From contig NZ_AP018694.1 in assembly GCF_009689585.1 (NCBI RefSeq), positions 3,239,001 through 3,303,000 of the forward strand: a stretch of 64,000 bases of DNA. The letters are read 5' to 3'. The notes beneath the pieces are model-generated. The model did not search any database. It was not told the origin of the DNA and worked only from the letters and a program-made list of their open reading frames with translations. The stretch is from Aquipluma nitroreducens. Its GTDB lineage: Bacteria; Bacteroidota; Bacteroidia; Bacteroidales; Prolixibacteraceae. The translations under genes and the position numbers were made by a program. Below are positions 1-64,000 of this stretch, in pieces; the first letter of the stretch is position 1, and the number at the start of each line of letters is the position of its first letter.

Positions 1-1522
1 TAGTGCTTACCGAATCCAAAGCTGCCAATGCTTCAGTAAAGTTATTTCGGAACAAATGCAGATCGGCCCGTGCAAATATTCTCAGCGGCGTGGCGAGACT
101 GTCGTCCTCAAGGTTTTCGCTGATGAATAGCGAAAGATCCATGGCATCGTTGGCAATCAGCTTCGATGTACTTGCCCTCAAAGCATCGAGCTGAGCTTTT
201 GCCCACTTGAAATTGCCCATGTAATAACCAAGTTTCGCTTTCTTAAATTTCACATCATCGCCCAACGGATTGGCTTTATTGCTCTCTATCACCTGAGAAT
301 AAGATATTACCGCCTCCCACAAATCGCCTGAATACACATAAACATCAGACAGCTCAGCTTTCAGAGCCGAAATTTCCTGAACGTTGACACCTGCCATTCC
401 AAGCCCGTCAGTCAAAATTCTGATGGCTTCAGCAGGTTGGCCGAGGTAAAAGGCAAGTAAATGAGCATATTCAATCTGAAGCGCTGTTGTTTTCACTGAA
501 ATGCCGAGAGTTGCGAAGGTCTTGGTGAACTGGTTTTGAAGGTCTTTGGCACGAACTGCATCCAGAATGCCGTTGTCAATAAAACGATCATAATTCATTT
601 GCATTTTCTGCTGATAGGCCAGATTGTAATATTCTGCATTTTTCCCTTTCCCGATTAAATAATCGTAGGCTTTTGCGGCATCATCGTAGTATTTATTGGA
701 GGCCGAAACATTGGCTAGATCAAATACATTGGCATCTTCGGTTTCGGTTCGTTTGTCGAGGGCAATGGCTTGCCGGGTCGCGGCAATAAAATTTTTATCC
801 TGAATGAATAGCCAGATCAGCAGCCGGTTATAAATCAATTGTGTTGGTTCTTGCTGAATGCGTTTCAGGACATAGTTTTTCAGTTGTTTACTGATGTCGC
901 CATCGTTGTCCATCGACAGAACCGATTGAAGGTTGCTCTTTACTATTTCCAGATTGCTTTCCTTTTGCTTCATCCATTCCATGTACTCGTTCAGCATTCG
1001 GTCGTAGTTGCGCATGTAATAATAAATTCGCGCCAATTCATAATTGTAAATGGCTGGATTCTGTGTCGAACGGGCTTTGATGTAAACTTTCTCGGCATAT
1101 TCGTATTCGCGACGGTTAAGGAACTGGTTGGCAAGGTTCGGATATTCAGTTGGATTACCAGAAAGCGACGAAATTGCTTTTTCATACATTTTAGCCGATT
1201 CGGGTATCTGCCCCTGAGCCTTTTTCAGGAATCCCCACTGAACGTACCAATAAGAATCGGCAGAATTGCCACGGAGTCCTTTTTTTATTGCTTTTTCAGC
1301 CTTGTCGTAATCCGGAATTCCCAATAAACAATCGAAATAAATATTGAAATAACCTTCTGATTTGGTGCTTGTATACAATTGCTCGTACAGCTCGGCCGCT
1401 TTACCAAACTCCTTGTTCTGGTAATATTTGCTGGCCAGATTTGCCATATTTTGCAAATCGTTGTTTTGCCCAAATAAAATCGCCGGCGTCAACAGAAATA
1501 AAATCCAGAGCAAAGTCCTCAT
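1..1522 (-). CDS. TPR-repeat protein, secreted (3' end outside window)
   Basis: This minus-strand frame is open from an ATG at 1522 to the left edge, so 507 residues are visible and the C-terminus is missing. It starts with a signal peptide (MRTLLWILFLLTPAILFGQ, cleavage probably before QNN). The rest is alpha-helical with degenerate 34-residue tetratricopeptide repeats (for example KYYQNKEFGKAAELYEQLY and SAKMYEKAI). It is probably a periplasmic or envelope scaffold. The gene is divergent from lipA. The TPR fold is well supported; the specific partner is unknown. Confidence 0.85.
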   Translation of the reverse strand, partial: MRTLLWILFLLTPAILFGQNNDLQNMANLASKYYQNKEFGKAAELYEQLYTSTKSEGYFNIYFDCLLGIPDYDKAEKAIKKGLRGNSADSYWYVQWGFLKKAQGQIPESAKMYEKAISSLSGNPTEYPNLANQFLNRREYEYAEKVYIKARSTQNPAIYNYELARIYYYMRNYDRMLNEYMEWMKQKESNLEIVKSNLQSVLSMDNDGDISKQLKNYVLKRIQQEPTQLIYNRLLIWLFIQDKNFIAATRQAIALDKRTETEDANVFDLANVSASNKYYDDAAKAYDYLIGKGKNAEYYNLAYQQKMQMNYDRFIDNGILDAVRAKDLQNQFTKTFATLGISVKTTALQIEYAHLLAFYLGQPAEAIRILTDGLGMAGVNVQEISALKAELSDVYVYSGDLWEAVISYSQVIESNKANPLGDDVKFKKAKLGYYMGNFKWAKAQLDALRASTSKLIANDAMDLSLFISENLEDDSLATPLRIFARADLHLFRNNFTEALAALDSVST

Positions 1523-1640
1523 GAACCAATTTTTTAGGTTTGAGTACAAAAATAACAAACCAAAACGTTTCCGCTTGGCTAATCTGAAATTTGTAAGATG
1601 AATTGATTTGCTATTCAGGAATAACTTCAGATTTTAAACT

Positions 1641-1648
1641 TAATTTTG
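1641..1648 (+). promoter_or_regulatory. Bacteroidota -7 element upstream of lipA
   Basis: TAATTTTG matches the Bacteroidota -7 consensus TAnnTTTG and lies 17 nt before the lipA ATG at 1666. No well-spaced -33 TTTG is visible. Transcription from here would begin after the in-frame ATG at 1603, which argues for the 1666 start. Confidence 0.5.
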
Positions 1649-1665
1649 GGCAAATTTTGATTCGA

Positions 1666-2532
1666 ATGACGACAGAAATGAAGGAACGGGAAAGACTTCC
1701 GCGATGGATGAAGATGCAACTACCCAAAGGTGAAAGCTATTCGAGAGTGAAGAATCTGGTGAACGAGCACCATTTACATACCATTTGTACCAGTGGCAAT
1801 TGTCCCAATATAGGAGAATGTTGGAATCGTGGAACCGCCACGTTCATGATTTTGGGCGACATCTGTACCCGAAATTGTAAGTTTTGCGGTGTTACTACGG
1901 GCAAACCATTGGCTCCCGATCCGGAAGAACCACACCGTATTGCAGAATCAGTTCGGATCATGCAACTGAAACATGCAGTGATTACTTCGGTTGACAGGGA
2001 CGATCTGGCCGATTTGGGTGCCGGTTTTTGGGCTGAAACCATCCGCGAGATCAAAAAGCTTAATCCTGAAACTAAAATTGAAGTACTGATTCCCGATTTT
2101 CAGGGAAAATCAGAGTTAATTCAAAAGGTAATTGAAGCTGCTCCTGAAGTGATTTCGCACAACATGGAAACTGTTGAGCGTTTGACTCCTCAAATTCGAA
2201 GCGCCGCCAAATACAGAACAAGCCTGGAAGTGATTCGAATTATCGCGACTTCCGGAATTGTGGCCAAATCGGGTATTATGCTGGGGCTGGGCGAAACTGA
2301 AGCTGAAGTTTTACAGGTAATGGACGACCTTTGGGAAGTAGGTTGCAAAGTAATGACCATTGGGCAATATCTGGCGCCAACCCTCGGTCACATTCAGGTG
2401 AAAGAATATATTACTCCGGAACAATTCGAAAAGTACCGAACAATCGGGCTTGAAAAGGGTTTCTCTTTTGTGGAAAGCAGTCCGTTGGTAAGGTCGTCGT
2501 ATCGGGCCGACGCACACGTTGAGGCAAAGTAA
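1666..2532 (+). CDS. lipA: Lipoyl synthase
   Basis: Radical SAM enzyme that inserts two sulfurs into protein-bound octanoyl groups to make lipoyl cofactor. The 288-residue product carries both diagnostic cysteine sets: C41, C46 and C52 for the auxiliary 4Fe-4S cluster, and C67-x3-C71-x2-C74 for the radical SAM cluster. It also has the C-terminal VRSSYRA segment, whose serine ligates the auxiliary cluster in the family. I chose ATG 1666 because family members start shortly before the RLPRWMK motif and a promoter-like box lies between 1603 and 1666. It is followed 54 bp later by lipB, so the two probably form one operon. Confidence 0.97.
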   Translation: MTTEMKERERLPRWMKMQLPKGESYSRVKNLVNEHHLHTICTSGNCPNIGECWNRGTATFMILGDICTRNCKFCGVTTGKPLAPDPEEPHRIAESVRIMQLKHAVITSVDRDDLADLGAGFWAETIREIKKLNPETKIEVLIPDFQGKSELIQKVIEAAPEVISHNMETVERLTPQIRSAAKYRTSLEVIRIIATSGIVAKSGIMLGLGETEAEVLQVMDDLWEVGCKVMTIGQYLAPTLGHIQVKEYITPEQFEKYRTIGLEKGFSFVESSPLVRSSYRADAHVEAK

Positions 2533-2586
2533 CTGAAGGATTGTCTTATAAGCCAATTGTATATACTATAATAAACTGACCAGAAA

Positions 2587-3255
2587 ATGGCAAATTTTAA
2601 TTACGAAGATCTTGGTCTGAAAGACTATAAAGAATGCTGGGATTATCAGGAAACAATACACAAACTAGTTGTCGATGATAAGTTGGCGAATAAGAAAAGC
2701 AGCGAAATCAATCGCTTTTTGCTGGTTGAACATCCGCATGTTTACACTCTGGGGAAAAGTGGAGACGAACATAATTTGCTGATCAACGGCGATTTCCTGA
2801 AAAAGATTGATGCTGTTTATTATAAGATCAATCGGGGAGGAGACATTACATATCACGGGCCCGGCCAGTTGGTTGGTTACCCGATTATCGATCTGGAAAA
2901 CTACAAGGTTGGAGTTAAAGATTTCATTTTTAAAATGGAACAGGCGATCATTCAAACCATTGCCGAATATGGACTTGACGGAGCCTTGAAAGATGGAGCT
3001 ACAGGTGTTTGGCTCGATTCAACCATTCCTGCGAAATCACGAAAGATATGTGCTATAGGTGTTCGGGTGAGCCGATATGTGTCGATGCACGGTTTTGCCC
3101 TGAATGTGAATACCGACATGAGGTATTTCAATTACATCAATCCGTGTGGTTTCATTACTTACGGAGTGACTTCCATCGAAAAGGAACTGGGGCGAAAGAT
3201 CGACATTCAGGAAGTGAAGGAAATTGTGAAAGCCAAGTTTAACGGGATTTATTAG
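2587..3255 (+). CDS. lipB: Octanoyl-[acyl-carrier-protein]:protein N-octanoyltransferase
   Basis: Transfers octanoyl from acyl carrier protein to lipoyl domains, the step before LipA. The 222-residue protein has the family signature RGGDITYHGPGQ (residues 83-94), the catalytic lysine K153 in SRKICAIG and the acyl-thioester cysteine C187 in INPCGF. Length is normal. It is the second gene of the lipA-lipB unit and converges with the cupin gene at 3315. Confidence 0.97.
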   Translation: MANFNYEDLGLKDYKECWDYQETIHKLVVDDKLANKKSSEINRFLLVEHPHVYTLGKSGDEHNLLINGDFLKKIDAVYYKINRGGDITYHGPGQLVGYPIIDLENYKVGVKDFIFKMEQAIIQTIAEYGLDGALKDGATGVWLDSTIPAKSRKICAIGVRVSRYVSMHGFALNVNTDMRYFNYINPCGFITYGVTSIEKELGRKIDIQEVKEIVKAKFNGIY

Positions 3256-3314
3256 TCTCGGAGTAATTCGGATTGTCAAATTTTCAGGTAATCGCCTAAC
3301 TAAAAATGTAACGG

Positions 3315-3653
3315 TTATAAAATGCGCGAAACTGTTGCAGGCCGTGGGGCTTTTACCACCAAAATACGGGCAACATTGTGGGTCGGATTGTAGATGTTGT
3401 GAATGATATTGGCAGGACTTTCAACCAGGCAGTCTTTCTCGCAAAGCTCTTCTTCGTCGCCAACCTGAATGACCGGCGTACCTTCGAGTACAATAAAAAA
3501 CACATCAACAGGTGTTTTGTGCGCTTTTAATCCTTCTCCTGGTTGAAGGGTAATGTGCGACACCTGAGCCGATTCTTTGTCGTACAATTTTCGAACATCA
3601 ACTCCATGAGGGTTTTGATGCAGTTCCTGATCCTGATACCTTGTTACTTTCAT
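3315..3653 (-). CDS. Small cupin-domain protein
   Basis: A 112-residue single-domain cupin. The double-stranded beta-helix core spans about residues 30-105, with the first metal-site motif reduced to LKAHKTPVDVFFIVLEG and a later IIHNIYN segment. The substrate cannot be deduced; small cupins of this type occur in redox and detoxification settings. ATG 3653 was chosen because the longer frame (to 3725) would begin inside the neighbouring insertion sequence. The IS left end sits 37 bp upstream and carries an outward TATTTTTG box that could drive this gene. Before the IS arrived, the gene would have lain 34 nt downstream of the DUF438 gene on the same strand. Confidence 0.8.
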   Translation of the reverse strand: MKVTRYQDQELHQNPHGVDVRKLYDKESAQVSHITLQPGEGLKAHKTPVDVFFIVLEGTPVIQVGDEEELCEKDCLVESPANIIHNIYNPTHNVARILVVKAPRPATVSRIL

Positions 3654-3692
3654 TGCGTTTATATTTAATGTGTCCAATCTAGGCATATTAGT

Positions 3693-3700
3693 CAAAAATA
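3693..3700 (-). promoter_or_regulatory. Outward-facing -7 element within the IS left inverted repeat
   Basis: TATTTTTG on the minus strand matches TAnnTTTG and points out of the insertion sequence toward the cupin start 40 nt away. The -33 region is not clearly conserved. The same box lies in the right inverted repeat, pointing outward on the plus strand. Confidence 0.45.
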
Positions 3701-3744
3701 GTTGGTAAAAAGCTTTGTAAAGCACACCAATATTGATAATACAG

Positions 3745-3776
3745 AAAGTTTGATGAACTTGGTTTCATCAAACTTT
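3745..3776 (+). promoter_or_regulatory. Hairpin covering the transposase start codon
   Basis: AAAGTTTGATGAA (3745-3757) and TTCATCAAACTTT (3764-3776) form a perfect 13-bp stem with a 6-nt loop. The transposase ATG (3753) is inside the stem. Transcripts reading in from outside would hide the start codon, a known way of damping transposase synthesis in IS10 and IS50; applying it here is inference. Confidence 0.6.
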
Positions 3777-4754
3777 TTATGTTTATGGAAAAATCAAAAA
3801 AAACGCTGTTGGGCCTGTGGATATACAGATGTTATTCGATGGGGAAAACAAGGGGGTAAGCAACGATTCAAATGTAAACGATGCGGAATTTTTCTAACTG
3901 AAAATCGTCCAGAACAGAGAATTCAAAACAGGTTTGTATGGTTCAGAAAGTGGATATTGGAACGTCAGACTTATCAAATTTTAAGCAGGGACAGCAGCCT
4001 ATCGCAAGCTACACTTCAACGGACATTTTACCATTTTTTAGAACAAGCGCCATTGGTCAAAATAATCAAGCGAGAGCGTGTTCATTTACGGATAGATGCC
4101 ACGTATTTTGCGCAGTTTTGTTTGGTTTGTTATCAAGACGATTTTGATGGCTACACCCAGCTGCATCGCTTTACTGACGGTGAACGCTATGAGGAAATCA
4201 AAGAGGATCTGGCTAACTTGCTCAAACTTGGGATTCAGATCGAAAGCATTACCACCGACGGTCATAAAAGTATCTTAAAAGCGATAAAAAGGTCAGTTCC
4301 AGAAGCTATCGTCCAACGCTGTCTGGTTCATATCCAGCGCATGTGCCTGCTGTGGCTAACACAGTATCCCAAACATCAGGCCGGACAGGAACTACGCAAA
4401 CTGGTGCTATTTATCCTTCGAATTAAATCAGAAAATGACCGGATTTACTGGACAAGAGAGTTTCTAAAATGGCATGAAACACACAAAGATTACTTGAATG
4501 AAAAAACATACAACACAGAAACCGGAAGATATTGGTACACACATAAACTGCTTCGCCGCTCTTATATAACCATCAAACGGGCTTTGCCAAACATGTTTCA
4601 TTACCTATCAAACCCAGATATACCCAAGACTACAAACGGGATAGAAGGATACTTCAGTCATCTTAAAAACCACCTGGATATCCATCGTGGGTTGACGGTA
4701 AAACACCGAATAAACTTCATCAAGTGGTACATTTATTTTGCTAACGCAAAATGA
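3753..4754 (+). CDS. IS256-family transposase, variant with N-terminal zinc ribbon
   Basis: DDE transposase of 333 residues. An N-terminal zinc ribbon (CWAC at 19-22 and CKRC at 41-44) precedes a MULE/IS256-type catalytic core. The likely acidic triad is D115 (LRIDATYF), D169 (TTDGHKS) and E298 (TNGIEGYFSHLK), with the CLVHIQR segment typical of the IS256 group between the second D and E. The frame is intact, so the element may still be active. A longer reading from a TTG at 3702 is less likely because it would start inside the inverted repeat. Confidence 0.9.
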   Translation: MNLVSSNFLCLWKNQKKRCWACGYTDVIRWGKQGGKQRFKCKRCGIFLTENRPEQRIQNRFVWFRKWILERQTYQILSRDSSLSQATLQRTFYHFLEQAPLVKIIKRERVHLRIDATYFAQFCLVCYQDDFDGYTQLHRFTDGERYEEIKEDLANLLKLGIQIESITTDGHKSILKAIKRSVPEAIVQRCLVHIQRMCLLWLTQYPKHQAGQELRKLVLFILRIKSENDRIYWTREFLKWHETHKDYLNEKTYNTETGRYWYTHKLLRRSYITIKRALPNMFHYLSNPDIPKTTNGIEGYFSHLKNHLDIHRGLTVKHRINFIKWYIYFANAK

Positions 4755-4927
4755 GTTTTTTTAAGCCATTGTGGGCATACCAGTAATAACAGAAAAAGGG
4801 CAGCTTGTTGGACTACCCTTGTATTACTGTTTATGCGTTAACCTTATTGCTGGCAGGTTGATCTCCATCAGAGCCTGCTTCCTCTTCGGATTAACTGCGT
4901 GGAGCTTACTAATTATTTTCCAAAAAA

Positions 4928-6139
4928 TCACCAACTATTTTTGACCACATTGCCCCAATCTAATAACCGCCTTTCTCCCTGAATGTTTCGTATTTCGGTT
5001 ATTTCCTGTGAGACTTCCACCACTCCTTTGTAATTTCCAAGTTCGTCGCGTACGGCAAAATATTGAATAAGAATGAATTCGCCCTTCAATTGAATCCAAA
5101 AGCTGGCTTTGTCTTTGTCTCCATTCCGGAAAGCTTCTACGATTTGCTCAACCACATGAACGCTTTCGTGCGGATGGCAGTTTTTCACGTCACGGCCAAT
5201 TATGGAATTGGTTCTCCGGAAAATTCGTTTTTCGGGTGTGGAGTAGAATTTTACTTTGTTGTTCTCGTCCACATAAGTGATGTCAACCGGTAAATGATTA
5301 AAAACAAGCATGATTTGCTCTGCGGATAAATAGCCGGTCTTCAAGTCCACTTCTCCTGAAAGTTCAGAAGTTGCCATGTTGATAGCTTCATTCCATATTT
5401 CAGGCGAAATAAATGGGAAGCCAATTTTAAGGCCTTCAGCAATTAGAGCCTTCAGTTCATTTTCAGGAATAATACCTGAAATAACAGGGAATAGAATTCG
5501 TTCTTCGCGGAATTTGATGGCGTAAATGTTGAAAAACAGATCTCCGACTAAGCGATTGAGTTTTTTGAGATCGAAGTCAGTGGCATTTAATAGCTGAATT
5601 GCCTCTTTGAGGTTTCGACGGATGTCGTCGTGGAACGACCACATTACCTGTACACAGCGATAGTCGGGTAAATACTTTTCGACCATTGGGAAAAGCACAT
5701 TTTCTTTAATTTGGTAATGCAAATCAATTTTGGACAAATCGGTAAGTTTATCTTTTAATTCGTCTTTTACCAGACGATTTCCCTGGTTGATTTCTTTCAA
5801 CAAAGGGCGAATCGCTTTCAGTTTTTGGTCAATCTGTTCGTTGTTTTGTATCAAAAAATCCAAAAAGCTTCCTGAAGCAGGTTCTGTGTAAGGGAATTCC
5901 TGAAGCGATTTGTTCAACAGATTGAGTGCTTTGTTGATGCCCATTTTTAGTCGTGGCATCGGAATTTGAAGGTTGACTAGCTCATCGACAACGGCTATTA
6001 CATCGCCGGGTTCGGCAAGGTCAATTACCTGCTGATAATTGGCTACCAATGCTGAAGTCATTTCTTCCTGAATAACCAATTGGAAGAGTTCTACTAATTT
6101 TTTTACTCTGCTCGCTTTATGATTGGTGAATTCTGACAT
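4928..6139 (-). CDS. DUF438 / hemerythrin-like / PAS protein, 3' end altered by IS insertion
   Basis: A 403-residue cytoplasmic sensor-like protein. An N-terminal DUF438 domain (about residues 8-80) is followed by a hemerythrin-like four-helix region (90-225) and a PAS domain (275-385). The hemerythrin region has H141, E146 and H170, but the second motif KFREERILFP has Ile where a ligand His often sits, so oxygen or iron binding is uncertain. The last six residues (VKNSW plus part of the preceding Val codon) and the TGA stop are read from the IS right end (4930-4945). Without the IS the frame would end LLDWGNV-TAA, so only the extreme C-terminus is changed and function is probably kept. Confidence 0.88.
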   Translation of the reverse strand: MSEFTNHKASRVKKLVELFQLVIQEEMTSALVANYQQVIDLAEPGDVIAVVDELVNLQIPMPRLKMGINKALNLLNKSLQEFPYTEPASGSFLDFLIQNNEQIDQKLKAIRPLLKEINQGNRLVKDELKDKLTDLSKIDLHYQIKENVLFPMVEKYLPDYRCVQVMWSFHDDIRRNLKEAIQLLNATDFDLKKLNRLVGDLFFNIYAIKFREERILFPVISGIIPENELKALIAEGLKIGFPFISPEIWNEAINMATSELSGEVDLKTGYLSAEQIMLVFNHLPVDITYVDENNKVKFYSTPEKRIFRRTNSIIGRDVKNCHPHESVHVVEQIVEAFRNGDKDKASFWIQLKGEFILIQYFAVRDELGNYKGVVEVSQEITEIRNIQGERRLLDWGNVVKNSW

Positions 6140-6267
6140 CTTTTGATATTTAAAATTCCCGAAATGTAATCAAAAGAAGTAACTTTTATCTCCGGAAAAG
6201 GTTTGCTACCTTGCGCTATATTTCATTTTAAAAAATCATAATTTATAACTGATAACTCATAATTTCC

Positions 6268-7179
6268 ATGGTTGATATTGACGAATTGGACGATAAGTTC
6301 AGCATTGAAGGCGAAGTTGGATTTGCCGAACTGGAAGAAGATTTGGTTTTTATTACGGTATCAAACAAATATGCCGATGCCGATATTTGTCTGTATGGTG
6401 CACACATCACGAGCTTCAGACCACACAACTCGATGGATTTGCTGTGGATGAGTCCCGATAGCTGTTTCGAAGTTGGTAAAGCAATTCGAGGCGGAATCCC
6501 GGTTTGTTTTCCTTGGTTCGGGCCACATAAAACAGATGAAGAAAAACCACAGCACGGCTTTGCCCGCCTGATGTATTGGGATGTGCTCTCAACGGCTACC
6601 AATCCTGCCGGCGAAACAATTATCAAATTGGAACTTAACTCTTCAGAAGAAACCAAGGCGTATTGGGCACATGATTTTCGTGCCGAGATGACTATTGTTG
6701 TTGGCAAAACGCTTGTTGAAACACTTAAAATCACCAACACTTCTGCCGTATCGTTCGACTACACCTGCGCTTTGCACACGTATTACAGCCTGTCTGCAAT
6801 TGAAAGTATTACGATTGAAGGATTGAAAGGATTGACATATTACAATCAGTTGACCAGAGAAAACGGTGTTCAGGAAGAAGAAAAGCTAGAGATAACGGAT
6901 GGTTTAACCCGCCATTACCTCAATACTGAAACTCCAGTAATTATTGACGACAGCGCCTTCCGTCGCCGGATTAAAGTGGATAAAAAAGGCAGCAAAGTGA
7001 CCACCGTTTGGAATCCGGGTGCAGAACCCTGTGCTAAAATTGGCGATCTGTCCGACGATGGTTACGAAACCTTTGTGTGCGTTGAGGCAACCAATGCATT
7101 CGATTATCCAATTCATCTGGCTCCTGGGGAATCGTTTGAAACTTCTGCCATTATTGGGTTGGAAGAAAAAATCTTTTAG
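6268..7179 (+). CDS. D-hexose-6-phosphate mutarotase (YeaD-type aldose 1-epimerase fold)
   Basis: Interconverts alpha and beta anomers of hexose 6-phosphates. The 303-residue protein shows the family hallmarks IRGGIPVCFPWFGPH (residues about 74-88) and QHGFARLMYWDV (about 94-105, catalytic His), then FDYTCALHTYYSL with the second His. The galactose mutarotase-type beta-sandwich length fits. The gene is divergent from the DUF438 gene and is followed 75 bp later by the YbaK homologue, with a G-rich repeat between them. Confidence 0.9.
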   Translation: MVDIDELDDKFSIEGEVGFAELEEDLVFITVSNKYADADICLYGAHITSFRPHNSMDLLWMSPDSCFEVGKAIRGGIPVCFPWFGPHKTDEEKPQHGFARLMYWDVLSTATNPAGETIIKLELNSSEETKAYWAHDFRAEMTIVVGKTLVETLKITNTSAVSFDYTCALHTYYSLSAIESITIEGLKGLTYYNQLTRENGVQEEEKLEITDGLTRHYLNTETPVIIDDSAFRRRIKVDKKGSKVTTVWNPGAEPCAKIGDLSDDGYETFVCVEATNAFDYPIHLAPGESFETSAIIGLEEKIF

Positions 7180-7218
7180 CAGGAACATGGGTTATAAAAT
7201 TCGAAAGCCAGAAACGAA

Positions 7219-7253
7219 AGCCCCCTCTTTTGGAGGGGGGTGGGGGAGGCTCT
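7219..7253 (+). repeat. G-rich intergenic repeat directly before the ybaK start
   Basis: CCCCCTC...GGAGGGGGG...GGGGGAGG is a C/G-tract palindrome related in wording to the repeats at 30561, 18084 and 60446. Its last block GGGGGAGG ends 7 nt before the ATG at 7255 and could act as a ribosome binding site. Confidence 0.6.
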
Positions 7254-7254
7254 T

Positions 7255-7725
7255 ATGAAAAAGACCAATGCTGCCCGCCTGCTTGATGCCAAATCAATCA
7301 ACTATGAACTGGCAGAATACGAGGTTAACGAAAATGACCTAAGCGCTGTTTCTCTGGCCAAAAAGATTGGGCAGGATGTGGAACAGATTTTCAAAACATT
7401 GGTGCTTCGGGGCGACAAGACCGGCGTGTTTGTTTGTGTAGTTCCCGGAGATACGGAAGTTGACTTGAAAAAAGCGGCCAAAGTATCCGGAAATAAGAAT
7501 TGTGCCATGGTTCACCAAAAGGAATTGCTCGGTTTAACCGGTTACATTCGCGGAGGGTGTTCTCCTTTAGGCATGAAAAAACCGTACCCGATTTACATAC
7601 ACGAAACCTGCCAGTTGTTCGATCTGATTTATATTAGCGCCGGACAGCGTGGTCTGCAACTCAAACTGAATCCTGAAGATATAGTGCAGATGACCGGAGC
7701 GGTTGTTTGCGATGTGGCAGAATAA
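7255..7725 (+). CDS. ybaK: Cys-tRNA(Pro)/Cys-tRNA(Cys) deacylase, YbaK/EbsC type
   Basis: Editing-type hydrolase that removes cysteine from mischarged tRNA(Pro). The 156-residue protein matches the family from MKKTNAARLLD to the end. Features include the conserved FKTLVL segment, VVPGDTEVDLKKAAK with the essential Lys, and GYIRGGCSPLGMKK. The ATG at 7255 was chosen because upstream codons fall in the G-rich repeat and the MxKTNAxRLLD start is family-typical. Confidence 0.93.
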   Translation: MKKTNAARLLDAKSINYELAEYEVNENDLSAVSLAKKIGQDVEQIFKTLVLRGDKTGVFVCVVPGDTEVDLKKAAKVSGNKNCAMVHQKELLGLTGYIRGGCSPLGMKKPYPIYIHETCQLFDLIYISAGQRGLQLKLNPEDIVQMTGAVVCDVAE

Positions 7726-7850
7726 GTTGTTTCGAGATACGGGTTCCGCGATACGAGCTTCTTTCTTGCAACCCGTAACCCGAAACTCGTAACAATTTTT
7801 GAACTTTTCTCCGGACTTCCAACTCCGGGCTTCCGACTTTTTTACACTTC
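7726..7850 (+). repeat. Word-palindrome intergenic repeat (CGAGTTTCGGGTTACGGGTT-type)
   Basis: Between ybaK and the TonB receptor lies an imperfect inverted repeat. The left arm (about 7731-7761) reads GTTTCGAGATACGGGTT... and the right arm (about 7768-7794) reads ACCCGTAACCCGAAACTCG. Short words ACCCG/CGAAACTCG recur within the arms. A second set, CTCCGGACTTCC/CTCCGGGCTTCC, follows at about 7809-7840. The same words return at 10140-10200 and 12797-12830. Confidence 0.6.
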
Positions 7851-7942
7851 ATCCATCTTTTCCGACAGTTCAGCAACTGAATTTTTCAGAAGAAATCGCT
7901 TTGCTTCAACTTTGAGCCATGAAACAACAGAAACTCAAAGTC

Positions 7943-10108
7943 ATGAAAAGAACAATTACTGCAATCATTACAATTCTAATTAGTCTGAATGTCTTTTCTC
8001 AAACAATAATCATGGGAAAAGTATCAGAGGAGAAAGGCGATGTTTTGCCTGGAGCCAGTGCCTATTTAAAAGGAACTTACGATGGGACAACAAGTAACGA
8101 AAATGGAGAATTCAAATTCAAAACCAGCAAAACAGGTCAATTTACTTTGGCGGTTGAGTTTATGGGTTTCGAACCTTTTTCCAGAATGCTGGAATTGAAG
8201 GGCGATACCATCAGGATAAATGTGGAGCTAAAAGAAGCTTTTAACCAGCTAAATGCCGTTACAATCACAGCCGGAACTTTTGAGGCAGGCGATAAAAAGC
8301 GTGCAGTTACCATTACTCCGCGCGACATGGTAACTACTGCCGGTGCTGCAGGCGATGTTTACGGAGCATTGCAGTCGCTTCCGGGAACAACGACCAACGG
8401 CGAATCAGGTCGTTTGTTTGTTAAAGGTGGTGATAGTGAAGAATCGCAAACCTATATTGATGGGGCGCTGGTTTCGGTTCCGTACAATTCGTCGGCTCCA
8501 AATATGGCCACACGCGGACGTTTCAGTCCGTTCATGTTTAAAGGAACGATGTTCAGCACAGGCGGTTATTCGGCCGAATATGGGCAGGCGCTTTCGTCGG
8601 TTTTGCTGCTCAACACCAACGATATGCCCGAAGAAGACCAGTTGGATTTGTCGTTTTTGATGGTTGGCGTTGAGGCTGCCGGAACCAAAAAATGGAATTC
8701 AGGAGCAATAACCGGAACGTTGAGTTACAACAACCTGAAGCCATACATGAGCCTGGTGCCACAAAATTACCATTGGACCGACGAGCCGGAATCGACGAAC
8801 GGCGCAATTAGTTTCCGCCAGAAGACCAGCAAAACAGGTATGTTTAAGTTCTATTCGAGTCTGGATAATGGCAGTTTTACTGTCAGTCAGAAAAACTTGG
8901 ATGCGGGCGGACAGTTGACCGATTACAAACTGGCAAACGACAATGTTTTTATGAATGCCTCGTGGAACGACAAACTCGGCGAAAAGTGGGCGATCAGCTC
9001 AGCCGCTTCGTTCACCAACAACAAAGACGATATTCATTTCGACCAAACTCATGTGGTCAAAAAGATTCAGGCAAATTACCTGAAATCAACACTGTCGTAC
9101 CCGTTCAGCGAAAAGTTTATCCTGAAATTTGGCGGTGAGTTATTTGCCAAAACCTTCTCGCAAGATGCACAGATTGGTAGCGAGATACACAACAACAGCT
9201 TTACCAATCATACCTTTTCAGGATTTACTGAAGCGCAGGTTTATGCCTCCTCGAAGTTTGTGACCCGTATTGGTGCACGTGTTGAATACTCCGATTACCT
9301 GAACAGCTTTAACTTCGCGCCTCGCTTATCAACAGCCTACAAGATCTCAGATAAAAGCCAATTCTCGGTGGCATACGGTTGGTTCTACCAAAATCCGGTT
9401 GACAATTATCTGCTTTACACCAACCGAATTAAACCCGAACGCGCCGATCATTATACATTTAGTTTTCAGTCGTCGGCCAACGACCGAACCATCAAAGCGG
9501 AACTGTATTACAAAGATTACCGCAATCTGGTTAAATTCACGGGTGGCGAATTTTATCTGCCAACCAGCTACAACAACTTCGGAAGTGGATATGCCAAAGG
9601 TCTTGATCTGTTTTGGAGAGATAAAAAGTCGATCAAAGGTGGCGATTACTGGATTTCGTATTCTTTTGTAGATGCCAAACGCGATTACCGCAATTTCCCG
9701 CACGAAGCCATTCCGTCGTTTACCAGCAAGCACAATTTGTCAATCGTATATAAGCATTGGATTGGAAGCCTCAGGTCTTATCCTGGCGTCAACTTTAAAT
9801 ATTCGTCGCCACGTGTTTACAACGATCCAAATTCGTCGGTTTTTAATGGCGAAAAGATGTTGCCTTACCGAAGTCTGGATATGAGCTGGAGTTTCCTATA
9901 CCGCCAGAACATCATTTTTTACTTTGCGGCCAATAATATCACTGGCTTTAAAAATGAGTTTGGCCGTACCTATGCCAGTACTCCTGATGTTTCAGGAAAC
10001 TACACGAGTGCGGCTGTTGAACCCAGTTCGAACCGCTTTTTTGTGTTGGGTTGTTTCATCACCCTGACCCGAAAAGGAAGTGCAAATCAGTTGGATAAGA
10101 TAAATTAA
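7943..10108 (+). CDS. TonB-dependent receptor with carboxypeptidase-like N-terminal domain
   Basis: Outer-membrane receptor of 721 residues: signal peptide (MKRTITAIITILISLNVFSQ), a carboxypeptidase-regulatory-like beta-sandwich (about 22-110, with the LPGASAYLKGTYDGTTSNENG signature), then a plug domain (about 110-230, LFVKGGDSEESQTYIDGALV) and a beta-barrel ending in an aromatic-rich strand. ATG 7943 gives a clean signal peptide; ATG 7919 would add eight polar residues. There is no SusD-like partner. The next genes are a secreted helical protein and a LytS/LytTR pair, which suggests a co-regulated import or sensing unit. The ligand is unknown. Confidence 0.92.
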   Translation: MKRTITAIITILISLNVFSQTIIMGKVSEEKGDVLPGASAYLKGTYDGTTSNENGEFKFKTSKTGQFTLAVEFMGFEPFSRMLELKGDTIRINVELKEAFNQLNAVTITAGTFEAGDKKRAVTITPRDMVTTAGAAGDVYGALQSLPGTTTNGESGRLFVKGGDSEESQTYIDGALVSVPYNSSAPNMATRGRFSPFMFKGTMFSTGGYSAEYGQALSSVLLLNTNDMPEEDQLDLSFLMVGVEAAGTKKWNSGAITGTLSYNNLKPYMSLVPQNYHWTDEPESTNGAISFRQKTSKTGMFKFYSSLDNGSFTVSQKNLDAGGQLTDYKLANDNVFMNASWNDKLGEKWAISSAASFTNNKDDIHFDQTHVVKKIQANYLKSTLSYPFSEKFILKFGGELFAKTFSQDAQIGSEIHNNSFTNHTFSGFTEAQVYASSKFVTRIGARVEYSDYLNSFNFAPRLSTAYKISDKSQFSVAYGWFYQNPVDNYLLYTNRIKPERADHYTFSFQSSANDRTIKAELYYKDYRNLVKFTGGEFYLPTSYNNFGSGYAKGLDLFWRDKKSIKGGDYWISYSFVDAKRDYRNFPHEAIPSFTSKHNLSIVYKHWIGSLRSYPGVNFKYSSPRVYNDPNSSVFNGEKMLPYRSLDMSWSFLYRQNIIFYFAANNITGFKNEFGRTYASTPDVSGNYTSAAVEPSSNRFFVLGCFITLTRKGSANQLDKIN

Positions 10109-10235
10109 GTTTACAGTATTCAGTCGTAGTGGTAAAAATGTTACGAGTTGCGTGATGCGTGTTAAAAGCCACCCGTAACTCGAAACCTGTAACCCGAAAC
10201 AACTTTTAAAACGTTTAACCTTAAATAATTACATC
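10109..10235 (+). repeat. Word-palindrome intergenic repeat
   Basis: The gap holds TTTACAGTATTCAGTCGTAGTGG (words repeated at 10880-10945) and an inverted pair. The pair's left arm TTACGAGTTGCGTGATGCG (about 10141-10159) faces ACCCGTAACTCGAAACCTGTAACCCG (about 10171-10196). No gene or clear promoter is visible. Confidence 0.55.
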
Positions 10236-10874
10236 ATGAAAAAGATCATTTTATCAATTGCAGTAGTGTTGATTAGTTTAGTTTCAATGGCACAAAAGCC
10301 AGAGTATTATCAAACCATGGGCGAATCGCTCGGAGAATATGCAAATTGCAAAGGGGTTGCCGATTTTCAGGCTTTGGGAAACAAGTTTGAGATGATTGCC
10401 AATGTTGAAAAAACAGAGTGGTTGCCATTGTATTACCATGCGCATTGTTACATCCTGATGAGTTTTATGGAACAGGATGCCGCAAAAAAAGACAGTTATT
10501 TAGATGTGGCTGAAAAATCGGTCAACAAATTGATTGAAATGGCTCCAACCGAAGCCGAAGTTTTTGTATTACAGGCTTTTTACCTAACCGGACGTTTGGT
10601 GGTAAACCCAGTGGAACGCGGTCAGGAATACAGTGGTTTGGTTGGTCAGGCCAACGGAAAAGCGCTGGCAATCGACCCTTCCAATCCGCGCGCTAAAATG
10701 ATGAAAATTCAAATGGACATGGGCGCAGCTCCTTATATGGGATTAGATCCAAAATCATTCTGTCCGCAAGCAAAAGAATTGTTAGCCAGTTGGGATAATT
10801 TCAAACCAAAATCGCCGCTGTATCCGAATTGGGGAAAAGATCAGGTTGCCGGAATCGTGAAACGATGTGAATAG
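10236..10874 (+). CDS. Secreted TPR-like helical protein of unknown function
   Basis: A 212-residue protein with a typical signal peptide (MKKIILSIAVVLISLVSMAQ, cleavage before QKP). It is otherwise helical with TPR-like spacing (YYHAHCYILMSF, AEKSVNKLIEMAP, NGKALAIDPSNPRAKMMKIQ). It contains four or five cysteines in the mature part, including C17-type and C-terminal ones that could pair in the periplasm. It sits between a TonB receptor and a LytS kinase on the same strand, so a periplasmic accessory role is inferred. The specific function is not recognised. Confidence 0.75.
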   Translation: MKKIILSIAVVLISLVSMAQKPEYYQTMGESLGEYANCKGVADFQALGNKFEMIANVEKTEWLPLYYHAHCYILMSFMEQDAAKKDSYLDVAEKSVNKLIEMAPTEAEVFVLQAFYLTGRLVVNPVERGQEYSGLVGQANGKALAIDPSNPRAKMMKIQMDMGAAPYMGLDPKSFCPQAKELLASWDNFKPKSPLYPNWGKDQVAGIVKRCE

Positions 10875-10950
10875 AAAAGTGTTTAGTCGCAGTGACTGGT
10901 GTTCAGAAAAGAATTCTGGTTACTGTGACTGACCACTGTTTCCTTTTTCC
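10875..10950 (+). repeat. Word-palindrome intergenic repeat (AGTCGCAGTGACTG-type)
   Basis: AGTGTTTAGTCGCAGTGACTGGTGTTCAG (about 10879-10907) faces CTGGTTACTGTGACTGACCACTGTTTCC (about 10916-10943), forming a long imperfect stem made from the words CAGTGACTG/CAGTCACAG. A pyrimidine-rich tract follows. It could act as a terminator before the kinase gene. Confidence 0.55.
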
Positions 10951-11003
10951 TCGATTTATCTTTACTTTACAAAACACAACAAACATTAAAATTCATCAAA
11001 CCA

Positions 11004-12047
11004 ATGAGGTCTCTTGAAATAGGAAGAAAAAGGCGAAGGCCAATTGTCTATATTTTGGGTAGTTCTGCCATAAGTGTTTTCTTGCTTGTGGCATTTATGC
11101 AGGGTGCACTTTCCAGTTGGCAAAATTTCTTATCCGGCTTTTTCTGGGGGTTTAGTATCAGTATTGCACAATGGGTCGGTTTGGAAATCGTATACCAATT
11201 AATCGATCGCCGGATTTCCTGGATCGAAACTCCTGTAAAAAAAGTATTCGTTCAGGTAATCTCTTTTTTAACCTATTCAGCTTCAGCATTTATTATCGTT
11301 CAGCTTGCCAATTATTACATCTGGCTGGGTATTTTACCATCCGAATCATGGAAATCGATTATTCGGTCACTTCCTTTTACTCTCCTGATTTCACTCGTTC
11401 TTTCACTGATATTTACTGCGATCGGATTTTTCTTTGCCTGGAAAAACGCTTTTCTTCAGGCTGAAAAGTTGAAAGTTGAAATGTTGGCGTACAAATACGA
11501 ATCGCTACGCAACCAGATCAATCCCCATTTCCTGTTCAACAGCCTGAATGTGTTGAGCGATCTGGTGTACGACGATCAGGCGATGGCGGTAAAGTTTATC
11601 AGACAACTCAGCGACTTGTTTCGTTACGTTCTTGATAGTCGCGATAAGGAACTGGTTCCGCTTAAGGATGAGCTGGAATTTATCCGCTCGTTTACCTTTT
11701 TACTGAAAACGCGCTTCGAAGAAAAACTAAAGATTGATGTTGATGTTCAGGCCAATCCGGAAGAATATATTGTGCCGATGACTTTGCAATTGTTGATCGA
11801 AAATGCAGTAAAGCACAACGAAGTTTCCGAAGCGTTTCCACTCCGGATTTCGGTGCGGAAAGTGAACGATTGTTTGGAAGTAGAGAATAATTTACAACCC
11901 AAAAATGTAGGCGACGATTCGAAGAAAACCGGGCTGAAAAACATTACCCAGCAGTTTGCTTTCTTTTCTGAGAAGCCCATTAAAATTATTACTTCCGACG
12001 AGCGATACATGGTTCGGGTTCCTATCTTAAAATCGGTTGAGAAATGA
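11004..12047 (+). CDS. LytS-type sensor histidine kinase
   Basis: Membrane histidine kinase of the internal-region family (His_kinase, PF06580 type), 347 residues. Four membrane helices (about 14-34, 42-64, 82-105, 122-146) carry no recognisable extracellular sensor domain. The phosphoacceptor H175 lies in QINPHFLFNSLN, and the HATPase part shows LIENAVKHN and the GLKNI motif. It overlaps the next gene by 4 bp (ATGA), so kinase and regulator are translationally coupled. The signal is unknown. Confidence 0.93.
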   Translation: MRSLEIGRKRRRPIVYILGSSAISVFLLVAFMQGALSSWQNFLSGFFWGFSISIAQWVGLEIVYQLIDRRISWIETPVKKVFVQVISFLTYSASAFIIVQLANYYIWLGILPSESWKSIIRSLPFTLLISLVLSLIFTAIGFFFAWKNAFLQAEKLKVEMLAYKYESLRNQINPHFLFNSLNVLSDLVYDDQAMAVKFIRQLSDLFRYVLDSRDKELVPLKDELEFIRSFTFLLKTRFEEKLKIDVDVQANPEEYIVPMTLQLLIENAVKHNEVSEAFPLRISVRKVNDCLEVENNLQPKNVGDDSKKTGLKNITQQFAFFSEKPIKIITSDERYMVRVPILKSVEK

Positions 12048-12793
12048 AAGCTATAGTTTTTGAAGACGAAACACGTGCAGCCAATCATCTGGAACGATTG
12101 CTTGCCAGGGTTGCTCCTGAAATTTCAGTGCTTGCCAAGCTCGAATCGGTTCGCGATGCCGTGAAGTACCTGCAAAATAATCCGGAGCCGGAACTCATAT
12201 TTTCGGATATTCAGCTGGCCGATGGACTGAGTTTCGAAATTTACAAACAGGTTGAGGTGAGTTGCCCGATCATTTTTACCACCGCCTACGACCATTACGC
12301 TATCGAAGCTTTTAAGACCAACGGCATCGACTATTTACTGAAGCCAGTTGAAGAAGAGCGACTTCGTCAGGCCATTGATAAAGCCAAACATTTTTCGCCC
12401 GGGCTGGTGCTCGAAAAGCTGCTGGCAATGAATAGGCCAGTCGCAGAAAAAGCTTATAAATCGCGGTTTATGGTGAAAGTGGGCGACAAAATAAAAAGCG
12501 TTCCGGTGGAGGAAATTTTAGTGTTTTACAGTCAGGAGAAAGCCAGCTTTATTCGCACCACCGATACACATACCTATTGCATCGACTATGCCCTCGACCA
12601 GTTGGAACCCATGCTCGATCCGGAGAAATACTTCCGCATCAACCGCAAATACATTGTTGCCATTGATGCCTGTACCAACATTCTGGCGTGGACAAACTCG
12701 CGCCTCCGCCTGAAGATTGAAGGGATTGATGACTCCGATATTATTGTTGCAAGGGAACGGGTGGTGGAGTTTAAGAGTTGGCTGGATCGATAA
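12044..12793 (+). CDS. LytTR-family response regulator
   Basis: The 249-residue cognate regulator of the kinase encoded just upstream. The receiver domain (1-115) has acidic residues E7/D8, phosphoacceptor D55 (FSDIQLADG) and K100 (YLLKPV). The DNA-binding LytTR domain (about 145-245) contains SVPVEEILVFYSQEKASFI and the FRINRKYIV segment. Likely targets include the receptor operon immediately upstream, by neighbourhood only. Confidence 0.94.
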   Translation: MKAIVFEDETRAANHLERLLARVAPEISVLAKLESVRDAVKYLQNNPEPELIFSDIQLADGLSFEIYKQVEVSCPIIFTTAYDHYAIEAFKTNGIDYLLKPVEEERLRQAIDKAKHFSPGLVLEKLLAMNRPVAEKAYKSRFMVKVGDKIKSVPVEEILVFYSQEKASFIRTTDTHTYCIDYALDQLEPMLDPEKYFRINRKYIVAIDACTNILAWTNSRLRLKIEGIDDSDIIVARERVVEFKSWLDR

Positions 12794-13045
12794 AAACGTT
12801 GCGAGTTGCGGGTTACATGTATCGGGTTGGGGCCTTCGGTTGGATATTTGAGTTGTAAAGATGTTTTTCAAATTACTCAATTAAGGATTACTGTTTTCTT
12901 TGCCCCGTTGGGGCTAAATATGAATAGCCCGGGGTAAAGTGAGGAACGAACGCCACCCCGGGGTGGGAATCGGAGTTGTTTCCCGTCCGCGCAGGAATGC
13001 AAGTCAGGAAGATGGTCTTTTCTCGGACGGAATGGCGGATATCTT
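12794..13045 (+). repeat. Compound intergenic repeat region (260 bp without a gene)
   Basis: Three repeat types lie in a row. First come GTTGCGAGTTGCGGGTTAC words at 12797-12816. Then come a GCCCCGTTGGGGC hairpin (12902-12914) and a CCCCGGGG-rich stretch to about 12970. Last is a block bounded by CCGTCCGCGCAG (12983-12994) and TCGGACGGAATGG (13023-13035), whose ends pair as CCGTCCG/CGGACGG. The last block recurs at 23024-23074. No gene is seen. Confidence 0.65.
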
Positions 13046-13060
13046 GATTTAAGCTAGTTT

Positions 13061-13222
13061 TTATTTGCTATCAATTGGATAATGAGTTTGCTCATATTCA
13101 TCAATCCTCTTTGCCAATTCATCAGCCTTTTCGCTCTCTGGTGTTCCGATTGGAGCATCGAAAATCTCTTGGAGACGTTTCAACGCAAAATTGTAATCTT
13201 CATCATTTTCGATCTTCATCAT
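13061..13222 (-). CDS. Short HigA-like antitoxin N-terminal region protein
   Basis: A 53-residue product starting at the ATG pair 13222/13219 (MMKIENDEDY). It resembles the helical N-terminal arm of Bacteroidota HigA-type antitoxins: ALKRLQEIFDAPIGTPESEK, then a Glu-rich helix and EQTHYPI. The helix-turn-helix domain that normally follows is missing, so it is either a stand-alone antitoxin-like protein or a remnant. It lies 20 nt after the 74-residue gene on the same strand. The resemblance is moderate; the toxin-antitoxin role is inference. Confidence 0.55.
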   Translation of the reverse strand: MMKIENDEDYNFALKRLQEIFDAPIGTPESEKADELAKRIDEYEQTHYPIDSK

Positions 13223-13242
13223 GGTTATGATTATAAATCTGA

Positions 13243-13467
13243 TTATTGGGCAAAATAGCAATATAGAATTGGATTTTCTCGACCACGTTCTGTTATTTTT
13301 TCCATTAATACCATTACATATGGATATGACGGTTCGTTTTTATAAAGGATCGGATATGATCCGTTTACGTAAGCTTCAATGTGATTGATACTTTCTGATT
13401 CACAAAGAAATTGTCCAGATACTTTTTCTGCCAGACATTCATAAGCAACATACATATTTTTTCTCAT
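13243..13467 (-). CDS. 74-residue protein of unknown function, possible toxin partner
   Basis: A small soluble protein with an alternating hydrophobic beta-like pattern (SYPYVMVLMEKITERGRENPILYCYFAQ at the C-terminus). I do not recognise the family. The start ATG (13467) is 2 nt after the stop of the upstream membrane protein, and the HigA-like gene follows after 20 nt, so all three are probably co-transcribed and translationally linked. Size and position next to an antitoxin-like protein would suit a toxin, but no catalytic motif is evident. Confidence 0.55.
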   Translation of the reverse strand: MRKNMYVAYECLAEKVSGQFLCESESINHIEAYVNGSYPILYKNEPSYPYVMVLMEKITERGRENPILYCYFAQ

Positions 13468-13469
13468 AA

Positions 13470-14072
13470 CTATTTCATGGCATTAATGATAGATTGATTT
13501 AAGAATATTTCCTCCTCCTTTATTTCAACATGGTCAAATATATTTTCATCTAATTCTTGCAATCTAATATTGCCAAGTCTCCTGGGATCATCATGGTCGA
13601 ATCGATGTGAAAGGAATTTACTTCCCATATATTCAATTATTGAATCCAACTTATTGCTATATTTTTTAAATCCTTTTTCAAAGAGTTCTGGATTATTGAA
13701 TATAAATGATTCATTCAGAAGTATATTAAGTTGAAAAACCAATAATTCAGTGTTTATCACATATTCAGAATACAAAAGATCAGTATTGTGATATTTCCAG
13801 AAATTGCCAGTTAAATATTGTATTTCACGTCTAATTTTTTGTTGATCTTGATATTTTGCAGTCTGTTTTGTTACCTCATATACAAAAGTCGCAATTAGCG
13901 AGGTTGCCAATAGAGACAGCAGTGCAATGAATACAGAACCAGCAGAATACCACTGCTCTGGATCACTAGATAGTCCATCTGAAAATTTATATAAGAACAT
14001 TCCAAGCGAAAGGATTAAAAAGACAAAAACAAAAGACGTTAGAATTAATAAAAAACATTTTAAAAGTTTCAT
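13470..14072 (-). CDS. Two-helix membrane protein with cytoplasmic helical domain, candidate defence effector
   Basis: A 200-residue protein. Helix 1 (about residues 5-28) and helix 2 (about 45-68) flank a short loop (SDGLSSDPEQWY), and a roughly 130-residue charged alpha-helical domain follows (coiled-coil-like QTAKYQDQQKIRREIQYLTGNFWKYH). This layout resembles putative phage abortive-infection membrane proteins, but I see no diagnostic motif. Base composition is clearly AT-richer than the neighbouring genes, suggesting transfer. It is first in a tight three-gene cassette with the two small genes at 13061-13467. Confidence 0.6.
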   Translation of the reverse strand: MKLLKCFLLILTSFVFVFLILSLGMFLYKFSDGLSSDPEQWYSAGSVFIALLSLLATSLIATFVYEVTKQTAKYQDQQKIRREIQYLTGNFWKYHNTDLLYSEYVINTELLVFQLNILLNESFIFNNPELFEKGFKKYSNKLDSIIEYMGSKFLSHRFDHDDPRRLGNIRLQELDENIFDHVEIKEEEIFLNQSIINAMK

Positions 14073-14219
14073 GTGAAATTAAAATTTAGTGTTTTGTAAA
14101 TTTACTAATAATAAATGACTTCGTTTCCCGGGTGACTCCCATGTAAGCACATTAAGAATGAAAAGTTTTAACATTATAATGTCAACAAAATCAATAAATT
14201 AATGTCATTTAAAACAAAA

Positions 14220-14246
14220 ATTCCATCCTCTTTCGAAGAATGGAAT
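14220..14246 (-). terminator. Terminator of the M20 peptidase gene
   Basis: ATTCCAT (14220-14226) pairs with ATGGAAT (14240-14246), with inner pairs CTT/AAG. On the minus strand the stem is followed by TTTTTGTTTT. It lies about 75 nt past the peptidase stop. Confidence 0.7.
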
Positions 14247-14283
14247 CTCTTTTAATTTTAAAAATATTGGCAACCCACTGACC

Positions 14284-14322
14284 TAAGCTTTCCCCCATCG
14301 GGGGAACGGGAAGGGGGCTTCT
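14284..14322 (-). repeat. C/G-tract intergenic repeat abutting the M20 stop codon
   Basis: Read on the minus strand it begins right after the stop codon as AAGCCCCCTTCCCGTTCCCCC and continues GATGGGGGAAAGCTT, giving CCCCC/GGGGG and AAGC/GCTT pairings. The wording is related to the elements at 7219 and 30561. Confidence 0.55.
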
Positions 14323-15688
14323 ATTTGATCTCGGCAAAATACTTGTAAAACAATGGTATTGTGCGGATTCCATTGTAGAATTGTTCCAACGGGAAGTTCT
14401 CATTGGGTGAGTGAATGGCATCCGAATCCAGACCAAAGCCCATTAGAATTGATTTGATGCCCAGCACTTTCTCGAACGTAGAAATAATGGGAATACTTCC
14501 GCCGCTGCGAACCGGAACTGGTCGTTTGCCATAGGTGTCGAGATAGGCTTTTTCGGCAGCCTGATAAGCCGGAACGGTGATCGGGCAACCGTAAGCTTGT
14601 CCGCCGTGCAGCGAAGTCACTTCAACCTTTACGCTTTTTGGAGCGATGCTTTCGAAGTGCTCTTTAAATAAAACGGCAATCTTTTCATGATCCTGATTGG
14701 GCACCAGACGGGTTGAAATCTTGGCAAAAGCTTTCGATGGCATTACTGTTTTGGCGCCTTCGCCCATATAGCCACCCCAAATGCCGCAAACATCGAAACT
14801 TGGGCGAATTCCAGTGCGTTCGGTTGTTGAAAAACCTTCTTCACCGGAAACTTCATCGACAGCAATCGATTTTTTGTATGTTTCAAGATTAAAAGGAGCC
14901 TGCGCCAACAAGGCGCGTTCTTCAGCAGAAATATCAAGTACATCGTCGTAAAATCCGGGAATGGTAATCTTGCCTTTTTCGTCGGTCATTTGTGCAATTA
15001 GTTTGGCGAGCACATTGATTGGGTTGGCAACTGCGCCACCGTACAGACCGGAGTGCAAATCGCGGTTTGGCCCGGTAACCTCAACCTGCCAGTATGCCAA
15101 TCCGCGCAATCCGGTGGTAATTGACGGCATGTCGCGGGCAATCATCGATGTGTCGGAAACCAGGATGATATCGGCTTTCAGCATTTCTTTGTGCTGCTCG
15201 CACCATTTGCCCAAATTAGGTGAACCAATTTCCTCCTCGCCTTCAATCATGAATTTTACGTTACAAGGAAGCGTATGAGTGCGAACCATCAGTTCGAAGG
15301 CTTTAGCGTGCATAAAACTTTGCCCTTTGTTGTCTTCGGCGCCCCGTCCCCAGATTTTTCCGTCACGGATTTCAGGTTCAAACGGAGGAGAAGTCCATAA
15401 ATTAATCGGGTCAACTGGCATCACATCCATGTGCCCATAAATCAAAACTGTTGGTTTGGTTGGGTCGATGATCTTCTCGCCGTACGTTACCGGATTTCCG
15501 TCCGACTCATAAACTTCAGCACGGTCGGCTCCGGCTTCAAGCAAAAGTTTTTTCCAATATTCAGCAGCTTTCAGCATATCCGATTTATTTTCAGCAATTG
15601 AGCTGACTGACGGAATTTGGATTAAACCGAATAATTCTTTCAAAAAACGGTCTTTGTTTTCTTCGATGTACTGTTCAATGTATGTCAT
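14321..15688 (-). CDS. M20-family metallo-dipeptidase
   Basis: Zinc-dependent dipeptidase/carboxypeptidase of 455 residues, cytosolic. The metal and catalytic motifs are all present: GHMDVMPV (first His and catalytic Asp), GRGAEDNKGQ (bridging Asp), IEGEEEIGS (catalytic Glu pair) and a C-terminal FGLDSDAIHSPNE with the last His. A lid domain lies between (about 200-370). Length is normal for the CNDP-type subgroup that hydrolyses short peptides. Confidence 0.94.
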   Translation of the reverse strand: MTYIEQYIEENKDRFLKELFGLIQIPSVSSIAENKSDMLKAAEYWKKLLLEAGADRAEVYESDGNPVTYGEKIIDPTKPTVLIYGHMDVMPVDPINLWTSPPFEPEIRDGKIWGRGAEDNKGQSFMHAKAFELMVRTHTLPCNVKFMIEGEEEIGSPNLGKWCEQHKEMLKADIILVSDTSMIARDMPSITTGLRGLAYWQVEVTGPNRDLHSGLYGGAVANPINVLAKLIAQMTDEKGKITIPGFYDDVLDISAEERALLAQAPFNLETYKKSIAVDEVSGEEGFSTTERTGIRPSFDVCGIWGGYMGEGAKTVMPSKAFAKISTRLVPNQDHEKIAVLFKEHFESIAPKSVKVEVTSLHGGQAYGCPITVPAYQAAEKAYLDTYGKRPVPVRSGGSIPIISTFEKVLGIKSILMGFGLDSDAIHSPNENFPLEQFYNGIRTIPLFYKYFAEIK

Positions 15689-15781
15689 AATTTAATTTTG
15701 AATGTTTCAAGTTCAGAAAAATAAAGTTTTCAAATCAGAATAAACAGAAGGATTGTCATATTAAGCCAATTCATGCCTGGG

Positions 15782-17950
15782 CTACCTTTCATCTAACCTG
15801 AAGATTTCTATCTGTTTGAGCAATTGTCCGCTTACTTCAGCAATGTTATAGAGAAGTATAAATTGTTGTTTTTCAATTGTTTTTTCAGATTGATCGATGT
15901 GCAAACGGATTTCCTTTAACATGTTTTTGATGAGCGCCGGATTTTGGTTTTTCTCTTGCGTTAGCTTTTGAATGGCTTGCTGCAAGGCTTTCGTAATCTC
16001 GGCAGAAAATATCAGCAACTGGGAGTCGCTAGTCCGTTCCTGCCCACGGTGTGCCCCCAAAGCCGAAATGTAGGAAAGTAAAGCATGATTTAGATAAGTT
16101 AAGGTAAATGCCTTTTCCATAAATTGCTGTTGCTTTTTCGGTTCAACTTGCATATCCTGCCAGGCTAAAGCCAAAGCATTGTCTGCACGATGGGCCTCTC
16201 GCCGTGCAAGCCGGTACCCAAAATCGTCATCGGTTTCACCCGATTCGTACTCGTTTAAAACGGCCCGGAAGTACCCCAGATTCTTTAGGAGCGTATCTGA
16301 AAGTAATGAAGGTAAACGCTTGTATTGCCAGTCGGGCCATAAAAACCTCACCGTAAAAAGTGCCAAAGCCGATCCAATCAAGGTGTCGGCCAGGCGTGGG
16401 AGCATGAGTGCAACCCCTTGGTTGGCCGTCAGATTAAAGGCACTCAATACAAAAATGGTAATGAAAATAACCGAAACCGAATAGTTTCGCTTCATCCAGA
16501 TAAAGAATTGGTAGGCAGCGAACAGCATCAACAACGATTGTCCGGCCAACGTGGGCAATAAGCTGATCAGGACAACCGCAGCCACCACGCCGGTAAGGGT
16601 TCCCAGGATGCGCTGTTCGAGTTTGCGGCGTGTCTGGCTATAACTTGGCTGGCAAACAAACAAACTGGTCAGTACAATCCATTCCCCTTTCGACAAATCG
16701 AAAACCCGGGCAATTGTAAATCCAATCAGGAAACACAAGCTTAACCGAATGGCATGTCTCAGTCGCGGATTGTCCCAATGAAGCTGATCGGTTAACCGTT
16801 GCAACAACGAGCGGTCGTCTTTTGCCAACCTCGGAGTCAGGCTTCGCTGGTGTTCGTCGTTCAGGTTTTGCAGCGAAGTATTTGATCGTGAAAGGTTTGT
16901 GATGAGTAGCGAAAGTTGTTGGTTGCTTTCAGTTCCGTATTTCTCCAGTTGATCGTTTAGCGCATTAACCGTCCATGCCAGCGAAACCGGATGACGATAT
17001 GGAATTCCTGTCAGCAAACTGTACGATAGTTTTTTAGTTGCTTCGGCTAGTTGTTTCAGCAGTTGCCCGATTCCTTCCATGAGTTGTTGGTTCGCCGGAT
17101 CTTCACTAAGCACGTCGTAACGTTCGTGGCTCGAAGCCGCCCGTTCGTGCAAACTCTGTAAAAGCATAAAATAGCGAAGGTAAGGAATCAGCGGAGTATC
17201 GTCTTTCAGCGCATTGCTGTAACTGTTCAGCACTTCCTTGCAGCGGTCAAGCGCTTCAACAACCTGCACGTTGAGTAATGCCAGCCTGTTTCGGATTTCA
17301 CCTTGTATCTTTTTGTCGCTCGGGAACAAGCGGGCTTTTTCATTCATGTAGTTCGAAAGTGTAACAAATCCGCGAGCCAGTTGCTCGTCGAGCAGACGCC
17401 AGGGATGGAGAAACAACAATCCCAGCGACAATAACCCATAAAACAAAGCTCCGGAAGAAAGTAACAACGGTTGCAAGTACCAGATCGGACTATTTGGAAC
17501 ACCAATCATGGCATAAATACCAACCAGTATGGCCCCGAAAGTAACTCCGCGGTAACGTTCTCCCAATCCTCCAACAATCAAAAAGAAGATAGTCGACACT
17601 GCCAACCCAATTCCTAAAAGAACCGGATAATTATAAAGCAATTGCACTGCCATGCTGGAAACACCAAAGCTAAATACTTTGAGTGCAAGCGATTTAATAC
17701 GGCCTTTGGGATGGTCGTCGGTTTCCGACAATGCTCCGGCCACAGCTCCCAGAGCCAGTGTAACTGCAAAAACGGGTTTCCCGGCCAGCATAAAAGGAAC
17801 GGCCAGCAATGCAATGGCAAAAATTGCTTTAACAGCCATCAGCCGGTTCGGGTCGGACCAAAAGGCACGCCTTGCAGGCTCGTACCATGCTTTATTTTTT
17901 ACAGAGATTCCTAATTTGGAAAAAAAATGATAGTCTTTGCCTTTAGCCAT
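15782..17950 (-). CDS. FUSC/YccS-type integral membrane protein
   Basis: A 722-residue inner-membrane protein with two blocks of about six helices (residues 35-185 and 395-525), separated by a long cytoplasmic helical region (about 190-385) and followed by a C-terminal helical tail. This is the duplicated layout of YccS/YhfK and fusaric-acid-resistance-like proteins. The segment LSKGEWIVLTSLFVCQPSYSQTRRK matches the second conserved block. Its transport substrate is unknown; aromatic acid or xenobiotic export is known only for some relatives. Confidence 0.88.
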   Translation of the reverse strand: MAKGKDYHFFSKLGISVKNKAWYEPARRAFWSDPNRLMAVKAIFAIALLAVPFMLAGKPVFAVTLALGAVAGALSETDDHPKGRIKSLALKVFSFGVSSMAVQLLYNYPVLLGIGLAVSTIFFLIVGGLGERYRGVTFGAILVGIYAMIGVPNSPIWYLQPLLLSSGALFYGLLSLGLLFLHPWRLLDEQLARGFVTLSNYMNEKARLFPSDKKIQGEIRNRLALLNVQVVEALDRCKEVLNSYSNALKDDTPLIPYLRYFMLLQSLHERAASSHERYDVLSEDPANQQLMEGIGQLLKQLAEATKKLSYSLLTGIPYRHPVSLAWTVNALNDQLEKYGTESNQQLSLLITNLSRSNTSLQNLNDEHQRSLTPRLAKDDRSLLQRLTDQLHWDNPRLRHAIRLSLCFLIGFTIARVFDLSKGEWIVLTSLFVCQPSYSQTRRKLEQRILGTLTGVVAAVVLISLLPTLAGQSLLMLFAAYQFFIWMKRNYSVSVIFITIFVLSAFNLTANQGVALMLPRLADTLIGSALALFTVRFLWPDWQYKRLPSLLSDTLLKNLGYFRAVLNEYESGETDDDFGYRLARREAHRADNALALAWQDMQVEPKKQQQFMEKAFTLTYLNHALLSYISALGAHRGQERTSDSQLLIFSAEITKALQQAIQKLTQEKNQNPALIKNMLKEIRLHIDQSEKTIEKQQFILLYNIAEVSGQLLKQIEIFRLDER

Positions 17951-18083
17951 TGAGATTTGAATGTTGCTGCTGTTAGCACAAATTTAGTAAATCTATGCTC
18001 AACAAACTCTACGGGTGAATTTACAAACCGGAGCCAACTTTGTTCCTGATGATTTGGTGTTTTATCAAAAATGATTTTTTAAA

Positions 18084-18205
18084 ACTTACAATTTGAAAAT
18101 ACAGACATTGCCAAAACCCCTAAATCCCCTGAAGGGGACTTAAAAGCCGCCCCTTCAGGGGAGGTTTGGAAGGGTGACATGAAGGTAAACTCACAATTTG
18201 AAAGT
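18084..18205 (+). repeat. 122-bp interspersed repeat, copy A
   Basis: The element is bounded by direct repeats ACTTACAATTTGAAAAT (18084-18100) and ACTCACAATTTGAAAGT (18189-18205). Its core has mirrored palindromes CCCCTGAAGGGG and CCCCTTCAGGGG. The reverse complement of 60446-60567 has the same length and differs at about 10 positions. It encodes nothing recognisable and lies between the FUSC gene and the AraC regulator. Confidence 0.88.
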
Positions 18206-18253
18206 TTCATTTATTAAATTTTGACTTTTGTTAACGACACCCTCAGTTCAATT

Positions 18254-19126
18254 CTAAACAGTTGCTTTGATAAATTGTTGCTGATACTCGCCCGGCGTAT
18301 ATCCGGTTTGTCGCTTGAACATCCGGTTAAAATTCGAAATGTTGTTGAATCCGCACTCAAAGCAAATCTGCGATATCGACAGGTGGTTTTCGATCAGAAG
18401 TTTGCAGGCATAGCCAATGCGCATTTCATTTACAAAGAAAATAAATCCTTTGCCCGTTTTTTCCTTGAAATAACGGCAAAAAGCTGCCGTGGTCATCCCA
18501 ATTTTGGTGGCAACTTCCTCCTGTGTAATTTTTCGCTGGTAGTTGGTGTTAATAAAGTGCATGATTTTGTCGAGCCGGTTGTTCAGTTCTTTGTGTTCTT
18601 CCAATAAATACGCTTTACTGGCCAGGATGCGGTAATTCTCTGTTCTGGACATTGTGTCCATCAGTTTGATGAAATAGAGCATTCGTTCCAATCCATTCAA
18701 TTTCAGGAGTCGCTTTAGCATTCGTCCAATTTTTTCTCCTGAAGTTTTGTTGAAGTGAATTCCACGGGCTGCTCTTTTCAGGAGTTCATTAATGCTATGA
18801 AATTCAGGATACGAATTGATTTCGTCCCTAAAAAAGTCTTTGTGAAACTGAACAACAATTGCGTTTACATGGCTTGCATTCTCCGCTTCGCCCGGAACAT
18901 CACTTTTCCAGAAATGCGGAAGATAACTGCCCATCAGCGTAATGTCGCCTTCCTGAAAGGGTTCCACGCTGTCGGCCACAAATCTTCTTCCTGAACTTTT
19001 CAGTACATAAACAATCTCAAATTCGCTGTGAAAATGCCAGGGGTAGGTAAAGTGCGGAAACTCGTCCCACTTGACCTTCAGCATGGTGCGCGGGGCAAAG
19101 CTCACCTGTTCGTGCATGATTTTCAT
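18254..19126 (-). CDS. AraC-family transcriptional regulator
   Basis: A 290-residue regulator. The N-terminal cupin-like ligand-binding domain (about residues 8-100, FPHFTYPWHFHSEFEIVYVLKSSG) is followed by a linker and a C-terminal pair of helix-turn-helix motifs (about 190-285; TQEEVATKIGMTTAAFCRYFKEKTG and SISQICFECGFNNISNFNRMFKRQTG). It is divergent from the sugar-catabolic genes starting at 19284, with TAnnTTTG boxes facing each way in the 157-bp gap. It is therefore the likely local regulator of that cluster and probably of itself. Confidence 0.93.
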   Translation of the reverse strand: MKIMHEQVSFAPRTMLKVKWDEFPHFTYPWHFHSEFEIVYVLKSSGRRFVADSVEPFQEGDITLMGSYLPHFWKSDVPGEAENASHVNAIVVQFHKDFFRDEINSYPEFHSINELLKRAARGIHFNKTSGEKIGRMLKRLLKLNGLERMLYFIKLMDTMSRTENYRILASKAYLLEEHKELNNRLDKIMHFINTNYQRKITQEEVATKIGMTTAAFCRYFKEKTGKGFIFFVNEMRIGYACKLLIENHLSISQICFECGFNNISNFNRMFKRQTGYTPGEYQQQFIKATV

Positions 19127-19149
19127 TAGCGGAAGTATTTGAGATCTCG

Positions 19150-19157
19150 CAAAAATA
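19150..19157 (-). promoter_or_regulatory. -7 element for the AraC regulator gene
   Basis: TATTTTTG on the minus strand fits TAnnTTTG and ends 24 nt before the ATG at 19126. No good -33 element was found. Confidence 0.5.
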
Positions 19158-19205
19158 GTATAAATGCCTGTTAAAATAATACTGGATAAACTGTCGTGTA
19201 ACAGC

Positions 19206-19213
19206 TACTTTTG
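19206..19213 (+). promoter_or_regulatory. -7 element for the DUF6807 gene cluster
   Basis: TACTTTTG fits TAnnTTTG and lies 71 nt before the ATG at 19284. It is divergent from, and 48 bp away from, the box for the AraC gene. The space between is a plausible operator, with no obvious direct repeats. Confidence 0.5.
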
Positions 19214-19283
19214 ATTTGATCCTGCAAACCACAACTGTAGGCTTGAAGCATCACGCTTTTTACTAAACGTAAATTGTAAACAC

Positions 19284-20543
19284 ATGAGAATTCCAATAAG
19301 CTTTTTAATAGTTCTGTTTGCCTTTCAGGTTTCTGCTCAGGATCTGCTCCGATTTGAAGTTGCTGCCGGAAACACCGACCGGATCGATTGCCCGGTCAGC
19401 CTGTCAATTGATCAGTTAAATTACAATACCGATTCGCTGAAACTGGCGCTTTTCGAAATTAAAGGGAAGACCGAAACCGCAGTTCCTTTTCAGTTGGAAA
19501 CCTCAGCCGGAGCCAAAGTCTGGTTTATTTTAAATGGACAAACACTTAAAAATACCAAACGCGCTTTCGTTTTCCGGAAAACGGTGTCGCCGCAAATTTT
19601 TAAATCCGGAATTCGGGAGGTTCAAAAAGATGGTGCGTTGAGTTTATTTTCAGGAGAAAAACCAATTCTGAGCTACCAGATTGAACCCGTGAATCCACCC
19701 CAAGGGGTTAGTCCGTTTTACAGGCGCTCGGCTTTCATCCATCCGGTTTATTCTCCGGAAGGTGAAGTGCTGACCCGCATTCAGGCTCCTGACCATTATC
19801 ACCACTACGGAATCTGGAATCCATGGACTCTGACTTTCATTGGCAAACGTGAGGTTGATTTCTGGAATCTGATGAAAGGTGAAGGAACTGTACGTTTTGC
19901 CGGATTGATTTCTCAGGTTGAAGGCCCTGTTTACACCGGGTTCAAATCACTTCAGGAGCATATCGATTTTGGTGCACCGGGTGGCGACGCTGTGGCGATG
20001 AATGAATTGTTCGATGTCCGGGTCTGGAACATTGCCAATCAGCGCTATCTGTTCGACTATGTGAGTACGTTGAATACTCCGCTTGATTCGGGAATTCTGC
20101 TGGCAGCCTACCGCTATGGTGGGGGAATTGGGTATCGCGCAACCGAAAAATGGAACAAAGACAACAGTTCTGTTTTAACTTCGGAAGGAAAAGTTCGCAG
20201 GAATGCGGATGGCAGTAATGCCAGATGGTGCATTATTGAAGGCGAATCGGGTACCAAAGAAGGCCGTTCAGGAATATTATTCATGAGTTTTCCGGCCAAC
20301 CGGATGCATCCCGAACCGATGCGTGTGTGGCCTGAAAGCCAGAATGGACGCGGCGATGTTTATTTCGAGTTCTGCCCGATCAGGCACAAAGACTGGAAAA
20401 TAGAAAAGGGTAACGTTTACACGCTTCGGTATCGCCTGGTTGTTTTCGACGGGAAAATGACTCCGGAAGAAGCTGAAAACTACTGGCAGGCATTTGCCAA
20501 TCCTCCACAGGTGGCGATTGTCAATAGTACAACTAAAAAGTGA
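19284..20543 (+). CDS. DUF6807/PmoA-family secreted protein
   Basis: A 419-residue exported protein (signal peptide MRIPISFLIVLFAFQVSAQ). The DUF6807 core (earlier called PmoA-like, unrelated to methane monooxygenase) is marked by RSAFIHPVYSPEGEVLT, the His-rich PDHYHHYGIWNPWT and a C-terminal SFPANRMHPEPMRVWPE. In Bacteroidota and Planctomycetota such genes sit with Gfo/Idh/MocA oxidoreductases and ThuA-like proteins, as here. A role in oxidative sugar breakdown in the periplasm is inferred from that context; no reaction is established. Confidence 0.85.
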   Translation: MRIPISFLIVLFAFQVSAQDLLRFEVAAGNTDRIDCPVSLSIDQLNYNTDSLKLALFEIKGKTETAVPFQLETSAGAKVWFILNGQTLKNTKRAFVFRKTVSPQIFKSGIREVQKDGALSLFSGEKPILSYQIEPVNPPQGVSPFYRRSAFIHPVYSPEGEVLTRIQAPDHYHHYGIWNPWTLTFIGKREVDFWNLMKGEGTVRFAGLISQVEGPVYTGFKSLQEHIDFGAPGGDAVAMNELFDVRVWNIANQRYLFDYVSTLNTPLDSGILLAAYRYGGGIGYRATEKWNKDNSSVLTSEGKVRRNADGSNARWCIIEGESGTKEGRSGILFMSFPANRMHPEPMRVWPESQNGRGDVYFEFCPIRHKDWKIEKGNVYTLRYRLVVFDGKMTPEEAENYWQAFANPPQVAIVNSTTKK

Positions 20544-20562
20544 AACAAGAACCAACACTCAA

Positions 20563-21489
20563 ATGCTAACCCATGTACAAAAAATTGTAATTACCATTTC
20601 AGTTATTCTTTCTTTTTGTTCGGTTAAAGCGCAACTGAAAGAATTTGCGCTGACTGATGAATGGATTCAGAAAATTGAGAAGCTGGCACCGGTAAAGTCT
20701 GAAGTTCAGCCGAAGAAACCTCACAGAGTGCTTGTGTTCAGTTTATTTACGGGGTTCGATCATTGGGTTGTGCCGCACACCGATGCGGTTATGAAAGTTT
20801 TGGCTGAAAAAACCGGTGCTTTCGAGGTTGAATTCAGTAAAGACATTTTTCAGTTCGAAAAGAAAAACCTGAAAAAATATGATGCCGTTGTTCTGAATAA
20901 CAATTGCTCTGTTGGTCCCCGCAGAGATTTGCTGCTTGATGTACTGGATCAGGATAAAAGTTTAACCGACGAACAGCGCAAAAAGAAAGCCGCCGAACTG
21001 GAAGCGAACCTGATTAAGTACGTGAAAAAAGGCGGTGGGCTGATGGTTGTGCATGGTGCAATTGTGATGCAGAACAATTCAATGGCTTTCAGCGAAATGG
21101 TTGGCGGAAGTTTCGATTACCACCCGGTACAGCAGGAAATAACACTTGAATTGTGTGAACCGAACCACCCTTTGGTGAAAGCATTTGAAGGAAAACCTTT
21201 TGTACATACCGACGAACCTTATTTGTTCAATAAAGCGTACACGCAGAAGAATTTCAGGCCTTTATTGTACATGGACACTTCAAAGCTGATTAAGAAAACC
21301 AAAGAGATTGATGAGAAAATTAAGTATGTTTCCTGGATCAAAGGGTTTGGGAAGGGAAGAGTTTTCTATGTTTCACCTTCGCACAATGCGCAAAGTTTTG
21401 AAGACGCAGGGCTTTTAAAGTTTTATCTGGATGGTGCTCAATATGTGTTGGGCGATTTGAAATGCGATGATTCTCCTGCTAAATTGTAA
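20563..21489 (+). CDS. ThuA-like domain protein, exported
   Basis: A 308-residue protein with a signal peptide (MLTHVQKIVITISVILSFCSVKAQ) followed by a ThuA (class I glutamine-amidotransferase-like) fold. HRVLVFSLFTGFDHWVVPHT is strand one, GGGLMVVHGAIV occupies the nucleophile-elbow region, and VSWIKGFGKGRVFYVSPSH is the C-terminal signature. ThuA of rhizobia acts with ThuB on 3-keto-trehalose. It starts 19 nt after the DUF6807 gene and ends 24 nt before a Gfo/Idh/MocA gene. An in-frame ATG at 20494 would overlap the previous gene and lacks a signal peptide at its start. Confidence 0.9.
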   Translation: MLTHVQKIVITISVILSFCSVKAQLKEFALTDEWIQKIEKLAPVKSEVQPKKPHRVLVFSLFTGFDHWVVPHTDAVMKVLAEKTGAFEVEFSKDIFQFEKKNLKKYDAVVLNNNCSVGPRRDLLLDVLDQDKSLTDEQRKKKAAELEANLIKYVKKGGGLMVVHGAIVMQNNSMAFSEMVGGSFDYHPVQQEITLELCEPNHPLVKAFEGKPFVHTDEPYLFNKAYTQKNFRPLLYMDTSKLIKKTKEIDEKIKYVSWIKGFGKGRVFYVSPSHNAQSFEDAGLLKFYLDGAQYVLGDLKCDDSPAKL

Positions 21490-21513
21490 TGACCTAATCA
21501 AAAACGATAACTT

Positions 21514-22893
21514 ATGGAACGACGTAATTTTTTGAAAAAAGTGAGTGCCGGAACTGCCGGTGCCATTATTTTACCAACCATTATCCCGTCGAGTGTGATG
21601 GGAAAAAATGCACCTAGTAATAAAATCAACATCGGCCAAATTGGCTGTGGCCGCATTGCCCAGGGACACGACATGCCTGGAACTTTGCAGCATGATGTTG
21701 CCCGCTATATTGCGGTGAGTGACCTCGATAAAAATCGAATGGCTGATGGAAAAAAACTGGTGGAAGATTACTACAAAAAGAGAACTGGTCAGGATAATTA
21801 CGTCAACGTGAAAATGTACGACGATTACAAAGAGATGCTCCTGAATAAAGACATCGATGCCGTGGTGATCAGTACGCCTGACCATTGGCATGCACAACCC
21901 GCCATTGAAGCTGCTTTGGCCGGGAAACATGTTTATGTGCAGAAACCCACCTCTTTAACGGTTGCCGAAGGCCGAATCATGGCTAACATTGTCAAAGAGA
22001 AGGGCATTATCCTTCAGGTTGGAACTCAGCAACGTTCGTCAACACAATTCCGTGTGGCTGCCGAGTTGGTTCGCAATGGCCGCATTGGTCGTTTGCATAC
22101 CGTAAAAATTGGATTGCCGGGTGATCCTTCTGGTCCTGAAGCTGCTGAAATGCCTATCCCAAAAGGTTTCAACTACGACATGTGGTTGGGCGAAACTCCA
22201 TATGTACCTTATACTGAAATAGGTGTTCATCCTCAAAAGGGATACGATCGACCGGGTTGGTTACGTCGCGAACAATTTGGCGCCGGAATGATCACAGGAT
22301 GGGGACAGCATCATTACGATTCAGCTGCATGGGGAATGGATACCGAATTAACGGGCCCGATTTCGATTCAAGCAGTTGCCGAATTCCCAAAATCAGGTTT
22401 GTGGAATGTTCACGGCGATTTTATGGCCAAAGCCGAATATGCCAACGGAATAACCATGTACACCAGTGGCGGCTACCCGAATGGAATTCGCTACGAGGGA
22501 ACCGAAGGATGGATCTTTGTTTCGAGGGGCGACTATGTGGCTTCGGCCAGCGATCCGGTTTCGAAAGGACAAAGAGCGAAGGCTTTGGATGCCAGCGATC
22601 CGAAAATTCTGGAATCAGTTATCGGCGAAAACGAAATTCACTTGTACAAAAGCGATGAGCAGCATGGTAACTGGCTCGAATGTATCCAAACAAAGAAGGA
22701 ACCTATTTCTCCTGCTGAAATCGGGCACCGGGCTTGTACCATTTGTTTGATTACACACATTGCCATGAAACTGAACCGCAAACTGAATTGGAATCCGGGA
22801 ACTGAACGTTTCGAAAACGACGACCAGGCAAACGCCATGCTCAGCCGTCCGGAACGTTTCCCTTATGGAATTAGCAATATCAAAAGGAAATAA
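21514..22893 (+). CDS. Gfo/Idh/MocA oxidoreductase with Tat signal
   Basis: NAD(P)-dependent sugar oxidoreductase of 459 residues. A twin-arginine signal (ERRNFLKKVSAGTAGAIILP) directs export of the folded, cofactor-loaded enzyme. The Rossmann domain carries IGCGRIAQG and the EKP-equivalent HVYVQKPTSL segment. The C-terminal domain has GAGMITGWGQHHYDSAAWGMD, with the usual catalytic His region. It is the third gene of a tightly spaced set (DUF6807, ThuA, Gfo/Idh/MocA). The likely reaction is oxidation of a glycoside or sugar at a ring hydroxyl; the substrate is not deducible. Confidence 0.93.
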   Translation: MERRNFLKKVSAGTAGAIILPTIIPSSVMGKNAPSNKINIGQIGCGRIAQGHDMPGTLQHDVARYIAVSDLDKNRMADGKKLVEDYYKKRTGQDNYVNVKMYDDYKEMLLNKDIDAVVISTPDHWHAQPAIEAALAGKHVYVQKPTSLTVAEGRIMANIVKEKGIILQVGTQQRSSTQFRVAAELVRNGRIGRLHTVKIGLPGDPSGPEAAEMPIPKGFNYDMWLGETPYVPYTEIGVHPQKGYDRPGWLRREQFGAGMITGWGQHHYDSAAWGMDTELTGPISIQAVAEFPKSGLWNVHGDFMAKAEYANGITMYTSGGYPNGIRYEGTEGWIFVSRGDYVASASDPVSKGQRAKALDASDPKILESVIGENEIHLYKSDEQHGNWLECIQTKKEPISPAEIGHRACTICLITHIAMKLNRKLNWNPGTERFENDDQANAMLSRPERFPYGISNIKRK

Positions 22894-22905
22894 TCGCAAA
22901 AATCC

Positions 22906-23133
22906 CTGTCCGTCACATAAATGTGACGGCAAAGGATATTGCTCTGATCGGCTAAATTGCTTATTCGTAGCATTATCCTTTGCCGTTGGCTTCAGCCAAC
23001 GGACAGAATACTGATAAAGAAAACCGTCCGCGCAGAAGCCTTTTCAAGGCAAAAACTCCTTTCGGACGGAATGGTAGTGGCATATAAAGTGTTTACAAAA
23101 GTGCACTGCACTAAGCGGTTTCGAACCGCTTAG
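22906..23133 (+). repeat. Multi-helix palindromic intergenic region (282-bp gap)
   Basis: Outer arms CTGTCCGT (22906-22913) and ACGGACAG (22999-23006) enclose three elements: a CGTCACAT-aa-ATGTGACG hairpin (22911-22928), a 13-bp stem ACGGCAAAGGATA/TATCCTTTGCCGT (22926-22938 with 22974-22986) and a CCGTTGGC-ttca-GCCAACGG hairpin. Next come the CCGTCCGCGCAG...TCGGACGGAATGG block (23024-23074), also found at 12983, and a CTAAGCGGTT-tcg-AACCGCTTAG hairpin (23111-23133). No reading frame is supported. Confidence 0.75.
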
Positions 23134-23175
23134 CGCCTACAGCAGATATCAAATTTAAAACTTAAATATTTTAAC

Positions 23176-25230
23176 GTGAAGAAAGCTTTTGAAGTTCAAA
23201 ATCCCGATCTGGAGTTGAGTCCATTTACCGGGATGTCGAAAAAACATTACATCGAATTGGCAAAGTACCTGCTGGAAAGGACATTTGAACATGTTGGCTC
23301 GATTGAAACGCCATTGACATTTCCATCGGTTCCCGGTAAAACCTATCCAGAGCCAAATGCTCCGGACTGGCGATATAAATCGGCCGATTTTGAAGCACTC
23401 GAAAGGACGTTTACGTTGGCAGGGCCGCTAATCCATATCGATCCTGAGACGACGATCAAAGGCATCAATCTTCGCGATTATTACAGTCTGCAAATCTATA
23501 ATGCATTCACTCCAGGTCATTCCAACTCGCTGCCATTGCCTGAAGAATTGCCTGACTCCAATTATCAGTTTACCTGCGAGTTCGGTGGTTTGTTTAAAAC
23601 GTTGCTGCTGATGCCCGAAACCATTTGGTTCGGTTATACCGAAAAGCAAAAGGACGAGATGGTGGTCACCATTTCGAAATGGGCACACCATAGGACAACC
23701 CAAAACAACTGGCGTATTTTCAATATAATTACCCTTTCGTTTCTGAAAAAATATGGATATGAAATTGACGACGAGCTACTGAAGAGTCACCTTTTGTGGG
23801 TAGCTTCTTACCATTCGGGCAATGGTTGGTACCTCGAACAGACTTACAATTACTATTCAATCAGCTTGTTTATCGTTTATACCACCATTTGGAACCGGAC
23901 ATTTGGTGACGAATATTATCCTGAAGTGGCCGCCATCATTGAAAAGTCGGCTCAAAAATTAATGGAATCACTCACCAGTTTCTTCGGACGGGATGGCTAT
24001 ATCAATATGTGGTCGCGCAGTATTTGTTACCGCACATGGGTTTCAGGAGCATTCCCCGTGGCCTTTATGCTGAAAGACAAAACCTTGTTGGATGCCGGTT
24101 GGGCGCGGAGACTTTGTTCAGGCTCGTTGCTGCAATTTGTTACACGCGAAGAATTCTATGACAACGATATCCCAAGTCTTGGTTTCTACGGACAAAAGGA
24201 ATACATGATACAAAACTACAGTTGTGCCGGAAGTCCGTTCCTGATGTTCCTGCCATTTATCTGCCTCGCTTTGCCCGACGATTCGCCGTTCTGGACAGCC
24301 AAAGAAAATGAAGGAATGTGGGATACACTTGGAGACGAATCGAAAAAAGTAGTTCTTGAAAGTCCGGGGCTAGTGCTTGTAAATCATGGGAAAACAGGGA
24401 CTTCCGAAATCATTCCGGGGAAAGTTTACTACGACGATCCGAATTATTCCAAACTTGTTTACAACACACATTTCCCCTGGGAAGACCACAATCCGCAGGG
24501 TGGAACGTCGATGGAGTACAGTTACCGCAGCCAGGATCCAAGAGATGTGCGGGGCGATGATGTCAATTTCTACCTTACCGGTAAAAAGGTTGAAAACGAT
24601 TCAGAAAAAAACCGTTCGTTTACCATTTCGCAAAGCATGTTTTTCAACGGTGTGCGAAAAAATGTTTTATACCGTCAGGCCATCATGCGCCGTCCGCCAA
24701 ACAATGGGGTGGGGTATATCATCGATTTGGCCGAAATTACAATTCCGGGCGGAGTAATTCGTGTCGACCGTTCGCGGCTGGCTTTTGAATACGAATTAAC
24801 GCTTGGGCATTTCGGAATGCCGCATATAGATGGCCAAAAAGCTGTTGTTAATCAGTTCGAACTTGGCGACAAAAAGGTGATCACCGCATCCATTCCCGGA
24901 AGAAGAGTTGCCTTGATAACCTATCACGGATGGGACAAGTTGGATAGTTTGGTACACACCAACCGGAATGCTGAGGCTGATGAAAGCACAGTGATCTACG
25001 CCTATAAAAAACGCATGGCCAAAAATCCGCCGATGGAATTGATGATCAGCGTGATGATACATCGAATGGATAATCAGGAATGGACAGAGGAAGAATTGTC
25101 GCCGATTAAGGATATTCAGATCATGGATATTACACCGGAATATTCGGCTTTGGGTGCAACGATTACGCTTTTCAACGGCGAAAAATATGAAATCGATTTT
25201 AAAGACATCGATGGGAAACGATCGTGCTAA
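23176..25230 (+). CDS. DUF2264-family protein (alpha/alpha-toroid, putative polysaccharide-related enzyme)
   Basis: A 684-residue cytosolic protein matching DUF2264. The family core starts near residue 18 (FTGMSKKHYIELAKYLLE) and contains the toroid-type segments TQNNWRIFNIITLSFLKKYGY and SGNGWYLEQTYNYYSISLFI, then a beta-rich C-terminal domain. Relatives are predicted glycoside-active or lyase-like enzymes without an established reaction. The start appears to be GTG 23176, since the next in-frame ATG would cut into the conserved N-terminus. It follows the Gfo/Idh/MocA gene after a hairpin-rich gap. Confidence 0.85.
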   Translation: MKKAFEVQNPDLELSPFTGMSKKHYIELAKYLLERTFEHVGSIETPLTFPSVPGKTYPEPNAPDWRYKSADFEALERTFTLAGPLIHIDPETTIKGINLRDYYSLQIYNAFTPGHSNSLPLPEELPDSNYQFTCEFGGLFKTLLLMPETIWFGYTEKQKDEMVVTISKWAHHRTTQNNWRIFNIITLSFLKKYGYEIDDELLKSHLLWVASYHSGNGWYLEQTYNYYSISLFIVYTTIWNRTFGDEYYPEVAAIIEKSAQKLMESLTSFFGRDGYINMWSRSICYRTWVSGAFPVAFMLKDKTLLDAGWARRLCSGSLLQFVTREEFYDNDIPSLGFYGQKEYMIQNYSCAGSPFLMFLPFICLALPDDSPFWTAKENEGMWDTLGDESKKVVLESPGLVLVNHGKTGTSEIIPGKVYYDDPNYSKLVYNTHFPWEDHNPQGGTSMEYSYRSQDPRDVRGDDVNFYLTGKKVENDSEKNRSFTISQSMFFNGVRKNVLYRQAIMRRPPNNGVGYIIDLAEITIPGGVIRVDRSRLAFEYELTLGHFGMPHIDGQKAVVNQFELGDKKVITASIPGRRVALITYHGWDKLDSLVHTNRNAEADESTVIYAYKKRMAKNPPMELMISVMIHRMDNQEWTEEELSPIKDIQIMDITPEYSALGATITLFNGEKYEIDFKDIDGKRSC

Positions 25231-25299
25231 TTTCTATTTCGTTGCCATCAGCAACTTTGTACAAATGTTCTGAGATTAAAAACTATAACATGCAGATTG

Positions 25300-25378
25300 T
25301 AAGTGGAAAATAGTCATTAGTCATTCGAAATGTAACTTTTAAACTTTTCCCAATGACTATTGACTTTTCCCTGTTGAT
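25300..25378 (+). repeat. Word-palindrome intergenic repeat (AGTCATT-type)
   Basis: GGAAAATAGTCATTAGTCATT (from about 25304) faces AATGACTATTGACTTTTCCC (to about 25371), forming a long imperfect stem made of the word AGTCATT. A closely similar pair occurs at 37228-37303. The rest of the 247-bp gap holds only the promoter element noted at 25435. Confidence 0.65.
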
Positions 25379-25434
25379 ATGAGAGTAGTAAAAAACCTAA
25401 ATCCGGAATTCCTGTTTTCTTCCGAAGAATATTT

Positions 25435-25442
25435 TATTTTTG
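25435..25442 (+). promoter_or_regulatory. -7 element for the lipoprotein Gfo/Idh/MocA gene
   Basis: TATTTTTG fits TAnnTTTG and lies 35 nt before the ATG at 25478. This gives the gene a possible start of its own, independent of the upstream cluster. Confidence 0.5.
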
Positions 25443-25477
25443 TGGATAATAAATCAGACAACCCTAATAATTAAACC

Positions 25478-26884
25478 ATGTATAAAAACTTAATTCCTGT
25501 GCTGGCAATGGCAACGATTTTATCGGCTTGTGGCGGAGGCGGACAAAAGCCAGCCCAAAAAGAACAAGCAGCAGCTAAATTTACCGGTGCCAAAGGCGAA
25601 GTGAAATTAATGACGCTCGATCCTGGACATTTCCATGCTGCGCTTGTTCAAAAGTCGATGTACGAACAAATCGATCCAACCGTTTATGTTTATGCTCCTG
25701 AAGGTGAAGATGTAGCTCAACATCTGGGACGCATCGAAGCATTTAATAAACGTGCAGAAAATCCAACGGCATGGATCGAGAAAGTATATACAGGGACTGA
25801 TTATCTTGAAAAAATGCTGACCGAAAAGCCGGGCAACGTGATGATGGTTGCCGGAAACAATGCAAAGAAGACCGAGTACATTCAGAAAGCAGTTGAAGCT
25901 GGTATCAATGTTTTTGCTGATAAACCCATGGTAATTACTCCTGAAGCTTTCCCTCTTTTAGAGCAGGCTTTCAAAACGGCTGCTGAAAAGGGAGTTTTGC
26001 TTTACGACATTATGACTGAACGTCATGAAATTACCAACATTGTTCAGCGCGAGTTGGCCAACACACCTGATGTTTTTGGAGGATTGGTAGATGGTACCGT
26101 TGATGAACCCGCTGTTGTTATCGAAAGTGTGCATAATTTCTGTAAAGTAGTTTCTGGCGTTGCGTTGAAACGTCCGGCCTGGTTTTTCGATATTACCCAG
26201 CAGGGCGAAGGAAATGCCGATGTTGCCACACATCTGGTCGATTTGATTCAATGGAGCGCTTTCCCTGAAATCATCCTGAATAAAACCGATGTTCAGATGA
26301 TTTCTGCCAAACGATGGACAACCGATTTTTCTCCGGAGCAATTCGAGAAAGTAACCGGAATGAAAGAATTTCCTGAGTTCCTGAAGAAAGATGTCGCTGA
26401 TGGCAAACTGAAAGTGTATGCCAACGGTGAAATGGAATATAAGTTGAAAGGCAAAGTTGCAAAAGTCACTACTTTGTGGGATTTCGAAGCTCCGGAAGGC
26501 GCAGGAGATTCTCATTATTGCCTGATGCGTGGAAAATTGTGCAACGTGTTGATTAAACAAACCAAAGAAGAGAAATACAAACCAACGGTTTACATTGAAG
26601 CAACTGGCGCAACCGATTTAGCTGCATTCGAATCCGGCCTGAAAAAAGCTGTAGAAGAGACTATTTCAGCCAAATATGCCGGTCTGAAATTAACAAAATT
26701 GGCTGACAAGCGTTGGGTTGTCGAAATTCCTGATTCGTTTAAAGTTGGTCACGAAGCTCATTTCGGTCAGGTAACCGAACAATACCTGCAATACCTGAAA
26801 GATGGGAAATTACCGGAATGGGAAGTTCCAAACATGATCACGAAATACTATACGACTACCGAAGCCTTGAAAATGGCGAAATAA
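25478..26884 (+). CDS. Gfo/Idh/MocA-family oxidoreductase, lipoprotein
   Basis: A 468-residue protein with a lipoprotein signal (ATILSAC, acylated Cys near residue 18) followed by a Gly-rich linker. The oxidoreductase domain shows LMTLDPGHFHAALVQ in place of a classical GxGxxG and the conserved VFADKPMVIT segment (the family EKP lysine). The C-terminal part matches the putative oxidoreductase C-terminal domain seen in Bacteroidota lipoproteins. The missing glycine-rich loop makes NAD(P) binding uncertain. It closes the sugar-catabolic island and is followed by a strong terminator. Confidence 0.87.
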   Translation: MYKNLIPVLAMATILSACGGGGQKPAQKEQAAAKFTGAKGEVKLMTLDPGHFHAALVQKSMYEQIDPTVYVYAPEGEDVAQHLGRIEAFNKRAENPTAWIEKVYTGTDYLEKMLTEKPGNVMMVAGNNAKKTEYIQKAVEAGINVFADKPMVITPEAFPLLEQAFKTAAEKGVLLYDIMTERHEITNIVQRELANTPDVFGGLVDGTVDEPAVVIESVHNFCKVVSGVALKRPAWFFDITQQGEGNADVATHLVDLIQWSAFPEIILNKTDVQMISAKRWTTDFSPEQFEKVTGMKEFPEFLKKDVADGKLKVYANGEMEYKLKGKVAKVTTLWDFEAPEGAGDSHYCLMRGKLCNVLIKQTKEEKYKPTVYIEATGATDLAAFESGLKKAVEETISAKYAGLKLTKLADKRWVVEIPDSFKVGHEAHFGQVTEQYLQYLKDGKLPEWEVPNMITKYYTTTEALKMAK

Positions 26885-26925
26885 GTTACAAGTCAAAAGT
26901 ATAAAGATGGTTCGTTATGAACCGG

Positions 26926-26965
26926 AAAAGGTCAGGATTTTATGAACGTGAATTCCTGACCTTTT
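26926..26965 (+). terminator. Rho-independent-type terminator after the lipoprotein oxidoreductase
   Basis: AAAAGGTCAGGA (26926-26937) pairs with TCCTGACCTTTT (26954-26965), a 12-bp stem followed by TGTTTT, 42 nt after the stop codon. Confidence 0.85.
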
Positions 26966-26970
26966 TGTTT

Positions 26971-27118
26971 TCTCCGTAGGAGATTTATGTCAATAAAATA
27001 CATCTTCCCAATGGAACCAGTTTCCCGTAGGGAATCAACTACCTCTTGTTGATGTCCTGACGGACAAAAAGCTTTCTGGTAATCTGTTTTCTATTGTCTT
27101 TGATGTCCTGACGGACAA
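26971..27118 (+). repeat. Short-hairpin repeat cluster
   Basis: The region holds CTCCGTAGGAG and TCCCGTAGGGA mini-hairpins and two exact 19-nt copies of TTGATGTCCTGACGGACAA (27049-27067 and 27100-27118), each with a TGTCC/GGACA stem. The spacing between copies is 51 bp. Confidence 0.7.
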
Positions 27119-27168
27119 TGCATCTTTGGCCGGAAAACTGTAACTTTAGCTATTCTAAAGCGATCATC

Positions 27169-27699
27169 ATGGAAGCCATTTTAACCCGGGTAAAACTTCT
27201 TCAAGGCGACATCACTAAACTCAACGTTGATGCGATTGTGAATGCAGCCAATTCTTCGCTTATGGGTGGTGGAGGTGTTGATGGCGCCATTCATCGTGCT
27301 GGCGGACCGGTAATTTTAGACGAATGCCGCCAGATTGTTGCCCGTCAAGGCCGTTGCGAAACTGGTTGTGCAGTTATCACTTCGGGAGGAAATCTACCTG
27401 CTAAATTTGTGATTCATACGGTAGGGCCAGTTTGGCACAGAGGAAGCTGTAATGAAGATCAATTACTTGCCAATGCTTACTTAAATTCACTCAGATTGGC
27501 TCTTGAAAATGGCATTGAAACCATTGCTTTTCCTAACATCAGCACTGGTGTATATGGTTTTCCAAAGGAAAGGGCATCGCACATAGCCATTGAATCAGTA
27601 ACTCAGTTTTTGTCCGAAAACGATCAGATCAAACAGGTTTATTTTGTTTGCTTCGACGAGGAAAACTACGGGTTGTATAATTCCTTCCTTAATTACTAG
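27169..27699 (+). CDS. Macrodomain protein, O-acetyl-ADP-ribose deacetylase type
   Basis: Single macrodomain of 176 residues, family known to hydrolyse O-acetyl-ADP-ribose and remove mono-ADP-ribose from proteins. The hallmarks are [30 protein letters not shown] (ADP-ribose loop one with the catalytic Asn and Asp) and [12 protein letters not shown] (phosphate loop). The start at 27169 gives the usual short N-terminus; upstream codons overlap the repeat cluster. It stands alone, with the efflux operon starting 130 bp later. Confidence 0.93.
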
Positions 27700-27794
27700 T
27701 TTTCGGGCAAAATCGGTCTAACTTAAAATCGTCCAATCCGTCGGTAAAAACCGCCTAAACGTCTATTGCATTTTAGATAGTTATAAAGCCAACG

Positions 27795-27802
27795 TAGTTT
27801 TG
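27795..27802 (+). promoter_or_regulatory. -7 element for the efflux operon
   Basis: TAGTTTTG fits TAnnTTTG and lies 29 nt before the ATG at 27832. A TTG at 27766-27768 is upstream but 26 nt away, longer than the usual spacing. Confidence 0.5.
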
Positions 27803-27831
27803 GTTCAAAATAGTAACAAGCAATAGAAGTC

Positions 27832-29178
27832 ATGAAAACAATTAAATCAATTCGAACAAGTGTACTGATCGCCGGATTCCTGATTCTCATTTCAGGATTT
27901 ACCGGTAGCGCACAGAACAAAATCTGGACACTGGAAGAATGCATCAACTATGCGTTGAGTAAAAACATTCAGATACAGAAGTCAGGTTTGGCAAACGACA
28001 GAAATCAACTTTATTCCGATCAGGCACAGGCCAATCGTTTGCCTTCGGTTAGTGCATCGGTTCGTGAAAACTTTAACTGGTACAAAGGATTCGACTCTAC
28101 AACAGGTACTTACGGAAGCAGTAGTGGCGCTAACAGTACCAACTATTCGCTGAATTCAAGTGTGTCGTTGTTTAACGGACAGAAACTGACCAATAAGATT
28201 AAGCAGGCCGATCTCGATTTACAAAGCGGACATCTTTATTCTGAAACGGTAAAGGAATCGGTTGGTTTGAATATCCTGAATGCTTACCTGCAGGTTTTGT
28301 ATGCTTACGAAAGTGTAAGTAATGCTGAAAAGCAAATTGTTTCGACAACAGAACAGCTAAATTTATCGAAAGAGCGAATGGATTTGGGTGTTATCTCAAT
28401 GTCAGACTATTTGCAAATCAAATCGGAACTAGCTTCTGAGAAGTCAACCTTGGCTTCAGCTCAAAGTCAGTTGTCGATGAGCAAGGTTACACTGATGCAG
28501 TTGATGGAATTGCCGGTTGATTCAAATTTCGATATTAGTTCTCCGGATCTGAATAAATTGCTGATCGAATCAGCTCAGCCTGATGCCCAGGAAATTTACA
28601 ATCTTGCATTGGGCATAAAACCACAAATTAAAAATGCTGAATTGACCAAAGAAGCTGCGATGATTGATGTGGAAATTGCCAAAGCCGATGCGCTGCCAAG
28701 TCTTTCGATGGATGCTGGTTTATCAGCTGGATATTCGAGCCTGACTAAAAATTCGGGTTACACTCAGCAGTTAAAGGATAAAATGAATCCATCGGTTGGG
28801 TTATCGCTTTCAATTCCAATTTTTCAGAAGAAACAGATTAAGACGAATGTTGCGATTGCGAATATCTCGGTATCTGATGCTGAACTCGATGAGATCAATA
28901 CCCGAAATGAACTTCGTAAAAATATTGAGCAGGCTTGTGCTGACATGGTTTCAGCAAAAAGCCAGTATTTAGCCAGCCAGGAACAAAATCAATCGACCCA
29001 GGAATCGTATGATGTGACAACCGAAAAATATAATCAGGGATTGATTAACTCGGTCGATTTCCTCATTCAAAAGACCAACCTGATTACTTCGGAAAGCAAC
29101 TTGTTGCAATCGAAATTCAAGATGATTTTTAGCTATAAAATAGTTGATTTCTACAAAGGTATTCCTTTGACATTGTAA
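27832..29178 (+). CDS. TolC-like outer membrane efflux protein
   Basis: A 448-residue protein with a signal peptide (to about residue 28, SGFTGSAQ) and two outer-membrane-efflux-protein repeats typical of TolC. Features include WTLEECINYALSKNIQIQ at the start, the SLFNGQKL membrane strand, long coiled-coil helices (EQLNLSKERMDLGVISMSDYLQIKSEL) and the second set ending QGLINSVDFLIQKTNL. It is first in an operon with a MacA-type adaptor and a split MacB-type ABC pair, so it is the outer-membrane exit duct of that pump. Confidence 0.94.
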   Translation: MKTIKSIRTSVLIAGFLILISGFTGSAQNKIWTLEECINYALSKNIQIQKSGLANDRNQLYSDQAQANRLPSVSASVRENFNWYKGFDSTTGTYGSSSGANSTNYSLNSSVSLFNGQKLTNKIKQADLDLQSGHLYSETVKESVGLNILNAYLQVLYAYESVSNAEKQIVSTTEQLNLSKERMDLGVISMSDYLQIKSELASEKSTLASAQSQLSMSKVTLMQLMELPVDSNFDISSPDLNKLLIESAQPDAQEIYNLALGIKPQIKNAELTKEAAMIDVEIAKADALPSLSMDAGLSAGYSSLTKNSGYTQQLKDKMNPSVGLSLSIPIFQKKQIKTNVAIANISVSDAELDEINTRNELRKNIEQACADMVSAKSQYLASQEQNQSTQESYDVTTEKYNQGLINSVDFLIQKTNLITSESNLLQSKFKMIFSYKIVDFYKGIPLTL

Positions 29179-29209
29179 CTAAGAATTAAGAACAATAATA
29201 TATATCATC

Positions 29210-30481
29210 ATGAAAAAAAGTATAATATACATCGGATCGGCAGTTATCGTGCTTGCCGCAGGTTTTCTGATTTATAAAACAGTCGGGAAAACCAAGCAGA
29301 GTGTTTCGATTGAAACAGCCAAAGTTGAACGTGGAACCATTAGCAATACAGTTACCGCAACAGGTACACTCGAAGCTGTTAAAACAGTAGAAGTTGGTAC
29401 ACAGGTTTCAGGAGTAATCGAAAAATTATTTGTTGATTACAATTCTCAGGTAAAAAAGGGCCAGCTTTTGGCTCAGTTGGATGAAACACCGCTGATTGCT
29501 CAGCTCGATCAAAGTAAAGCATCGGTGGATCAGGCTGAGGCGCAGGTGAAATACCAGAAAGCAAACTATGAACGATACAAAGCTCTGCTTGCAAAAAAGC
29601 TGATTGCGCAATCCGATTTCGATTTGGCTGAATATAACTACAACAATGCATTGGGTTCGCTAAATAATGCCAAATCGATGTACGATAAAAATAAGATCAA
29701 CCTATCGTATGCCCGCATCTATTCGCCTATTGATGGTACTGTACTTGATCGCGCTGTTGAAGTTGGACAAACAGTGGCTGCAAGCTTTAACACACCAACT
29801 CTTTTTACCATTGCCAACGACCTTACACAGATGCGTGTGGAAGCTAAAGTTGATGAAGCAGACATAGGTCAGCTAGTTGATGGTCAGCATGTTGAGTTTA
29901 CAGTTGATGCTTTTCCGCTCCGGAAATTTAATGGCGAAGTAACTGAGATTAGGCTCCAACCAATTACAACCAACAATGTAGTTACTTATACCGTTGTTAT
30001 TGGAGCTCCTAATCCTGAAAATATTCTGAAACCAGGGATGACAGCAAACGCTAATTTCTTTGTTACCGAAAAGAAGAATATTCTTTTGGTTCCGGCAAAA
30101 GCTACACGGTTTACTCCTGATCCTGAAGCCTTGGCAGCTTATATGCCACCAATGGGTCCGGAAGGAGCAAAGGCAGCTGAGTTTTCTGCACCACCAATGC
30201 CACCAGTGGGCGAAGGTGCAAGCAATGATTCGATCCATACGGTTTGGATAAAAGGAAGCAATGGCGCACTCCATCCGCAAAAAGTTACTGTTGGGGTAAC
30301 CGATGAAATAAATTACGAAGTTGTAAAAGGATTGAATGAAGGAGATGAAGTTGTTACTTCAATAACTACAACTGGGTCAGAAACCAAAAAAGGAAAAACA
30401 TCAACAAGTTTTTTTAGGCCACCTGGAAGTGAAAAGAGAACTGCAACCACAAACACACAACGAGGTGGTCCACCACAATAG
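29210..30481 (+). CDS. MacA-like periplasmic adaptor (membrane fusion protein)
   Basis: A 423-residue adaptor anchored by one N-terminal helix (about residues 5-24). The lipoyl half-motifs are VEVGTQVSGVIEKLFVDYNSQVKKGQLL and ARIYSPIDGTVLDRAVEVGQTV, flanking an alpha-hairpin (about 95-165). Beta-barrel and membrane-proximal domains follow. An unusual Pro/Met-rich insertion (about 310-345) and an RGGPPQ tail are present. It begins 31 nt after the tolC-like gene. Confidence 0.93.
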   Translation: MKKSIIYIGSAVIVLAAGFLIYKTVGKTKQSVSIETAKVERGTISNTVTATGTLEAVKTVEVGTQVSGVIEKLFVDYNSQVKKGQLLAQLDETPLIAQLDQSKASVDQAEAQVKYQKANYERYKALLAKKLIAQSDFDLAEYNYNNALGSLNNAKSMYDKNKINLSYARIYSPIDGTVLDRAVEVGQTVAASFNTPTLFTIANDLTQMRVEAKVDEADIGQLVDGQHVEFTVDAFPLRKFNGEVTEIRLQPITTNNVVTYTVVIGAPNPENILKPGMTANANFFVTEKKNILLVPAKATRFTPDPEALAAYMPPMGPEGAKAAEFSAPPMPPVGEGASNDSIHTVWIKGSNGALHPQKVTVGVTDEINYEVVKGLNEGDEVVTSITTTGSETKKGKTSTSFFRPPGSEKRTATTNTQRGGPPQ

Positions 30482-30560
30482 TCCAGACAAAATAATCGGA
30501 TTAAAGTTGACATTCAAGAGGATAATTAAATCGACATAATTCGGAACTTGCTTTTTTTAA

Positions 30561-30596
30561 CCTCCCCTGGTGGGGGAGGTTTGGAGGGGGGCTTCA
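30561..30596 (+). repeat. C/G-tract intergenic repeat inside the efflux operon
   Basis: CCTCCCC-tggt-GGGGGAGG forms a perfect hairpin, followed by TTTGGAGGGGGGCTTC. The GGGGAGGTTTGGAGGGG string is shared with the 122-bp repeat (18084 and 60446). It lies between the adaptor and ATPase genes. Confidence 0.65.
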
Positions 30597-30610
30597 AAAA
30601 ATATAGACAG

Positions 30611-31357
30611 ATGAAAAAGACAATTATAGAGGTTCGGGACCTAAAGAAAGATTTCCATGTAGGAGATATCACGGTTCATGCCTTAAGAGGAATTAACCTT
30701 GAAATTAAGGAAGGCGAATTTGTAGCCATTATGGGCACAAGCGGTTCAGGAAAGTCGACGATGCTGAATGTTTTAGGGTGTCTTGACAAGCCAACTTCCG
30801 GAAGCTATTTGTTGGATGGGGTAAGCATGGCTGAGCTTTCGCGCAATGAACTGGCAGGCTTGCGGAACATTAAGTTGGGCTTTGTTTTTCAATCGTACAA
30901 TTTGTTGCCGCGAACCACTGCGCTCGAAAACGTCGAACTCCCGTTGTTCTACAATTCGAAAGTAAAGCCTAAAGAACGCAAAGAACGGGCGATTGCAGCT
31001 TTGGAAGCCGTAGGACTTGTCGATCGGATGCATCACATGCCAAACCAAATGTCAGGAGGACAACAGCAGCGTGTGGCCATAGCCCGGTCGCTGGTGAACG
31101 ATCCGGTGGTAATTTTGGCCGACGAAGCTACCGGTAACCTCGACACACGAACTTCATACGAGATCATGGCATTGCTTCAGGATTTAAATTCGAAAGGCAA
31201 AACCATTGTATTTGTGACCCACGAACCCGACATTGCCAAGTTTATGACCCGCGAAGTTGTATTTCGTGATGGGCATATTATTCGTGAAGGTATGGTTACT
31301 GATAGGCACAATGCTGCTGAATTACTAAAAACTCTTCCGGCGGAAGAAGTGGTTTAA
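30611..31357 (+). CDS. MacB-type ABC transporter ATP-binding subunit
   Basis: A 248-residue ATPase of the LolD/MacB class: Walker [11 protein letters not shown]-loop [13 protein letters not shown], signature [15 protein letters not shown], Walker [13 protein letters not shown] and H-loop VFVTHEP. The ATG at 30611 was chosen because the longer frame runs through the G-rich repeat. It works with the separate permease at 31457; in E. coli MacB both parts are one polypeptide with the opposite membrane-domain arrangement. Confidence 0.95.
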
Positions 31358-31361
31358 GGGA

Positions 31362-31433
31362 AAGTTCGGAGTTTAGAATGCCTAAAGTTTGAGTTTTAAA
31401 CTCTAGGCACTCCCAACTTCGAACTCCGAACTT
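31362..31433 (+). repeat. Word-palindrome repeat between ATPase and permease genes
   Basis: AAGTTCGGAGTT (31362-31373) pairs exactly with AACTCCGAACTT (31422-31433). A second stem, TGCCTA/TAGGCA (31379-31384 with 31404-31409), is nested inside and continued by AGTTT/AAACT. The words AACTTC/GAACTCC resemble those at 7809-7840. Confidence 0.75.
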
Positions 31434-31456
31434 ATAATAAATAAACACTTGAAGTC

Positions 31457-32677
31457 ATGAACTATACAAATACAATAAAAATATCGATGAATGCTTTGAA
31501 GCGTAATAAGTTCAGGGCATTCCTGACCATGCTTGGGATCATCATCGGGGTGGCGTCAGTAATTGTGATGCTTGCGATTGGGGAAGGATCGAAACGTAGT
31601 ATTGGGAATCAAATGTCGAGCATGGGAACCAACCTGATTATGGTTATGCCAGCATCGCAACAAAAAGGTGGCGTAGCATTGGGAAACTCGAATGCCCAAA
31701 GTATGACATTGGATGACATCAAGGCAATAGAAAAAGAGTGCCCGGCACTTTCTGCGGTGTCTCCTGAAGTGCGTGCGAGCGGACAAGCTGTTGTGGGTAA
31801 TTCAAACTGGCCAACTTCTATTTACGGAGTCAACAACAAGTATCTCAATATCCGCAAATATTCCATCAAATCGGGACGAGGTTTTACGGATAAGGAGATT
31901 CTGACTTATGCCAAAGTCTGCCTGGTTGGGCAAACCATTATTGAGAAGCTGTTTGAAGGGAAAGCCGATCCGGTTGGACAATCGATCAGGTTTAAAGGTA
32001 TACCGCTTTTGATTATTGGAGTATTGACAGATAAAGGCGAAAACGGCATGGGACAGGATCAGGACGACTTAATTATAGCGCCATACACTACTGTTCAGAA
32101 ACGTATCCTGGCCATCACACATATTCAGGGTATTTATGGTTCGGCCGTAAGCGAGGAAAAAAATAGTGAGGCAATTGCCCAGGTTACCAATTCGCTTCGC
32201 AAAAGCCATAAACTAAAAGATGGTGAAATTGATGATTTTCAGGTGCGGTCGCAGGCTGAATTGGTACAAACATTCTCGTCGGTGATGGATGTATTAACAT
32301 TGCTCTTAGGGGCAATTGCCGGAATCTCGTTGTTGGTTGGAGGTATTGGTATCATGAATATCATGTTTGTGTCGGTTACCGAGCGAACCCGCGAAATTGG
32401 ATTGCGTTTGTCGGTGGGTGGCCGGGCCTATGATATTATGATGCAGTTCCTGATCGAATCGGTTCTTTTGAGCGTATTTGGAGGAATAATCGGGATTGTT
32501 TTTGGGATGTTGGTAACTTATGTGGTTACGTCAGTATTAGGCTGGGGCATGATTATTATGCCGGAAGTACAAGCTTTGGGATTCCTGGTTTGTTCGGCTA
32601 TTGGTATATTCTTCGGCTGGTATCCGGCACGAAAAGCATCAAACCTGAACCCGATTGATGCGTTGAGGTACGAATAA
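31457..32677 (+). CDS. MacB-type ABC transporter permease
   Basis: A 406-residue permease. One N-terminal transmembrane helix (about 20-42, LTMLGIIIGVASVIVMLAIG) leads into a periplasmic MacB core domain (about 45-235). The FtsX-type three-helix domain follows (about 275-400), with the conserved GGIGIMNIMFVSVTERTREIGLR loop and a C-terminal GWYPARKASNLNPIDALR motif. It forms the mechanotransmission pump with the ATPase, MacA-like adaptor and TolC-like duct upstream. The exported substrate (peptide, antibiotic or lipoprotein-like molecule) cannot be told from sequence. Confidence 0.95.
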   Translation: MNYTNTIKISMNALKRNKFRAFLTMLGIIIGVASVIVMLAIGEGSKRSIGNQMSSMGTNLIMVMPASQQKGGVALGNSNAQSMTLDDIKAIEKECPALSAVSPEVRASGQAVVGNSNWPTSIYGVNNKYLNIRKYSIKSGRGFTDKEILTYAKVCLVGQTIIEKLFEGKADPVGQSIRFKGIPLLIIGVLTDKGENGMGQDQDDLIIAPYTTVQKRILAITHIQGIYGSAVSEEKNSEAIAQVTNSLRKSHKLKDGEIDDFQVRSQAELVQTFSSVMDVLTLLLGAIAGISLLVGGIGIMNIMFVSVTERTREIGLRLSVGGRAYDIMMQFLIESVLLSVFGGIIGIVFGMLVTYVVTSVLGWGMIIMPEVQALGFLVCSAIGIFFGWYPARKASNLNPIDALRYE

Positions 32678-32689
32678 TTCTGATCTTTG

Positions 32690-32745
32690 CGATTTTACTA
32701 TTTACGATTGACAATTTGAATACCAGTCAATCGTAAATAGTAAAT
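32690..32745 (+). terminator. Long hairpin ending the efflux operon (word-palindrome type)
   Basis: The left arm 32690-32711 and right arm 32725-32745 pair over 21 bp with one bulged T (words TTTACGATTGAC and GTAAATAGTAAATC). It lies just after the permease stop and before the promoter of the kinase gene. T-runs are weak (CTTTAAATGG), so it may be a repeat rather than a strict intrinsic terminator. Confidence 0.6.
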
Positions 32746-32774
32746 CTTTAAATGGTAAATTATTTTTTGAGTGC

Positions 32775-32782
32775 TAACTTTG
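32775..32782 (+). promoter_or_regulatory. -7 element for the LytS/LytTR pair
   Basis: TAACTTTG fits TAnnTTTG and lies 15 nt before the ATG at 32798. It indicates that the kinase and regulator are transcribed separately from the efflux genes, with a very short leader. Confidence 0.5.
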
Positions 32783-32797
32783 AAAAAAAAGTCATAA

Positions 32798-33886
32798 ATG
32801 GGTAAATTAATATCATTCTCCGATAAATGGATTAGGGTAACGCTTCACACAATCGTATGGATCGTTATAATACTTTTTGCGCTATACTTACATAATTCAT
32901 TCGGAGGTGGTAATATAATGCGTTTATATGGGTTTTATCTGCATACCTTTTCTGCCGCAATCATTTTTTATGTAGGTTATCTTTGGTTGGTCCCTCGTTA
33001 TTTTGTCAATAACAAACAGTTAACCTATTTACTTATTCTTGTTGCTTTTATACTGGTAACCCATTATGTTGCCACTTATATAGAACGGACTTTTTTAACT
33101 GACCCCATTGCTGATGCGAAATTCCGCGAAGCCATGAAAATGCTAAATGGTAAAGATGACGGTCCGAAGAATGGGGATTTGTTTGGCATCCTTAGTCATT
33201 TTATTACGTCATTGTTGCTGTCTGGATTTGCCATTGGCCTTGGTTTAATGGAAAAGTTGAAACAGAACGAAAAAAAGCAGAAGGAACTGGAAAAGGAAAA
33301 GCTGAATTCGGAACTGGCATTCCTGAAAAATCAGGTGAGTCCGCACTTTTTCTTTAATACCCTGAATAACATTTACTCATTGATTGGCATCGACGGGTCT
33401 ACTGCCCAGGATTCGGTATTGAAACTGTCGAAGTTGATGCGATATCTGCTTTATGAATCGGAACATGGCGAAACTCTGATGAGTCACGAAATTGATTTCA
33501 TGAACAATTACATCGACCTGATGAAGTTGAGGCTGAGCCCAAAAGTTGAATTAGTGATCGATTTTCCGGATAATTTTTCTGATTTTACTATTCCTCCGTT
33601 GCTTTTTGTGCCGTTTGTCGAAAATGCATTTAAACATGGAGTTAGTCATCGTGATCGTTCATTTATTCATCTTCGGATGACCATAGAAAACGATCAGATT
33701 AATTTTGTTTCCGAAAATAGCATTGGCAAAAGTAGCCAGACAGGTGATATGCAACACTCCGGAATCGGTCTCGAAAACGTACGAAAACGGCTACATTTGT
33801 TGTTTCCCGACAATCACAAACTAACCATTGAAAGCGACGAGACCATTTTTCGCGTTAATCTTTCAATTAAAAAAGCAAAGGTATGA
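32798..33886 (+). CDS. LytS-type sensor histidine kinase
   Basis: A 362-residue kinase of the PF06580 class: four membrane helices (about 14-32, 47-66, 76-94, 130-150), a coiled-coil linker rich in Lys/Glu (152-172), the phosphoacceptor H183 in QVSPHFFFNTLNNIYSL and the ATP-binding VPFVENAFKHG and SGIGLENVRKRL motifs. Its last codons overlap the regulator by 4 bp. It directly follows the MacAB-TolC operon and is likely to control it. Confidence 0.94.
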   Translation: MGKLISFSDKWIRVTLHTIVWIVIILFALYLHNSFGGGNIMRLYGFYLHTFSAAIIFYVGYLWLVPRYFVNNKQLTYLLILVAFILVTHYVATYIERTFLTDPIADAKFREAMKMLNGKDDGPKNGDLFGILSHFITSLLLSGFAIGLGLMEKLKQNEKKQKELEKEKLNSELAFLKNQVSPHFFFNTLNNIYSLIGIDGSTAQDSVLKLSKLMRYLLYESEHGETLMSHEIDFMNNYIDLMKLRLSPKVELVIDFPDNFSDFTIPPLLFVPFVENAFKHGVSHRDRSFIHLRMTIENDQINFVSENSIGKSSQTGDMQHSGIGLENVRKRLHLLFPDNHKLTIESDETIFRVNLSIKKAKV

Positions 33887-34599
33887 AGCTGAGAACTATT
33901 GCCATAGATGATGAACCGCTTGCCCTCCGGTTAGTGAGCGATTACATCAGCAAAACACCTTTTTTGGAATTGGTCGGCGCTTTCGATAATCCGCTGGATG
34001 CCATCGATTTTCTTTCAGCGGAATCGGCTGATTTGATTTTTGTTGACATTCAAATGCCCGATTTGACAGGAATTGAATTTGCCAGAAGCCTTGAAAAGGC
34101 GCCCAAGATCATATTTACCACAGCTTACGAAAAATATGCACTGGAAGGATTCAAGCTAAATGCGATTGATTATCTGTTAAAGCCATTTAGCTACGAAGAA
34201 TTCCTGAAAGCGGCACAGAAGGCCCGGAAGCAATCGGAACTGGAGTCAAGTGTACTTCCGTCGATTGAAGCAAACAGTCAGTTTCTGTTCCTGAAGTCGG
34301 AATACAAAATACGTCGCATTAACTTTAACGATATTCTTTACATCGAAGGACTGAAAGACTACATCAAAGTTTATACAACAGGCGAAGACAAACCGGTTCT
34401 GTCGCTGAATTCCATCAAATCGCTCGAACAAAAATTGCCTGAAGATCAGTTTATGCGGGTTCACCGCTCGTTTATCGTCAACCTCAATAAGATCGACACC
34501 ATCGAGCGCAGCCGTATCATTTTCGGCAAAACCTACATTCCGGTAAGCGATCAGTACAAAGACAAATTTCAGGAGTACCTGGACAAAAATTTCTTATAG
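33883..34599 (+). CDS. LytTR-family response regulator
   Basis: A 238-residue regulator. The receiver (1-115) has D9, D10, phosphoacceptor D55 (IFVDIQMPDLTG) and YLLKPF lysine. The LytTR DNA-binding domain (about 135-235) has YKIRRINFNDILYIEGLKDYIKVY and FMRVHRSFIVNLNKI. It is translationally coupled to the kinase upstream and ends just before a bidirectional terminator. Confidence 0.95.
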   Translation: MKLRTIAIDDEPLALRLVSDYISKTPFLELVGAFDNPLDAIDFLSAESADLIFVDIQMPDLTGIEFARSLEKAPKIIFTTAYEKYALEGFKLNAIDYLLKPFSYEEFLKAAQKARKQSELESSVLPSIEANSQFLFLKSEYKIRRINFNDILYIEGLKDYIKVYTTGEDKPVLSLNSIKSLEQKLPEDQFMRVHRSFIVNLNKIDTIERSRIIFGKTYIPVSDQYKDKFQEYLDKNFL

Positions 34600-34622
34600 T
34601 TATTGAATTACCTGTGTTAAAC

Positions 34623-34654
34623 AAAAAGAGCGACTCATTTGAGCCGCTCTTTTT
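34623..34654. terminator. Bidirectional terminator
   Basis: AAAAAGAGCG-a-CTC (34623-34636) pairs with GAG-c-CGCTCTTTTT (34641-34654) around an ATTT loop, with A- and T-tracts on both sides. It separates the convergent response regulator and TPR lipoprotein genes. Confidence 0.88.
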
Positions 34655-34674
34655 GAGTTATAATCGGTATGCGA

Positions 34675-36429
34675 TTATTTTACGATTTCTTTGAATTGAG
34701 CTTCGTTGAAATATTTAGCAAACTCCATGTCGGTAGCTGCTGTTTTTTTCAATTCAGGTTTCAGTTCGATTGCTTTTTTCAGGCTTTCGTACATCAGGTT
34801 TTCTTTAGCTGTGCGTGCGCCAACTACTGCCTTGAAGTATTCTTTCCAGTAGCAACCTTGCCATGTGCAGTTTTCCAGCGATTTTAGAGCGCCGTTGTTG
34901 TCGCCAGTAAGGATTTTAGCTAAACCAGTGTTTGGAGAATCTGAATCGCCCAGATATTTAACAGCTTTAGCGTAGTCGCCTTTAATGATGCTTAGAATTC
35001 CAAGGTTGTTGTTTACAGCATCGCCAGCGCCTGAAGCAGCTCCGAAATAAGTTTCAGCTTTAGCTAAGTTGCCTTCTTTCAATTCGCAAACCCCTAGGTT
35101 ATTTTTAATGATTGGCTCATTGTTATTCAACTTTTCAGCTTTTTCGAACAAACTCTTAGCGTCGGCATATTTCTGCTGTTTTACCAAAACCATACCTGCA
35201 TTGTTGTATCCTCTCCAATCGTTTGGATAAATTTTCATGAACGAATTGTAGATAGCCAGTTGTTTGTTGGCTTCTTTAGTTAAAGTAGCAGCATAAAGCA
35301 ATTCGGCTGGGTTCAGTTTCGATGGATCTGAATCGGCCAAAGCAGCAATTTCTTCGTCAGTTTTGCCAATCAGGTCGATGCTGGTAGTGAATTTTGAACG
35401 ACGTAATTGTGGTAAAATTTCGGCAGCAACACTTGTGAAAGCAGCTGAAAGGTTTTTGATTTCGCGTTCACGAACTTCAGGATCGGTGTACATTGAAAGT
35501 ACACGAAGGATCAATTCTTTATCCTGAATGTTTGATTTGCCCATCATTTCTTTGAATCCGTCCCAGTCTTCAGGAGTGAATTTAGTCTTGAATTCGGCTT
35601 CAACTTCGTCTTTTTTCAATTCTTTGGTTAAGAATTTTGAAGAAACGTCCATACGTTTTTCAGCCAGTTTGGTGTTCAAATCCAAAGCTCCGTCAGGTGA
35701 AGCGTACGAAGAAACTTCGATGCTTTTAATTTTTTTCCGTGGATCTTTAGCCGCTTCCTTATTGTATTCATTCAAACGGGCAATTTCTTCCTTGGTCAAT
35801 TCTTCTTTGCGGATATCTGCTTTGTTGATCAGGTATTTGATGTCAGCAGTGTATTCGTCAGGAACAATGCGCTGGAAAGCATCGATGTTTGGATCATATT
35901 TCCCGGTGTTGTTTTTTTCGCGGGTTACACCAATAATTGGAGTTGGGTAATTTACAACCAATGTTGGAGTTGCAAGTACACCTTTAGCCAACTGGATCGG
36001 GGCAAAGTCAACGCTTTTTACACCTTGCGAAGCTGTAATTCTCAGTTCGAGGTTCGATAAACGCATTGCTTCAGCATAAGGAACTGCATCTTTATAGGCA
36101 AAGCTTCCGCCACCATTCAAGGTGATCACTTTGTTATTGGCTTTTACTTTTTCGCCCTGAAGAGTTACAGGTTCAAAAGCTTTTTCGCCACCATCGTATT
36201 TCAATACCGGAGTGGCCACCAAGGTAACTTTCTTGGCAAAATACTTAGCAGGGAATTTGCCATCAATGGCAACATCTACTTTCCCGGCGTGAGTTTCAAG
36301 GATTTCAGGCGTTGTTTTGAAATTGATCAAGTTTGCGTTCTTTTTCATCTTTTGCAAACTGGCACAGCTGGAAAATAGCACAGCCGCCAACGCAACTAAA
36401 GCAAGTGGTTTTAAGTTAATTCTACTCAT
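34675..36429 (-). CDS. TPR-containing outer-envelope lipoprotein
   Basis: A 584-residue lipoprotein (signal LAAVLFSSC, acylated Cys near residue 22). The N-terminal half is beta-rich (about 40-190). A middle segment with SSYASPDGALDLNTKLAEKR (about 240-260) resembles the peptidoglycan-associating OmpA-like fold found in Bacteroidota surface proteins. The C-terminal third consists of TPR repeats (about 395-575). It starts at ATG 36429, the first Met of a clean lipoprotein signal. A perfect TAATTTTG box lies 47 nt upstream. Function is structural or scaffolding by inference. Confidence 0.82.
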   Translation of the reverse strand: MSRINLKPLALVALAAVLFSSCASLQKMKKNANLINFKTTPEILETHAGKVDVAIDGKFPAKYFAKKVTLVATPVLKYDGGEKAFEPVTLQGEKVKANNKVITLNGGGSFAYKDAVPYAEAMRLSNLELRITASQGVKSVDFAPIQLAKGVLATPTLVVNYPTPIIGVTREKNNTGKYDPNIDAFQRIVPDEYTADIKYLINKADIRKEELTKEEIARLNEYNKEAAKDPRKKIKSIEVSSYASPDGALDLNTKLAEKRMDVSSKFLTKELKKDEVEAEFKTKFTPEDWDGFKEMMGKSNIQDKELILRVLSMYTDPEVREREIKNLSAAFTSVAAEILPQLRRSKFTTSIDLIGKTDEEIAALADSDPSKLNPAELLYAATLTKEANKQLAIYNSFMKIYPNDWRGYNNAGMVLVKQQKYADAKSLFEKAEKLNNNEPIIKNNLGVCELKEGNLAKAETYFGAASGAGDAVNNNLGILSIIKGDYAKAVKYLGDSDSPNTGLAKILTGDNNGALKSLENCTWQGCYWKEYFKAVVGARTAKENLMYESLKKAIELKPELKKTAATDMEFAKYFNEAQFKEIVK

Positions 36430-36475
36430 AATGTGTATATTAAATTTGAAGTTGGTGTAATACAATGAATATGTA

Positions 36476-36483
36476 CAAAATTA
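36476..36483 (-). promoter_or_regulatory. -7 element for the TPR lipoprotein gene
   Basis: TAATTTTG on the minus strand fits TAnnTTTG, with the gene start 46 nt downstream at 36429. It lies past the deoxynucleoside kinase stop (36520). Confidence 0.55.
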
Positions 36484-36519
36484 GTAATGTTTCCTTTAAA
36501 TAAAAGCATTAAAATGGGT

Positions 36520-37158
36520 TTAATCCAATATTACCCGTGTTACCCCTTTGTTAAACTGATTATTGAATATTGTGTTTGTTAGTCTTTCAAAGTCAGCCGG
36601 CCTTCCAACAAAATCTATACCATTGGTGTCAATAATTAAAATTGGGAAGTCGGTTTGTTGCCTGAAATAGCCAAAATACCCCTGTGAAATCTTTTCCAGA
36701 TACTCTTTTGTAATGAAAGCTTCATAGATTCTTCCTCTTTCAGCAATATTCTTCAATAGCAAATCGACGTCTTTATGCAAATAGACATATAAGTCGGGTT
36801 TAGGCATTTTTTCATAGATGATGGTAAAGAATTGTCGGTATAAGTTGTATTCGTCTGGTTGTAAGGTGTTTTGAGCGAATATAAGCGATTTCATAAAGTA
36901 ATAATCAGAAATCGTAAATGGACTGAACAGATCGAGGTGACTGAGTTCACGATTAAGTTGGTTGTATCTTTCAGCAAGAAATGCCATTTCGAGCGGAAAG
37001 GAATATTGTTCCTGATTTTCGTAGAATTTGGGCAGAAAAGGATTATCGGCAAATTGTTCCAGTACCAGCTTGGTTTTGTACTTTTCACTAATCATTTGGG
37101 CGAGTGTTGTCTTCCCGGCTCCAATATTTCCTTCTATAACCAAATAATTTAAGCTCAT
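36520..37158 (-). CDS. Deoxynucleoside kinase
   Basis: A 212-residue kinase of the dNK/dGK-dCK family, which phosphorylates deoxynucleosides for salvage. The P-loop GNIGAGKTT lies at residues 10-18. VLEQFADNPFL contains the substrate-contacting Glu. SDYYFMKSLIF holds the DRS-equivalent region in which the usual DR(S) motif is replaced by SDYYF. RGRIYEAFI is the LID-region arginine motif. Length fits. It is preceded by the terminator of the prolyl oligopeptidase gene. Confidence 0.92.
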   Translation of the reverse strand: MSLNYLVIEGNIGAGKTTLAQMISEKYKTKLVLEQFADNPFLPKFYENQEQYSFPLEMAFLAERYNQLNRELSHLDLFSPFTISDYYFMKSLIFAQNTLQPDEYNLYRQFFTIIYEKMPKPDLYVYLHKDVDLLLKNIAERGRIYEAFITKEYLEKISQGYFGYFRQQTDFPILIIDTNGIDFVGRPADFERLTNTIFNNQFNKGVTRVILD

Positions 37159-37173
37159 AATCAGGGCATAAAA

Positions 37174-37203
37174 AAAATCCCGGGTGTTGTTTTCCGGGAT
37201 TTT
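37174..37203 (-). terminator. Terminator of the prolyl oligopeptidase gene
   Basis: AAAATCCCGG (37174-37183) pairs with CCGGGATTTT (37194-37203). On the minus strand the stem is followed by further Ts (TTTTTTT), and it sits between the peptidase stop and the kinase start. Confidence 0.88.
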
Positions 37204-37227
37204 AAAAGTACAATATTTTGTGAAAAG

Positions 37228-37303
37228 AATAGGAGAAAGTCAATAGTCATTGGAAAATTATCTAATAGCTACTTTCCGAATGACTAATGTCTATTTCCTT
37301 ATT
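37228..37303 (-). repeat. Word-palindrome intergenic repeat (AGTCATT-type)
   Basis: GGAGAAAGTCAATAGTCATTGG (from about 37229) faces CCGAATGACTAATGTCTATTTCC (to about 37300). The words and layout match 25300-25378. Confidence 0.65.
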
Positions 37304-39405
37304 TCCATTCCTAAATGATAGAAAACAAACGACCAGACATCGGTATATTCTTCAATAACCTTGGCTGTTGGTTTTCCTGCGCCATGACCAGCTTTGGAAT
37401 CGATACGCACCAAAAGAGGTAATTTATTTCCTGCGCCATATTCCTGAAGGCGAGCCATGTATTTAAACGTGTGTGCCGGAACAACCCGGTCGTCGTGATC
37501 TGCAGTAGTTGCCAGTACTGCCGGATAGGCTGTTCCTTTTTTAATGGTATGGTATGGCGAATAACCATAAAGGTATTTAAACATTTCTTCACTGTCTTCG
37601 CTGGTTCCATAATCGCCTGCCCAAGCCCAGCCAATGGTGAATTTATTGAAACGAAGCATATCCATTACACCGACCTGCGGAAGTGCTACTTTAAACAATT
37701 CGGGACGTTGATTGGTAACCGCACCAATCAGCAAACCTCCGTTTGATCCACCCTGAATAGCCAGTTTTTGGCTTGAAGTGTATTTCTGGTTAATGAGGTA
37801 TTCGGCTGCACCAATAAAATCGTCAAAAACATTTTGCTTTTGCAATTTGGTTCCTGCCAGATGCCATTCTTCCCCATATTCGCCACCACCGCGAAGGTTA
37901 GCCATGGCAAATACTCCGCCATTTTCGATAAATGCAATGCGGGCCGAAGAGAATGAAGGCGTCAGGCTGATGTTAAATCCACCGTAGGCATAGAGAAGTG
38001 TTGGGTTTTTACCATTCAATTCCAATCCTTTTTTGTTAACAATGAACATTGGGATTTTGGTGCCGTCTTTGCTGGCATAAAATACCTGGTTCACCTCAAA
38101 ATCATCGGGATTAAACTTCACTTCAGGCCTGAAATGGAGTGATGATTGGTTCGTTGTAAAATCATATTTGTAAACTTCGCCCGGAGTGTTGAATGAAGTA
38201 TAGCTGTAGAATGCCATTGTGTCATTTTTCTTTCCCGAGAAGCCGCCAACGGTGCCAATTCCCGGAAGTTTAATTTCCTGATCCAGAGCTCCATCGTACG
38301 AATAAAGTTCTGTTTTGCTATGTGCATCAGTCATGTAATTCACAACCAGTTTGCCAGCAATCATGCTAACCGATTCCATCACATCTTTTTTCTCCGGAAT
38401 CACATCTGCCCAGTTTGCTTCTTCTGGTTTATTGGTATCGATTTTTATCAGACGATATTTAGGCGCTTTGTAGTTGGTACGTACATAAAGGTTGTCGCCA
38501 ATGTTGTCAACCGGATTGAATTCAGATTCATAACTGTCTAACAGATTGATAAATTTGCTATTTTTTTTGCTGAGGTCTTTAAAATCGAGCGCATTCCCAT
38601 TTGTCCCGATGCTTTTTGAAACCAACAGGAAGCGTTTGTCTTCTGTTAGTCCGGCACCAAACATGAGTTTCGGATTTTTCGGATCGCTCACAATCAGTTC
38701 GTCTGCCGACTGGTCGGTACCCAATTTATGAAAATAGACTTTTTGAAACTCGTTGGCTTTCGAAAGTTCGCTGCCAGCTTCTGGTTTGTCGTAAGCGCTA
38801 TAGTAAAATCCATCGTTACACCAACTTGCTCCTGAGAATTTAACCCATTGAAGATGATCGGAAAGCAATTCGCCAGTTTCGATGTTTTTAACGAAAATCT
38901 CGTTCCAATCGGAACCAGACTTGGCTACCAGATAAATCAGGTATTTCCCATCATTCGAAATTTCAATTCCTGAAAGGGCTGCGGTTCCGTCGTTCGACAA
39001 GGTGTTAGGGTCGAGCAAAACAGTTGGTTCGGCAGCCAGATCGGGGGTCATATACAAAACACTTTGGTTTTGCAGCCCATTGTTTTTATAGAAGAAATAT
39101 TTGCCAGCTTCTTTAAATGGAGTTCCGTATTTTGGGTAATCCCACAATTCGGTAAGGCGGGTTTTGATCTGATCACGATATGGAAGTTTATTAAGGTAAT
39201 CGAACGTTAATTTGTTTTCGGATTTTACCCATTCGGCTGTTTCGGCAGAGTTGTCGTCTTCAAGCCAGCGGTAAGGATCTTCAACTTCGGTTCCGAAATA
39301 AGTGTCTTTTACATCGCCTTTCTTTGTTGGCGGATACTGGAGTGGTTTTTCAGAGCAGGACATCATAAATGACAGTGCTAAAAAGGAAATAATAATTCGT
39401 TTCAT
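37291..39405 (-). CDS. Prolyl oligopeptidase (S9A), lipoprotein
   Basis: A 704-residue serine peptidase that cleaves proline-containing oligopeptides. A lipoprotein signal (ALSFMMSC) anchors it to the envelope. The N-terminal seven-bladed propeller (about 60-410) is followed by the alpha/beta-hydrolase domain with nucleophile GGSNGGLL, catalytic Asp in ATTADHDDRVVPAH and His in KAGHGAGKP. ATG 39405 was chosen because it begins the lipoprotein signal; the upstream frame is intergenic. Length and order match the family. Confidence 0.95.
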   Translation of the reverse strand: MKRIIISFLALSFMMSCSEKPLQYPPTKKGDVKDTYFGTEVEDPYRWLEDDNSAETAEWVKSENKLTFDYLNKLPYRDQIKTRLTELWDYPKYGTPFKEAGKYFFYKNNGLQNQSVLYMTPDLAAEPTVLLDPNTLSNDGTAALSGIEISNDGKYLIYLVAKSGSDWNEIFVKNIETGELLSDHLQWVKFSGASWCNDGFYYSAYDKPEAGSELSKANEFQKVYFHKLGTDQSADELIVSDPKNPKLMFGAGLTEDKRFLLVSKSIGTNGNALDFKDLSKKNSKFINLLDSYESEFNPVDNIGDNLYVRTNYKAPKYRLIKIDTNKPEEANWADVIPEKKDVMESVSMIAGKLVVNYMTDAHSKTELYSYDGALDQEIKLPGIGTVGGFSGKKNDTMAFYSYTSFNTPGEVYKYDFTTNQSSLHFRPEVKFNPDDFEVNQVFYASKDGTKIPMFIVNKKGLELNGKNPTLLYAYGGFNISLTPSFSSARIAFIENGGVFAMANLRGGGEYGEEWHLAGTKLQKQNVFDDFIGAAEYLINQKYTSSQKLAIQGGSNGGLLIGAVTNQRPELFKVALPQVGVMDMLRFNKFTIGWAWAGDYGTSEDSEEMFKYLYGYSPYHTIKKGTAYPAVLATTADHDDRVVPAHTFKYMARLQEYGAGNKLPLLVRIDSKAGHGAGKPTAKVIEEYTDVWSFVFYHLGMEIRK

Positions 39406-39504
39406 AAAATATTGTTTGGTTGTAAATATACTGTTTGTAGGGAACAAAATCTTATTTGTATCTGTTCCCATATTTTAATTACACCATTAATTTTTGTATT
39501 TACC

Positions 39505-39897
39505 ATGAATGATCAACTGTCGTTTTATCAGCATAAACTGCAATTCGAGATAGATTCCTGGGATTTATCAGTAGCACTTTCCGGAGGAGACAAAATTATA
39601 GTGATTGATACCAGATCATCCGAGGCTTACCAAAGAGAGCATATTCCGGGCGCGATTAATATTCCGCATCGGACAATGACCGAATCTTCAACTTCTCATT
39701 TAGACAAAGATGCTTTGGTTGTTACCTATTGTGATGGAATTGGTTGTAATGCATCGACCAAAGGGGCACTGAATATGGTAAATCTGGGATTTAATGTGAA
39801 GGAATTAATTGGTGGACTCGATTGGTGGAAACGGGATGGCCATGAGACTGTAGGTTCAGGAGCGAAAGGTAAAGAACCAATTGTTTGTGGCTGTTGA
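39505..39897 (+). CDS. Rhodanese-like sulfurtransferase domain protein
   Basis: A 130-residue single rhodanese domain. VIDTRSSEAYQREHIPGAINIPH is the CH2A-like motif, and the active-site loop is CDGIGCNAST (Cys nucleophile at the start). The protein ends in VCGC. Sulfur carrier or persulfide chemistry is family knowledge; the partner is unknown. ATG 39505 was chosen over an upstream Met because the upstream residues overlap the divergent peptidase promoter area. Confidence 0.88.
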   Translation: MNDQLSFYQHKLQFEIDSWDLSVALSGGDKIIVIDTRSSEAYQREHIPGAINIPHRTMTESSTSHLDKDALVVTYCDGIGCNASTKGALNMVNLGFNVKELIGGLDWWKRDGHETVGSGAKGKEPIVCGC

Positions 39898-39921
39898 TGA
39901 AACCTGTATCATAGGTATGTT

Positions 39922-39960
39922 ATAAATAAAAATGCCCGACTAGCGGGCATTTTTATTTAT
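39922..39960. terminator. Bidirectional terminator between rhodanese gene and pnp
   Basis: ATAAATAAAAATGCCCG (39922-39938) pairs perfectly with CGGGCATTTTTATTTAT (39944-39960) around ACTAG, a 17-bp stem with A and T tracts on either side. Confidence 0.92.
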
Positions 39961-39980
39961 CTGTGATGTTCTCGTTCTGA

Positions 39981-42251
39981 TTATCGGCGATCTCCACCAC
40001 CGCGGTTATCACGGCGATCTCCGCCACGATGGTCCCTGCGGTCACCACCACGATTGTCGTCGCGACGTGGAGGACGGTCATCGTTGTTGCGTTCTGGTCT
40101 CTCAGGTCTGTCTGGCATTCCTTCAGGTTTTGGAAGTAATACCCGGCGAGATAATTTCATCTTGCCATCACGATCCATATCCAAAAGTTTTACTTCTACT
40201 TCCTGGCCTTCCTGAAGTTCTTCTTCAACCGTTTGTAAACGGTTCCAGCTGATTTCAGAAATATGTAGCAAACCTTCTTTCCCTGGCATAATTTCAACAA
40301 ATGCACCGAAAGAAGTGATCGATTTTACTTTTCCTTTGTAAATTTCTCCTTTTTCAGGAATGGCTACAATCATTTTGATGCGGGCAACAGCAGCATCGAG
40401 TGATTCTTTGTTCACGCTCGAAATCTGTACAAAACCGATGTCGTCTTTTTCTTCAATAGAAATAACAGTTTTGGTTTCTTCCTGAAGTTTCTGAATGTTC
40501 TTTCCACCAGGGCCGATAATTGGTCCGATGAATTCTTTAGGAACCTGGATGATTACCACACGTGGAACGTTTGGTTTGTAATCTTCGCGTGGTTCAGAAA
40601 TCACTTTCAGAATTTCGCCAAGGATGTGTGCACGGCCCTGTTTGGCTTGTTCCAATGCCTGAGAAAGAATTTCGTATGAAAGTCCTCCAACTTTGATGTC
40701 CATCTGGGTTGCGGTGATTCCCTTAGTGGTACCGGTTACCTTAAAGTCCATGTCTCCAAGGTGATCTTCGTCGCCCAGAATATCTGAAAGCACAGCGAAT
40801 TTATTGTTTGCAGGATCGGTAATCAACCCCATAGCAATCCCTGAAACCGGACGTTTCATTTTCACGCCAGCGTCGAGCATACACATGGTTCCGGCACAAA
40901 CAGTAGCCATTGATGACGATCCGTTTGATTCCAAAATGTCAGAAACCACGCGGACAACATATGGGAAATCTTCAGGAATCATTTTTTTCAAGGCGCGTAA
41001 AGCAAGGTTTCCATGGCCTATTTCGCGGCGACCAACTCCACGAGGGACTTTAGCTTCCCCAACCGAGAATGGAGGGAAATTGTAGTGCAGCATGAATTTT
41101 TCAACACCTTGGTAGGTCACGCTGTCAATTTTCTTTTCGTCCATCTTTGTTCCCAAAGTGATCGACGAAAGCGACTGAGTTTCGCCACGGGTGAAAATTG
41201 CTGAGCCGTGTGATCCCGGAAGATAGTTCACTTCACCCCAAATTGGGCGAATCTGAGTCGTTGTGCGGCCATCCAAACGGATACCTTCGTCCAGAATCAT
41301 GCGACGCATGGCTTCTTTTTCAACGTCGTGGTAATATTTCTTAATTAACTTGATGTTTGTTCCAAGATCGATTTCGGTATTTTCAGCATTGGCTGTTTTG
41401 TATTCCGAAATATACTCTTCAACAATAGCATGGAAACCTTCGATACGAAGTGCTTTATCGTTGAGGCGTTGAGTAGCCAGTTTATAGCAAGCAGGATAAA
41501 GATCTTCGAAAACTTTCGCTTTCAGATCGGCATCGTTTACTTCATGGCAATACGTACGTTTAGTTTTTCCAACCAAAGCTGATAGTTCTTCCTGAGCTTT
41601 GCAGTGTATTTTGATGGCGTCGTGAGCTACTTTAATGGCTTCGAGCATCACTTCTTCTGAAACCTCGTCCATTTCGCCTTCAACCATCATAATGTTGTCG
41701 TATGATGCGCCAACCATGATATCCAAATCAGCTTTTTTGAGCTGTGAAAAGGTAGGATTCACAATCATTTTTCCGTCGATACGAGCTACGCGAACTTCAG
41801 AAATCGGAGTTTCGAAAGGAATGTCGGAAACGGCAATTGCAGCAGAAGCGGCAAGACCGGCTAAAGAGTCGGCCATTACTTCGCTATCCGATGAAATCAG
41901 CGAAACCATCATGGCAGTTTCAGCATGGAAATCGGCTGGAAATAGTGGACGCAAAGCACGATCCACCAGGCGGCCAATCAGTACTTCTTCGTCAGAAGGA
42001 CGTGATTCGCGTTTCAGGAATCCGCCAGGGAAACGACCCGCAGCGGCAAATTTTTCACGGTAATCAACCGAAAGTGGCATGAAATCCACGTCTTCTTTGG
42101 CATCTTGTGCAGCCACAACGGTTGCCAGTAACATTGTGTCACCCATCCGAACAACTACCGCACCGTCGGCCTGTTTGGCTAAGCGGCCTGTTTCAATGGT
42201 AATGGTGCGGCCATCCCCAAGGTCAATTGTTTTAATAATTGCTTGATTCAT
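39981..42251 (-). CDS. pnp: Polyribonucleotide nucleotidyltransferase (PNPase)
   Basis: 3'-5' phosphorolytic exoribonuclease of RNA turnover, 756 residues. Two RNase PH domains (about 15-230 and 325-540, the second with [12 protein letters not shown] and the [16 protein letters not shown] active-site Asp cluster) are followed by a KH domain (about 565-625, [14 protein letters not shown]) and an S1 domain (about 630-700). The C-terminus is an unusually long Arg/Gly/Asp-rich tail ([19 protein letters not shown]). It is downstream of rpsO, as in many bacteria, but a terminator stands between the two. Confidence 0.97.
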
Positions 42252-42388
42252 AATTTTTTGAATAAATAATTTTTTTATGGTACTACAAATGGGCGTGGTG
42301 GGGTATTTTTATTCAGAAAAACGAGTTTGCTGAAGTTTGCCGTTAAAACATGGTACCTGCATATTTTAATAAGGCGTATAAAAATAAG

Positions 42389-42414
42389 AAAAGGCAATAA
42401 AAATATTGCCTTTT
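42389..42414 (-). terminator. Terminator between rpsO and pnp
   Basis: AAAAGGCAATA (42389-42399) pairs with TATTGCCTTTT (42404-42414), an 11-bp stem directly after the rpsO stop. A T-rich tail (TTTTCTTATTTTT) follows on the minus strand. Confidence 0.88.
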
Positions 42415-42424
42415 CAGTGATAAA

Positions 42425-42694
42425 TTATCGACGTAAGTTAAGGTCTTTGATAATCGCACGGTAACGGTTGATGTCCTTTTTCTTTAAATAATCCAAAAGA
42501 CTACGGCGTTTACCTACTAAGGTGATCAAAGCACGCTGAGTGCTAAAATCTTTTTTGTTTGTTCTCAGGTGGTCGGTCAGGTGGCTGATGCGGTATGAAA
42601 ACAATGCGATCTGCGCTTCTGACGATCCGGTGTTTACAGCTGATTCGCCGTATTTTTCGAAGAATTCAATCTTCTTTTCAGGTGTTAAATACAT
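42425..42694 (-). CDS. rpsO: 30S ribosomal protein S15
   Basis: An 89-residue ribosomal protein that binds the 16S rRNA central-domain three-way junction. It is identifiable end to end: SSEAQIALFSYRISHLTDHLRTNKKDF and the C-terminal RRSLLDYLKKKDINRYRAII. Its leader (about 80 nt) has A/T-rich inverted segments (GCAGC at 42729-42736, GCTGC near 42777) that could form a structure. Confidence 0.98.
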   Translation of the reverse strand: MYLTPEKKIEFFEKYGESAVNTGSSEAQIALFSYRISHLTDHLRTNKKDFSTQRALITLVGKRRSLLDYLKKKDINRYRAIIKDLNLRR

Positions 42695-42781
42695 GTAATG
42701 TTTATTAAATTGTTGTACAATGTTTAAGCAGCAGCATCGCTTTCAATAACAACCGCTTAAAATTAGTTTTTAAAAGCTGCG

Positions 42782-42811
42782 CAAAAATAATCAAATATCT
42801 TTGAAATTCAA
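42782..42811 (-). promoter_or_regulatory. Promoter of rpsO
   Basis: On the minus strand TTG (42811-42809) is followed after 19 nt by TATTTTTG (42789-42782), matching the Bacteroidota -33/-7 pair in both sequence and spacing. The predicted leader is about 80 nt. Confidence 0.7.
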
Positions 42812-42850
42812 GTGGGTAGGATATTATTTTTGGATATGGAATATTTTGAA

Positions 42851-43519
42851 CTAATGCAGCCCCAGGTGTAGTGATATCTCAGAAGTCTGTGAATATTGAA
42901 TGATTTCTTCAAACGTATTTATTTCACGATATTCCTTGTAGTTTCTCCATTGATATTCAAACGAAAGTCCTAAACTAATTTTCTTACACAGGTCCTTTTT
43001 CATGATCATTGCTTTCAATCCAAACGAAGGCTTTAGGAAGTATTTTCGATTAAATTCATGCGTTTTTTCAACACCGCCCGCCTGTTGACTGGCCCACCAA
43101 CTCCTTGTCAAATTTTCATAGTTTGTAATCAGGTATTTTCCGGAAGGGCCCAACGCAAAAAACAATCCTTTCGCAAGTTTGAATTGTGCCAAAGTAGCTA
43201 ACTCCAGATTAATACTTAAGATTGAACCTTTCCATGAAGAACCTCCCCCTAAACCTCCATATCCAATATTGTCAACAGCTAATCGTTCGAGATTTATTCC
43301 AATATCAGGTCTGAACGAGAACTTATTTTCCGGGTTATACCAACTTTGATTAAAGCCAAGTTTTAGTGAAGATCCAAGCTCAGCATCGATTGAATGATCG
43401 ATTGAATGCTTTGGCAGAATGACTCCAATCGTAAAACTGGTTTCCATTTTCCATTGGGCGGTAAGCGATGTTGGAAGGCAGAAGATAAACAATAAGATAA
43501 ATAAGATTGGATTTCTCAT
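42851..43519 (-). CDS. Predicted outer-membrane beta-barrel protein
   Basis: A 222-residue protein with a signal peptide (MRNPILFILLFIFCLPTSLTAQ) and alternating amphipathic strands such as KFSFRPDIGINLERLA, GSILSINLELATLAQF and KISLGLSFEYQW. It ends in SEISLHLGLH, a barrel-like C-terminal strand. The layout resembles small PorT/OmpW-like barrels, but the family is not recognised. ATG 43519 begins the signal peptide; a longer frame would add an unrelated prefix. It stands alone upstream of the channel gene's end. Confidence 0.7.
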   Translation of the reverse strand: MRNPILFILLFIFCLPTSLTAQWKMETSFTIGVILPKHSIDHSIDAELGSSLKLGFNQSWYNPENKFSFRPDIGINLERLAVDNIGYGGLGGGSSWKGSILSINLELATLAQFKLAKGLFFALGPSGKYLITNYENLTRSWWASQQAGGVEKTHEFNRKYFLKPSFGLKAMIMKKDLCKKISLGLSFEYQWRNYKEYREINTFEEIIQYSQTSEISLHLGLH

Positions 43520-43610
43520 GGCTATTGGTTGAACTAAATGAATGGCTAATTCACAAAATAATCCGCTGACCACTTATTACTTTGTGGTTGTATGTGTAAT
43601 CAAATTATCG

Positions 43611-44642
43611 CTAATTCTCCAATAAATTCCGGAACTCCTTGATTTGAACCGGTGATCCCAACACAAAAAGCTGGTCGCCACGACTGAGCGTTAATTCAGG
43701 ATCGGGATTGAATACGTATTTGGCACCACTGATTTTAATACCAACAATGTTGATTCCTGATTTATCCTTCAACTGCAATATTTTCAGGGCTTTATTTACA
43801 AAATGAGCAGCCATATGTGTACACGATATTTCTTCGAGACTGACATCATTGCTTTTCTGTAACAGGATGTATTCCAGAAATTCAACCACATCGGGCTGAG
43901 TAACCAGCTTGGCCATTCGTTGTCCGCCAATACGTTCAGGCATAATAACATTGGTTGCCCCAGCCCTGCGAAGTTTGGTGATGGATTCAACCTCAGATGC
44001 CCGGCTGATGATTTTTAATCCGGGGTTCATGCTTCGTGCCGTCAGTACTACAAATACATTGTCGGCATCGTTTGGTGTTGTAGCAATCAGAGCTTTGGCA
44101 TGTTCGATCCGAGCCTGAGAAAGAACTTCTTCGCGGGTTGCATCTCCGCGGATGTACAATAGGTTTTCATCTTCGCAAATGCGGCCAATCACATTTTCGC
44201 GTTTGTCGATGACCACAAAATCAACGCCATAATCACGTAATTCCATGGCGGCCTGTTCTCCGTTGCGTCCATAACCAATAATGATGGTATGGTCTTTCAG
44301 TTTCATGATTTTTTTGTCCACGCGGTATGTTTTTAAGTAATCTTTTAATTCTCCATCGAAAACAAATTTTGCCAGACTTGAACCTACCCAGGCCAAACTA
44401 CCCAAGCTAAACATGATCAGTCCTGAAGTGAATAATTTCCCTACGTCAGAGAGCGGATGAATCATTCCAAATCCGACGGTCGAAATGGTTATGATGGTCA
44501 TAAAGAAAGCGTCAATCAGCGGATACTGCTCGTAACCCCAGTAAAATAGTGTGCCGGTAGAAAGGAGTAGTAAAAGCAATATGGCGCCAGTTCGGATGGT
44601 CTGATTGGATACTGTCTGAAATTTATTGTAGGATTGGCCCAT
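43611..44642 (-). CDS. Potassium channel with RCK (TrkA-N/TrkA-C) domains
   Basis: A 343-residue channel subunit. Two membrane helices (about 17-36 and 70-92) flank a pore loop with the selectivity filter TVGFG (55-59). The cytosolic RCK_N domain starts HTIIIGYGRNGEQA (Rossmann GxGxxG at 123-128) and RCK_C covers about 255-340. Proteins of this type assemble as tetramers gated by nucleotides or Ca2+. The gene begins 1 nt after the stop of the DUF2851 gene, so the two are coupled. Confidence 0.94.
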   Translation of the reverse strand: MGQSYNKFQTVSNQTIRTGAILLLLLLSTGTLFYWGYEQYPLIDAFFMTIITISTVGFGMIHPLSDVGKLFTSGLIMFSLGSLAWVGSSLAKFVFDGELKDYLKTYRVDKKIMKLKDHTIIIGYGRNGEQAAMELRDYGVDFVVIDKRENVIGRICEDENLLYIRGDATREEVLSQARIEHAKALIATTPNDADNVFVVLTARSMNPGLKIISRASEVESITKLRRAGATNVIMPERIGGQRMAKLVTQPDVVEFLEYILLQKSNDVSLEEISCTHMAAHFVNKALKILQLKDKSGINIVGIKISGAKYVFNPDPELTLSRGDQLFVLGSPVQIKEFRNLLEN

Positions 44643-44643
44643 T

Positions 44644-45924
44644 TTATGAATGATTGACAGAAGTTATGATCTTCGTTCCCAATTGGCAATGTAAACATTT
44701 TTTGACTTCGCAATACTTGTTTTTTAACTGAATCAAGGCCTGAGTTTCGAATGCCGACCGGCTGTTGATTCCCAGCTCATTCCACTTCCGGATAATTTGA
44801 TTCGACTCAGGAGCCGTTTTTTCCAATAGCAGCAACGCACGATCTTTCATCGCCTGATCCAGGTGCTGATCGCCATAAACAAAAAGCAGTGGTGCAATGG
44901 TGTTGATGACCAGATTATTGAACGCCGTTTCGCCCAGCGTTTTCTGTTTGTTTTCTTCCGATATTTTGTTGAACCGATAGTGGGTGTCCCAATATTCGGA
45001 GGCCGAAACATCGAACAGCTTTCGCAGTTCATCCAGATTTTCGGTTTCCAGGATTCGCGAAAATAATGCCGATGAATGATGTATCAGCCTGGCCAATTGA
45101 GCAATTCGGATAGTCGGAAAATTAATTGGCCGCAGTCGCATAAATTTCCACACGTGCGATTCCATTCCCGACAATCCGTATTTCTGATACAGGTACGAAT
45201 ATTCTTTCCGGAGTGCTAAAAAATAATCGTCGCCCAATAGGGCTTCGTTAAGCAAACCCGATTGGCCAAACAGCAGAGCTTCGATTTGAAACAGGTTGTT
45301 TTTGTGTTTCGAAAGGATGTTTAAGGAGAGGGATTTAGCCAGTAATTCGAACGGAAGGGCATTGGTTTTCATTCCGAAGTTGCGCGACAGCAACTGGTAA
45401 AAAGTTTCGTTCCAATTGTTTTTGTTTTGCTGAAGGATAGCCAAAATGTCGTTGGTTTTCGACTGGAGCCGTTCGATCATTAGCGAGCTAAACCAAAAAC
45501 GAAGAATAAACGGATCAACTTCTGAAAGTTTATCTTCGCAGGCAATCCAGCGTTCCGATTTTAAGAGTTGTTCAAGATTTTCCAGAATTGCTGGTGGATA
45601 GTTTATTTCGAGTGTCGGAAGTTGGTGGTTTTTTACCTGAATGGGCTTGTCGTGCAGCTCAACAACGTGCAATATAACATTGTCGTATGCTGCATCGGTG
45701 TCGTGATGATGTTGATACCAATGCGATGATTTTTGATGAATTTCGATGTTGCCAGCCCAAATAGTTTCACCAATCCGGATTCGGGCATTGAAAAAATCAG
45801 GACCAGAATCGGTGTTTGGCCGTCCGGTGGAAATGATTTCGAGCGGTTTTCCATCAACGGTTTGGAGGTTTGTTCGGTTGAATAAACCATGTTCCCAAAT
45901 AAATTGCAAAAACTCTTCCTTCAT
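44644..45924 (-). CDS. DUF2851-family protein
   Basis: A 426-residue cytosolic protein of a family confined largely to Bacteroidota and Chlorobi. Hallmarks are the start MKEEFLQFIWEHGLFN, the motif DSGPDFFNARIRIGETIWAGNIEIHQKSSHW and YDNVILHVVELHD, a pattern that recalls a nuclease-like fold. The C-terminal half is helical, with a final CLHC pair. No activity is established. ATG 45924 fits the family start. It is co-transcribed with the K+ channel. Confidence 0.88.
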   Translation of the reverse strand: MKEEFLQFIWEHGLFNRTNLQTVDGKPLEIISTGRPNTDSGPDFFNARIRIGETIWAGNIEIHQKSSHWYQHHHDTDAAYDNVILHVVELHDKPIQVKNHQLPTLEINYPPAILENLEQLLKSERWIACEDKLSEVDPFILRFWFSSLMIERLQSKTNDILAILQQNKNNWNETFYQLLSRNFGMKTNALPFELLAKSLSLNILSKHKNNLFQIEALLFGQSGLLNEALLGDDYFLALRKEYSYLYQKYGLSGMESHVWKFMRLRPINFPTIRIAQLARLIHHSSALFSRILETENLDELRKLFDVSASEYWDTHYRFNKISEENKQKTLGETAFNNLVINTIAPLLFVYGDQHLDQAMKDRALLLLEKTAPESNQIIRKWNELGINSRSAFETQALIQLKNKYCEVKKCLHCQLGTKIITSVNHS

Positions 45925-46043
45925 TCGTTTGGTTTTATGGAGATCTGGACGATGTTCTCTGATTGATCTCAATAAATTTAACAAAACGAATTCAGAATAT
46001 TTGCTTTTTAGGACTGAATTTTCGGGTGTATCCAGAAAGAGAA

Positions 46044-46760
46044 TCAGAACACAACTTTGTATCCTTCTTTTTCAATAGCTTTCCATGCCAGAATAAAACT
46101 ACTTTCTCCACCAATTTTAATTCTATTTTTCCGGAGTAGCTTTTTAATTGGTCTTTGTTGCGTTTTGTCGAATTTGGAGAGTAAGCCCGACTGGCTTATT
46201 CGGACTAACGTGTAACCCTTTTCCTGAGAATAAAAGTAAAATTGATAATTGAGATCGTAATTCATATTTTTGAGTATCCCGTTAGCATCGTGATAGGCTG
46301 GGGTTGTAGTTAACCCAACTTTTCGGTAGGCCAGCAAGGATATTTCTCCGGACGAAAGAATTTCGAAATAGCGGTCTCCTTTCAGGTAATCATCAAAATG
46401 TTGTTTCCGGAACGTTCGGGTGCGTCCGTCAACATCGATAAATTTGAATCCATTAATACTGGCCTTGTCAATGTTAATCTGTGCTCCTGCGATTGTATTG
46501 TAATAGATCAATTCGTCTTTGTATGAACTATATCTCACGAATAAACTATCCGAAATTTCTCCATTGGTAAATTCGACTTTCCCCGGGCGCCATTCGTTGG
46601 TCAGGAATGGAAATCCGTTATAGGAAGGGTAAGGAAGTTGGCGGACGCCTTTAATTTTTTGGGCGTCCCAATTGGGGCTCATGGGTTCCTGTGCACAAAC
46701 CATTTGCGAGAAACTCCACACCAGAATGAGCAACAGTATATTTGAGAATCTGAGTGTCAT
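46044..46760 (-). CDS. Secreted protein of unknown function, last gene of the STN-receptor operon
   Basis: A 238-residue exported protein (signal peptide ending QMVCAQ). The region GKVEFTNGEISDSLFVRYSSYKDELIYYN is typical of an exported Bacteroidota family seen near TonB receptors. The C-terminus is basic and helical (IKKLLRKNRIKIGGESSFILAWKAIEKEG). It starts 2 nt after the stop of the 539-residue protein, which places it in the same operon. Function is unknown. Confidence 0.72.
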   Translation of the reverse strand: MTLRFSNILLLILVWSFSQMVCAQEPMSPNWDAQKIKGVRQLPYPSYNGFPFLTNEWRPGKVEFTNGEISDSLFVRYSSYKDELIYYNTIAGAQINIDKASINGFKFIDVDGRTRTFRKQHFDDYLKGDRYFEILSSGEISLLAYRKVGLTTTPAYHDANGILKNMNYDLNYQFYFYSQEKGYTLVRISQSGLLSKFDKTQQRPIKKLLRKNRIKIGGESSFILAWKAIEKEGYKVVF

Positions 46761-46762
46761 AG

Positions 46763-48382
46763 TTATTTAACTTCAAATTGTTTTTCTGCTAAAATCAGGA
46801 TTCCGTTTTTTAACCTTCCTCTCACAACAACCTTAAATTTTCCCAGTATCGACGATGTACTGAAATTTACTACAAGGGTTTCCTGAGGTTCTACTGAAGG
46901 ATTCCAATAGAAGGTTTGTCTTAAATCCGGAATGTCTGGTTCCGATTTCTCGGGTTCAGCCAGTTTGGCCTGAACCTGAATGGCTTCCAGCTTTAATCGA
47001 ACGAATTGATCTGAATCAGGAATTCTGGAATAATCAGACTTCGTGGTATAAATTGCAACGATTCCGGGGAAACGAAGATTGCCATAATATCGCTCGCTCT
47101 GGCAAATTTCAACACGTTTGATGTCTTGAGTCCCCATATCTTTAATCACATTCAGATTGCGAACGGGAATTCCGTCAATCAGGATTAATGGCATTTCATC
47201 GAAGTAATCGCGCGCTGGGGCGTTCATAACCTGCATGGAAGGTTCGTTATTGTAATTCCTGAATTTTACACCAGGCAATAATTCTCTTGATATTTCAGTG
47301 AAATTAGGGAGGTCGATAAATAGATGCGGATCAATACTATTGGTTGGCTTTCCGTAATACGGATATAATTCGGTCTTTTCTTTTGATGGCGCCTGAAATT
47401 TCAACTTTTCCTGACCAAAAACTTTCTGAAAAGTTACCGCATCAATGTTTGTGGCCGTAGTGTTTTTAAATTCTTCAGAAATTGGCTGCTGGCTGAATTC
47501 TGGTAAATTTCCCGGTTCGGCAAAAAGCTCGTCCATGTTAATTTTTAAACGCTGGTCGGGTGAATTTCCAAAGCACTGAATAAATGCCTGAACCGAGCCA
47601 TAATACTTATCGAGCTTAAAATAGAATCGGCCGTCAGTTTGTGTTTGGTAATACTGAAATCCGGGAAGTGAATCCGGAATAGTCATGTAGACGGTTGCCC
47701 CGGATGCCGGAGTTGTAGTTTTTTTGTCGATTATTGTTCCTGAAAGTATAATTCCTTTTTTTTCGGTCAATCCGTCTTTTCCTTGATCGGAGCTCCATTT
47801 GTAGGAGGCCGATTCAAATGAAGGGTTGGTTTGAGCAACTGAAACCAACAGACTTCCATCGATTTCGTTTAAAAGTGAGTTGTCGATCTTGATGTTGGCT
47901 GTTGTATTGCTGTTTGTTGGATAGCTGGAGTCAATCCCTTCAATATTAATTTTTGAGGTGGTTTCCTCCTGAATCGTTTGTGATTCGGAAATGTGCTTCA
48001 ATTGCTTCGTGTTTTCCAAACCGTTAAATCGATTCGAAATCCAGATTTCGCGAATTATCTTGAGTTTTGCGACCGTATTTTTCGAGTATGCTCTGAGCAG
48101 GTAAATTCCGGTACTGAGTGAATCGGGTAACTGAAGAAACCCATTGGCCTCCTTGTTTTTAATTTCGATAGAAGCTCCTGAAATTCTAGCTCCTGTCGAA
48201 TTTACCAGATCGATGTAGACAATTCGGGAAGCATTATCAGTAGGACTAAAAATTTTAGCTAAAATGATTTCCCCACTCACATATACATCGCGGTCGGTGA
48301 AAAATCCAATGCTCGTTTTGTCCTGAGCATTTCCTGAAATTGCGTTAATCAGCAGAAGTATAAATATGATTTTTTGTTTCAT
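46763..48382 (-). CDS. Exported MG2-like / TonB plug-like protein without barrel
   Basis: A 539-residue exported protein (signal peptide MKQKIIFILLLINAISGNAQ). The N-terminal macroglobulin-type MG2 domain (FFTDRDVYVSGEIILAKIF..., about 22-110) is followed by a carboxypeptidase-regulatory-like domain (about 210-285). A segment like a TonB plug (about 385-455; FDEMPLILIDGIPVRNLNVIKDMG) comes next, then a C-terminal beta domain. No transmembrane barrel follows the plug. It lies 9 nt downstream of the DUF4249 gene. It may be a soluble plug-like partner of the receptor; this is inference. Confidence 0.75.
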   Translation of the reverse strand: MKQKIIFILLLINAISGNAQDKTSIGFFTDRDVYVSGEIILAKIFSPTDNASRIVYIDLVNSTGARISGASIEIKNKEANGFLQLPDSLSTGIYLLRAYSKNTVAKLKIIREIWISNRFNGLENTKQLKHISESQTIQEETTSKINIEGIDSSYPTNSNTTANIKIDNSLLNEIDGSLLVSVAQTNPSFESASYKWSSDQGKDGLTEKKGIILSGTIIDKKTTTPASGATVYMTIPDSLPGFQYYQTQTDGRFYFKLDKYYGSVQAFIQCFGNSPDQRLKINMDELFAEPGNLPEFSQQPISEEFKNTTATNIDAVTFQKVFGQEKLKFQAPSKEKTELYPYYGKPTNSIDPHLFIDLPNFTEISRELLPGVKFRNYNNEPSMQVMNAPARDYFDEMPLILIDGIPVRNLNVIKDMGTQDIKRVEICQSERYYGNLRFPGIVAIYTTKSDYSRIPDSDQFVRLKLEAIQVQAKLAEPEKSEPDIPDLRQTFYWNPSVEPQETLVVNFSTSSILGKFKVVVRGRLKNGILILAEKQFEVK

Positions 48383-48391
48383 TGCCAGTTA

Positions 48392-49456
48392 TTAATTTGA
48401 TTCCCAGAATGAAGGCCGCTCGCCAATCAGATGTCCTTCGTACGAAATGTCCGGATACCGGTTCAGGCGTCGTTGAACTGCCTGCGAGCCTTCATCGACT
48501 CCTAAGTTCAGGAAATATCGGTATTGACGATATGAATTCAGCTCAAAAAAGCCAAGAATAGTTTTCGTAGGATCACTGGTGCACTTTATATTTCCGTAAA
48601 CTTGTGTCAGAACCGGATCAAACAAACTTCCTTCAGCAGAAAGCTGTTTGTTAAGTTTTTCATGAAAATCGTATGAACTTTTGGTCGTGCCATATTCATC
48701 AAGTATCAGTATCCAGCCAAATCCAACCTGAGAAATTGAGTCGAGATATGCCTGAGTGTTGTATGCCAGTGAAACGATTGAATGTTTGGTAACTTTATCG
48801 GAACTGCTAAATTCTTTGGGTCCCGCAAGATTAAATGTCCCGAGGTCATATATCGATTTCCAACCGTACCACGCTGGTGGCGGTGGACCAACTGCAGGAG
48901 CTGGTGGTGTGTAAACCCATTGCAACACAGCGCGCCAGTCGAATCGATAATATTCAAGCGATGAGGTAATTGGGGCATCGATATAAATTTTCCTCCCTGG
49001 AGTTTCTACTAAACCAGGATTTCCAAATGCATCGGTACGATAGCTCTTTTCAACATTATGGATAGTGTATAGCGAATCGATTTGAGGAATTGGGGGCATT
49101 AAAACCGTTTCTGATTGGTAGATGTCTTTCTGATTTGTAATTCGCAAAAAGTATTTTTTTCCGGGGACTGGGCTTGAGGTAAAGGTGAAATATCCGGTAC
49201 CGCCATCAATTCCTTTAAGGATAGAGCCACCAACCTGAACCAATTCTACTTTGGCGCCCACAACATCCTGGCTGGCAGTAGTATTATAGAAGTCTTTAGT
49301 CATTGAAAGCTTTACAAAGCTTTGTTCCAGATTGTTACTAATCCGCGACTCCACAACCAGCGTGGAAGCAACAACTTCCAGATCAGGTTTGTAATACTCT
49401 TCACAAGAAGTGAAAAGTGCCAGGAATAAAGCCAGATATGTGATTTCTTTTCGCAT
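48392..49456 (-). CDS. DUF4249 lipoprotein
   Basis: A 354-residue surface or periplasmic lipoprotein (signal LALFLALFTSC, acylated Cys near 18). DUF4249 proteins pair with STN/carboxypeptidase-type TonB receptors, taking the place of a SusD-like partner. The family pattern includes LVVESRISNNLEQSFVKLS near the N-terminus and a C-terminal ISYEGHLIGERPSFWE. A Pro-rich loop (PPAPAVGPPPPAW) is a local oddity. Its ATG overlaps the receptor's TGA by 1 nt, so the two are translationally coupled. Confidence 0.9.
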   Translation of the reverse strand: MRKEITYLALFLALFTSCEEYYKPDLEVVASTLVVESRISNNLEQSFVKLSMTKDFYNTTASQDVVGAKVELVQVGGSILKGIDGGTGYFTFTSSPVPGKKYFLRITNQKDIYQSETVLMPPIPQIDSLYTIHNVEKSYRTDAFGNPGLVETPGRKIYIDAPITSSLEYYRFDWRAVLQWVYTPPAPAVGPPPPAWYGWKSIYDLGTFNLAGPKEFSSSDKVTKHSIVSLAYNTQAYLDSISQVGFGWILILDEYGTTKSSYDFHEKLNKQLSAEGSLFDPVLTQVYGNIKCTSDPTKTILGFFELNSYRQYRYFLNLGVDEGSQAVQRRLNRYPDISYEGHLIGERPSFWESN

Positions 49457-52185
49457 CAGAATTTAAAATTATAGGTGATTGATGGAACAGGCACGCCAAT
49501 AATCGAAAGTTTATAGATTGCATATTGCTCTTTGTTTGTTGTTTGGATGGAAGCATCTTTCCGGTAGAAAATGGAATATGGATTTTTCCGCCCATACAGG
49601 TTGTAAACTGAGAAAGTCCAACTCCCTTTCCACATCCGCTTTTTCCGCAGATTCTCATCCAGGGTGATGCTTACGTCCATCCGGTGGTAAGGAGGCATCC
49701 GGTATTTATTACGGTCAGAATAATATACAATTTGCCGGCCATCGTAGGTGTATTTTTGCTCGGGGAGTGTAACCGGTCTTCCTGATGATAATACAAAATT
49801 ACCGGAGAACCGCCAGCGGCGACTGATTTGGTAGTTCATTACTGTTGACAAATCGTGAGGCTTGTCGTAAACCGATGGGTAATATTTCCGGTTGTTGATA
49901 ACATCTTCATCAAATGTATTGTCGGTTTTTCGCATGGTGCGCGAATACGTATAGCTTACCCATCCGTTGAGCCTTCCGGCATTCTTTTTCAGGAAAAGTT
50001 CGAGTCCGTATGAATAGCCATTCGCATTGATGATGTCGGTTTCAACATGGTGGTTCATTACCAATACTGCACCGTTTTTATACTCCGGAAGGTTTTGAAG
50101 GTTTTTGTAATACACTTCGGCCGATGTTTCAAACAATCCTTTTTGCGGGGTTTTGAATAAGCCAACAGCGAACTGATCGCTAATTAATGGCAAAATGTGT
50201 GAGTCGCTTGATTTCCAGAAGTCGGCAGGTGAAATAACCGAGGTATTCGAAACCTGGTTCATAAACTGGTGCATGCGCTGGTAGCTCAGCCGAATTGATC
50301 CTGTGCTGGCCAGATTGAATTTCATCGAAAGACGTGGTTCGATGCCTTGGTACATTTTTGCTGTTTCCGATGCACCGTAAACGGTTGAATCAATTACCGA
50401 ACCTGAATTGATGGTTTGATTCGGATCGTAATTGAGCACAGTTGTTGGTCCCATGCTCATAAAACGGGCATATCTGATACCTACACTAAGCGCAGTTGAT
50501 GCCGAAAGATCGAAATCGTCGTCAATAAAAGCTCCCATTTCAATTGATTGTTCATTCGCAACTTTTTTGGGAGCAACGTTAGTTGGGCTGCTCGCCGGAA
50601 GTATTTCGCCAGGACGAATTTTATATCCAATGGTTTGTATTCCTGTGTTTATGCGGTGCTTCTCGTTAGGCAGCCACGAAAGGATATACTTCATGCTACC
50701 GTATTCTAATCCTGTCTTTAGGCGATAATCATCGGCAGCCAGGTCGGCATCTTTTTTGTCGAGCGTAAAATCATATTTGCTGTAGGATAGATTCAGGTTC
50801 GAAATCAGTTTTTTTGAAATATTTGCTTTCCAGTTGGCCGAACTAATAAGGTTTCCGTAGGTGTACAACGAATTCGAATTCAGGTTGAAAACATCATTGC
50901 TGACATAACCCATTAATTTTAACGTGTTGTTTTGTCCAAGTGCCAGATTTAGGGTTCCGTTAACGTCGTAAAAATGAGCCACACTATTCATGAACTGAGC
51001 ATTTTTCGATTGCCTCATAATCCAGTCCGAATAGGTTGTTCTTCCGCCAATCAGGAATGTGCTTTTTTTCTTTTTGACAAATGGGCCTTCGAGTGTGAAT
51101 CGGCTGTTTATTAGTCCGATGCCTCCGTAAAACTTAATGTTCTCAGTATTTCCATCTTTCAGTTTTACATCCATAATTGACGAAATGCGCTCGCCGTAAG
51201 ATGCTGGGATTCCGCCTTTAAAAAGGGTCACATCTTGCACTGCATCAGGATTGATCATGGAAAAGAATCCAAACATATGTGACGTATTGAATACTGGCGC
51301 CCCATCCATCAGAACCAGATTCTGATCGGTATTTCCACCGCGTACATTAAACCCCGAAGACATTTCTCCAACACTCTGAATGCCGGGCATCATAATTACG
51401 CTTTTAATAATATCGGCTTCACCCATCATCACCGGAAGTTCCTTCATGATTCTGGAATTCACTTTGATCATGCTCATTTGAGCTTTCGAGGCTTTGGTTC
51501 CGTCGCCTGTTACTGTTACTTCCTCCAAATTGTGAGTTTCTTCAAACAGCTCAAAATCGGCACGGCCGCTTTCAATCAGTTTAATTTTTTGGTTCAACAC
51601 TTCATATCCCATAAATGAAACCTGAAGTGTGTGATCGCCAGTCGGTAAATCGAGTTCGTAGTTTCCAGATGCGTTTGTAGTCGTTCCGATTCCGGTTTGG
51701 GGGTGAAAAATGACAGCTCCGGCCAGAGGTTCGCTGTTTTTTCCATCCAGAATTTTTCCTTTCAGTTTGGCAGTGGCATACCTGCCTTCATTCAGTGGAT
51801 CACCAATGACAATAACTTGTGGTTCATTACTGCCTGAGACATTGCGTCCATCACTTCCTTTTGGAAATATAACTACTGAATTGTTCTGGAAAAACTTAAA
51901 GGTTAGGGATTGCCGATCAAACAGCAGGTTAAGAGCCTGAATGAATGGCATATCCTTGAAATCTTGATTGATCATATAAGATTTTACCCATTCAGATTTG
52001 TAATAGAAGTGGATGCCATATTCTTTTTCAATGGTTTTGAAGAACTGTTCTAGTTTTACTTTCTGAAAATTTCCAGTAATGATTTTCTCTTGAATATTTT
52101 GGCCTGAAACTGTAAAATTCAAAAGAATTATAATGCAAATAGCAAACAGTAATTTCAGATAGGTTGGGGCAAAAGATTTATTCAC
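49456..52185 (-). CDS. STN-type TonB-dependent receptor
   Basis: A 909-residue outer-membrane receptor. A signal peptide (to about 28) precedes an STN domain (about 35-107; KLEQFFKTIEKEYGIHFYYKS), which in FecA-type receptors contacts an anti-sigma factor. A carboxypeptidase-regulatory-like domain (about 140-225), a plug (about 235-345; GFNVRGGNTDQNLVLMDGAPV) and a barrel follow. The start is GTG 52185. Unusually, no sigma factor/anti-sigma pair is encoded beside it; the upstream neighbour is the divergent queG. It heads the operon ending at 46044. Confidence 0.93.
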   Translation of the reverse strand: MNKSFAPTYLKLLFAICIIILLNFTVSGQNIQEKIITGNFQKVKLEQFFKTIEKEYGIHFYYKSEWVKSYMINQDFKDMPFIQALNLLFDRQSLTFKFFQNNSVVIFPKGSDGRNVSGSNEPQVIVIGDPLNEGRYATAKLKGKILDGKNSEPLAGAVIFHPQTGIGTTTNASGNYELDLPTGDHTLQVSFMGYEVLNQKIKLIESGRADFELFEETHNLEEVTVTGDGTKASKAQMSMIKVNSRIMKELPVMMGEADIIKSVIMMPGIQSVGEMSSGFNVRGGNTDQNLVLMDGAPVFNTSHMFGFFSMINPDAVQDVTLFKGGIPASYGERISSIMDVKLKDGNTENIKFYGGIGLINSRFTLEGPFVKKKKSTFLIGGRTTYSDWIMRQSKNAQFMNSVAHFYDVNGTLNLALGQNNTLKLMGYVSNDVFNLNSNSLYTYGNLISSANWKANISKKLISNLNLSYSKYDFTLDKKDADLAADDYRLKTGLEYGSMKYILSWLPNEKHRINTGIQTIGYKIRPGEILPASSPTNVAPKKVANEQSIEMGAFIDDDFDLSASTALSVGIRYARFMSMGPTTVLNYDPNQTINSGSVIDSTVYGASETAKMYQGIEPRLSMKFNLASTGSIRLSYQRMHQFMNQVSNTSVISPADFWKSSDSHILPLISDQFAVGLFKTPQKGLFETSAEVYYKNLQNLPEYKNGAVLVMNHHVETDIINANGYSYGLELFLKKNAGRLNGWVSYTYSRTMRKTDNTFDEDVINNRKYYPSVYDKPHDLSTVMNYQISRRWRFSGNFVLSSGRPVTLPEQKYTYDGRQIVYYSDRNKYRMPPYHRMDVSITLDENLRKKRMWKGSWTFSVYNLYGRKNPYSIFYRKDASIQTTNKEQYAIYKLSIIGVPVPSITYNFKF

Positions 52186-52406
52186 GGATTGGAGCTTCTG
52201 TTTGTTTAGTTTTTATGGTCTGGTAAATTTATATATTTATGCGGGATAATGGCATTTTAATATTGTGTTTTTGACAAACAGCATACAGAAAGGTTTAATC
52301 CTTAAGCTTAGTAAGTTTTGATTTTTTTTTGTTTGACTTAAGCTTGTTTTAAGTTAAATCCGAAACATAAATAAAATAGCCTAGTTTTAATTTCAGAAAA
52401 TACCCA

Positions 52407-53339
52407 ATGGAAAAGACAAACGAAAACGCATCAGTTCGAATAAAAGAAAAGGCCATAGAACTTGGGTTTCTGGATTGTGGAATTTCTGCGACCCGGTTTT
52501 TGGCAGAAGAAAAAGATCGTTTGGTGAAATGGCTTCAGGATGGGATGAATGGTGAAATGGAATACATGGCCAATCATTTGGAGAAACGTATTGATCCGAG
52601 ACTTTTGGTTGAAAATTCACGTTCCGTTATTTCTGTTTTGTTGAATTATTTTCCATCCGACAAACAGATTGATCCTGAAGCTCCGGTACTCTCGAAATAT
52701 GCTTTTGGCACCGATTATCATTTTGTGATGAAAGACAAGCTGGGCGAATTACTGCAATTTATTCAGTCAGAGATTGCTCCCTGCGAAGGACGGTGTTTTG
52801 TCGATTCGGCACCGGTTTTGGATCGCGCCTGGGCTGCTCGTGCAGGTTTGGGTTGGATTGGCAAGAATACGAACTTGATTTCTACTGAACATGGGAGTTT
52901 CTTTTTTATCGGCGAACTGATTATTGATTTGGAATTACCTGTTGACGACAAAATCGTCCGGAATCATTGCGGAAATTGCACTCGCTGCCTGGATGCCTGT
53001 CCTACGCAGGCTTTGGTTTCTCCTTTTGTTCTGGATGCGCGACGCTGTATTTCGTACCAAACGATTGAAAATCGCGGCGAAATTGATCAGGCATTAAAGG
53101 GTAAGTTCGAAAATCGGGTATTTGGCTGCGACATTTGCCAGGATGTTTGTCCCTGGAATTTGAAATCTGAAGCTCATCACGAACCTGCTTTTTTACCCGA
53201 CCTGAAGTTAATGAATCTCACAAAAGGGGAATGGAACGGAATAGACAAATCATTATTCAACGAACTGTTCAGGAACTCTGCCGTAAAACGGACCCGGTTT
53301 GAGGGACTAAAAAGAAATTTGAAGTTTCTGGAAGAGTAA
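52407..53339 (+). CDS. queG: Epoxyqueuosine reductase
   Basis: Cobalamin- and 4Fe-4S-dependent reductase that makes queuosine from epoxyqueuosine in tRNA. The 310-residue protein has the two ferredoxin-like cluster motifs CGNCTRCLDACP and CDICQDVCPWN and the substrate region VDSAPVLDRAWAARAGLGWIGKNTNLI. The start MEKTNENAS fits the usual length. It is divergent from the STN receptor gene and ends at a bidirectional terminator beside tRNA-Phe. Confidence 0.95.
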   Translation: MEKTNENASVRIKEKAIELGFLDCGISATRFLAEEKDRLVKWLQDGMNGEMEYMANHLEKRIDPRLLVENSRSVISVLLNYFPSDKQIDPEAPVLSKYAFGTDYHFVMKDKLGELLQFIQSEIAPCEGRCFVDSAPVLDRAWAARAGLGWIGKNTNLISTEHGSFFFIGELIIDLELPVDDKIVRNHCGNCTRCLDACPTQALVSPFVLDARRCISYQTIENRGEIDQALKGKFENRVFGCDICQDVCPWNLKSEAHHEPAFLPDLKLMNLTKGEWNGIDKSLFNELFRNSAVKRTRFEGLKRNLKFLEE

Positions 53340-53344
53340 AAGAA

Positions 53345-53371
53345 CAAAGGGAAGCAATTTGCTTCCCTTTG
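53345..53371. terminator. Bidirectional terminator between queG and tRNA-Phe
   Basis: CAAAGGGAAGCA (53345-53356) pairs with TGCTTCCCTTTG (53360-53371), a 12-bp stem with a 3-nt loop. It is placed 5 nt after the queG stop and immediately after the tRNA-Phe 3' end. Confidence 0.85.
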
Positions 53372-53444
53372 TGGTGCCACCAGGAATCGAACCGGGGACA
53401 CATGGATTTTCAGTCCATTGCTCTACCAACTGAGCTATGGCACC
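53372..53444 (-). tRNA. tRNA-Phe (GAA)
   Basis: 73 nt cloverleaf: acceptor GGTGCCA/TGGCACC, D-arm AGCTCAGTTGGTAGAGC, anticodon stem-loop TGGACTGAAAATCCA with anticodon GAA and T-arm GGTTCGATTCC. Discriminator is A; CCA is not encoded. Confidence 0.96.
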
Positions 53445-53518
53445 ATTTTGAGTCCGGTGCGGACTTTTTTGGAAGCTTTTCGTTTTCGCTTTGGCAATTC
53501 CGTTTCGCTTTCGGGTTG

Positions 53519-53548
53519 CAAATATAGACCAAATATTTAAACTACAAA
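53519..53548 (-). promoter_or_regulatory. Promoter upstream of tRNA-Phe
   Basis: On the minus strand TTTG (53548-53545) and TATATTTG (53526-53519) are 18 nt apart, close to the Bacteroidota consensus. The tRNA begins 75 nt downstream. Confidence 0.6.
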
Positions 53549-53608
53549 AAAAAAGAATTCATCTCCGGCATTTTTTTTTGCATGAGGTGCCGAACCGTTT
53601 CTTTTTCA

Positions 53609-53616
53609 TACTTTTG
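53609..53616 (+). promoter_or_regulatory. -7 element for the M16 peptidase gene
   Basis: TACTTTTG fits TAnnTTTG and precedes the ATG at 53648 by 31 nt. It supports that start over an in-frame ATG at 53582, which lies upstream of this box. Confidence 0.5.
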
Positions 53617-53647
53617 CAAACCAAAATTTTTTACACTTTTCAGGAAA

Positions 53648-54865
53648 ATGATGCAAACATTCGTTTTAAAGAATGGAATCCGGATCATCCATCAAGAGGC
53701 CAATTCGCCAGTTTCACATTTTGGTGTGCTGATCAATACAGGATCGAGAGATGAAGAAGCAGACGAACAAGGCATCGCTCATTTTATTGAGCACGTGATT
53801 TTTAAAGGTACTCAAAATCGCAAAGCTTTTCATATTCTCAATCGCATTGAAGATGTAGGCGGAGAGCTAAATGCCTATACTACAAAAGAAGAAACTGCCG
53901 TATATGCTACTTTCCTAAGTGAGTATTATCAGCGTTCGATGGAGTTGATCAGCGATATCCTGATCAATAGCACTTTCCCGGCCAAAGAACTGGAACGAGA
54001 AAAAGAGGTGGTGATCGAAGAAATTAATTCTTACAAAGACAGTCCTTCAGAATTGATTTTCGATGAATTTGAAGAGATTTTGTTTGATGGGCATCCCATT
54101 GCACGCAATATTCTGGGGACTCCCGAGCTGATAAAAACGTTCAATAAAGAAAGTATCCTGAAGTTCATGGATGAGAATTACCATACCGACCAAATCGTTT
54201 TGAGTTCGGTGGGTAACATTTCGATGACCAAATTTATTCGTTTAGCTGAAAAATATTTTGGCCCAATTCCGGAGAAGCCGAGAAATAAAATACGGACAAA
54301 TGTGTATAACTACCTGCCGGAAACACGCATCGTACAAAAGGATACATTTCAGGCTCATTGCATCGTAGGAAATATCGCCCCCGACATATACAGTCCGAAA
54401 CGAATGCCGATGGTTTTGCTGAACAATATTTTAGGAGGGCAATCGATGAACTCCCGATTGAATATGGTTTTACGCGAGCGCAATGGAATGGCTTATAATG
54501 TGGAATCGAGTTATACCGGATATTTCGATACGGGTGAGTTTAGTGTATATTTTGGTACCGATAAAGAGAATTTGGATCAGGCGCAATGGCTGGTAAACAA
54601 GGAATTGCGGAAAATGAAAGAAACGCCGATGGGAATCGTACAGTTGAGCCGCGCCAAAAAGCAGTTAATCGGACAATTGGCTATCTCGACTGAGAATCGG
54701 GAAGATTTGATGCTTTCGATTGGAAAAAGCATGTTGTTTTTTAACCAGGTAGATCCGATTGAAGTCATCTTTAAAAAAATTGAGGCTATCGAAAGCAGCG
54801 AAATCATGGAAATCGCCAACGAAATATTTAACGAATCGCAAAATAGCGTGCTAATTTACCAGTAA
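53648..54865 (+). CDS. M16-family zinc peptidase
   Basis: A 405-residue inverzincin-type peptidase (mitochondrial processing peptidase-like). The HxxEH zinc site is HFIEH (near residue 44), followed downstream by the expected second Glu ligand region (AYTTKEETAVYATFL). The second half carries the inactive repeat with GGQSMNSRLNMVLRERNGMAYNVES. It lacks a lipoprotein signal, so it is probably cytosolic. The next gene starts 1 nt after its stop. Confidence 0.92.
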   Translation: MMQTFVLKNGIRIIHQEANSPVSHFGVLINTGSRDEEADEQGIAHFIEHVIFKGTQNRKAFHILNRIEDVGGELNAYTTKEETAVYATFLSEYYQRSMELISDILINSTFPAKELEREKEVVIEEINSYKDSPSELIFDEFEEILFDGHPIARNILGTPELIKTFNKESILKFMDENYHTDQIVLSSVGNISMTKFIRLAEKYFGPIPEKPRNKIRTNVYNYLPETRIVQKDTFQAHCIVGNIAPDIYSPKRMPMVLLNNILGGQSMNSRLNMVLRERNGMAYNVESSYTGYFDTGEFSVYFGTDKENLDQAQWLVNKELRKMKETPMGIVQLSRAKKQLIGQLAISTENREDLMLSIGKSMLFFNQVDPIEVIFKKIEAIESSEIMEIANEIFNESQNSVLIYQ

Positions 54866-54866
54866 A

Positions 54867-55511
54867 ATGACCGATCACGTTTTGCTCGACCAATATATAA
54901 TTAATCACATTTCTCCTCAAGAAGATTTCCTGAACGAACTCGATCGCGAAACTCATCTTAAAGTGCTTCGTTCCAGAATGCTTTCGGGACATTTGCAGGG
55001 CCAGATATTGAGTATGATCAGCTGCATGATTAAACCCAAATGTATTCTTGAAATTGGAACTTTTACCGGTTACTCAGCCCTTTGCCTGGCAAAGGGATTG
55101 GCAGAGGGCGGACAATTGCACACCATAGAGATTGACGACGAACTGGAAAAAATAGCACAAAAATATTTCTTGAAATCAGGAATGGCGGATCGCATTTTTC
55201 AACACATTGGCGATGCCCGTGAGATTATTCCTTCAATTGGCCAGTCGTTCGACCTGGTGTTTATTGATGCCGATAAACGTGAATATTGCGACTATTACAA
55301 TATTATTTTCGATTATGTTCCGGTTGGTGGTTTTATTCTGGCTGATAACATCCTTTGGGACGGCAAAGTGGTCGATCCGGAAGCTGCAAACGAAGAACAA
55401 ACCCGCGGGATTCTTGATTTTAACGATCTTGTCCAAAACGATTCGCGGGTCACAAATGTAATTCTTCCAGTGAGGGACGGAATTATGGTCGTGCAAAAGG
55501 TTTCGGAATAG
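54867..55511 (+). CDS. SAM-dependent O-methyltransferase (catechol/caffeoyl-CoA type)
   Basis: A 214-residue class I methyltransferase. Motif I is ILEIGTFTGYSALCLA, the acidic loop is TIEIDDE, and the metal-site FIDADKREYCDYY matches the Asp ligands of the divalent-cation-dependent O-methyltransferase family. ADNILWDGKVVDP is the second metal segment. It is coupled to the M16 gene with a 1-nt gap. The substrate is unknown. Confidence 0.92.
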   Translation: MTDHVLLDQYIINHISPQEDFLNELDRETHLKVLRSRMLSGHLQGQILSMISCMIKPKCILEIGTFTGYSALCLAKGLAEGGQLHTIEIDDELEKIAQKYFLKSGMADRIFQHIGDAREIIPSIGQSFDLVFIDADKREYCDYYNIIFDYVPVGGFILADNILWDGKVVDPEAANEEQTRGILDFNDLVQNDSRVTNVILPVRDGIMVVQKVSE

Positions 55512-55518
55512 TAGAAAG

Positions 55519-56922
55519 CTATTCTTCTTCTGTATTCGAATATTTTCTACGTAGGAAAAAATATACAGGAATTCCGGTTAAAATGAGAATCATACCTATA
55601 ATTGCTTCGCGTGGCCTTGTTGCAATGGTATTGAAAATTAAGCCGATGCAAAAGAGGATGAAAATTGCGGGTACTACCGGATATCCCCAAACTTTGTAGG
55701 GACGGTGTGCATCGGGCATTTTGCGGCGCAAGATAAAGACTCCCAGAGTTGTAGCTCCATAAAAAATAAAGACCGCAAAAATTACCATATCAGTCAACTG
55801 ATCGAAAGTTCCGGACAATACCAGTGCCGAAGCCCACAATCCTTGCCACAAAAGTGAGTTGCCCGGAACATTGTTCTTGTTCAATTTCCCAATGCCTGTA
55901 AAGAAAAGTCTTTCGCGCGACATGGCGTAATAGGGGCGGGCGCCTGTGAGAATACTGGCATTGGTACAGCCTAGCGTAGTAAGCAATATCAACATCGAAA
56001 TAAACAATACCCCGCTAGTTCCCCAGAAGCTCCGGACTGCCTCAACGGCAGCAATCTGGTTGCCTGCAGCGTGAATTTGTTCCAGTTGTGGAATGGAAAG
56101 AAGTGAAAGGTAGGTCACATTGACCAACAGATAAATAAAGATCACCACCAAAACACCGATCACGATTCCTTTGGGGATATTCCTTTTTGCGTCTTTAACC
56201 TCTCCGCCGATAAATCCGACTGAAACCCATCCCTGATATGCCCAGAAAGCAGCCAACATGGCTGTGAAAAAAGAGGAGAGTGTAACTGTTCCGCTGGTCA
56301 AGTCTTTGATGTCTAAAAAACTTTCAGGTGTTGCAGAGATGTGTGTTAAGCCAAAGAAAACGATCAAGAAGAGACCCGAAAACACTAGCAATAGGATGGC
56401 TTTACTGGTTCCTGCACCGCTTTTTAATCCTGAGATGTTGAGGAATGTTAAAAGTAGAATCAGCAGAATGGCTGTCAGTTTAATTCCAAAATCCTGAAAG
56501 GGGAAGAAAATACCTCCTACACTAAAATGCTGTAGCGACGAAAAAATCTGAGGTATGGGAATGATACTGTTTAGCGATTGGGCAAAAACATATGCCAATG
56601 AAGATATGGTTGCGGTTTGAATGATAGTAAACAGCGACCAGCCGTATAAAAACGAGAAAAACCGGTTGTAAATTTTTTTTAGATAAACAAATTCGCCACC
56701 TGTATCGGCCAGTAATCCTGCAACTTCTGCATTACTTAATGCTCCGAACAGCGTGATGATTCCTCCAACAATCCATGCCATTAGTATCCAGATTGAAGAA
56801 TGAAGCTCGGCTGCCATTGGAGCAATTTTTTTATATACTCCGGAACCAATTATGTTTGCAACTACAAAAATGATGACGTATCCCAAGCCAAGCGTCCTGA
56901 CCAGATTCCTTTGATTATTCAT
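55519..56922 (-). CDS. APC-family amino acid permease
   Basis: A 467-residue permease with about twelve transmembrane helices. The first helix contains the substrate-binding VVANIIGSGVYKK motif (G-S/A-G), and helix six-region ends in AYQGWVSVGFIGGEVKDAKRNIPKG, typical of the L-type/SLC7-like group. It probably exchanges or imports neutral amino acids; specificity is not deducible. It converges with the methyltransferase gene and lies apart from transporters elsewhere in the window. Confidence 0.92.
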   Translation of the reverse strand: MNNQRNLVRTLGLGYVIIFVVANIIGSGVYKKIAPMAAELHSSIWILMAWIVGGIITLFGALSNAEVAGLLADTGGEFVYLKKIYNRFFSFLYGWSLFTIIQTATISSLAYVFAQSLNSIIPIPQIFSSLQHFSVGGIFFPFQDFGIKLTAILLILLLTFLNISGLKSGAGTSKAILLLVFSGLFLIVFFGLTHISATPESFLDIKDLTSGTVTLSSFFTAMLAAFWAYQGWVSVGFIGGEVKDAKRNIPKGIVIGVLVVIFIYLLVNVTYLSLLSIPQLEQIHAAGNQIAAVEAVRSFWGTSGVLFISMLILLTTLGCTNASILTGARPYYAMSRERLFFTGIGKLNKNNVPGNSLLWQGLWASALVLSGTFDQLTDMVIFAVFIFYGATTLGVFILRRKMPDAHRPYKVWGYPVVPAIFILFCIGLIFNTIATRPREAIIGMILILTGIPVYFFLRRKYSNTEEE

Positions 56923-57014
56923 AGAAAAGTATTCGAAGGTAAATTAAGATTCGAAATTAAGAAATTAGTTGGTTTCCTGAGTATAGCGATCGTAATCTGT
57001 CTCCTGGAAAAACA

Positions 57015-57047
57015 AAACCGCCATAATATCTAGTATTATAGCGGTTT
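57015..57047 (-). terminator. Terminator of the tRNA-Gln transcript
   Basis: AAACCGC-c-ATAATA (57015-57028) pairs with TATTAT-a-GCGGTTT (57034-57047) around TCTAG. On the minus strand it is followed by TGTTTTT. It lies 15 nt past the tRNA 3' end. Confidence 0.78.
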
Positions 57048-57061
57048 GTGAAATTAAGTTG

Positions 57062-57134
57062 TTGTCCTGTCAGGTCTCGAACCTGAACTCTTCTGATCCA
57101 GAATCAGACGTGTTGCCAATTACACCACAGGACA
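57062..57134 (-). tRNA. tRNA-Gln (CTG)
   Basis: 73 nt: acceptor TGTCCTG/CAGGACA, anticodon stem TCTGA/TCAGA with loop TTCTGGA giving anticodon CTG, and T-arm CAGGTTCGAGACCTG. Discriminator A, no encoded CCA. It lies 5 nt after the second tRNA-Gln in the transcript. Confidence 0.94.
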
Positions 57135-57139
57135 ATTTG

Positions 57140-57212
57140 TTGACCCACTAAGGCTCGAACTTAGACTCTACTGAACCAAAATCAGTTGTGTTGCCAATTA
57201 CACCATGGGTCA
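57140..57212 (-). tRNA. tRNA-Gln (TTG)
   Basis: 73 nt: acceptor TGACCCA/TGGGTCA, D-arm GGTGTAATTGGCAACAC, anticodon stem ACTGA/TCAGT with loop TTTTGGT giving TTG, and T-arm TAAGTTCGAGCCTTA. Discriminator A. It is first in a two-tRNA transcript with tRNA-Gln(CTG). Confidence 0.94.
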
Positions 57213-57243
57213 ATCCTTCGTCGTCTTTTCTTTAAAGACGGTG

Positions 57244-57251
57244 CAAAAATA
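57244..57251 (-). promoter_or_regulatory. -7 element for the tRNA-Gln pair
   Basis: TATTTTTG on the minus strand fits TAnnTTTG and sits 31 nt before the tRNA-Gln(TTG) 5' end. The stretch from here to 57548 has no gene. Confidence 0.5.
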
Positions 57252-57457
57252 TAAAAATTATTTTTTTGACCTCTGTTTTGTGTATAATTTTTCGTTCTGT
57301 CTGCGATGTTTATTTATACATCCGAAATACAAAAAAGGTTTTGTCTTCATTATCCTTTAACTTTCAGGAGTTTGTCATTTTGTACAGTGTATAAATTGAT
57401 TGTTAATATTATATGAGATACATTTGACGAACAGGCTCAAAGTGCATGTATTCCCTG

Positions 57458-57465
57458 TACTTTTG
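57458..57465 (+). promoter_or_regulatory. -7 element for rhaD
   Basis: TACTTTTG fits TAnnTTTG and lies 83 nt before the ATG at 57549, leaving a leader of about 77 nt. A TTTG at 57423-57426 is upstream at wide spacing. The 336-bp gene-free gap 57213-57548 otherwise shows only AT-rich sequence. Confidence 0.5.
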
Positions 57466-57548
57466 CAAAAAGATAGTCAACGTCGGGGAATTTGGAAATA
57501 ATTCTCAGATAGAAAATAATTTATGACATATCAGTAAAGACAAAAGAG

Positions 57549-58370
57549 ATGAAAGAATTTTTTCAGGAAAACAAGAAGATTGCAAAGACCATCACTGAGG
57601 TGGCAGGTTTGGCAAATTATCTTTGGCAAAAGGGTTGGGCTGAACGCAATGCCGGTAATATCTCGGTAAACTTATCTGAAATGATGGGCGACAGTGAATT
57701 TGAGTTGGAGCACTACCCCATGTTTCAACTGGAAAGAAGTTACGATGCCTTGGCAAACCTTTATTTTTTTGTGACCGGTACCGGCAAGCGCATGCGCGAT
57801 CTGGCAATCAATCCGATGAATAATGCCTGTATCATCAAAATGAACAAAAAGGGGAATGCCTACCACATCATCTCCATGAAAAAGCGCAACCTGTATAATT
57901 TCAGGCCAACTTCCGAATTGCCAACTCATTTGGCTGTTCATAATCTACTGGTTAGCACCGGTTCGAAAAACAAAGCTGTGGTTCATACACATCCGAACGA
58001 ACTGGTTGCCATGACCCAGATTCCACGATTCCAGACTACAGAAATGCTGAACAAAACTTTGTGGGGAATGCACCCCGAAGCCTTTGTATTTGTACCACGT
58101 GGCGTATTTATGGTACCTTATATTTTACCCGGAAGCCATAAAATTGCCGATGCAACAATCGAAGGTTTTAAAAATGGACACGAAGTTGTGATTTGGGAAA
58201 AGCATGGAGCATTCGCTATTGGCGAAACAGTTTCTGATGCTTTCGATATGATTGACATTCTATCGAAATCGGCACAAATCTGGTTTATGGCAATGCAATC
58301 GGGGAATGAGCCTGAAGGTTTGAACGACGACCAATTGTTGGAATTAAAAGAAGCTTTCCTGAAGAAATAG
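57549..58370 (+). CDS. rhaD: Rhamnulose-1-phosphate aldolase
   Basis: Zinc-dependent class II aldolase (273 residues; E. coli RhaD has 274) that splits rhamnulose 1-phosphate into dihydroxyacetone phosphate and lactaldehyde. Evidence is the start-region GWAERNAGNIS with TGTGKRMRD, the zinc motif VVHTHPNE, the third His near KHGAFAIG and overall length. The usual rhamnose kinase, isomerase and regulator genes are absent nearby, so the gene is isolated. A fuculose-phosphate activity cannot be ruled out, given the alpha-L-fucosidase at the right edge, but the length and pattern favour RhaD. Confidence 0.92.
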   Translation: MKEFFQENKKIAKTITEVAGLANYLWQKGWAERNAGNISVNLSEMMGDSEFELEHYPMFQLERSYDALANLYFFVTGTGKRMRDLAINPMNNACIIKMNKKGNAYHIISMKKRNLYNFRPTSELPTHLAVHNLLVSTGSKNKAVVHTHPNELVAMTQIPRFQTTEMLNKTLWGMHPEAFVFVPRGVFMVPYILPGSHKIADATIEGFKNGHEVVIWEKHGAFAIGETVSDAFDMIDILSKSAQIWFMAMQSGNEPEGLNDDQLLELKEAFLKK

Positions 58371-58390
58371 CCGCATGTTTCCATCTGTAA

Positions 58391-58430
58391 AAGAAGGCTG
58401 AATCATCATCCCAGATTATTCAGCCTTCTT
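58391..58430 (+). terminator. Terminator after rhaD
   Basis: AAGAAGGCTGAAT (58391-58403) pairs with ATTCAGCCTTCTT (58418-58430), a 13-bp stem followed by TTATTTT, 20 nt after the stop. It may also stop the convergent gene at 58451. Confidence 0.88.
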
Positions 58431-58450
58431 TTATTTTGAATTTTTAGGTT

Positions 58451-58981
58451 TCAAACTTGATTTCTGCTTTGGTATAATTTTCTCAATAACTTTTTCCCCC
58501 TCGAAAATAATCCGGCTGAGCCATGAAGTTCAATTTCGTTTTCGATCAATTCGATCAGCTCTCCTGAAAATTCGGGTTCTTTTTGAGCAATATTGAACAG
58601 TATTTGCATCGCATGAACACGGACGGCAACAGGTTCTGTCGTATTGGTGAATACTTCGATGCAGTAATTTAATAACAAAGCCAGGTTTTCCTCCTGAATA
58701 TCGTTGAGACTGATCAGTTTCAACAGATGTCTCTTTTTACCTGCATTTTTAGTCGTCAGTACAAAATCAGTCATTGTCTGAAGATAAGGGGCAACAAGTT
58801 CCGGATGTCGTTCGTGGATTTTATCGACCATCCAGGCTGCGCGCCAATACTCAGGTCGGCTATCATCCAGCACTTTGGTCATAATTAGATCCAGATGTTC
58901 GGGGTAATCAGCAATATATCGCACCAATAGAGCAATATTCTCCCACGATTGAATCAGCGATCGGAGGTCGTTTTCAGTCAT
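58451..58981 (-). CDS. HEAT-like helical protein of unknown function
   Basis: A 176-residue all-helical cytosolic protein beginning MTENDLRSLIQSW. Repeated helices such as RPEYWRAAWMVDKIHERHPELVAPYL and AVRVHAMQILFNIAQKEPEFSGELIELIENEIE suggest a HEAT or armadillo-like fold. I do not recognise a defined family. It converges on rhaD and diverges from the NUDIX gene. ATG 58981 was chosen; upstream only a TTG is in frame. Confidence 0.75.
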   Translation of the reverse strand: MTENDLRSLIQSWENIALLVRYIADYPEHLDLIMTKVLDDSRPEYWRAAWMVDKIHERHPELVAPYLQTMTDFVLTTKNAGKKRHLLKLISLNDIQEENLALLLNYCIEVFTNTTEPVAVRVHAMQILFNIAQKEPEFSGELIELIENEIELHGSAGLFSRGKKLLRKLYQSRNQV

Positions 58982-59069
58982 AATTAGCAAACAGTTCTTG
59001 TTTCGAATCTTGAAATAAAGATAGTTTTTCCCTTCTTTACAGATTTAATTTTTACTGAAAAGAAAGAAA

Positions 59070-59474
59070 ATGATTGAAGTTTCTTGTGCAATAATTCTGA
59101 AGGATTCGCAAATTCTGGCTGTTCAACGAGGGCCGGAAAGTAGTCATCCGTGGAAATGGGAATTTCCGGGCGGTAAAATTCATACCGATGAAACTGCGGC
59201 TCAGTGCATCATTCGCGAGATTGAGGAAGAATTACAAATTCGGATTGAGGTTCAGAAACAACTTGAATCCATTGAATTTGATTATGGCAGCAAACTAATC
59301 CGGTTGATTCCGTTCATCTGTAAAATAGCTTCCGGAGATATTATTTTGACCGAACATGTGGCTAAATACTGGTTCTCTTTTGGGCAGTGGCAAGCAATTG
59401 ATTGGTCGGGTGCTGATTATGAGCTAATCCTGAAAAACGAGGAAAGCATTAGAATGGAAACAAGACTTGAATAA
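59070..59474 (+). CDS. NUDIX hydrolase (MutT-like)
   Basis: A 134-residue NUDIX enzyme of the 8-oxo-dGTP or NTP pyrophosphatase type. The NUDIX box spans about residues 36-58: GGKIHTDETAAQCIIREIEEEL, i.e. Gx5Ex7REUxEE. The usual Gly after EEx is Gln here (EELQI), a mild deviation seen in some members. The phosphate-metal Glu residues are retained. The substrate is not certain. Confidence 0.9.
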   Translation: MIEVSCAIILKDSQILAVQRGPESSHPWKWEFPGGKIHTDETAAQCIIREIEEELQIRIEVQKQLESIEFDYGSKLIRLIPFICKIASGDIILTEHVAKYWFSFGQWQAIDWSGADYELILKNEESIRMETRLE

Positions 59475-59486
59475 TAGTTTGGATAT

Positions 59487-59996
59487 TTACCTTATCAAAT
59501 GCGGAAAAATCAGGGCAAAAGCAACAAAGACGGCAGTCCAACTAACAATGGATAAAACCATATAGGGTTTCGCCATTTTGTGTTTCGAGTAGTATTTATT
59601 CAGTAGAAATGCACCAATTGGGATGCTCAGAATAACTGGAGATAGAACAACAATTCCAAGTAATCCGAATTTTGCACGAAACCAGGCAATAAATCGATTT
59701 CGTCTGCTGAAAACCCGTTCCCCGGTCATCTTTTTTCTCCATGTCATCAGTTGACGAAATTTCAGGCGAACCGAAAGTGGAAGGTGTTTCCGAAGGAATA
59801 TCCGAATATGATGAAGCCGTTTAATTGCATGCCCGCTCACGTAATAAAAAAAGAAAAATCCTGCAATTCCACCAAGAGTGACTGCAATTAACGTTTGAAG
59901 AAAGTTTAGTCCAATGAGCAATGCAAAGGGAAATGTAATAACATACTTTACTGAAGCCAACAAAAATACCTGAATGATTTTTAATACCGCAACCAT
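59487..59996 (-). CDS. Small membrane protein with four helices
   Basis: A 169-residue inner-membrane protein. Helices lie at about 5-25, 28-50, 108-130 and 140-165, with a basic cytoplasmic loop between (KRLHHIRIFLRKHLPLSVRLKFRQ). FGLLGIVVLSPVILSIPIGAFLL resembles the small-multidrug-export family (Sm_multidrug_ex) region. That link is weak, and the function is not assigned. It converges with the NUDIX gene. Confidence 0.7.
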   Translation of the reverse strand: MVAVLKIIQVFLLASVKYVITFPFALLIGLNFLQTLIAVTLGGIAGFFFFYYVSGHAIKRLHHIRIFLRKHLPLSVRLKFRQLMTWRKKMTGERVFSRRNRFIAWFRAKFGLLGIVVLSPVILSIPIGAFLLNKYYSKHKMAKPYMVLSIVSWTAVFVAFALIFPHLIR

Positions 59997-60168
59997 ATCT
60001 TCACCTACTTAATTTTCCAGAATAGAACGTCAAATGTCGTGAATTTGTTGTTACGTTATTATAGATATGTACCTGATTTTTAACTTTATTAAGAAAATTT
60101 AATGCTTAATTTGAATATATTTTTGTTAATAGGCCCTGGAAGGCTTTAATAGCGCAACTTTCAGGACC

Positions 60169-60390
60169 TTAATGATATATCTTCCCGATTAGAATTCCTG
60201 CCGCAACAATTAATATTACGAGAATATAAGCGTAAATATTTCCAAAATTCATCGTCCAACCCATTCCTCTGACTCGTTTTGGAACAACAATTCTGGAATC
60301 TTTCCGATTAAAATAGAATATTCCCCATTTATAATTCATCGGATCATCAATCATCCGATCGTTTTCAAATTGATCAAAATCAGGTTTCAT
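60169..60390 (-). CDS. DUF5808 small membrane-anchored protein
   Basis: A 73-residue protein. The soluble part contains DDPMNYKWGIFYFNRKDSRIVVPKR, the DUF5808 signature (short domain found as a tail of membrane proteins), and ends in one transmembrane helix (about 50-70). ATG 60390 begins the product; upstream only a TTG is in frame. The gene-free gap 59997-60168 holds a TATTTTTG box at 60118-60125 on the plus strand but no gene on that strand. Confidence 0.8.
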   Translation of the reverse strand: MKPDFDQFENDRMIDDPMNYKWGIFYFNRKDSRIVVPKRVRGMGWTMNFGNIYAYILVILIVAAGILIGKIYH

Positions 60391-60445
60391 TAGCGTGATA
60401 TAGAACTCTTGAGGTCGTATCAAAAGTCAAAATTTCACAAATGCA

Positions 60446-60567
60446 ACTTTCAAATTGTAAGTTCACCTTCATTTCACCCCTCCAAACCTCCCCTGAAGGG
60501 GCGGCTTTGAAGTCCCCTTCAGGGGATTTAGGGGTTTTAACAGTGTCGGTACTTTCAAATTGTAAGT
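60446..60567 (-). repeat. 122-bp interspersed repeat, copy B
   Basis: Exact 17-nt direct repeats ACTTTCAAATTGTAAGT (60446-60462 and 60551-60567) bound the element. It is the inverted counterpart of 18084-18205, with the same length and about 10 differences. It contains CCCCTGAAGGGG and CCCCTTCAGGGG. It lies between the DUF5808 and dgt genes. Confidence 0.9.
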
Positions 60568-60611
60568 TTTAAAGCATAATCACTTTTGATACAGCCTCAT
60601 AAGTATGTTAA

Positions 60612-61949
60612 TTATATTCCTGGGATGTTAATTCCTTTAATTTTCCGATACAAATCAAGGGCATACAAATCGGTCATTCCTGAAACAAAATCGACAACTG
60701 ACTGAACTTTTTCGTAAGTCGATTCATAATTTCCGCCATACTGATCGGGCATCAGTTGAATCAGTTTTCTGGAGAACCCTTCCTTCGGATTCAGAATTGC
60801 TTCAGTGAAAACCTCAATTAAAGTTCCGATAATCTGGTATCCCGAAATCTCGATTTCAACCACAGAGCGGTCGTTGTAAATGTTTTTTACACTCACTTTC
60901 TTGATCGTATTCATTGCAGCAAGCGATGTTGGCTGAACACAATCAATCAACGGTTTCTGGAAGCTTCCGAATAAAATTTCTCCTTGTTTCTCCCAGAAAA
61001 CATCTACGCATTGTTTAACCAGTTTCCCGATCACACTGGCGCGCAAATAAGCAATCTGTTCGTTGGGGTCAGAAACCAGCTTCAGTGTTTCATTAATCCG
61101 GTTGATTTGCTTTGACTCCGTTTGCTGATCGAAAAACTCCATCAACAGCGAACGTGTTTGGTCGAAACTATGAATTTTCAGTTTGTGGGCATCTTCCAAA
61201 TCCATCAACTGATAACAAATGTCATCGGCGGCTTCAACCAAAAATACCAGCGGATGCCTAACGAATTTAGCCGGATTTTCGGATAGCTGCAAAAGCCCAA
61301 GTTCGTGGGCAATTCGGGCATAAATCGATTTTTCGGATTGAAAAAAACCAAATTTTGGTTTTTCTGTCAGAAGTGATTCGTACGGATACTTTACGATGGA
61401 AGCCAAGGTGGTATAGGTGAGTGCAAATCCACCTTCGCGTCGACCATTAAATTGATGGCTTAGTAACCGAAAAGCATTGGCATTACCATCAAACAGCGTA
61501 AAGTCTTTTCGTTGTCCTTCTGTAAGTTCGTTTGCCAATCGAGGTTCGGTACTCTTTTTGAAAAACTGCGCAATGGCATCTTCACCAGAATGTCCAAATG
61601 GCGGATTTCCCATGTCGTGAGCCAGGCAAGCTGCCGAAACAACTGAGCCAATCTCATAGAAAAGCGGATTATCAATTTCCATCTTTTCGATTTCAGCTTT
61701 TTCAACGAACATGCTTCCAAGCGATCGGCCAACGCTGGCAACTTCCAGGCTGTGCGTGAGGCGGTTGTGAACAAACACACTTCCGGGTAAAGGAAAAACC
61801 TGTGTTTTATTTTGCATTCTCCGGAAAGGCGACGAAAAGATAATGCGATCGTAGTCTCGTTGAAACTGAGTCCGGCTGTGCTTGTTGTCTTTAGTTGCAA
61901 GTTCTTCCTGCCCTAAACGGGTGGTCGATATAATCTGGTTCCAATTCAT
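60612..61949 (-). CDS. dgt: Deoxyguanosinetriphosphate triphosphohydrolase
   Basis: HD-domain dNTPase of 445 residues that hydrolyses dGTP to deoxyguanosine and triphosphate. Motifs are RNRLTHSLEVASVGRSLG (first His), CLAHDMGNPPFGHSGE (HD pair and catalytic His) and the C-terminal LVEAADDICYQLMDLEDA (last Asp). Length and start MNWNQIISTTRLG match the Dgt group. It is followed after 45 bp upstream by the YgjP-type gene, possibly the same transcript. Confidence 0.93.
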   Translation of the reverse strand: MNWNQIISTTRLGQEELATKDNKHSRTQFQRDYDRIIFSSPFRRMQNKTQVFPLPGSVFVHNRLTHSLEVASVGRSLGSMFVEKAEIEKMEIDNPLFYEIGSVVSAACLAHDMGNPPFGHSGEDAIAQFFKKSTEPRLANELTEGQRKDFTLFDGNANAFRLLSHQFNGRREGGFALTYTTLASIVKYPYESLLTEKPKFGFFQSEKSIYARIAHELGLLQLSENPAKFVRHPLVFLVEAADDICYQLMDLEDAHKLKIHSFDQTRSLLMEFFDQQTESKQINRINETLKLVSDPNEQIAYLRASVIGKLVKQCVDVFWEKQGEILFGSFQKPLIDCVQPTSLAAMNTIKKVSVKNIYNDRSVVEIEISGYQIIGTLIEVFTEAILNPKEGFSRKLIQLMPDQYGGNYESTYEKVQSVVDFVSGMTDLYALDLYRKIKGINIPGI

Positions 61950-61994
61950 TAAAGTTGTGTTTTATCAAAAATAGTGTGTTTTGCTGGAATATAC

Positions 61995-62705
61995 CTAAAA
62001 AGTTTGTGTTCGGTAGTTGTTCATTTCCTTGTCGGCTTTTCGGGCGTTCGGGTAGCAATGTTCGAGCAAAAGCCAAAATTTCTCGCCATGATTTTTTACG
62101 ACAGTATGAGCCAGTTCATGTAAAAGTACATAGTCAATCAGATGTTCAGGTACCCTCATCAGGTGCAGGTTTAGGTTGATGTTATTGACAGATGAGCAGC
62201 TTCCCCAACGGGTTGATGCATTTTTAATGCTTACATTTTCGTACTTGAATCCATGCTTGTCGGCCAGTTCCTTCAGTCTTTTGGGTAAGTAAACTTTGGC
62301 TTCCCAGCGCATGACGTCAATCAGGGTGTTTTTTATGAATTCCTGTACTTTGGGTTGCTCGTGATTCACGCGGTCAGGAATAAATATCTGGATTACGCCA
62401 TTTCCAACCCGGTTATAAACTTTGTCGGTATTCCCTTTTGTAATGGCAAGTTTATGGAATCGGGTTCTGAAACAGCTTTCAGGAGCAAAAAGAGTTGACT
62501 GCGCCTGTATTTTTGTTTTCTGCTTAAGTATCCAATCGACCTTTGATTCGACGAAACGTATAGCGTCGCGCATAGGAACAGAGGAGGGAATGGACACAAC
62601 GATTTCGCCATCAGACTTGATGCTTAGACGAATTCTTTTTGACCGCTCATTTATTGTGAATGAAACTGATCCAACTTGTTCAATATTTATGTATTTTGTA
62701 GTCAT
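61995..62705 (-). CDS. YgjP/M48-like zinc metallopeptidase
   Basis: A 236-residue metallopeptidase-like protein of the YgjP (DUF45) family. The zinc site is LLHELAHTVVKNHGEKFWLLLEH (HExxH with third His). The conserved N-terminal RIRLSIKSDGEIVVSIP segment precedes a central helical region with STRWGSCSSVNNINLNLHL. It may bind nucleotide or peptide substrates; family members have been linked to UTP pyrophosphatase activity. The gene is upstream of dgt. Confidence 0.92.
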   Translation of the reverse strand: MTTKYINIEQVGSVSFTINERSKRIRLSIKSDGEIVVSIPSSVPMRDAIRFVESKVDWILKQKTKIQAQSTLFAPESCFRTRFHKLAITKGNTDKVYNRVGNGVIQIFIPDRVNHEQPKVQEFIKNTLIDVMRWEAKVYLPKRLKELADKHGFKYENVSIKNASTRWGSCSSVNNINLNLHLMRVPEHLIDYVLLHELAHTVVKNHGEKFWLLLEHCYPNARKADKEMNNYRTQTF

Positions 62706-62757
62706 TCAATCCAATTGAATATTTTGCTAAAGTAATCAAACCAGAAAAACTAAACTC

Positions 62758-63465
62758 ATGGAACAGAACAAACGATTTGAAGTTTTTGGAACTTTAACGA
62801 AAACCGAGACAATTTTCACGATTGATCAAAAGATTTTACAGGGAACCTTGGTTTTTGAAGCGCTCAAACCTTTTCCTGATTACTTCAATGACGCAGCAAT
62901 GACTGCAAAACCAATGTATTTGTATCTGGCACTTGAAGATCAATATCCGTTGGAAGATATTATTCGTGCATCACAAAAGATTCAGCTCGATTTTAATGTT
63001 TCGTTTGATGCCGGGAAAGGATTCTTGCGTATTTACGATGAGAAATACAATGTATTGCGCATCAGACATCTGGAGGATTATAATTTACTTGAGAAATTGC
63101 AACGATCGTTCTCTGGAAATGGAATTAAATTTTTGATCAGATCGAAAAAATATAAGGATGAACTGGTGAAAATCAGGATTATAAAATTTTATGATCTTGA
63201 GGAAATTGCTGAAAAAATTTACCTGGATAAGCGTGAAAAAAATCATGCCTATTTTGAAATCCCAAGTCATTTGAGTTGGGAAGAATTTGAGGTACTTACA
63301 GGCAAAGTGAAAAACAATTGGTTGGAAAGCAAATTCGATGCTGCTATGGGCGCTTTTTATTATGATGGCAGATTACATGAAATTATTCGAATTTATTCCG
63401 ATCAGATTGGGTCGGAATACCTCCAGGATCTGAGAAAACTCTACCTCAGTAAGATAAATTCTTAA
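62758..63465 (+). CDS. Hypothetical protein, 235 residues
   Basis: A cytosolic mixed alpha/beta protein with no signal or membrane segment. The N-terminus MEQNKRFEVFGTLTKTETIF is followed by charged surface segments and a C-terminal LRKLYLSKINS. I do not recognise the family. It diverges from the YgjP-type gene with a 52-bp gap and lies before the fucosidase gene after 176 bp of AT-rich, gene-free sequence. Confidence 0.75.
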   Translation: MEQNKRFEVFGTLTKTETIFTIDQKILQGTLVFEALKPFPDYFNDAAMTAKPMYLYLALEDQYPLEDIIRASQKIQLDFNVSFDAGKGFLRIYDEKYNVLRIRHLEDYNLLEKLQRSFSGNGIKFLIRSKKYKDELVKIRIIKFYDLEEIAEKIYLDKREKNHAYFEIPSHLSWEEFEVLTGKVKNNWLESKFDAAMGAFYYDGRLHEIIRIYSDQIGSEYLQDLRKLYLSKINS

Positions 63466-63641
63466 TTTAGTCTGCCAGATGGCAGTTCCTTTTCAAAAAG
63501 GTATTGTGTTGTAATTTGATGTTCCGAAACATTATATTACAGCACAGTACAGGATTGTAAATCCGGTTGGATATTCTAATTTTATTCTTCAGTAATTTAC
63601 CTCTTGAATTTTTATAGTTAAAAAACCTAAACCACATCACA

Positions 63642-64000
63642 ATGAAGAAATTAATTTCATTATTTCTTTTAACAGCCTTGTTTATTCAAGGCTCGAATGC
63701 CCAGCAAAAACTTTTCAAGGAAACCGAAGAACAGAAAAAAGAACGCATGGCCTGGTGGACAAACGACCGCTTTGGTATGTTCATTCATTGGGGATTGTAC
63801 GCACTTCCGGCGCGCCACGAATGGGTGAAAAATCAGGAACGGATTACCAACGAAGACTACCAGAAATACTTCGATAATTTCAATCCCGACTTGTATAACC
63901 CACGCGAATGGGCAAAAATGGCCAAAGCAGCTGGAATGAAATATGCCGTGATTACCACCAAGCATCATGAAGGATTCTGCTTGTTCGATTCAAAATTTAC
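63642..64000 (+). CDS. Alpha-L-fucosidase, GH29 (3' end outside window)
   Basis: The first 119 residues are visible. A signal peptide (MKKLISLFLLTALFIQGSNA) leads into the GH29 barrel start: MAWWTNDRFGMFIHWGLYALPARHEWVKNQ, then FNPDLYNPREWAKMAKAAGMKYAVITTKHHEGFCLFDSK, whose HHEGF segment is diagnostic. It releases alpha-L-fucose from glycans in the periplasm. The nucleophile Asp lies beyond the window. Confidence 0.95.
   Translation, partial: MKKLISLFLLTALFIQGSNAQQKLFKETEEQKKERMAWWTNDRFGMFIHWGLYALPARHEWVKNQERITNEDYQKYFDNFNPDLYNPREWAKMAKAAGMKYAVITTKHHEGFCLFDSKF

Follow-up and report, generated by a model that had tools for sequence, protein, structure and literature searches.

An IS256-family element between a hemerythrin-PAS gene and a cupin gene in Aquipluma nitroreducens, and a transposase start that may involve a change of frame

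The genome of Aquipluma nitroreducens consists of a single contig of 5.71 Mb, and the window analysed here is the 64,000-nt stretch from 3239001 to 3303000. Its minus strand bears a hemerythrin-PAS gene (4928..6139), whose last eight codons and stop are supplied by an insertion sequence (IS), and a Cupin_2 gene encoding 112 aa (3315..3653), which the IS separates from its upstream partner. The complete IS, an IS256-family Zn-binding variant, lies between them on the plus strand (3682..4954) and measures 1273 bp, with edges taken from the flank alignment of 12 genomic copies. The initial annotation had placed a mobile element between the two genes, and both the 16-bp repeats described below and the genomic copies bear this out.

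The element is bounded by imperfect terminal inverted repeats of 25 nt (left, 3682..3706, plus strand; right, 4930..4954, minus strand), which match at 21 of 25 positions and of which the left is common to the genomic copies. Directly outside them stands an exact target-site duplication, CCAATCTA, at 3674..3681 and 4955..4962 (8/8 match). The perfect 16-bp inverted repeats at 3691-3706 and 4930-4945, which the initial annotation had taken as the ends of an element without target-site duplication, are indeed the longest perfect pair in the IS, but they lie inside the 25-nt repeats, and the true ends are 9 bp further out on each side. The repeats proposed earlier thus do not define the edges, a point that had been named as bearing against the whole reading, whose main inference survives with the edges moved by 9 bp. 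That the element ends at 3691 and 4945 and was inserted without duplication, as its longest perfect repeat would suggest, is extremely improbable, since bases beyond the 16-mers are common to 12 copies at unrelated sites: on the left, GGCATATTA occurs in 12/12 copies before the flanks diverge and, on the right, CACATTGCC, CAGTACATTACC or a similar sequence is found (n=12). Moreover, when the flanks of the genomic copies were compared at the outer boundaries, all 12 resolved to duplications of 7-8 bp, in two cases crosswise, which refutes the narrower edges.

These 12 matches were obtained with 3691-4945 as the query, five being near-identical and seven at 81% identity. Four copies, including that of the window, are identical over 1273 bp, and the fifth has a 1-bp deletion in the right repeat. 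A search with the terminal pattern gave 23 matches in the same genome and none with the reversed control. An exact 8-bp duplication flanks 8/12 copies and one of 7 bp flanks 2/12, while in the remaining 2/12 the 8 bp are shared crosswise. The latter two copies, at genome positions 2336486-2337726 and 2460520-2461760, belong to the group at 81% identity, are in opposite orientation and each, taken singly, has no duplication; the left flank of each equals the right flank of the other, 8/8 both ways (TGGTACAT and TAACCTTT). Judged from the flanking bases, these half-duplications are the signature of recombination with inversion of about 123 kb. The seven copies at 81% identity represent a sibling IS of the same family, which has its own 25-bp ends (GGCATATTACTG...) and a leader containing a run of eight A (A8) together with a TGA. 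A decayed copy was also seen in one relative (G022); it is 90% identical in DNA, its ends are altered, its leader contains a stop, and a target duplication is not clearly recognizable.

The transposase scored 182.5 bits against NF048019 (IS256 family, variant Zn-binding type; cut-off 150), in agreement with the earlier description of the element as IS256-like, and 33.7 against Transposase_mut PF00872 (cut-off 21). By these profile matches the element is an IS256-family, Zn-binding variant. Membership in IS1249 (NF033544) was rejected at a score of 180 against a cut-off of 300, although the alignment covered most of the length of that model. In the available text of PMC7780238, the IS256-family elements ISCth4 and IS256 share with the present element A/T-rich target duplications of 8 bp, terminal repeats that are imperfect and vary most at their outer tips, and an RNase-H-like catalytic domain, which corresponds here to the Transposase_mut match. 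The element differs from both by its N-terminal zinc ribbon and shorter protein.

Joined at the true edges, the flanks read ...RRLLDWTH and a TAA stop, followed after 11 nt by the ATG of the cupin gene. The restored end given previously, ...LLDWGNV-TAA with the cupin start 34 nt further on, has to be replaced, the GNV codons being IS bases, and the empty site predicted from it (GTGTAATATGCC), which relies on these codons, does not exist. Of 61 genomes related at the level of the order or more closely, 30 carry the hemerythrin-PAS gene, and the loci of 29 relatives were read. In 8/29 the site is empty, with a cupin gene on the same strand 10-98 nt downstream and no IS. The gaps are 10, 10, 11, 98, 10, 11 and 10 nt in the same genus (98 nt in relative G010) and 14 nt at one locus of another genus, so that seven cases at 10-14 nt and one at 98 nt speak for the former operon that had been suggested. 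The same-genus genes with this pair are the seven most similar of 15 orthologs (78-92%), and the eight less similar ones (66-76%) lack it; all seven upstream genes end in RLL(D/E)W plus two residues. A second, overlapping collection with largely the same organisms gave the cupin pair in 8 of the best 80 of 181 matched loci. No such cupin lies downstream in 21/29 relatives and 72/80 loci of the second collection, a few of the contigs ending within 500 nt; as far as these loci go, the pair is therefore a clade-level arrangement rather than a general one. The nearest named relative of the hemerythrin-PAS gene belongs to a Prolixibacteraceae metagenome-assembled genome (92%), and the cupin gene is complete, with 96% identity to its counterpart in the nearest relative. 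In relative G006, the last 15 cupin codons and stop (LVVKAPRPSTLSRIL and stop; positions 2701-2749 of locus L024) directly follow the hemerythrin-PAS stop, a fragment which, from its sequence, is a remnant of a cupin gene with the rest deleted. The A. nitroreducens genome also encodes two other cupins (4760468-4760803 and 4777798-4778133), with equal scores and 57% identity to the one studied here; they lie 17 kb apart and are perhaps a duplication.

The upstream gene had been labelled DUF438/hemerythrin-PAS. The hemerythrin and PAS parts of this label hold, PAS_10 and Hemerythrin being matched in 18/18 aligned homologs. DUF438 was not detected: PF04282, a model that matches in 2/14 control genomes, found nothing in the A. 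nitroreducens genome at E<=0.001, and DUF438 was absent among the families at E<=1 in the 18 homologs. As the initial annotation stated, the present stop (TGA, 4928-4930, minus strand) is read from IS bases, and only the last residues of the protein were replaced, on which the joined flanks and the ends of the relatives' proteins agree. The protein now ends in ...RRLLDWGNVVKNSW, of which GNVVKNSW is wholly IS-coded. The Trp of LLDW is invariant in the alignment of 18 homologs; the conserved core ends there and is intact here. Since natural tails after this Trp are also short (0-3 residues in the best 80 of 181 loci, except at L152, where the Trp is unaligned), the eight new C-terminal residues are probably harmless.

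Taken together, these features almost certainly reflect a single insertion with an 8-bp duplication, an altered protein end and the probable loss of cupin co-transcription. The 1273-bp IS inserted at TAGATTGG/CCAATCTA, in the 3' end of the hemerythrin-PAS gene, and duplicated 8 bp. As the reading frame stays open through these 8 bp into the IS end, the host protein now ends in ...LLDW-GNVVKNSW instead of ...LLDW-TH. The cupin gene, formerly 11 nt downstream of the stop, now stands 1274 nt away from it, behind an IS facing the opposite way. Two terminator-like hairpins predicted by the terminator scan on the strand being read (4796..4820, minus strand, facing transcripts from the hemerythrin-PAS gene, and 3776-3745) would add to this distance, although terminator-like sites (5 in 2.9 kb) were not clearly in excess of shuffled sequences (2.9 +/- 1.7). 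On the strength of the two predicted hairpins, a polar effect on the cupin gene is probable.

Alternatively, the IS end could supply an outward promoter, so that the cupin gene would be expressed alone rather than silenced. When the left repeat is read outward, it includes TATTTTTG, which we take to fit the Bacteroidota -7 motif TAnnTTTG. Promoter parts are also known at IS256-family ends (PMC7780238, available text). No well-placed -33 partner was seen by eye, however, a C replaces the last G of TATTTTTG in the seven sibling copies, and a sigma-70 scan, which does not cover Bacteroidota promoters, gave no minus-strand site from 3978 to the cupin start. An outward promoter is accordingly judged rather improbable, and probable polarity is the reading retained. 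Although the insertion by itself is routine, it is a clean natural example of an operon severed by a mobile element at the boundary of its two genes, with both proteins kept almost intact.

The start of the transposase gene, if borne out, is the new part of the finding. The transposase frame runs from the first Cys codon of the zinc ribbon to the stop at 3807..4754 (plus strand), and in the copy of the window it is open back to an ATG at 3753 or a TTG at 3702. The likely ancestral start is the ATG TTT ATG at 3779..3787, but its two ATGs are out of the zinc frame, since their distances to the first Cys codon, 28 nt from 3779 and 22 nt from 3785, are each 1 mod 3. Between them and the ribbon lies the A8 run (3796..3803), the proposed slippage site, which is the sole run of at least 7 A on the plus strand of the element and is the same in the seven siblings. 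A search with the window's transposase revealed in-frame stops in the elements of relatives. In place of the TGG at 3786..3788 (zinc frame), the seven siblings, with intact leader, and the elements of relatives G017, G481 and G526 have a TGA, and these TGA elements offer no possible start between the TGA and the zinc ribbon. The window's own copy thus has an open zinc frame, with TGG where the siblings have the blocking TGA. The possibility that the siblings read this TGA as Trp was discarded, since a hairpin arm occupies the stretch preceding the TGA and the part further upstream is not conserved as protein.

The arrangement was then followed across the group. Elements over the cut-off occurred in 25/393 genomes at the order level and 3/395 at the phylum level (samples that overlap), and plasmids were added; after near-identical leaders were collapsed, 39 distinct IS256 Zn-variant elements were kept, 31 of them full-length. 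In 32/38 elements the nearest ATG does not share the frame of the zinc ribbon (18 at 1 mod 3 and 14 at 2 mod 3); it does so in 6/38, one of these with an intervening stop, while the 39th element has no ATG within 48 nt. Within 16 codons of the zinc frame, 29/39 elements have no ATG, GTG or TTG, 5/39 have TTG only and 5/39 have ATG; no table-11 start of any kind is present in 21/39, or in 18/31 of the full-length elements. For the first 45 codons of the ribbon region, pN/pS was 0.05-0.20 in 10 pairwise comparisons among 5 elements, and for 289 codons it was 0.07-0.12. These ratios indicate that the zinc ribbon is under purifying selection, and therefore translated.

A frame change near the start is the simplest reading of these data, and start-proximal frameshifting or transcriptional slippage is likely. 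It would occur at the A-run, 4-8 codons into the gene and before the first zinc-ribbon cysteine. Between start and ribbon the run is 5-8 A long; elements at the lower end (5-6 A) agree less well with this reading, as do those whose zinc frame offers ATA, ATT or ATC. The competing account is homopolymer decay, assembly error, a rare-codon start, or a start downstream of the zinc ribbon, and some features agree with it: the frame offsets vary (1 or 2 mod 3), the in-frame ATA, ATT or ATC codons just mentioned could be used, ten elements have ATG or TTG in frame, annotation pipelines put transposase starts downstream, and runs of at least 7 A were not significantly linked to out-of-frame starts (22 out and 5 in, against 6 out and 5 in for shorter runs; Fisher P 0.12). 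Against it stand the 18 full-length elements devoid of any table-11 start, the low pN/pS of the first 45 ribbon codons and the fact that the arrangement is common to seven recently spread copies in one genome. An in-frame nearest ATG is, in addition, rarer (6/38) than the one third expected of random drift (P 0.013, a rough value, the elements being related). This account is therefore regarded as unlikely, though it keeps some weight.

Transcriptional slippage is favoured as the form of the frame change because the direction of the needed shift differs between elements; in the available text of PMC3711429, a shift direction that is not conserved within a family is given as a sign of transcriptional realignment. 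Reading-frame transitions at poly-A are known in IS630, IS1 and other transposases (PMC3711429 and PMC1088944, available texts), and these systems resemble the present one in both the poly-A site and the unconserved direction. In the case of IS1447, of the IS3 family, +1 transcriptional slippage needs a run of seven A, and an A-run after a stem-loop joins two frames into a full-length transposase, as proposed here (PMC6211511, available text). That element belongs to another family and its shift joins OrfA and OrfB, whereas here the shift would lie about 6-8 codons after the start. Within the IS256 family, the ISCth4 transposase is a single ORF (PMC7780238, available text), whereas the usual start is out of frame here. 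IS256 is not named in the texts of PMC3711429 and PMC1088944 as available (0 occurrences), and frameshifting in an IS256-family member was not found described in the literature searched, which included part of PMC5009743 and whose scope stopped short of ISfinder and most subscription papers.

In plasmid records, the annotated start lies downstream of the start of homology in 4/5, and the zinc ribbon is clearly lost in three of these four; the fifth record (Klebsiella) has a TTG that allows the annotated start to precede the ribbon. If the proposed frame change is true, public gene models of this widespread Zn-variant group are wrong at the N-terminus, and RNA polymerase slippage in Bacteroidota would have compact natural reporters in these elements.

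Immediately 5' of the ATGs, the leader contains a predicted hairpin with a covarying core (12-6-12; 3746..3775, plus strand) and a T run after it. In 16/16 elements examined of the window's subgroup, a strong hairpin (-12 to -22 kcal/mol) directly precedes the start ATG, mostly with a T run behind the hairpin. In the other subgroup (n=8), seven elements fold weakly (-1 to -5 kcal/mol), and L275 reaches -11.1 with a different shape. Among 11 distinct 30-nt cores, 9/12 pairs change on both sides. The cells are paired at 99.2%, against 84% in shuffles (0/500 reach 99.2%) and at most 57% after a one-column slide, in a structure derived from the same sequences as were scored, which favours the result. 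The probable role of the hairpin is to protect the transposase against read-through transcription, a strategy known for IS elements (PMC8944449, available text).

On balance, we think it reasonably probable that the Zn-variant group uses a frame change at the A-run, most likely by transcriptional slippage, that in the window's own subgroup the hairpin acts as a second brake, on read-through, and that the lineage of the window may have escaped. Having lost the upstream in-frame stop, this lineage could have left frame control, in which case its five near-identical copies would have been produced recently.

A preference of the element for intrinsic terminators was also considered. With a first scanner, 6/25 insertion sites lay within 5 nt of a terminator T run, against 6.1% of intergenic controls (P 0.0033), and with a fold-based scanner 8/25 against 3.6% (dG<=-11; P 1.8e-6). 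These were 12 sites in the A. nitroreducens genome and 13 in seven relatives, the order-level site of G048 being left out, and the idea had been drawn post hoc from the same 25 sites with several thresholds tried. With the definition fixed beforehand, 20 other flanks, most of which came from elements less closely related and two of which were the ends of a single copy, gave 1/20 against a local control of 0.9% (P 0.16). The effect was thus not replicated in these independent flanks, and intrinsic-terminator targeting was rejected; the preference is at best specific to the close clade. The insertion site in the window is not at a terminator. In genome G048, an end-like pattern match (L183) lies directly downstream of the 3' end of an apparent tRNA gene, and tRNA 3' ends are possibly another target of a distant relative.
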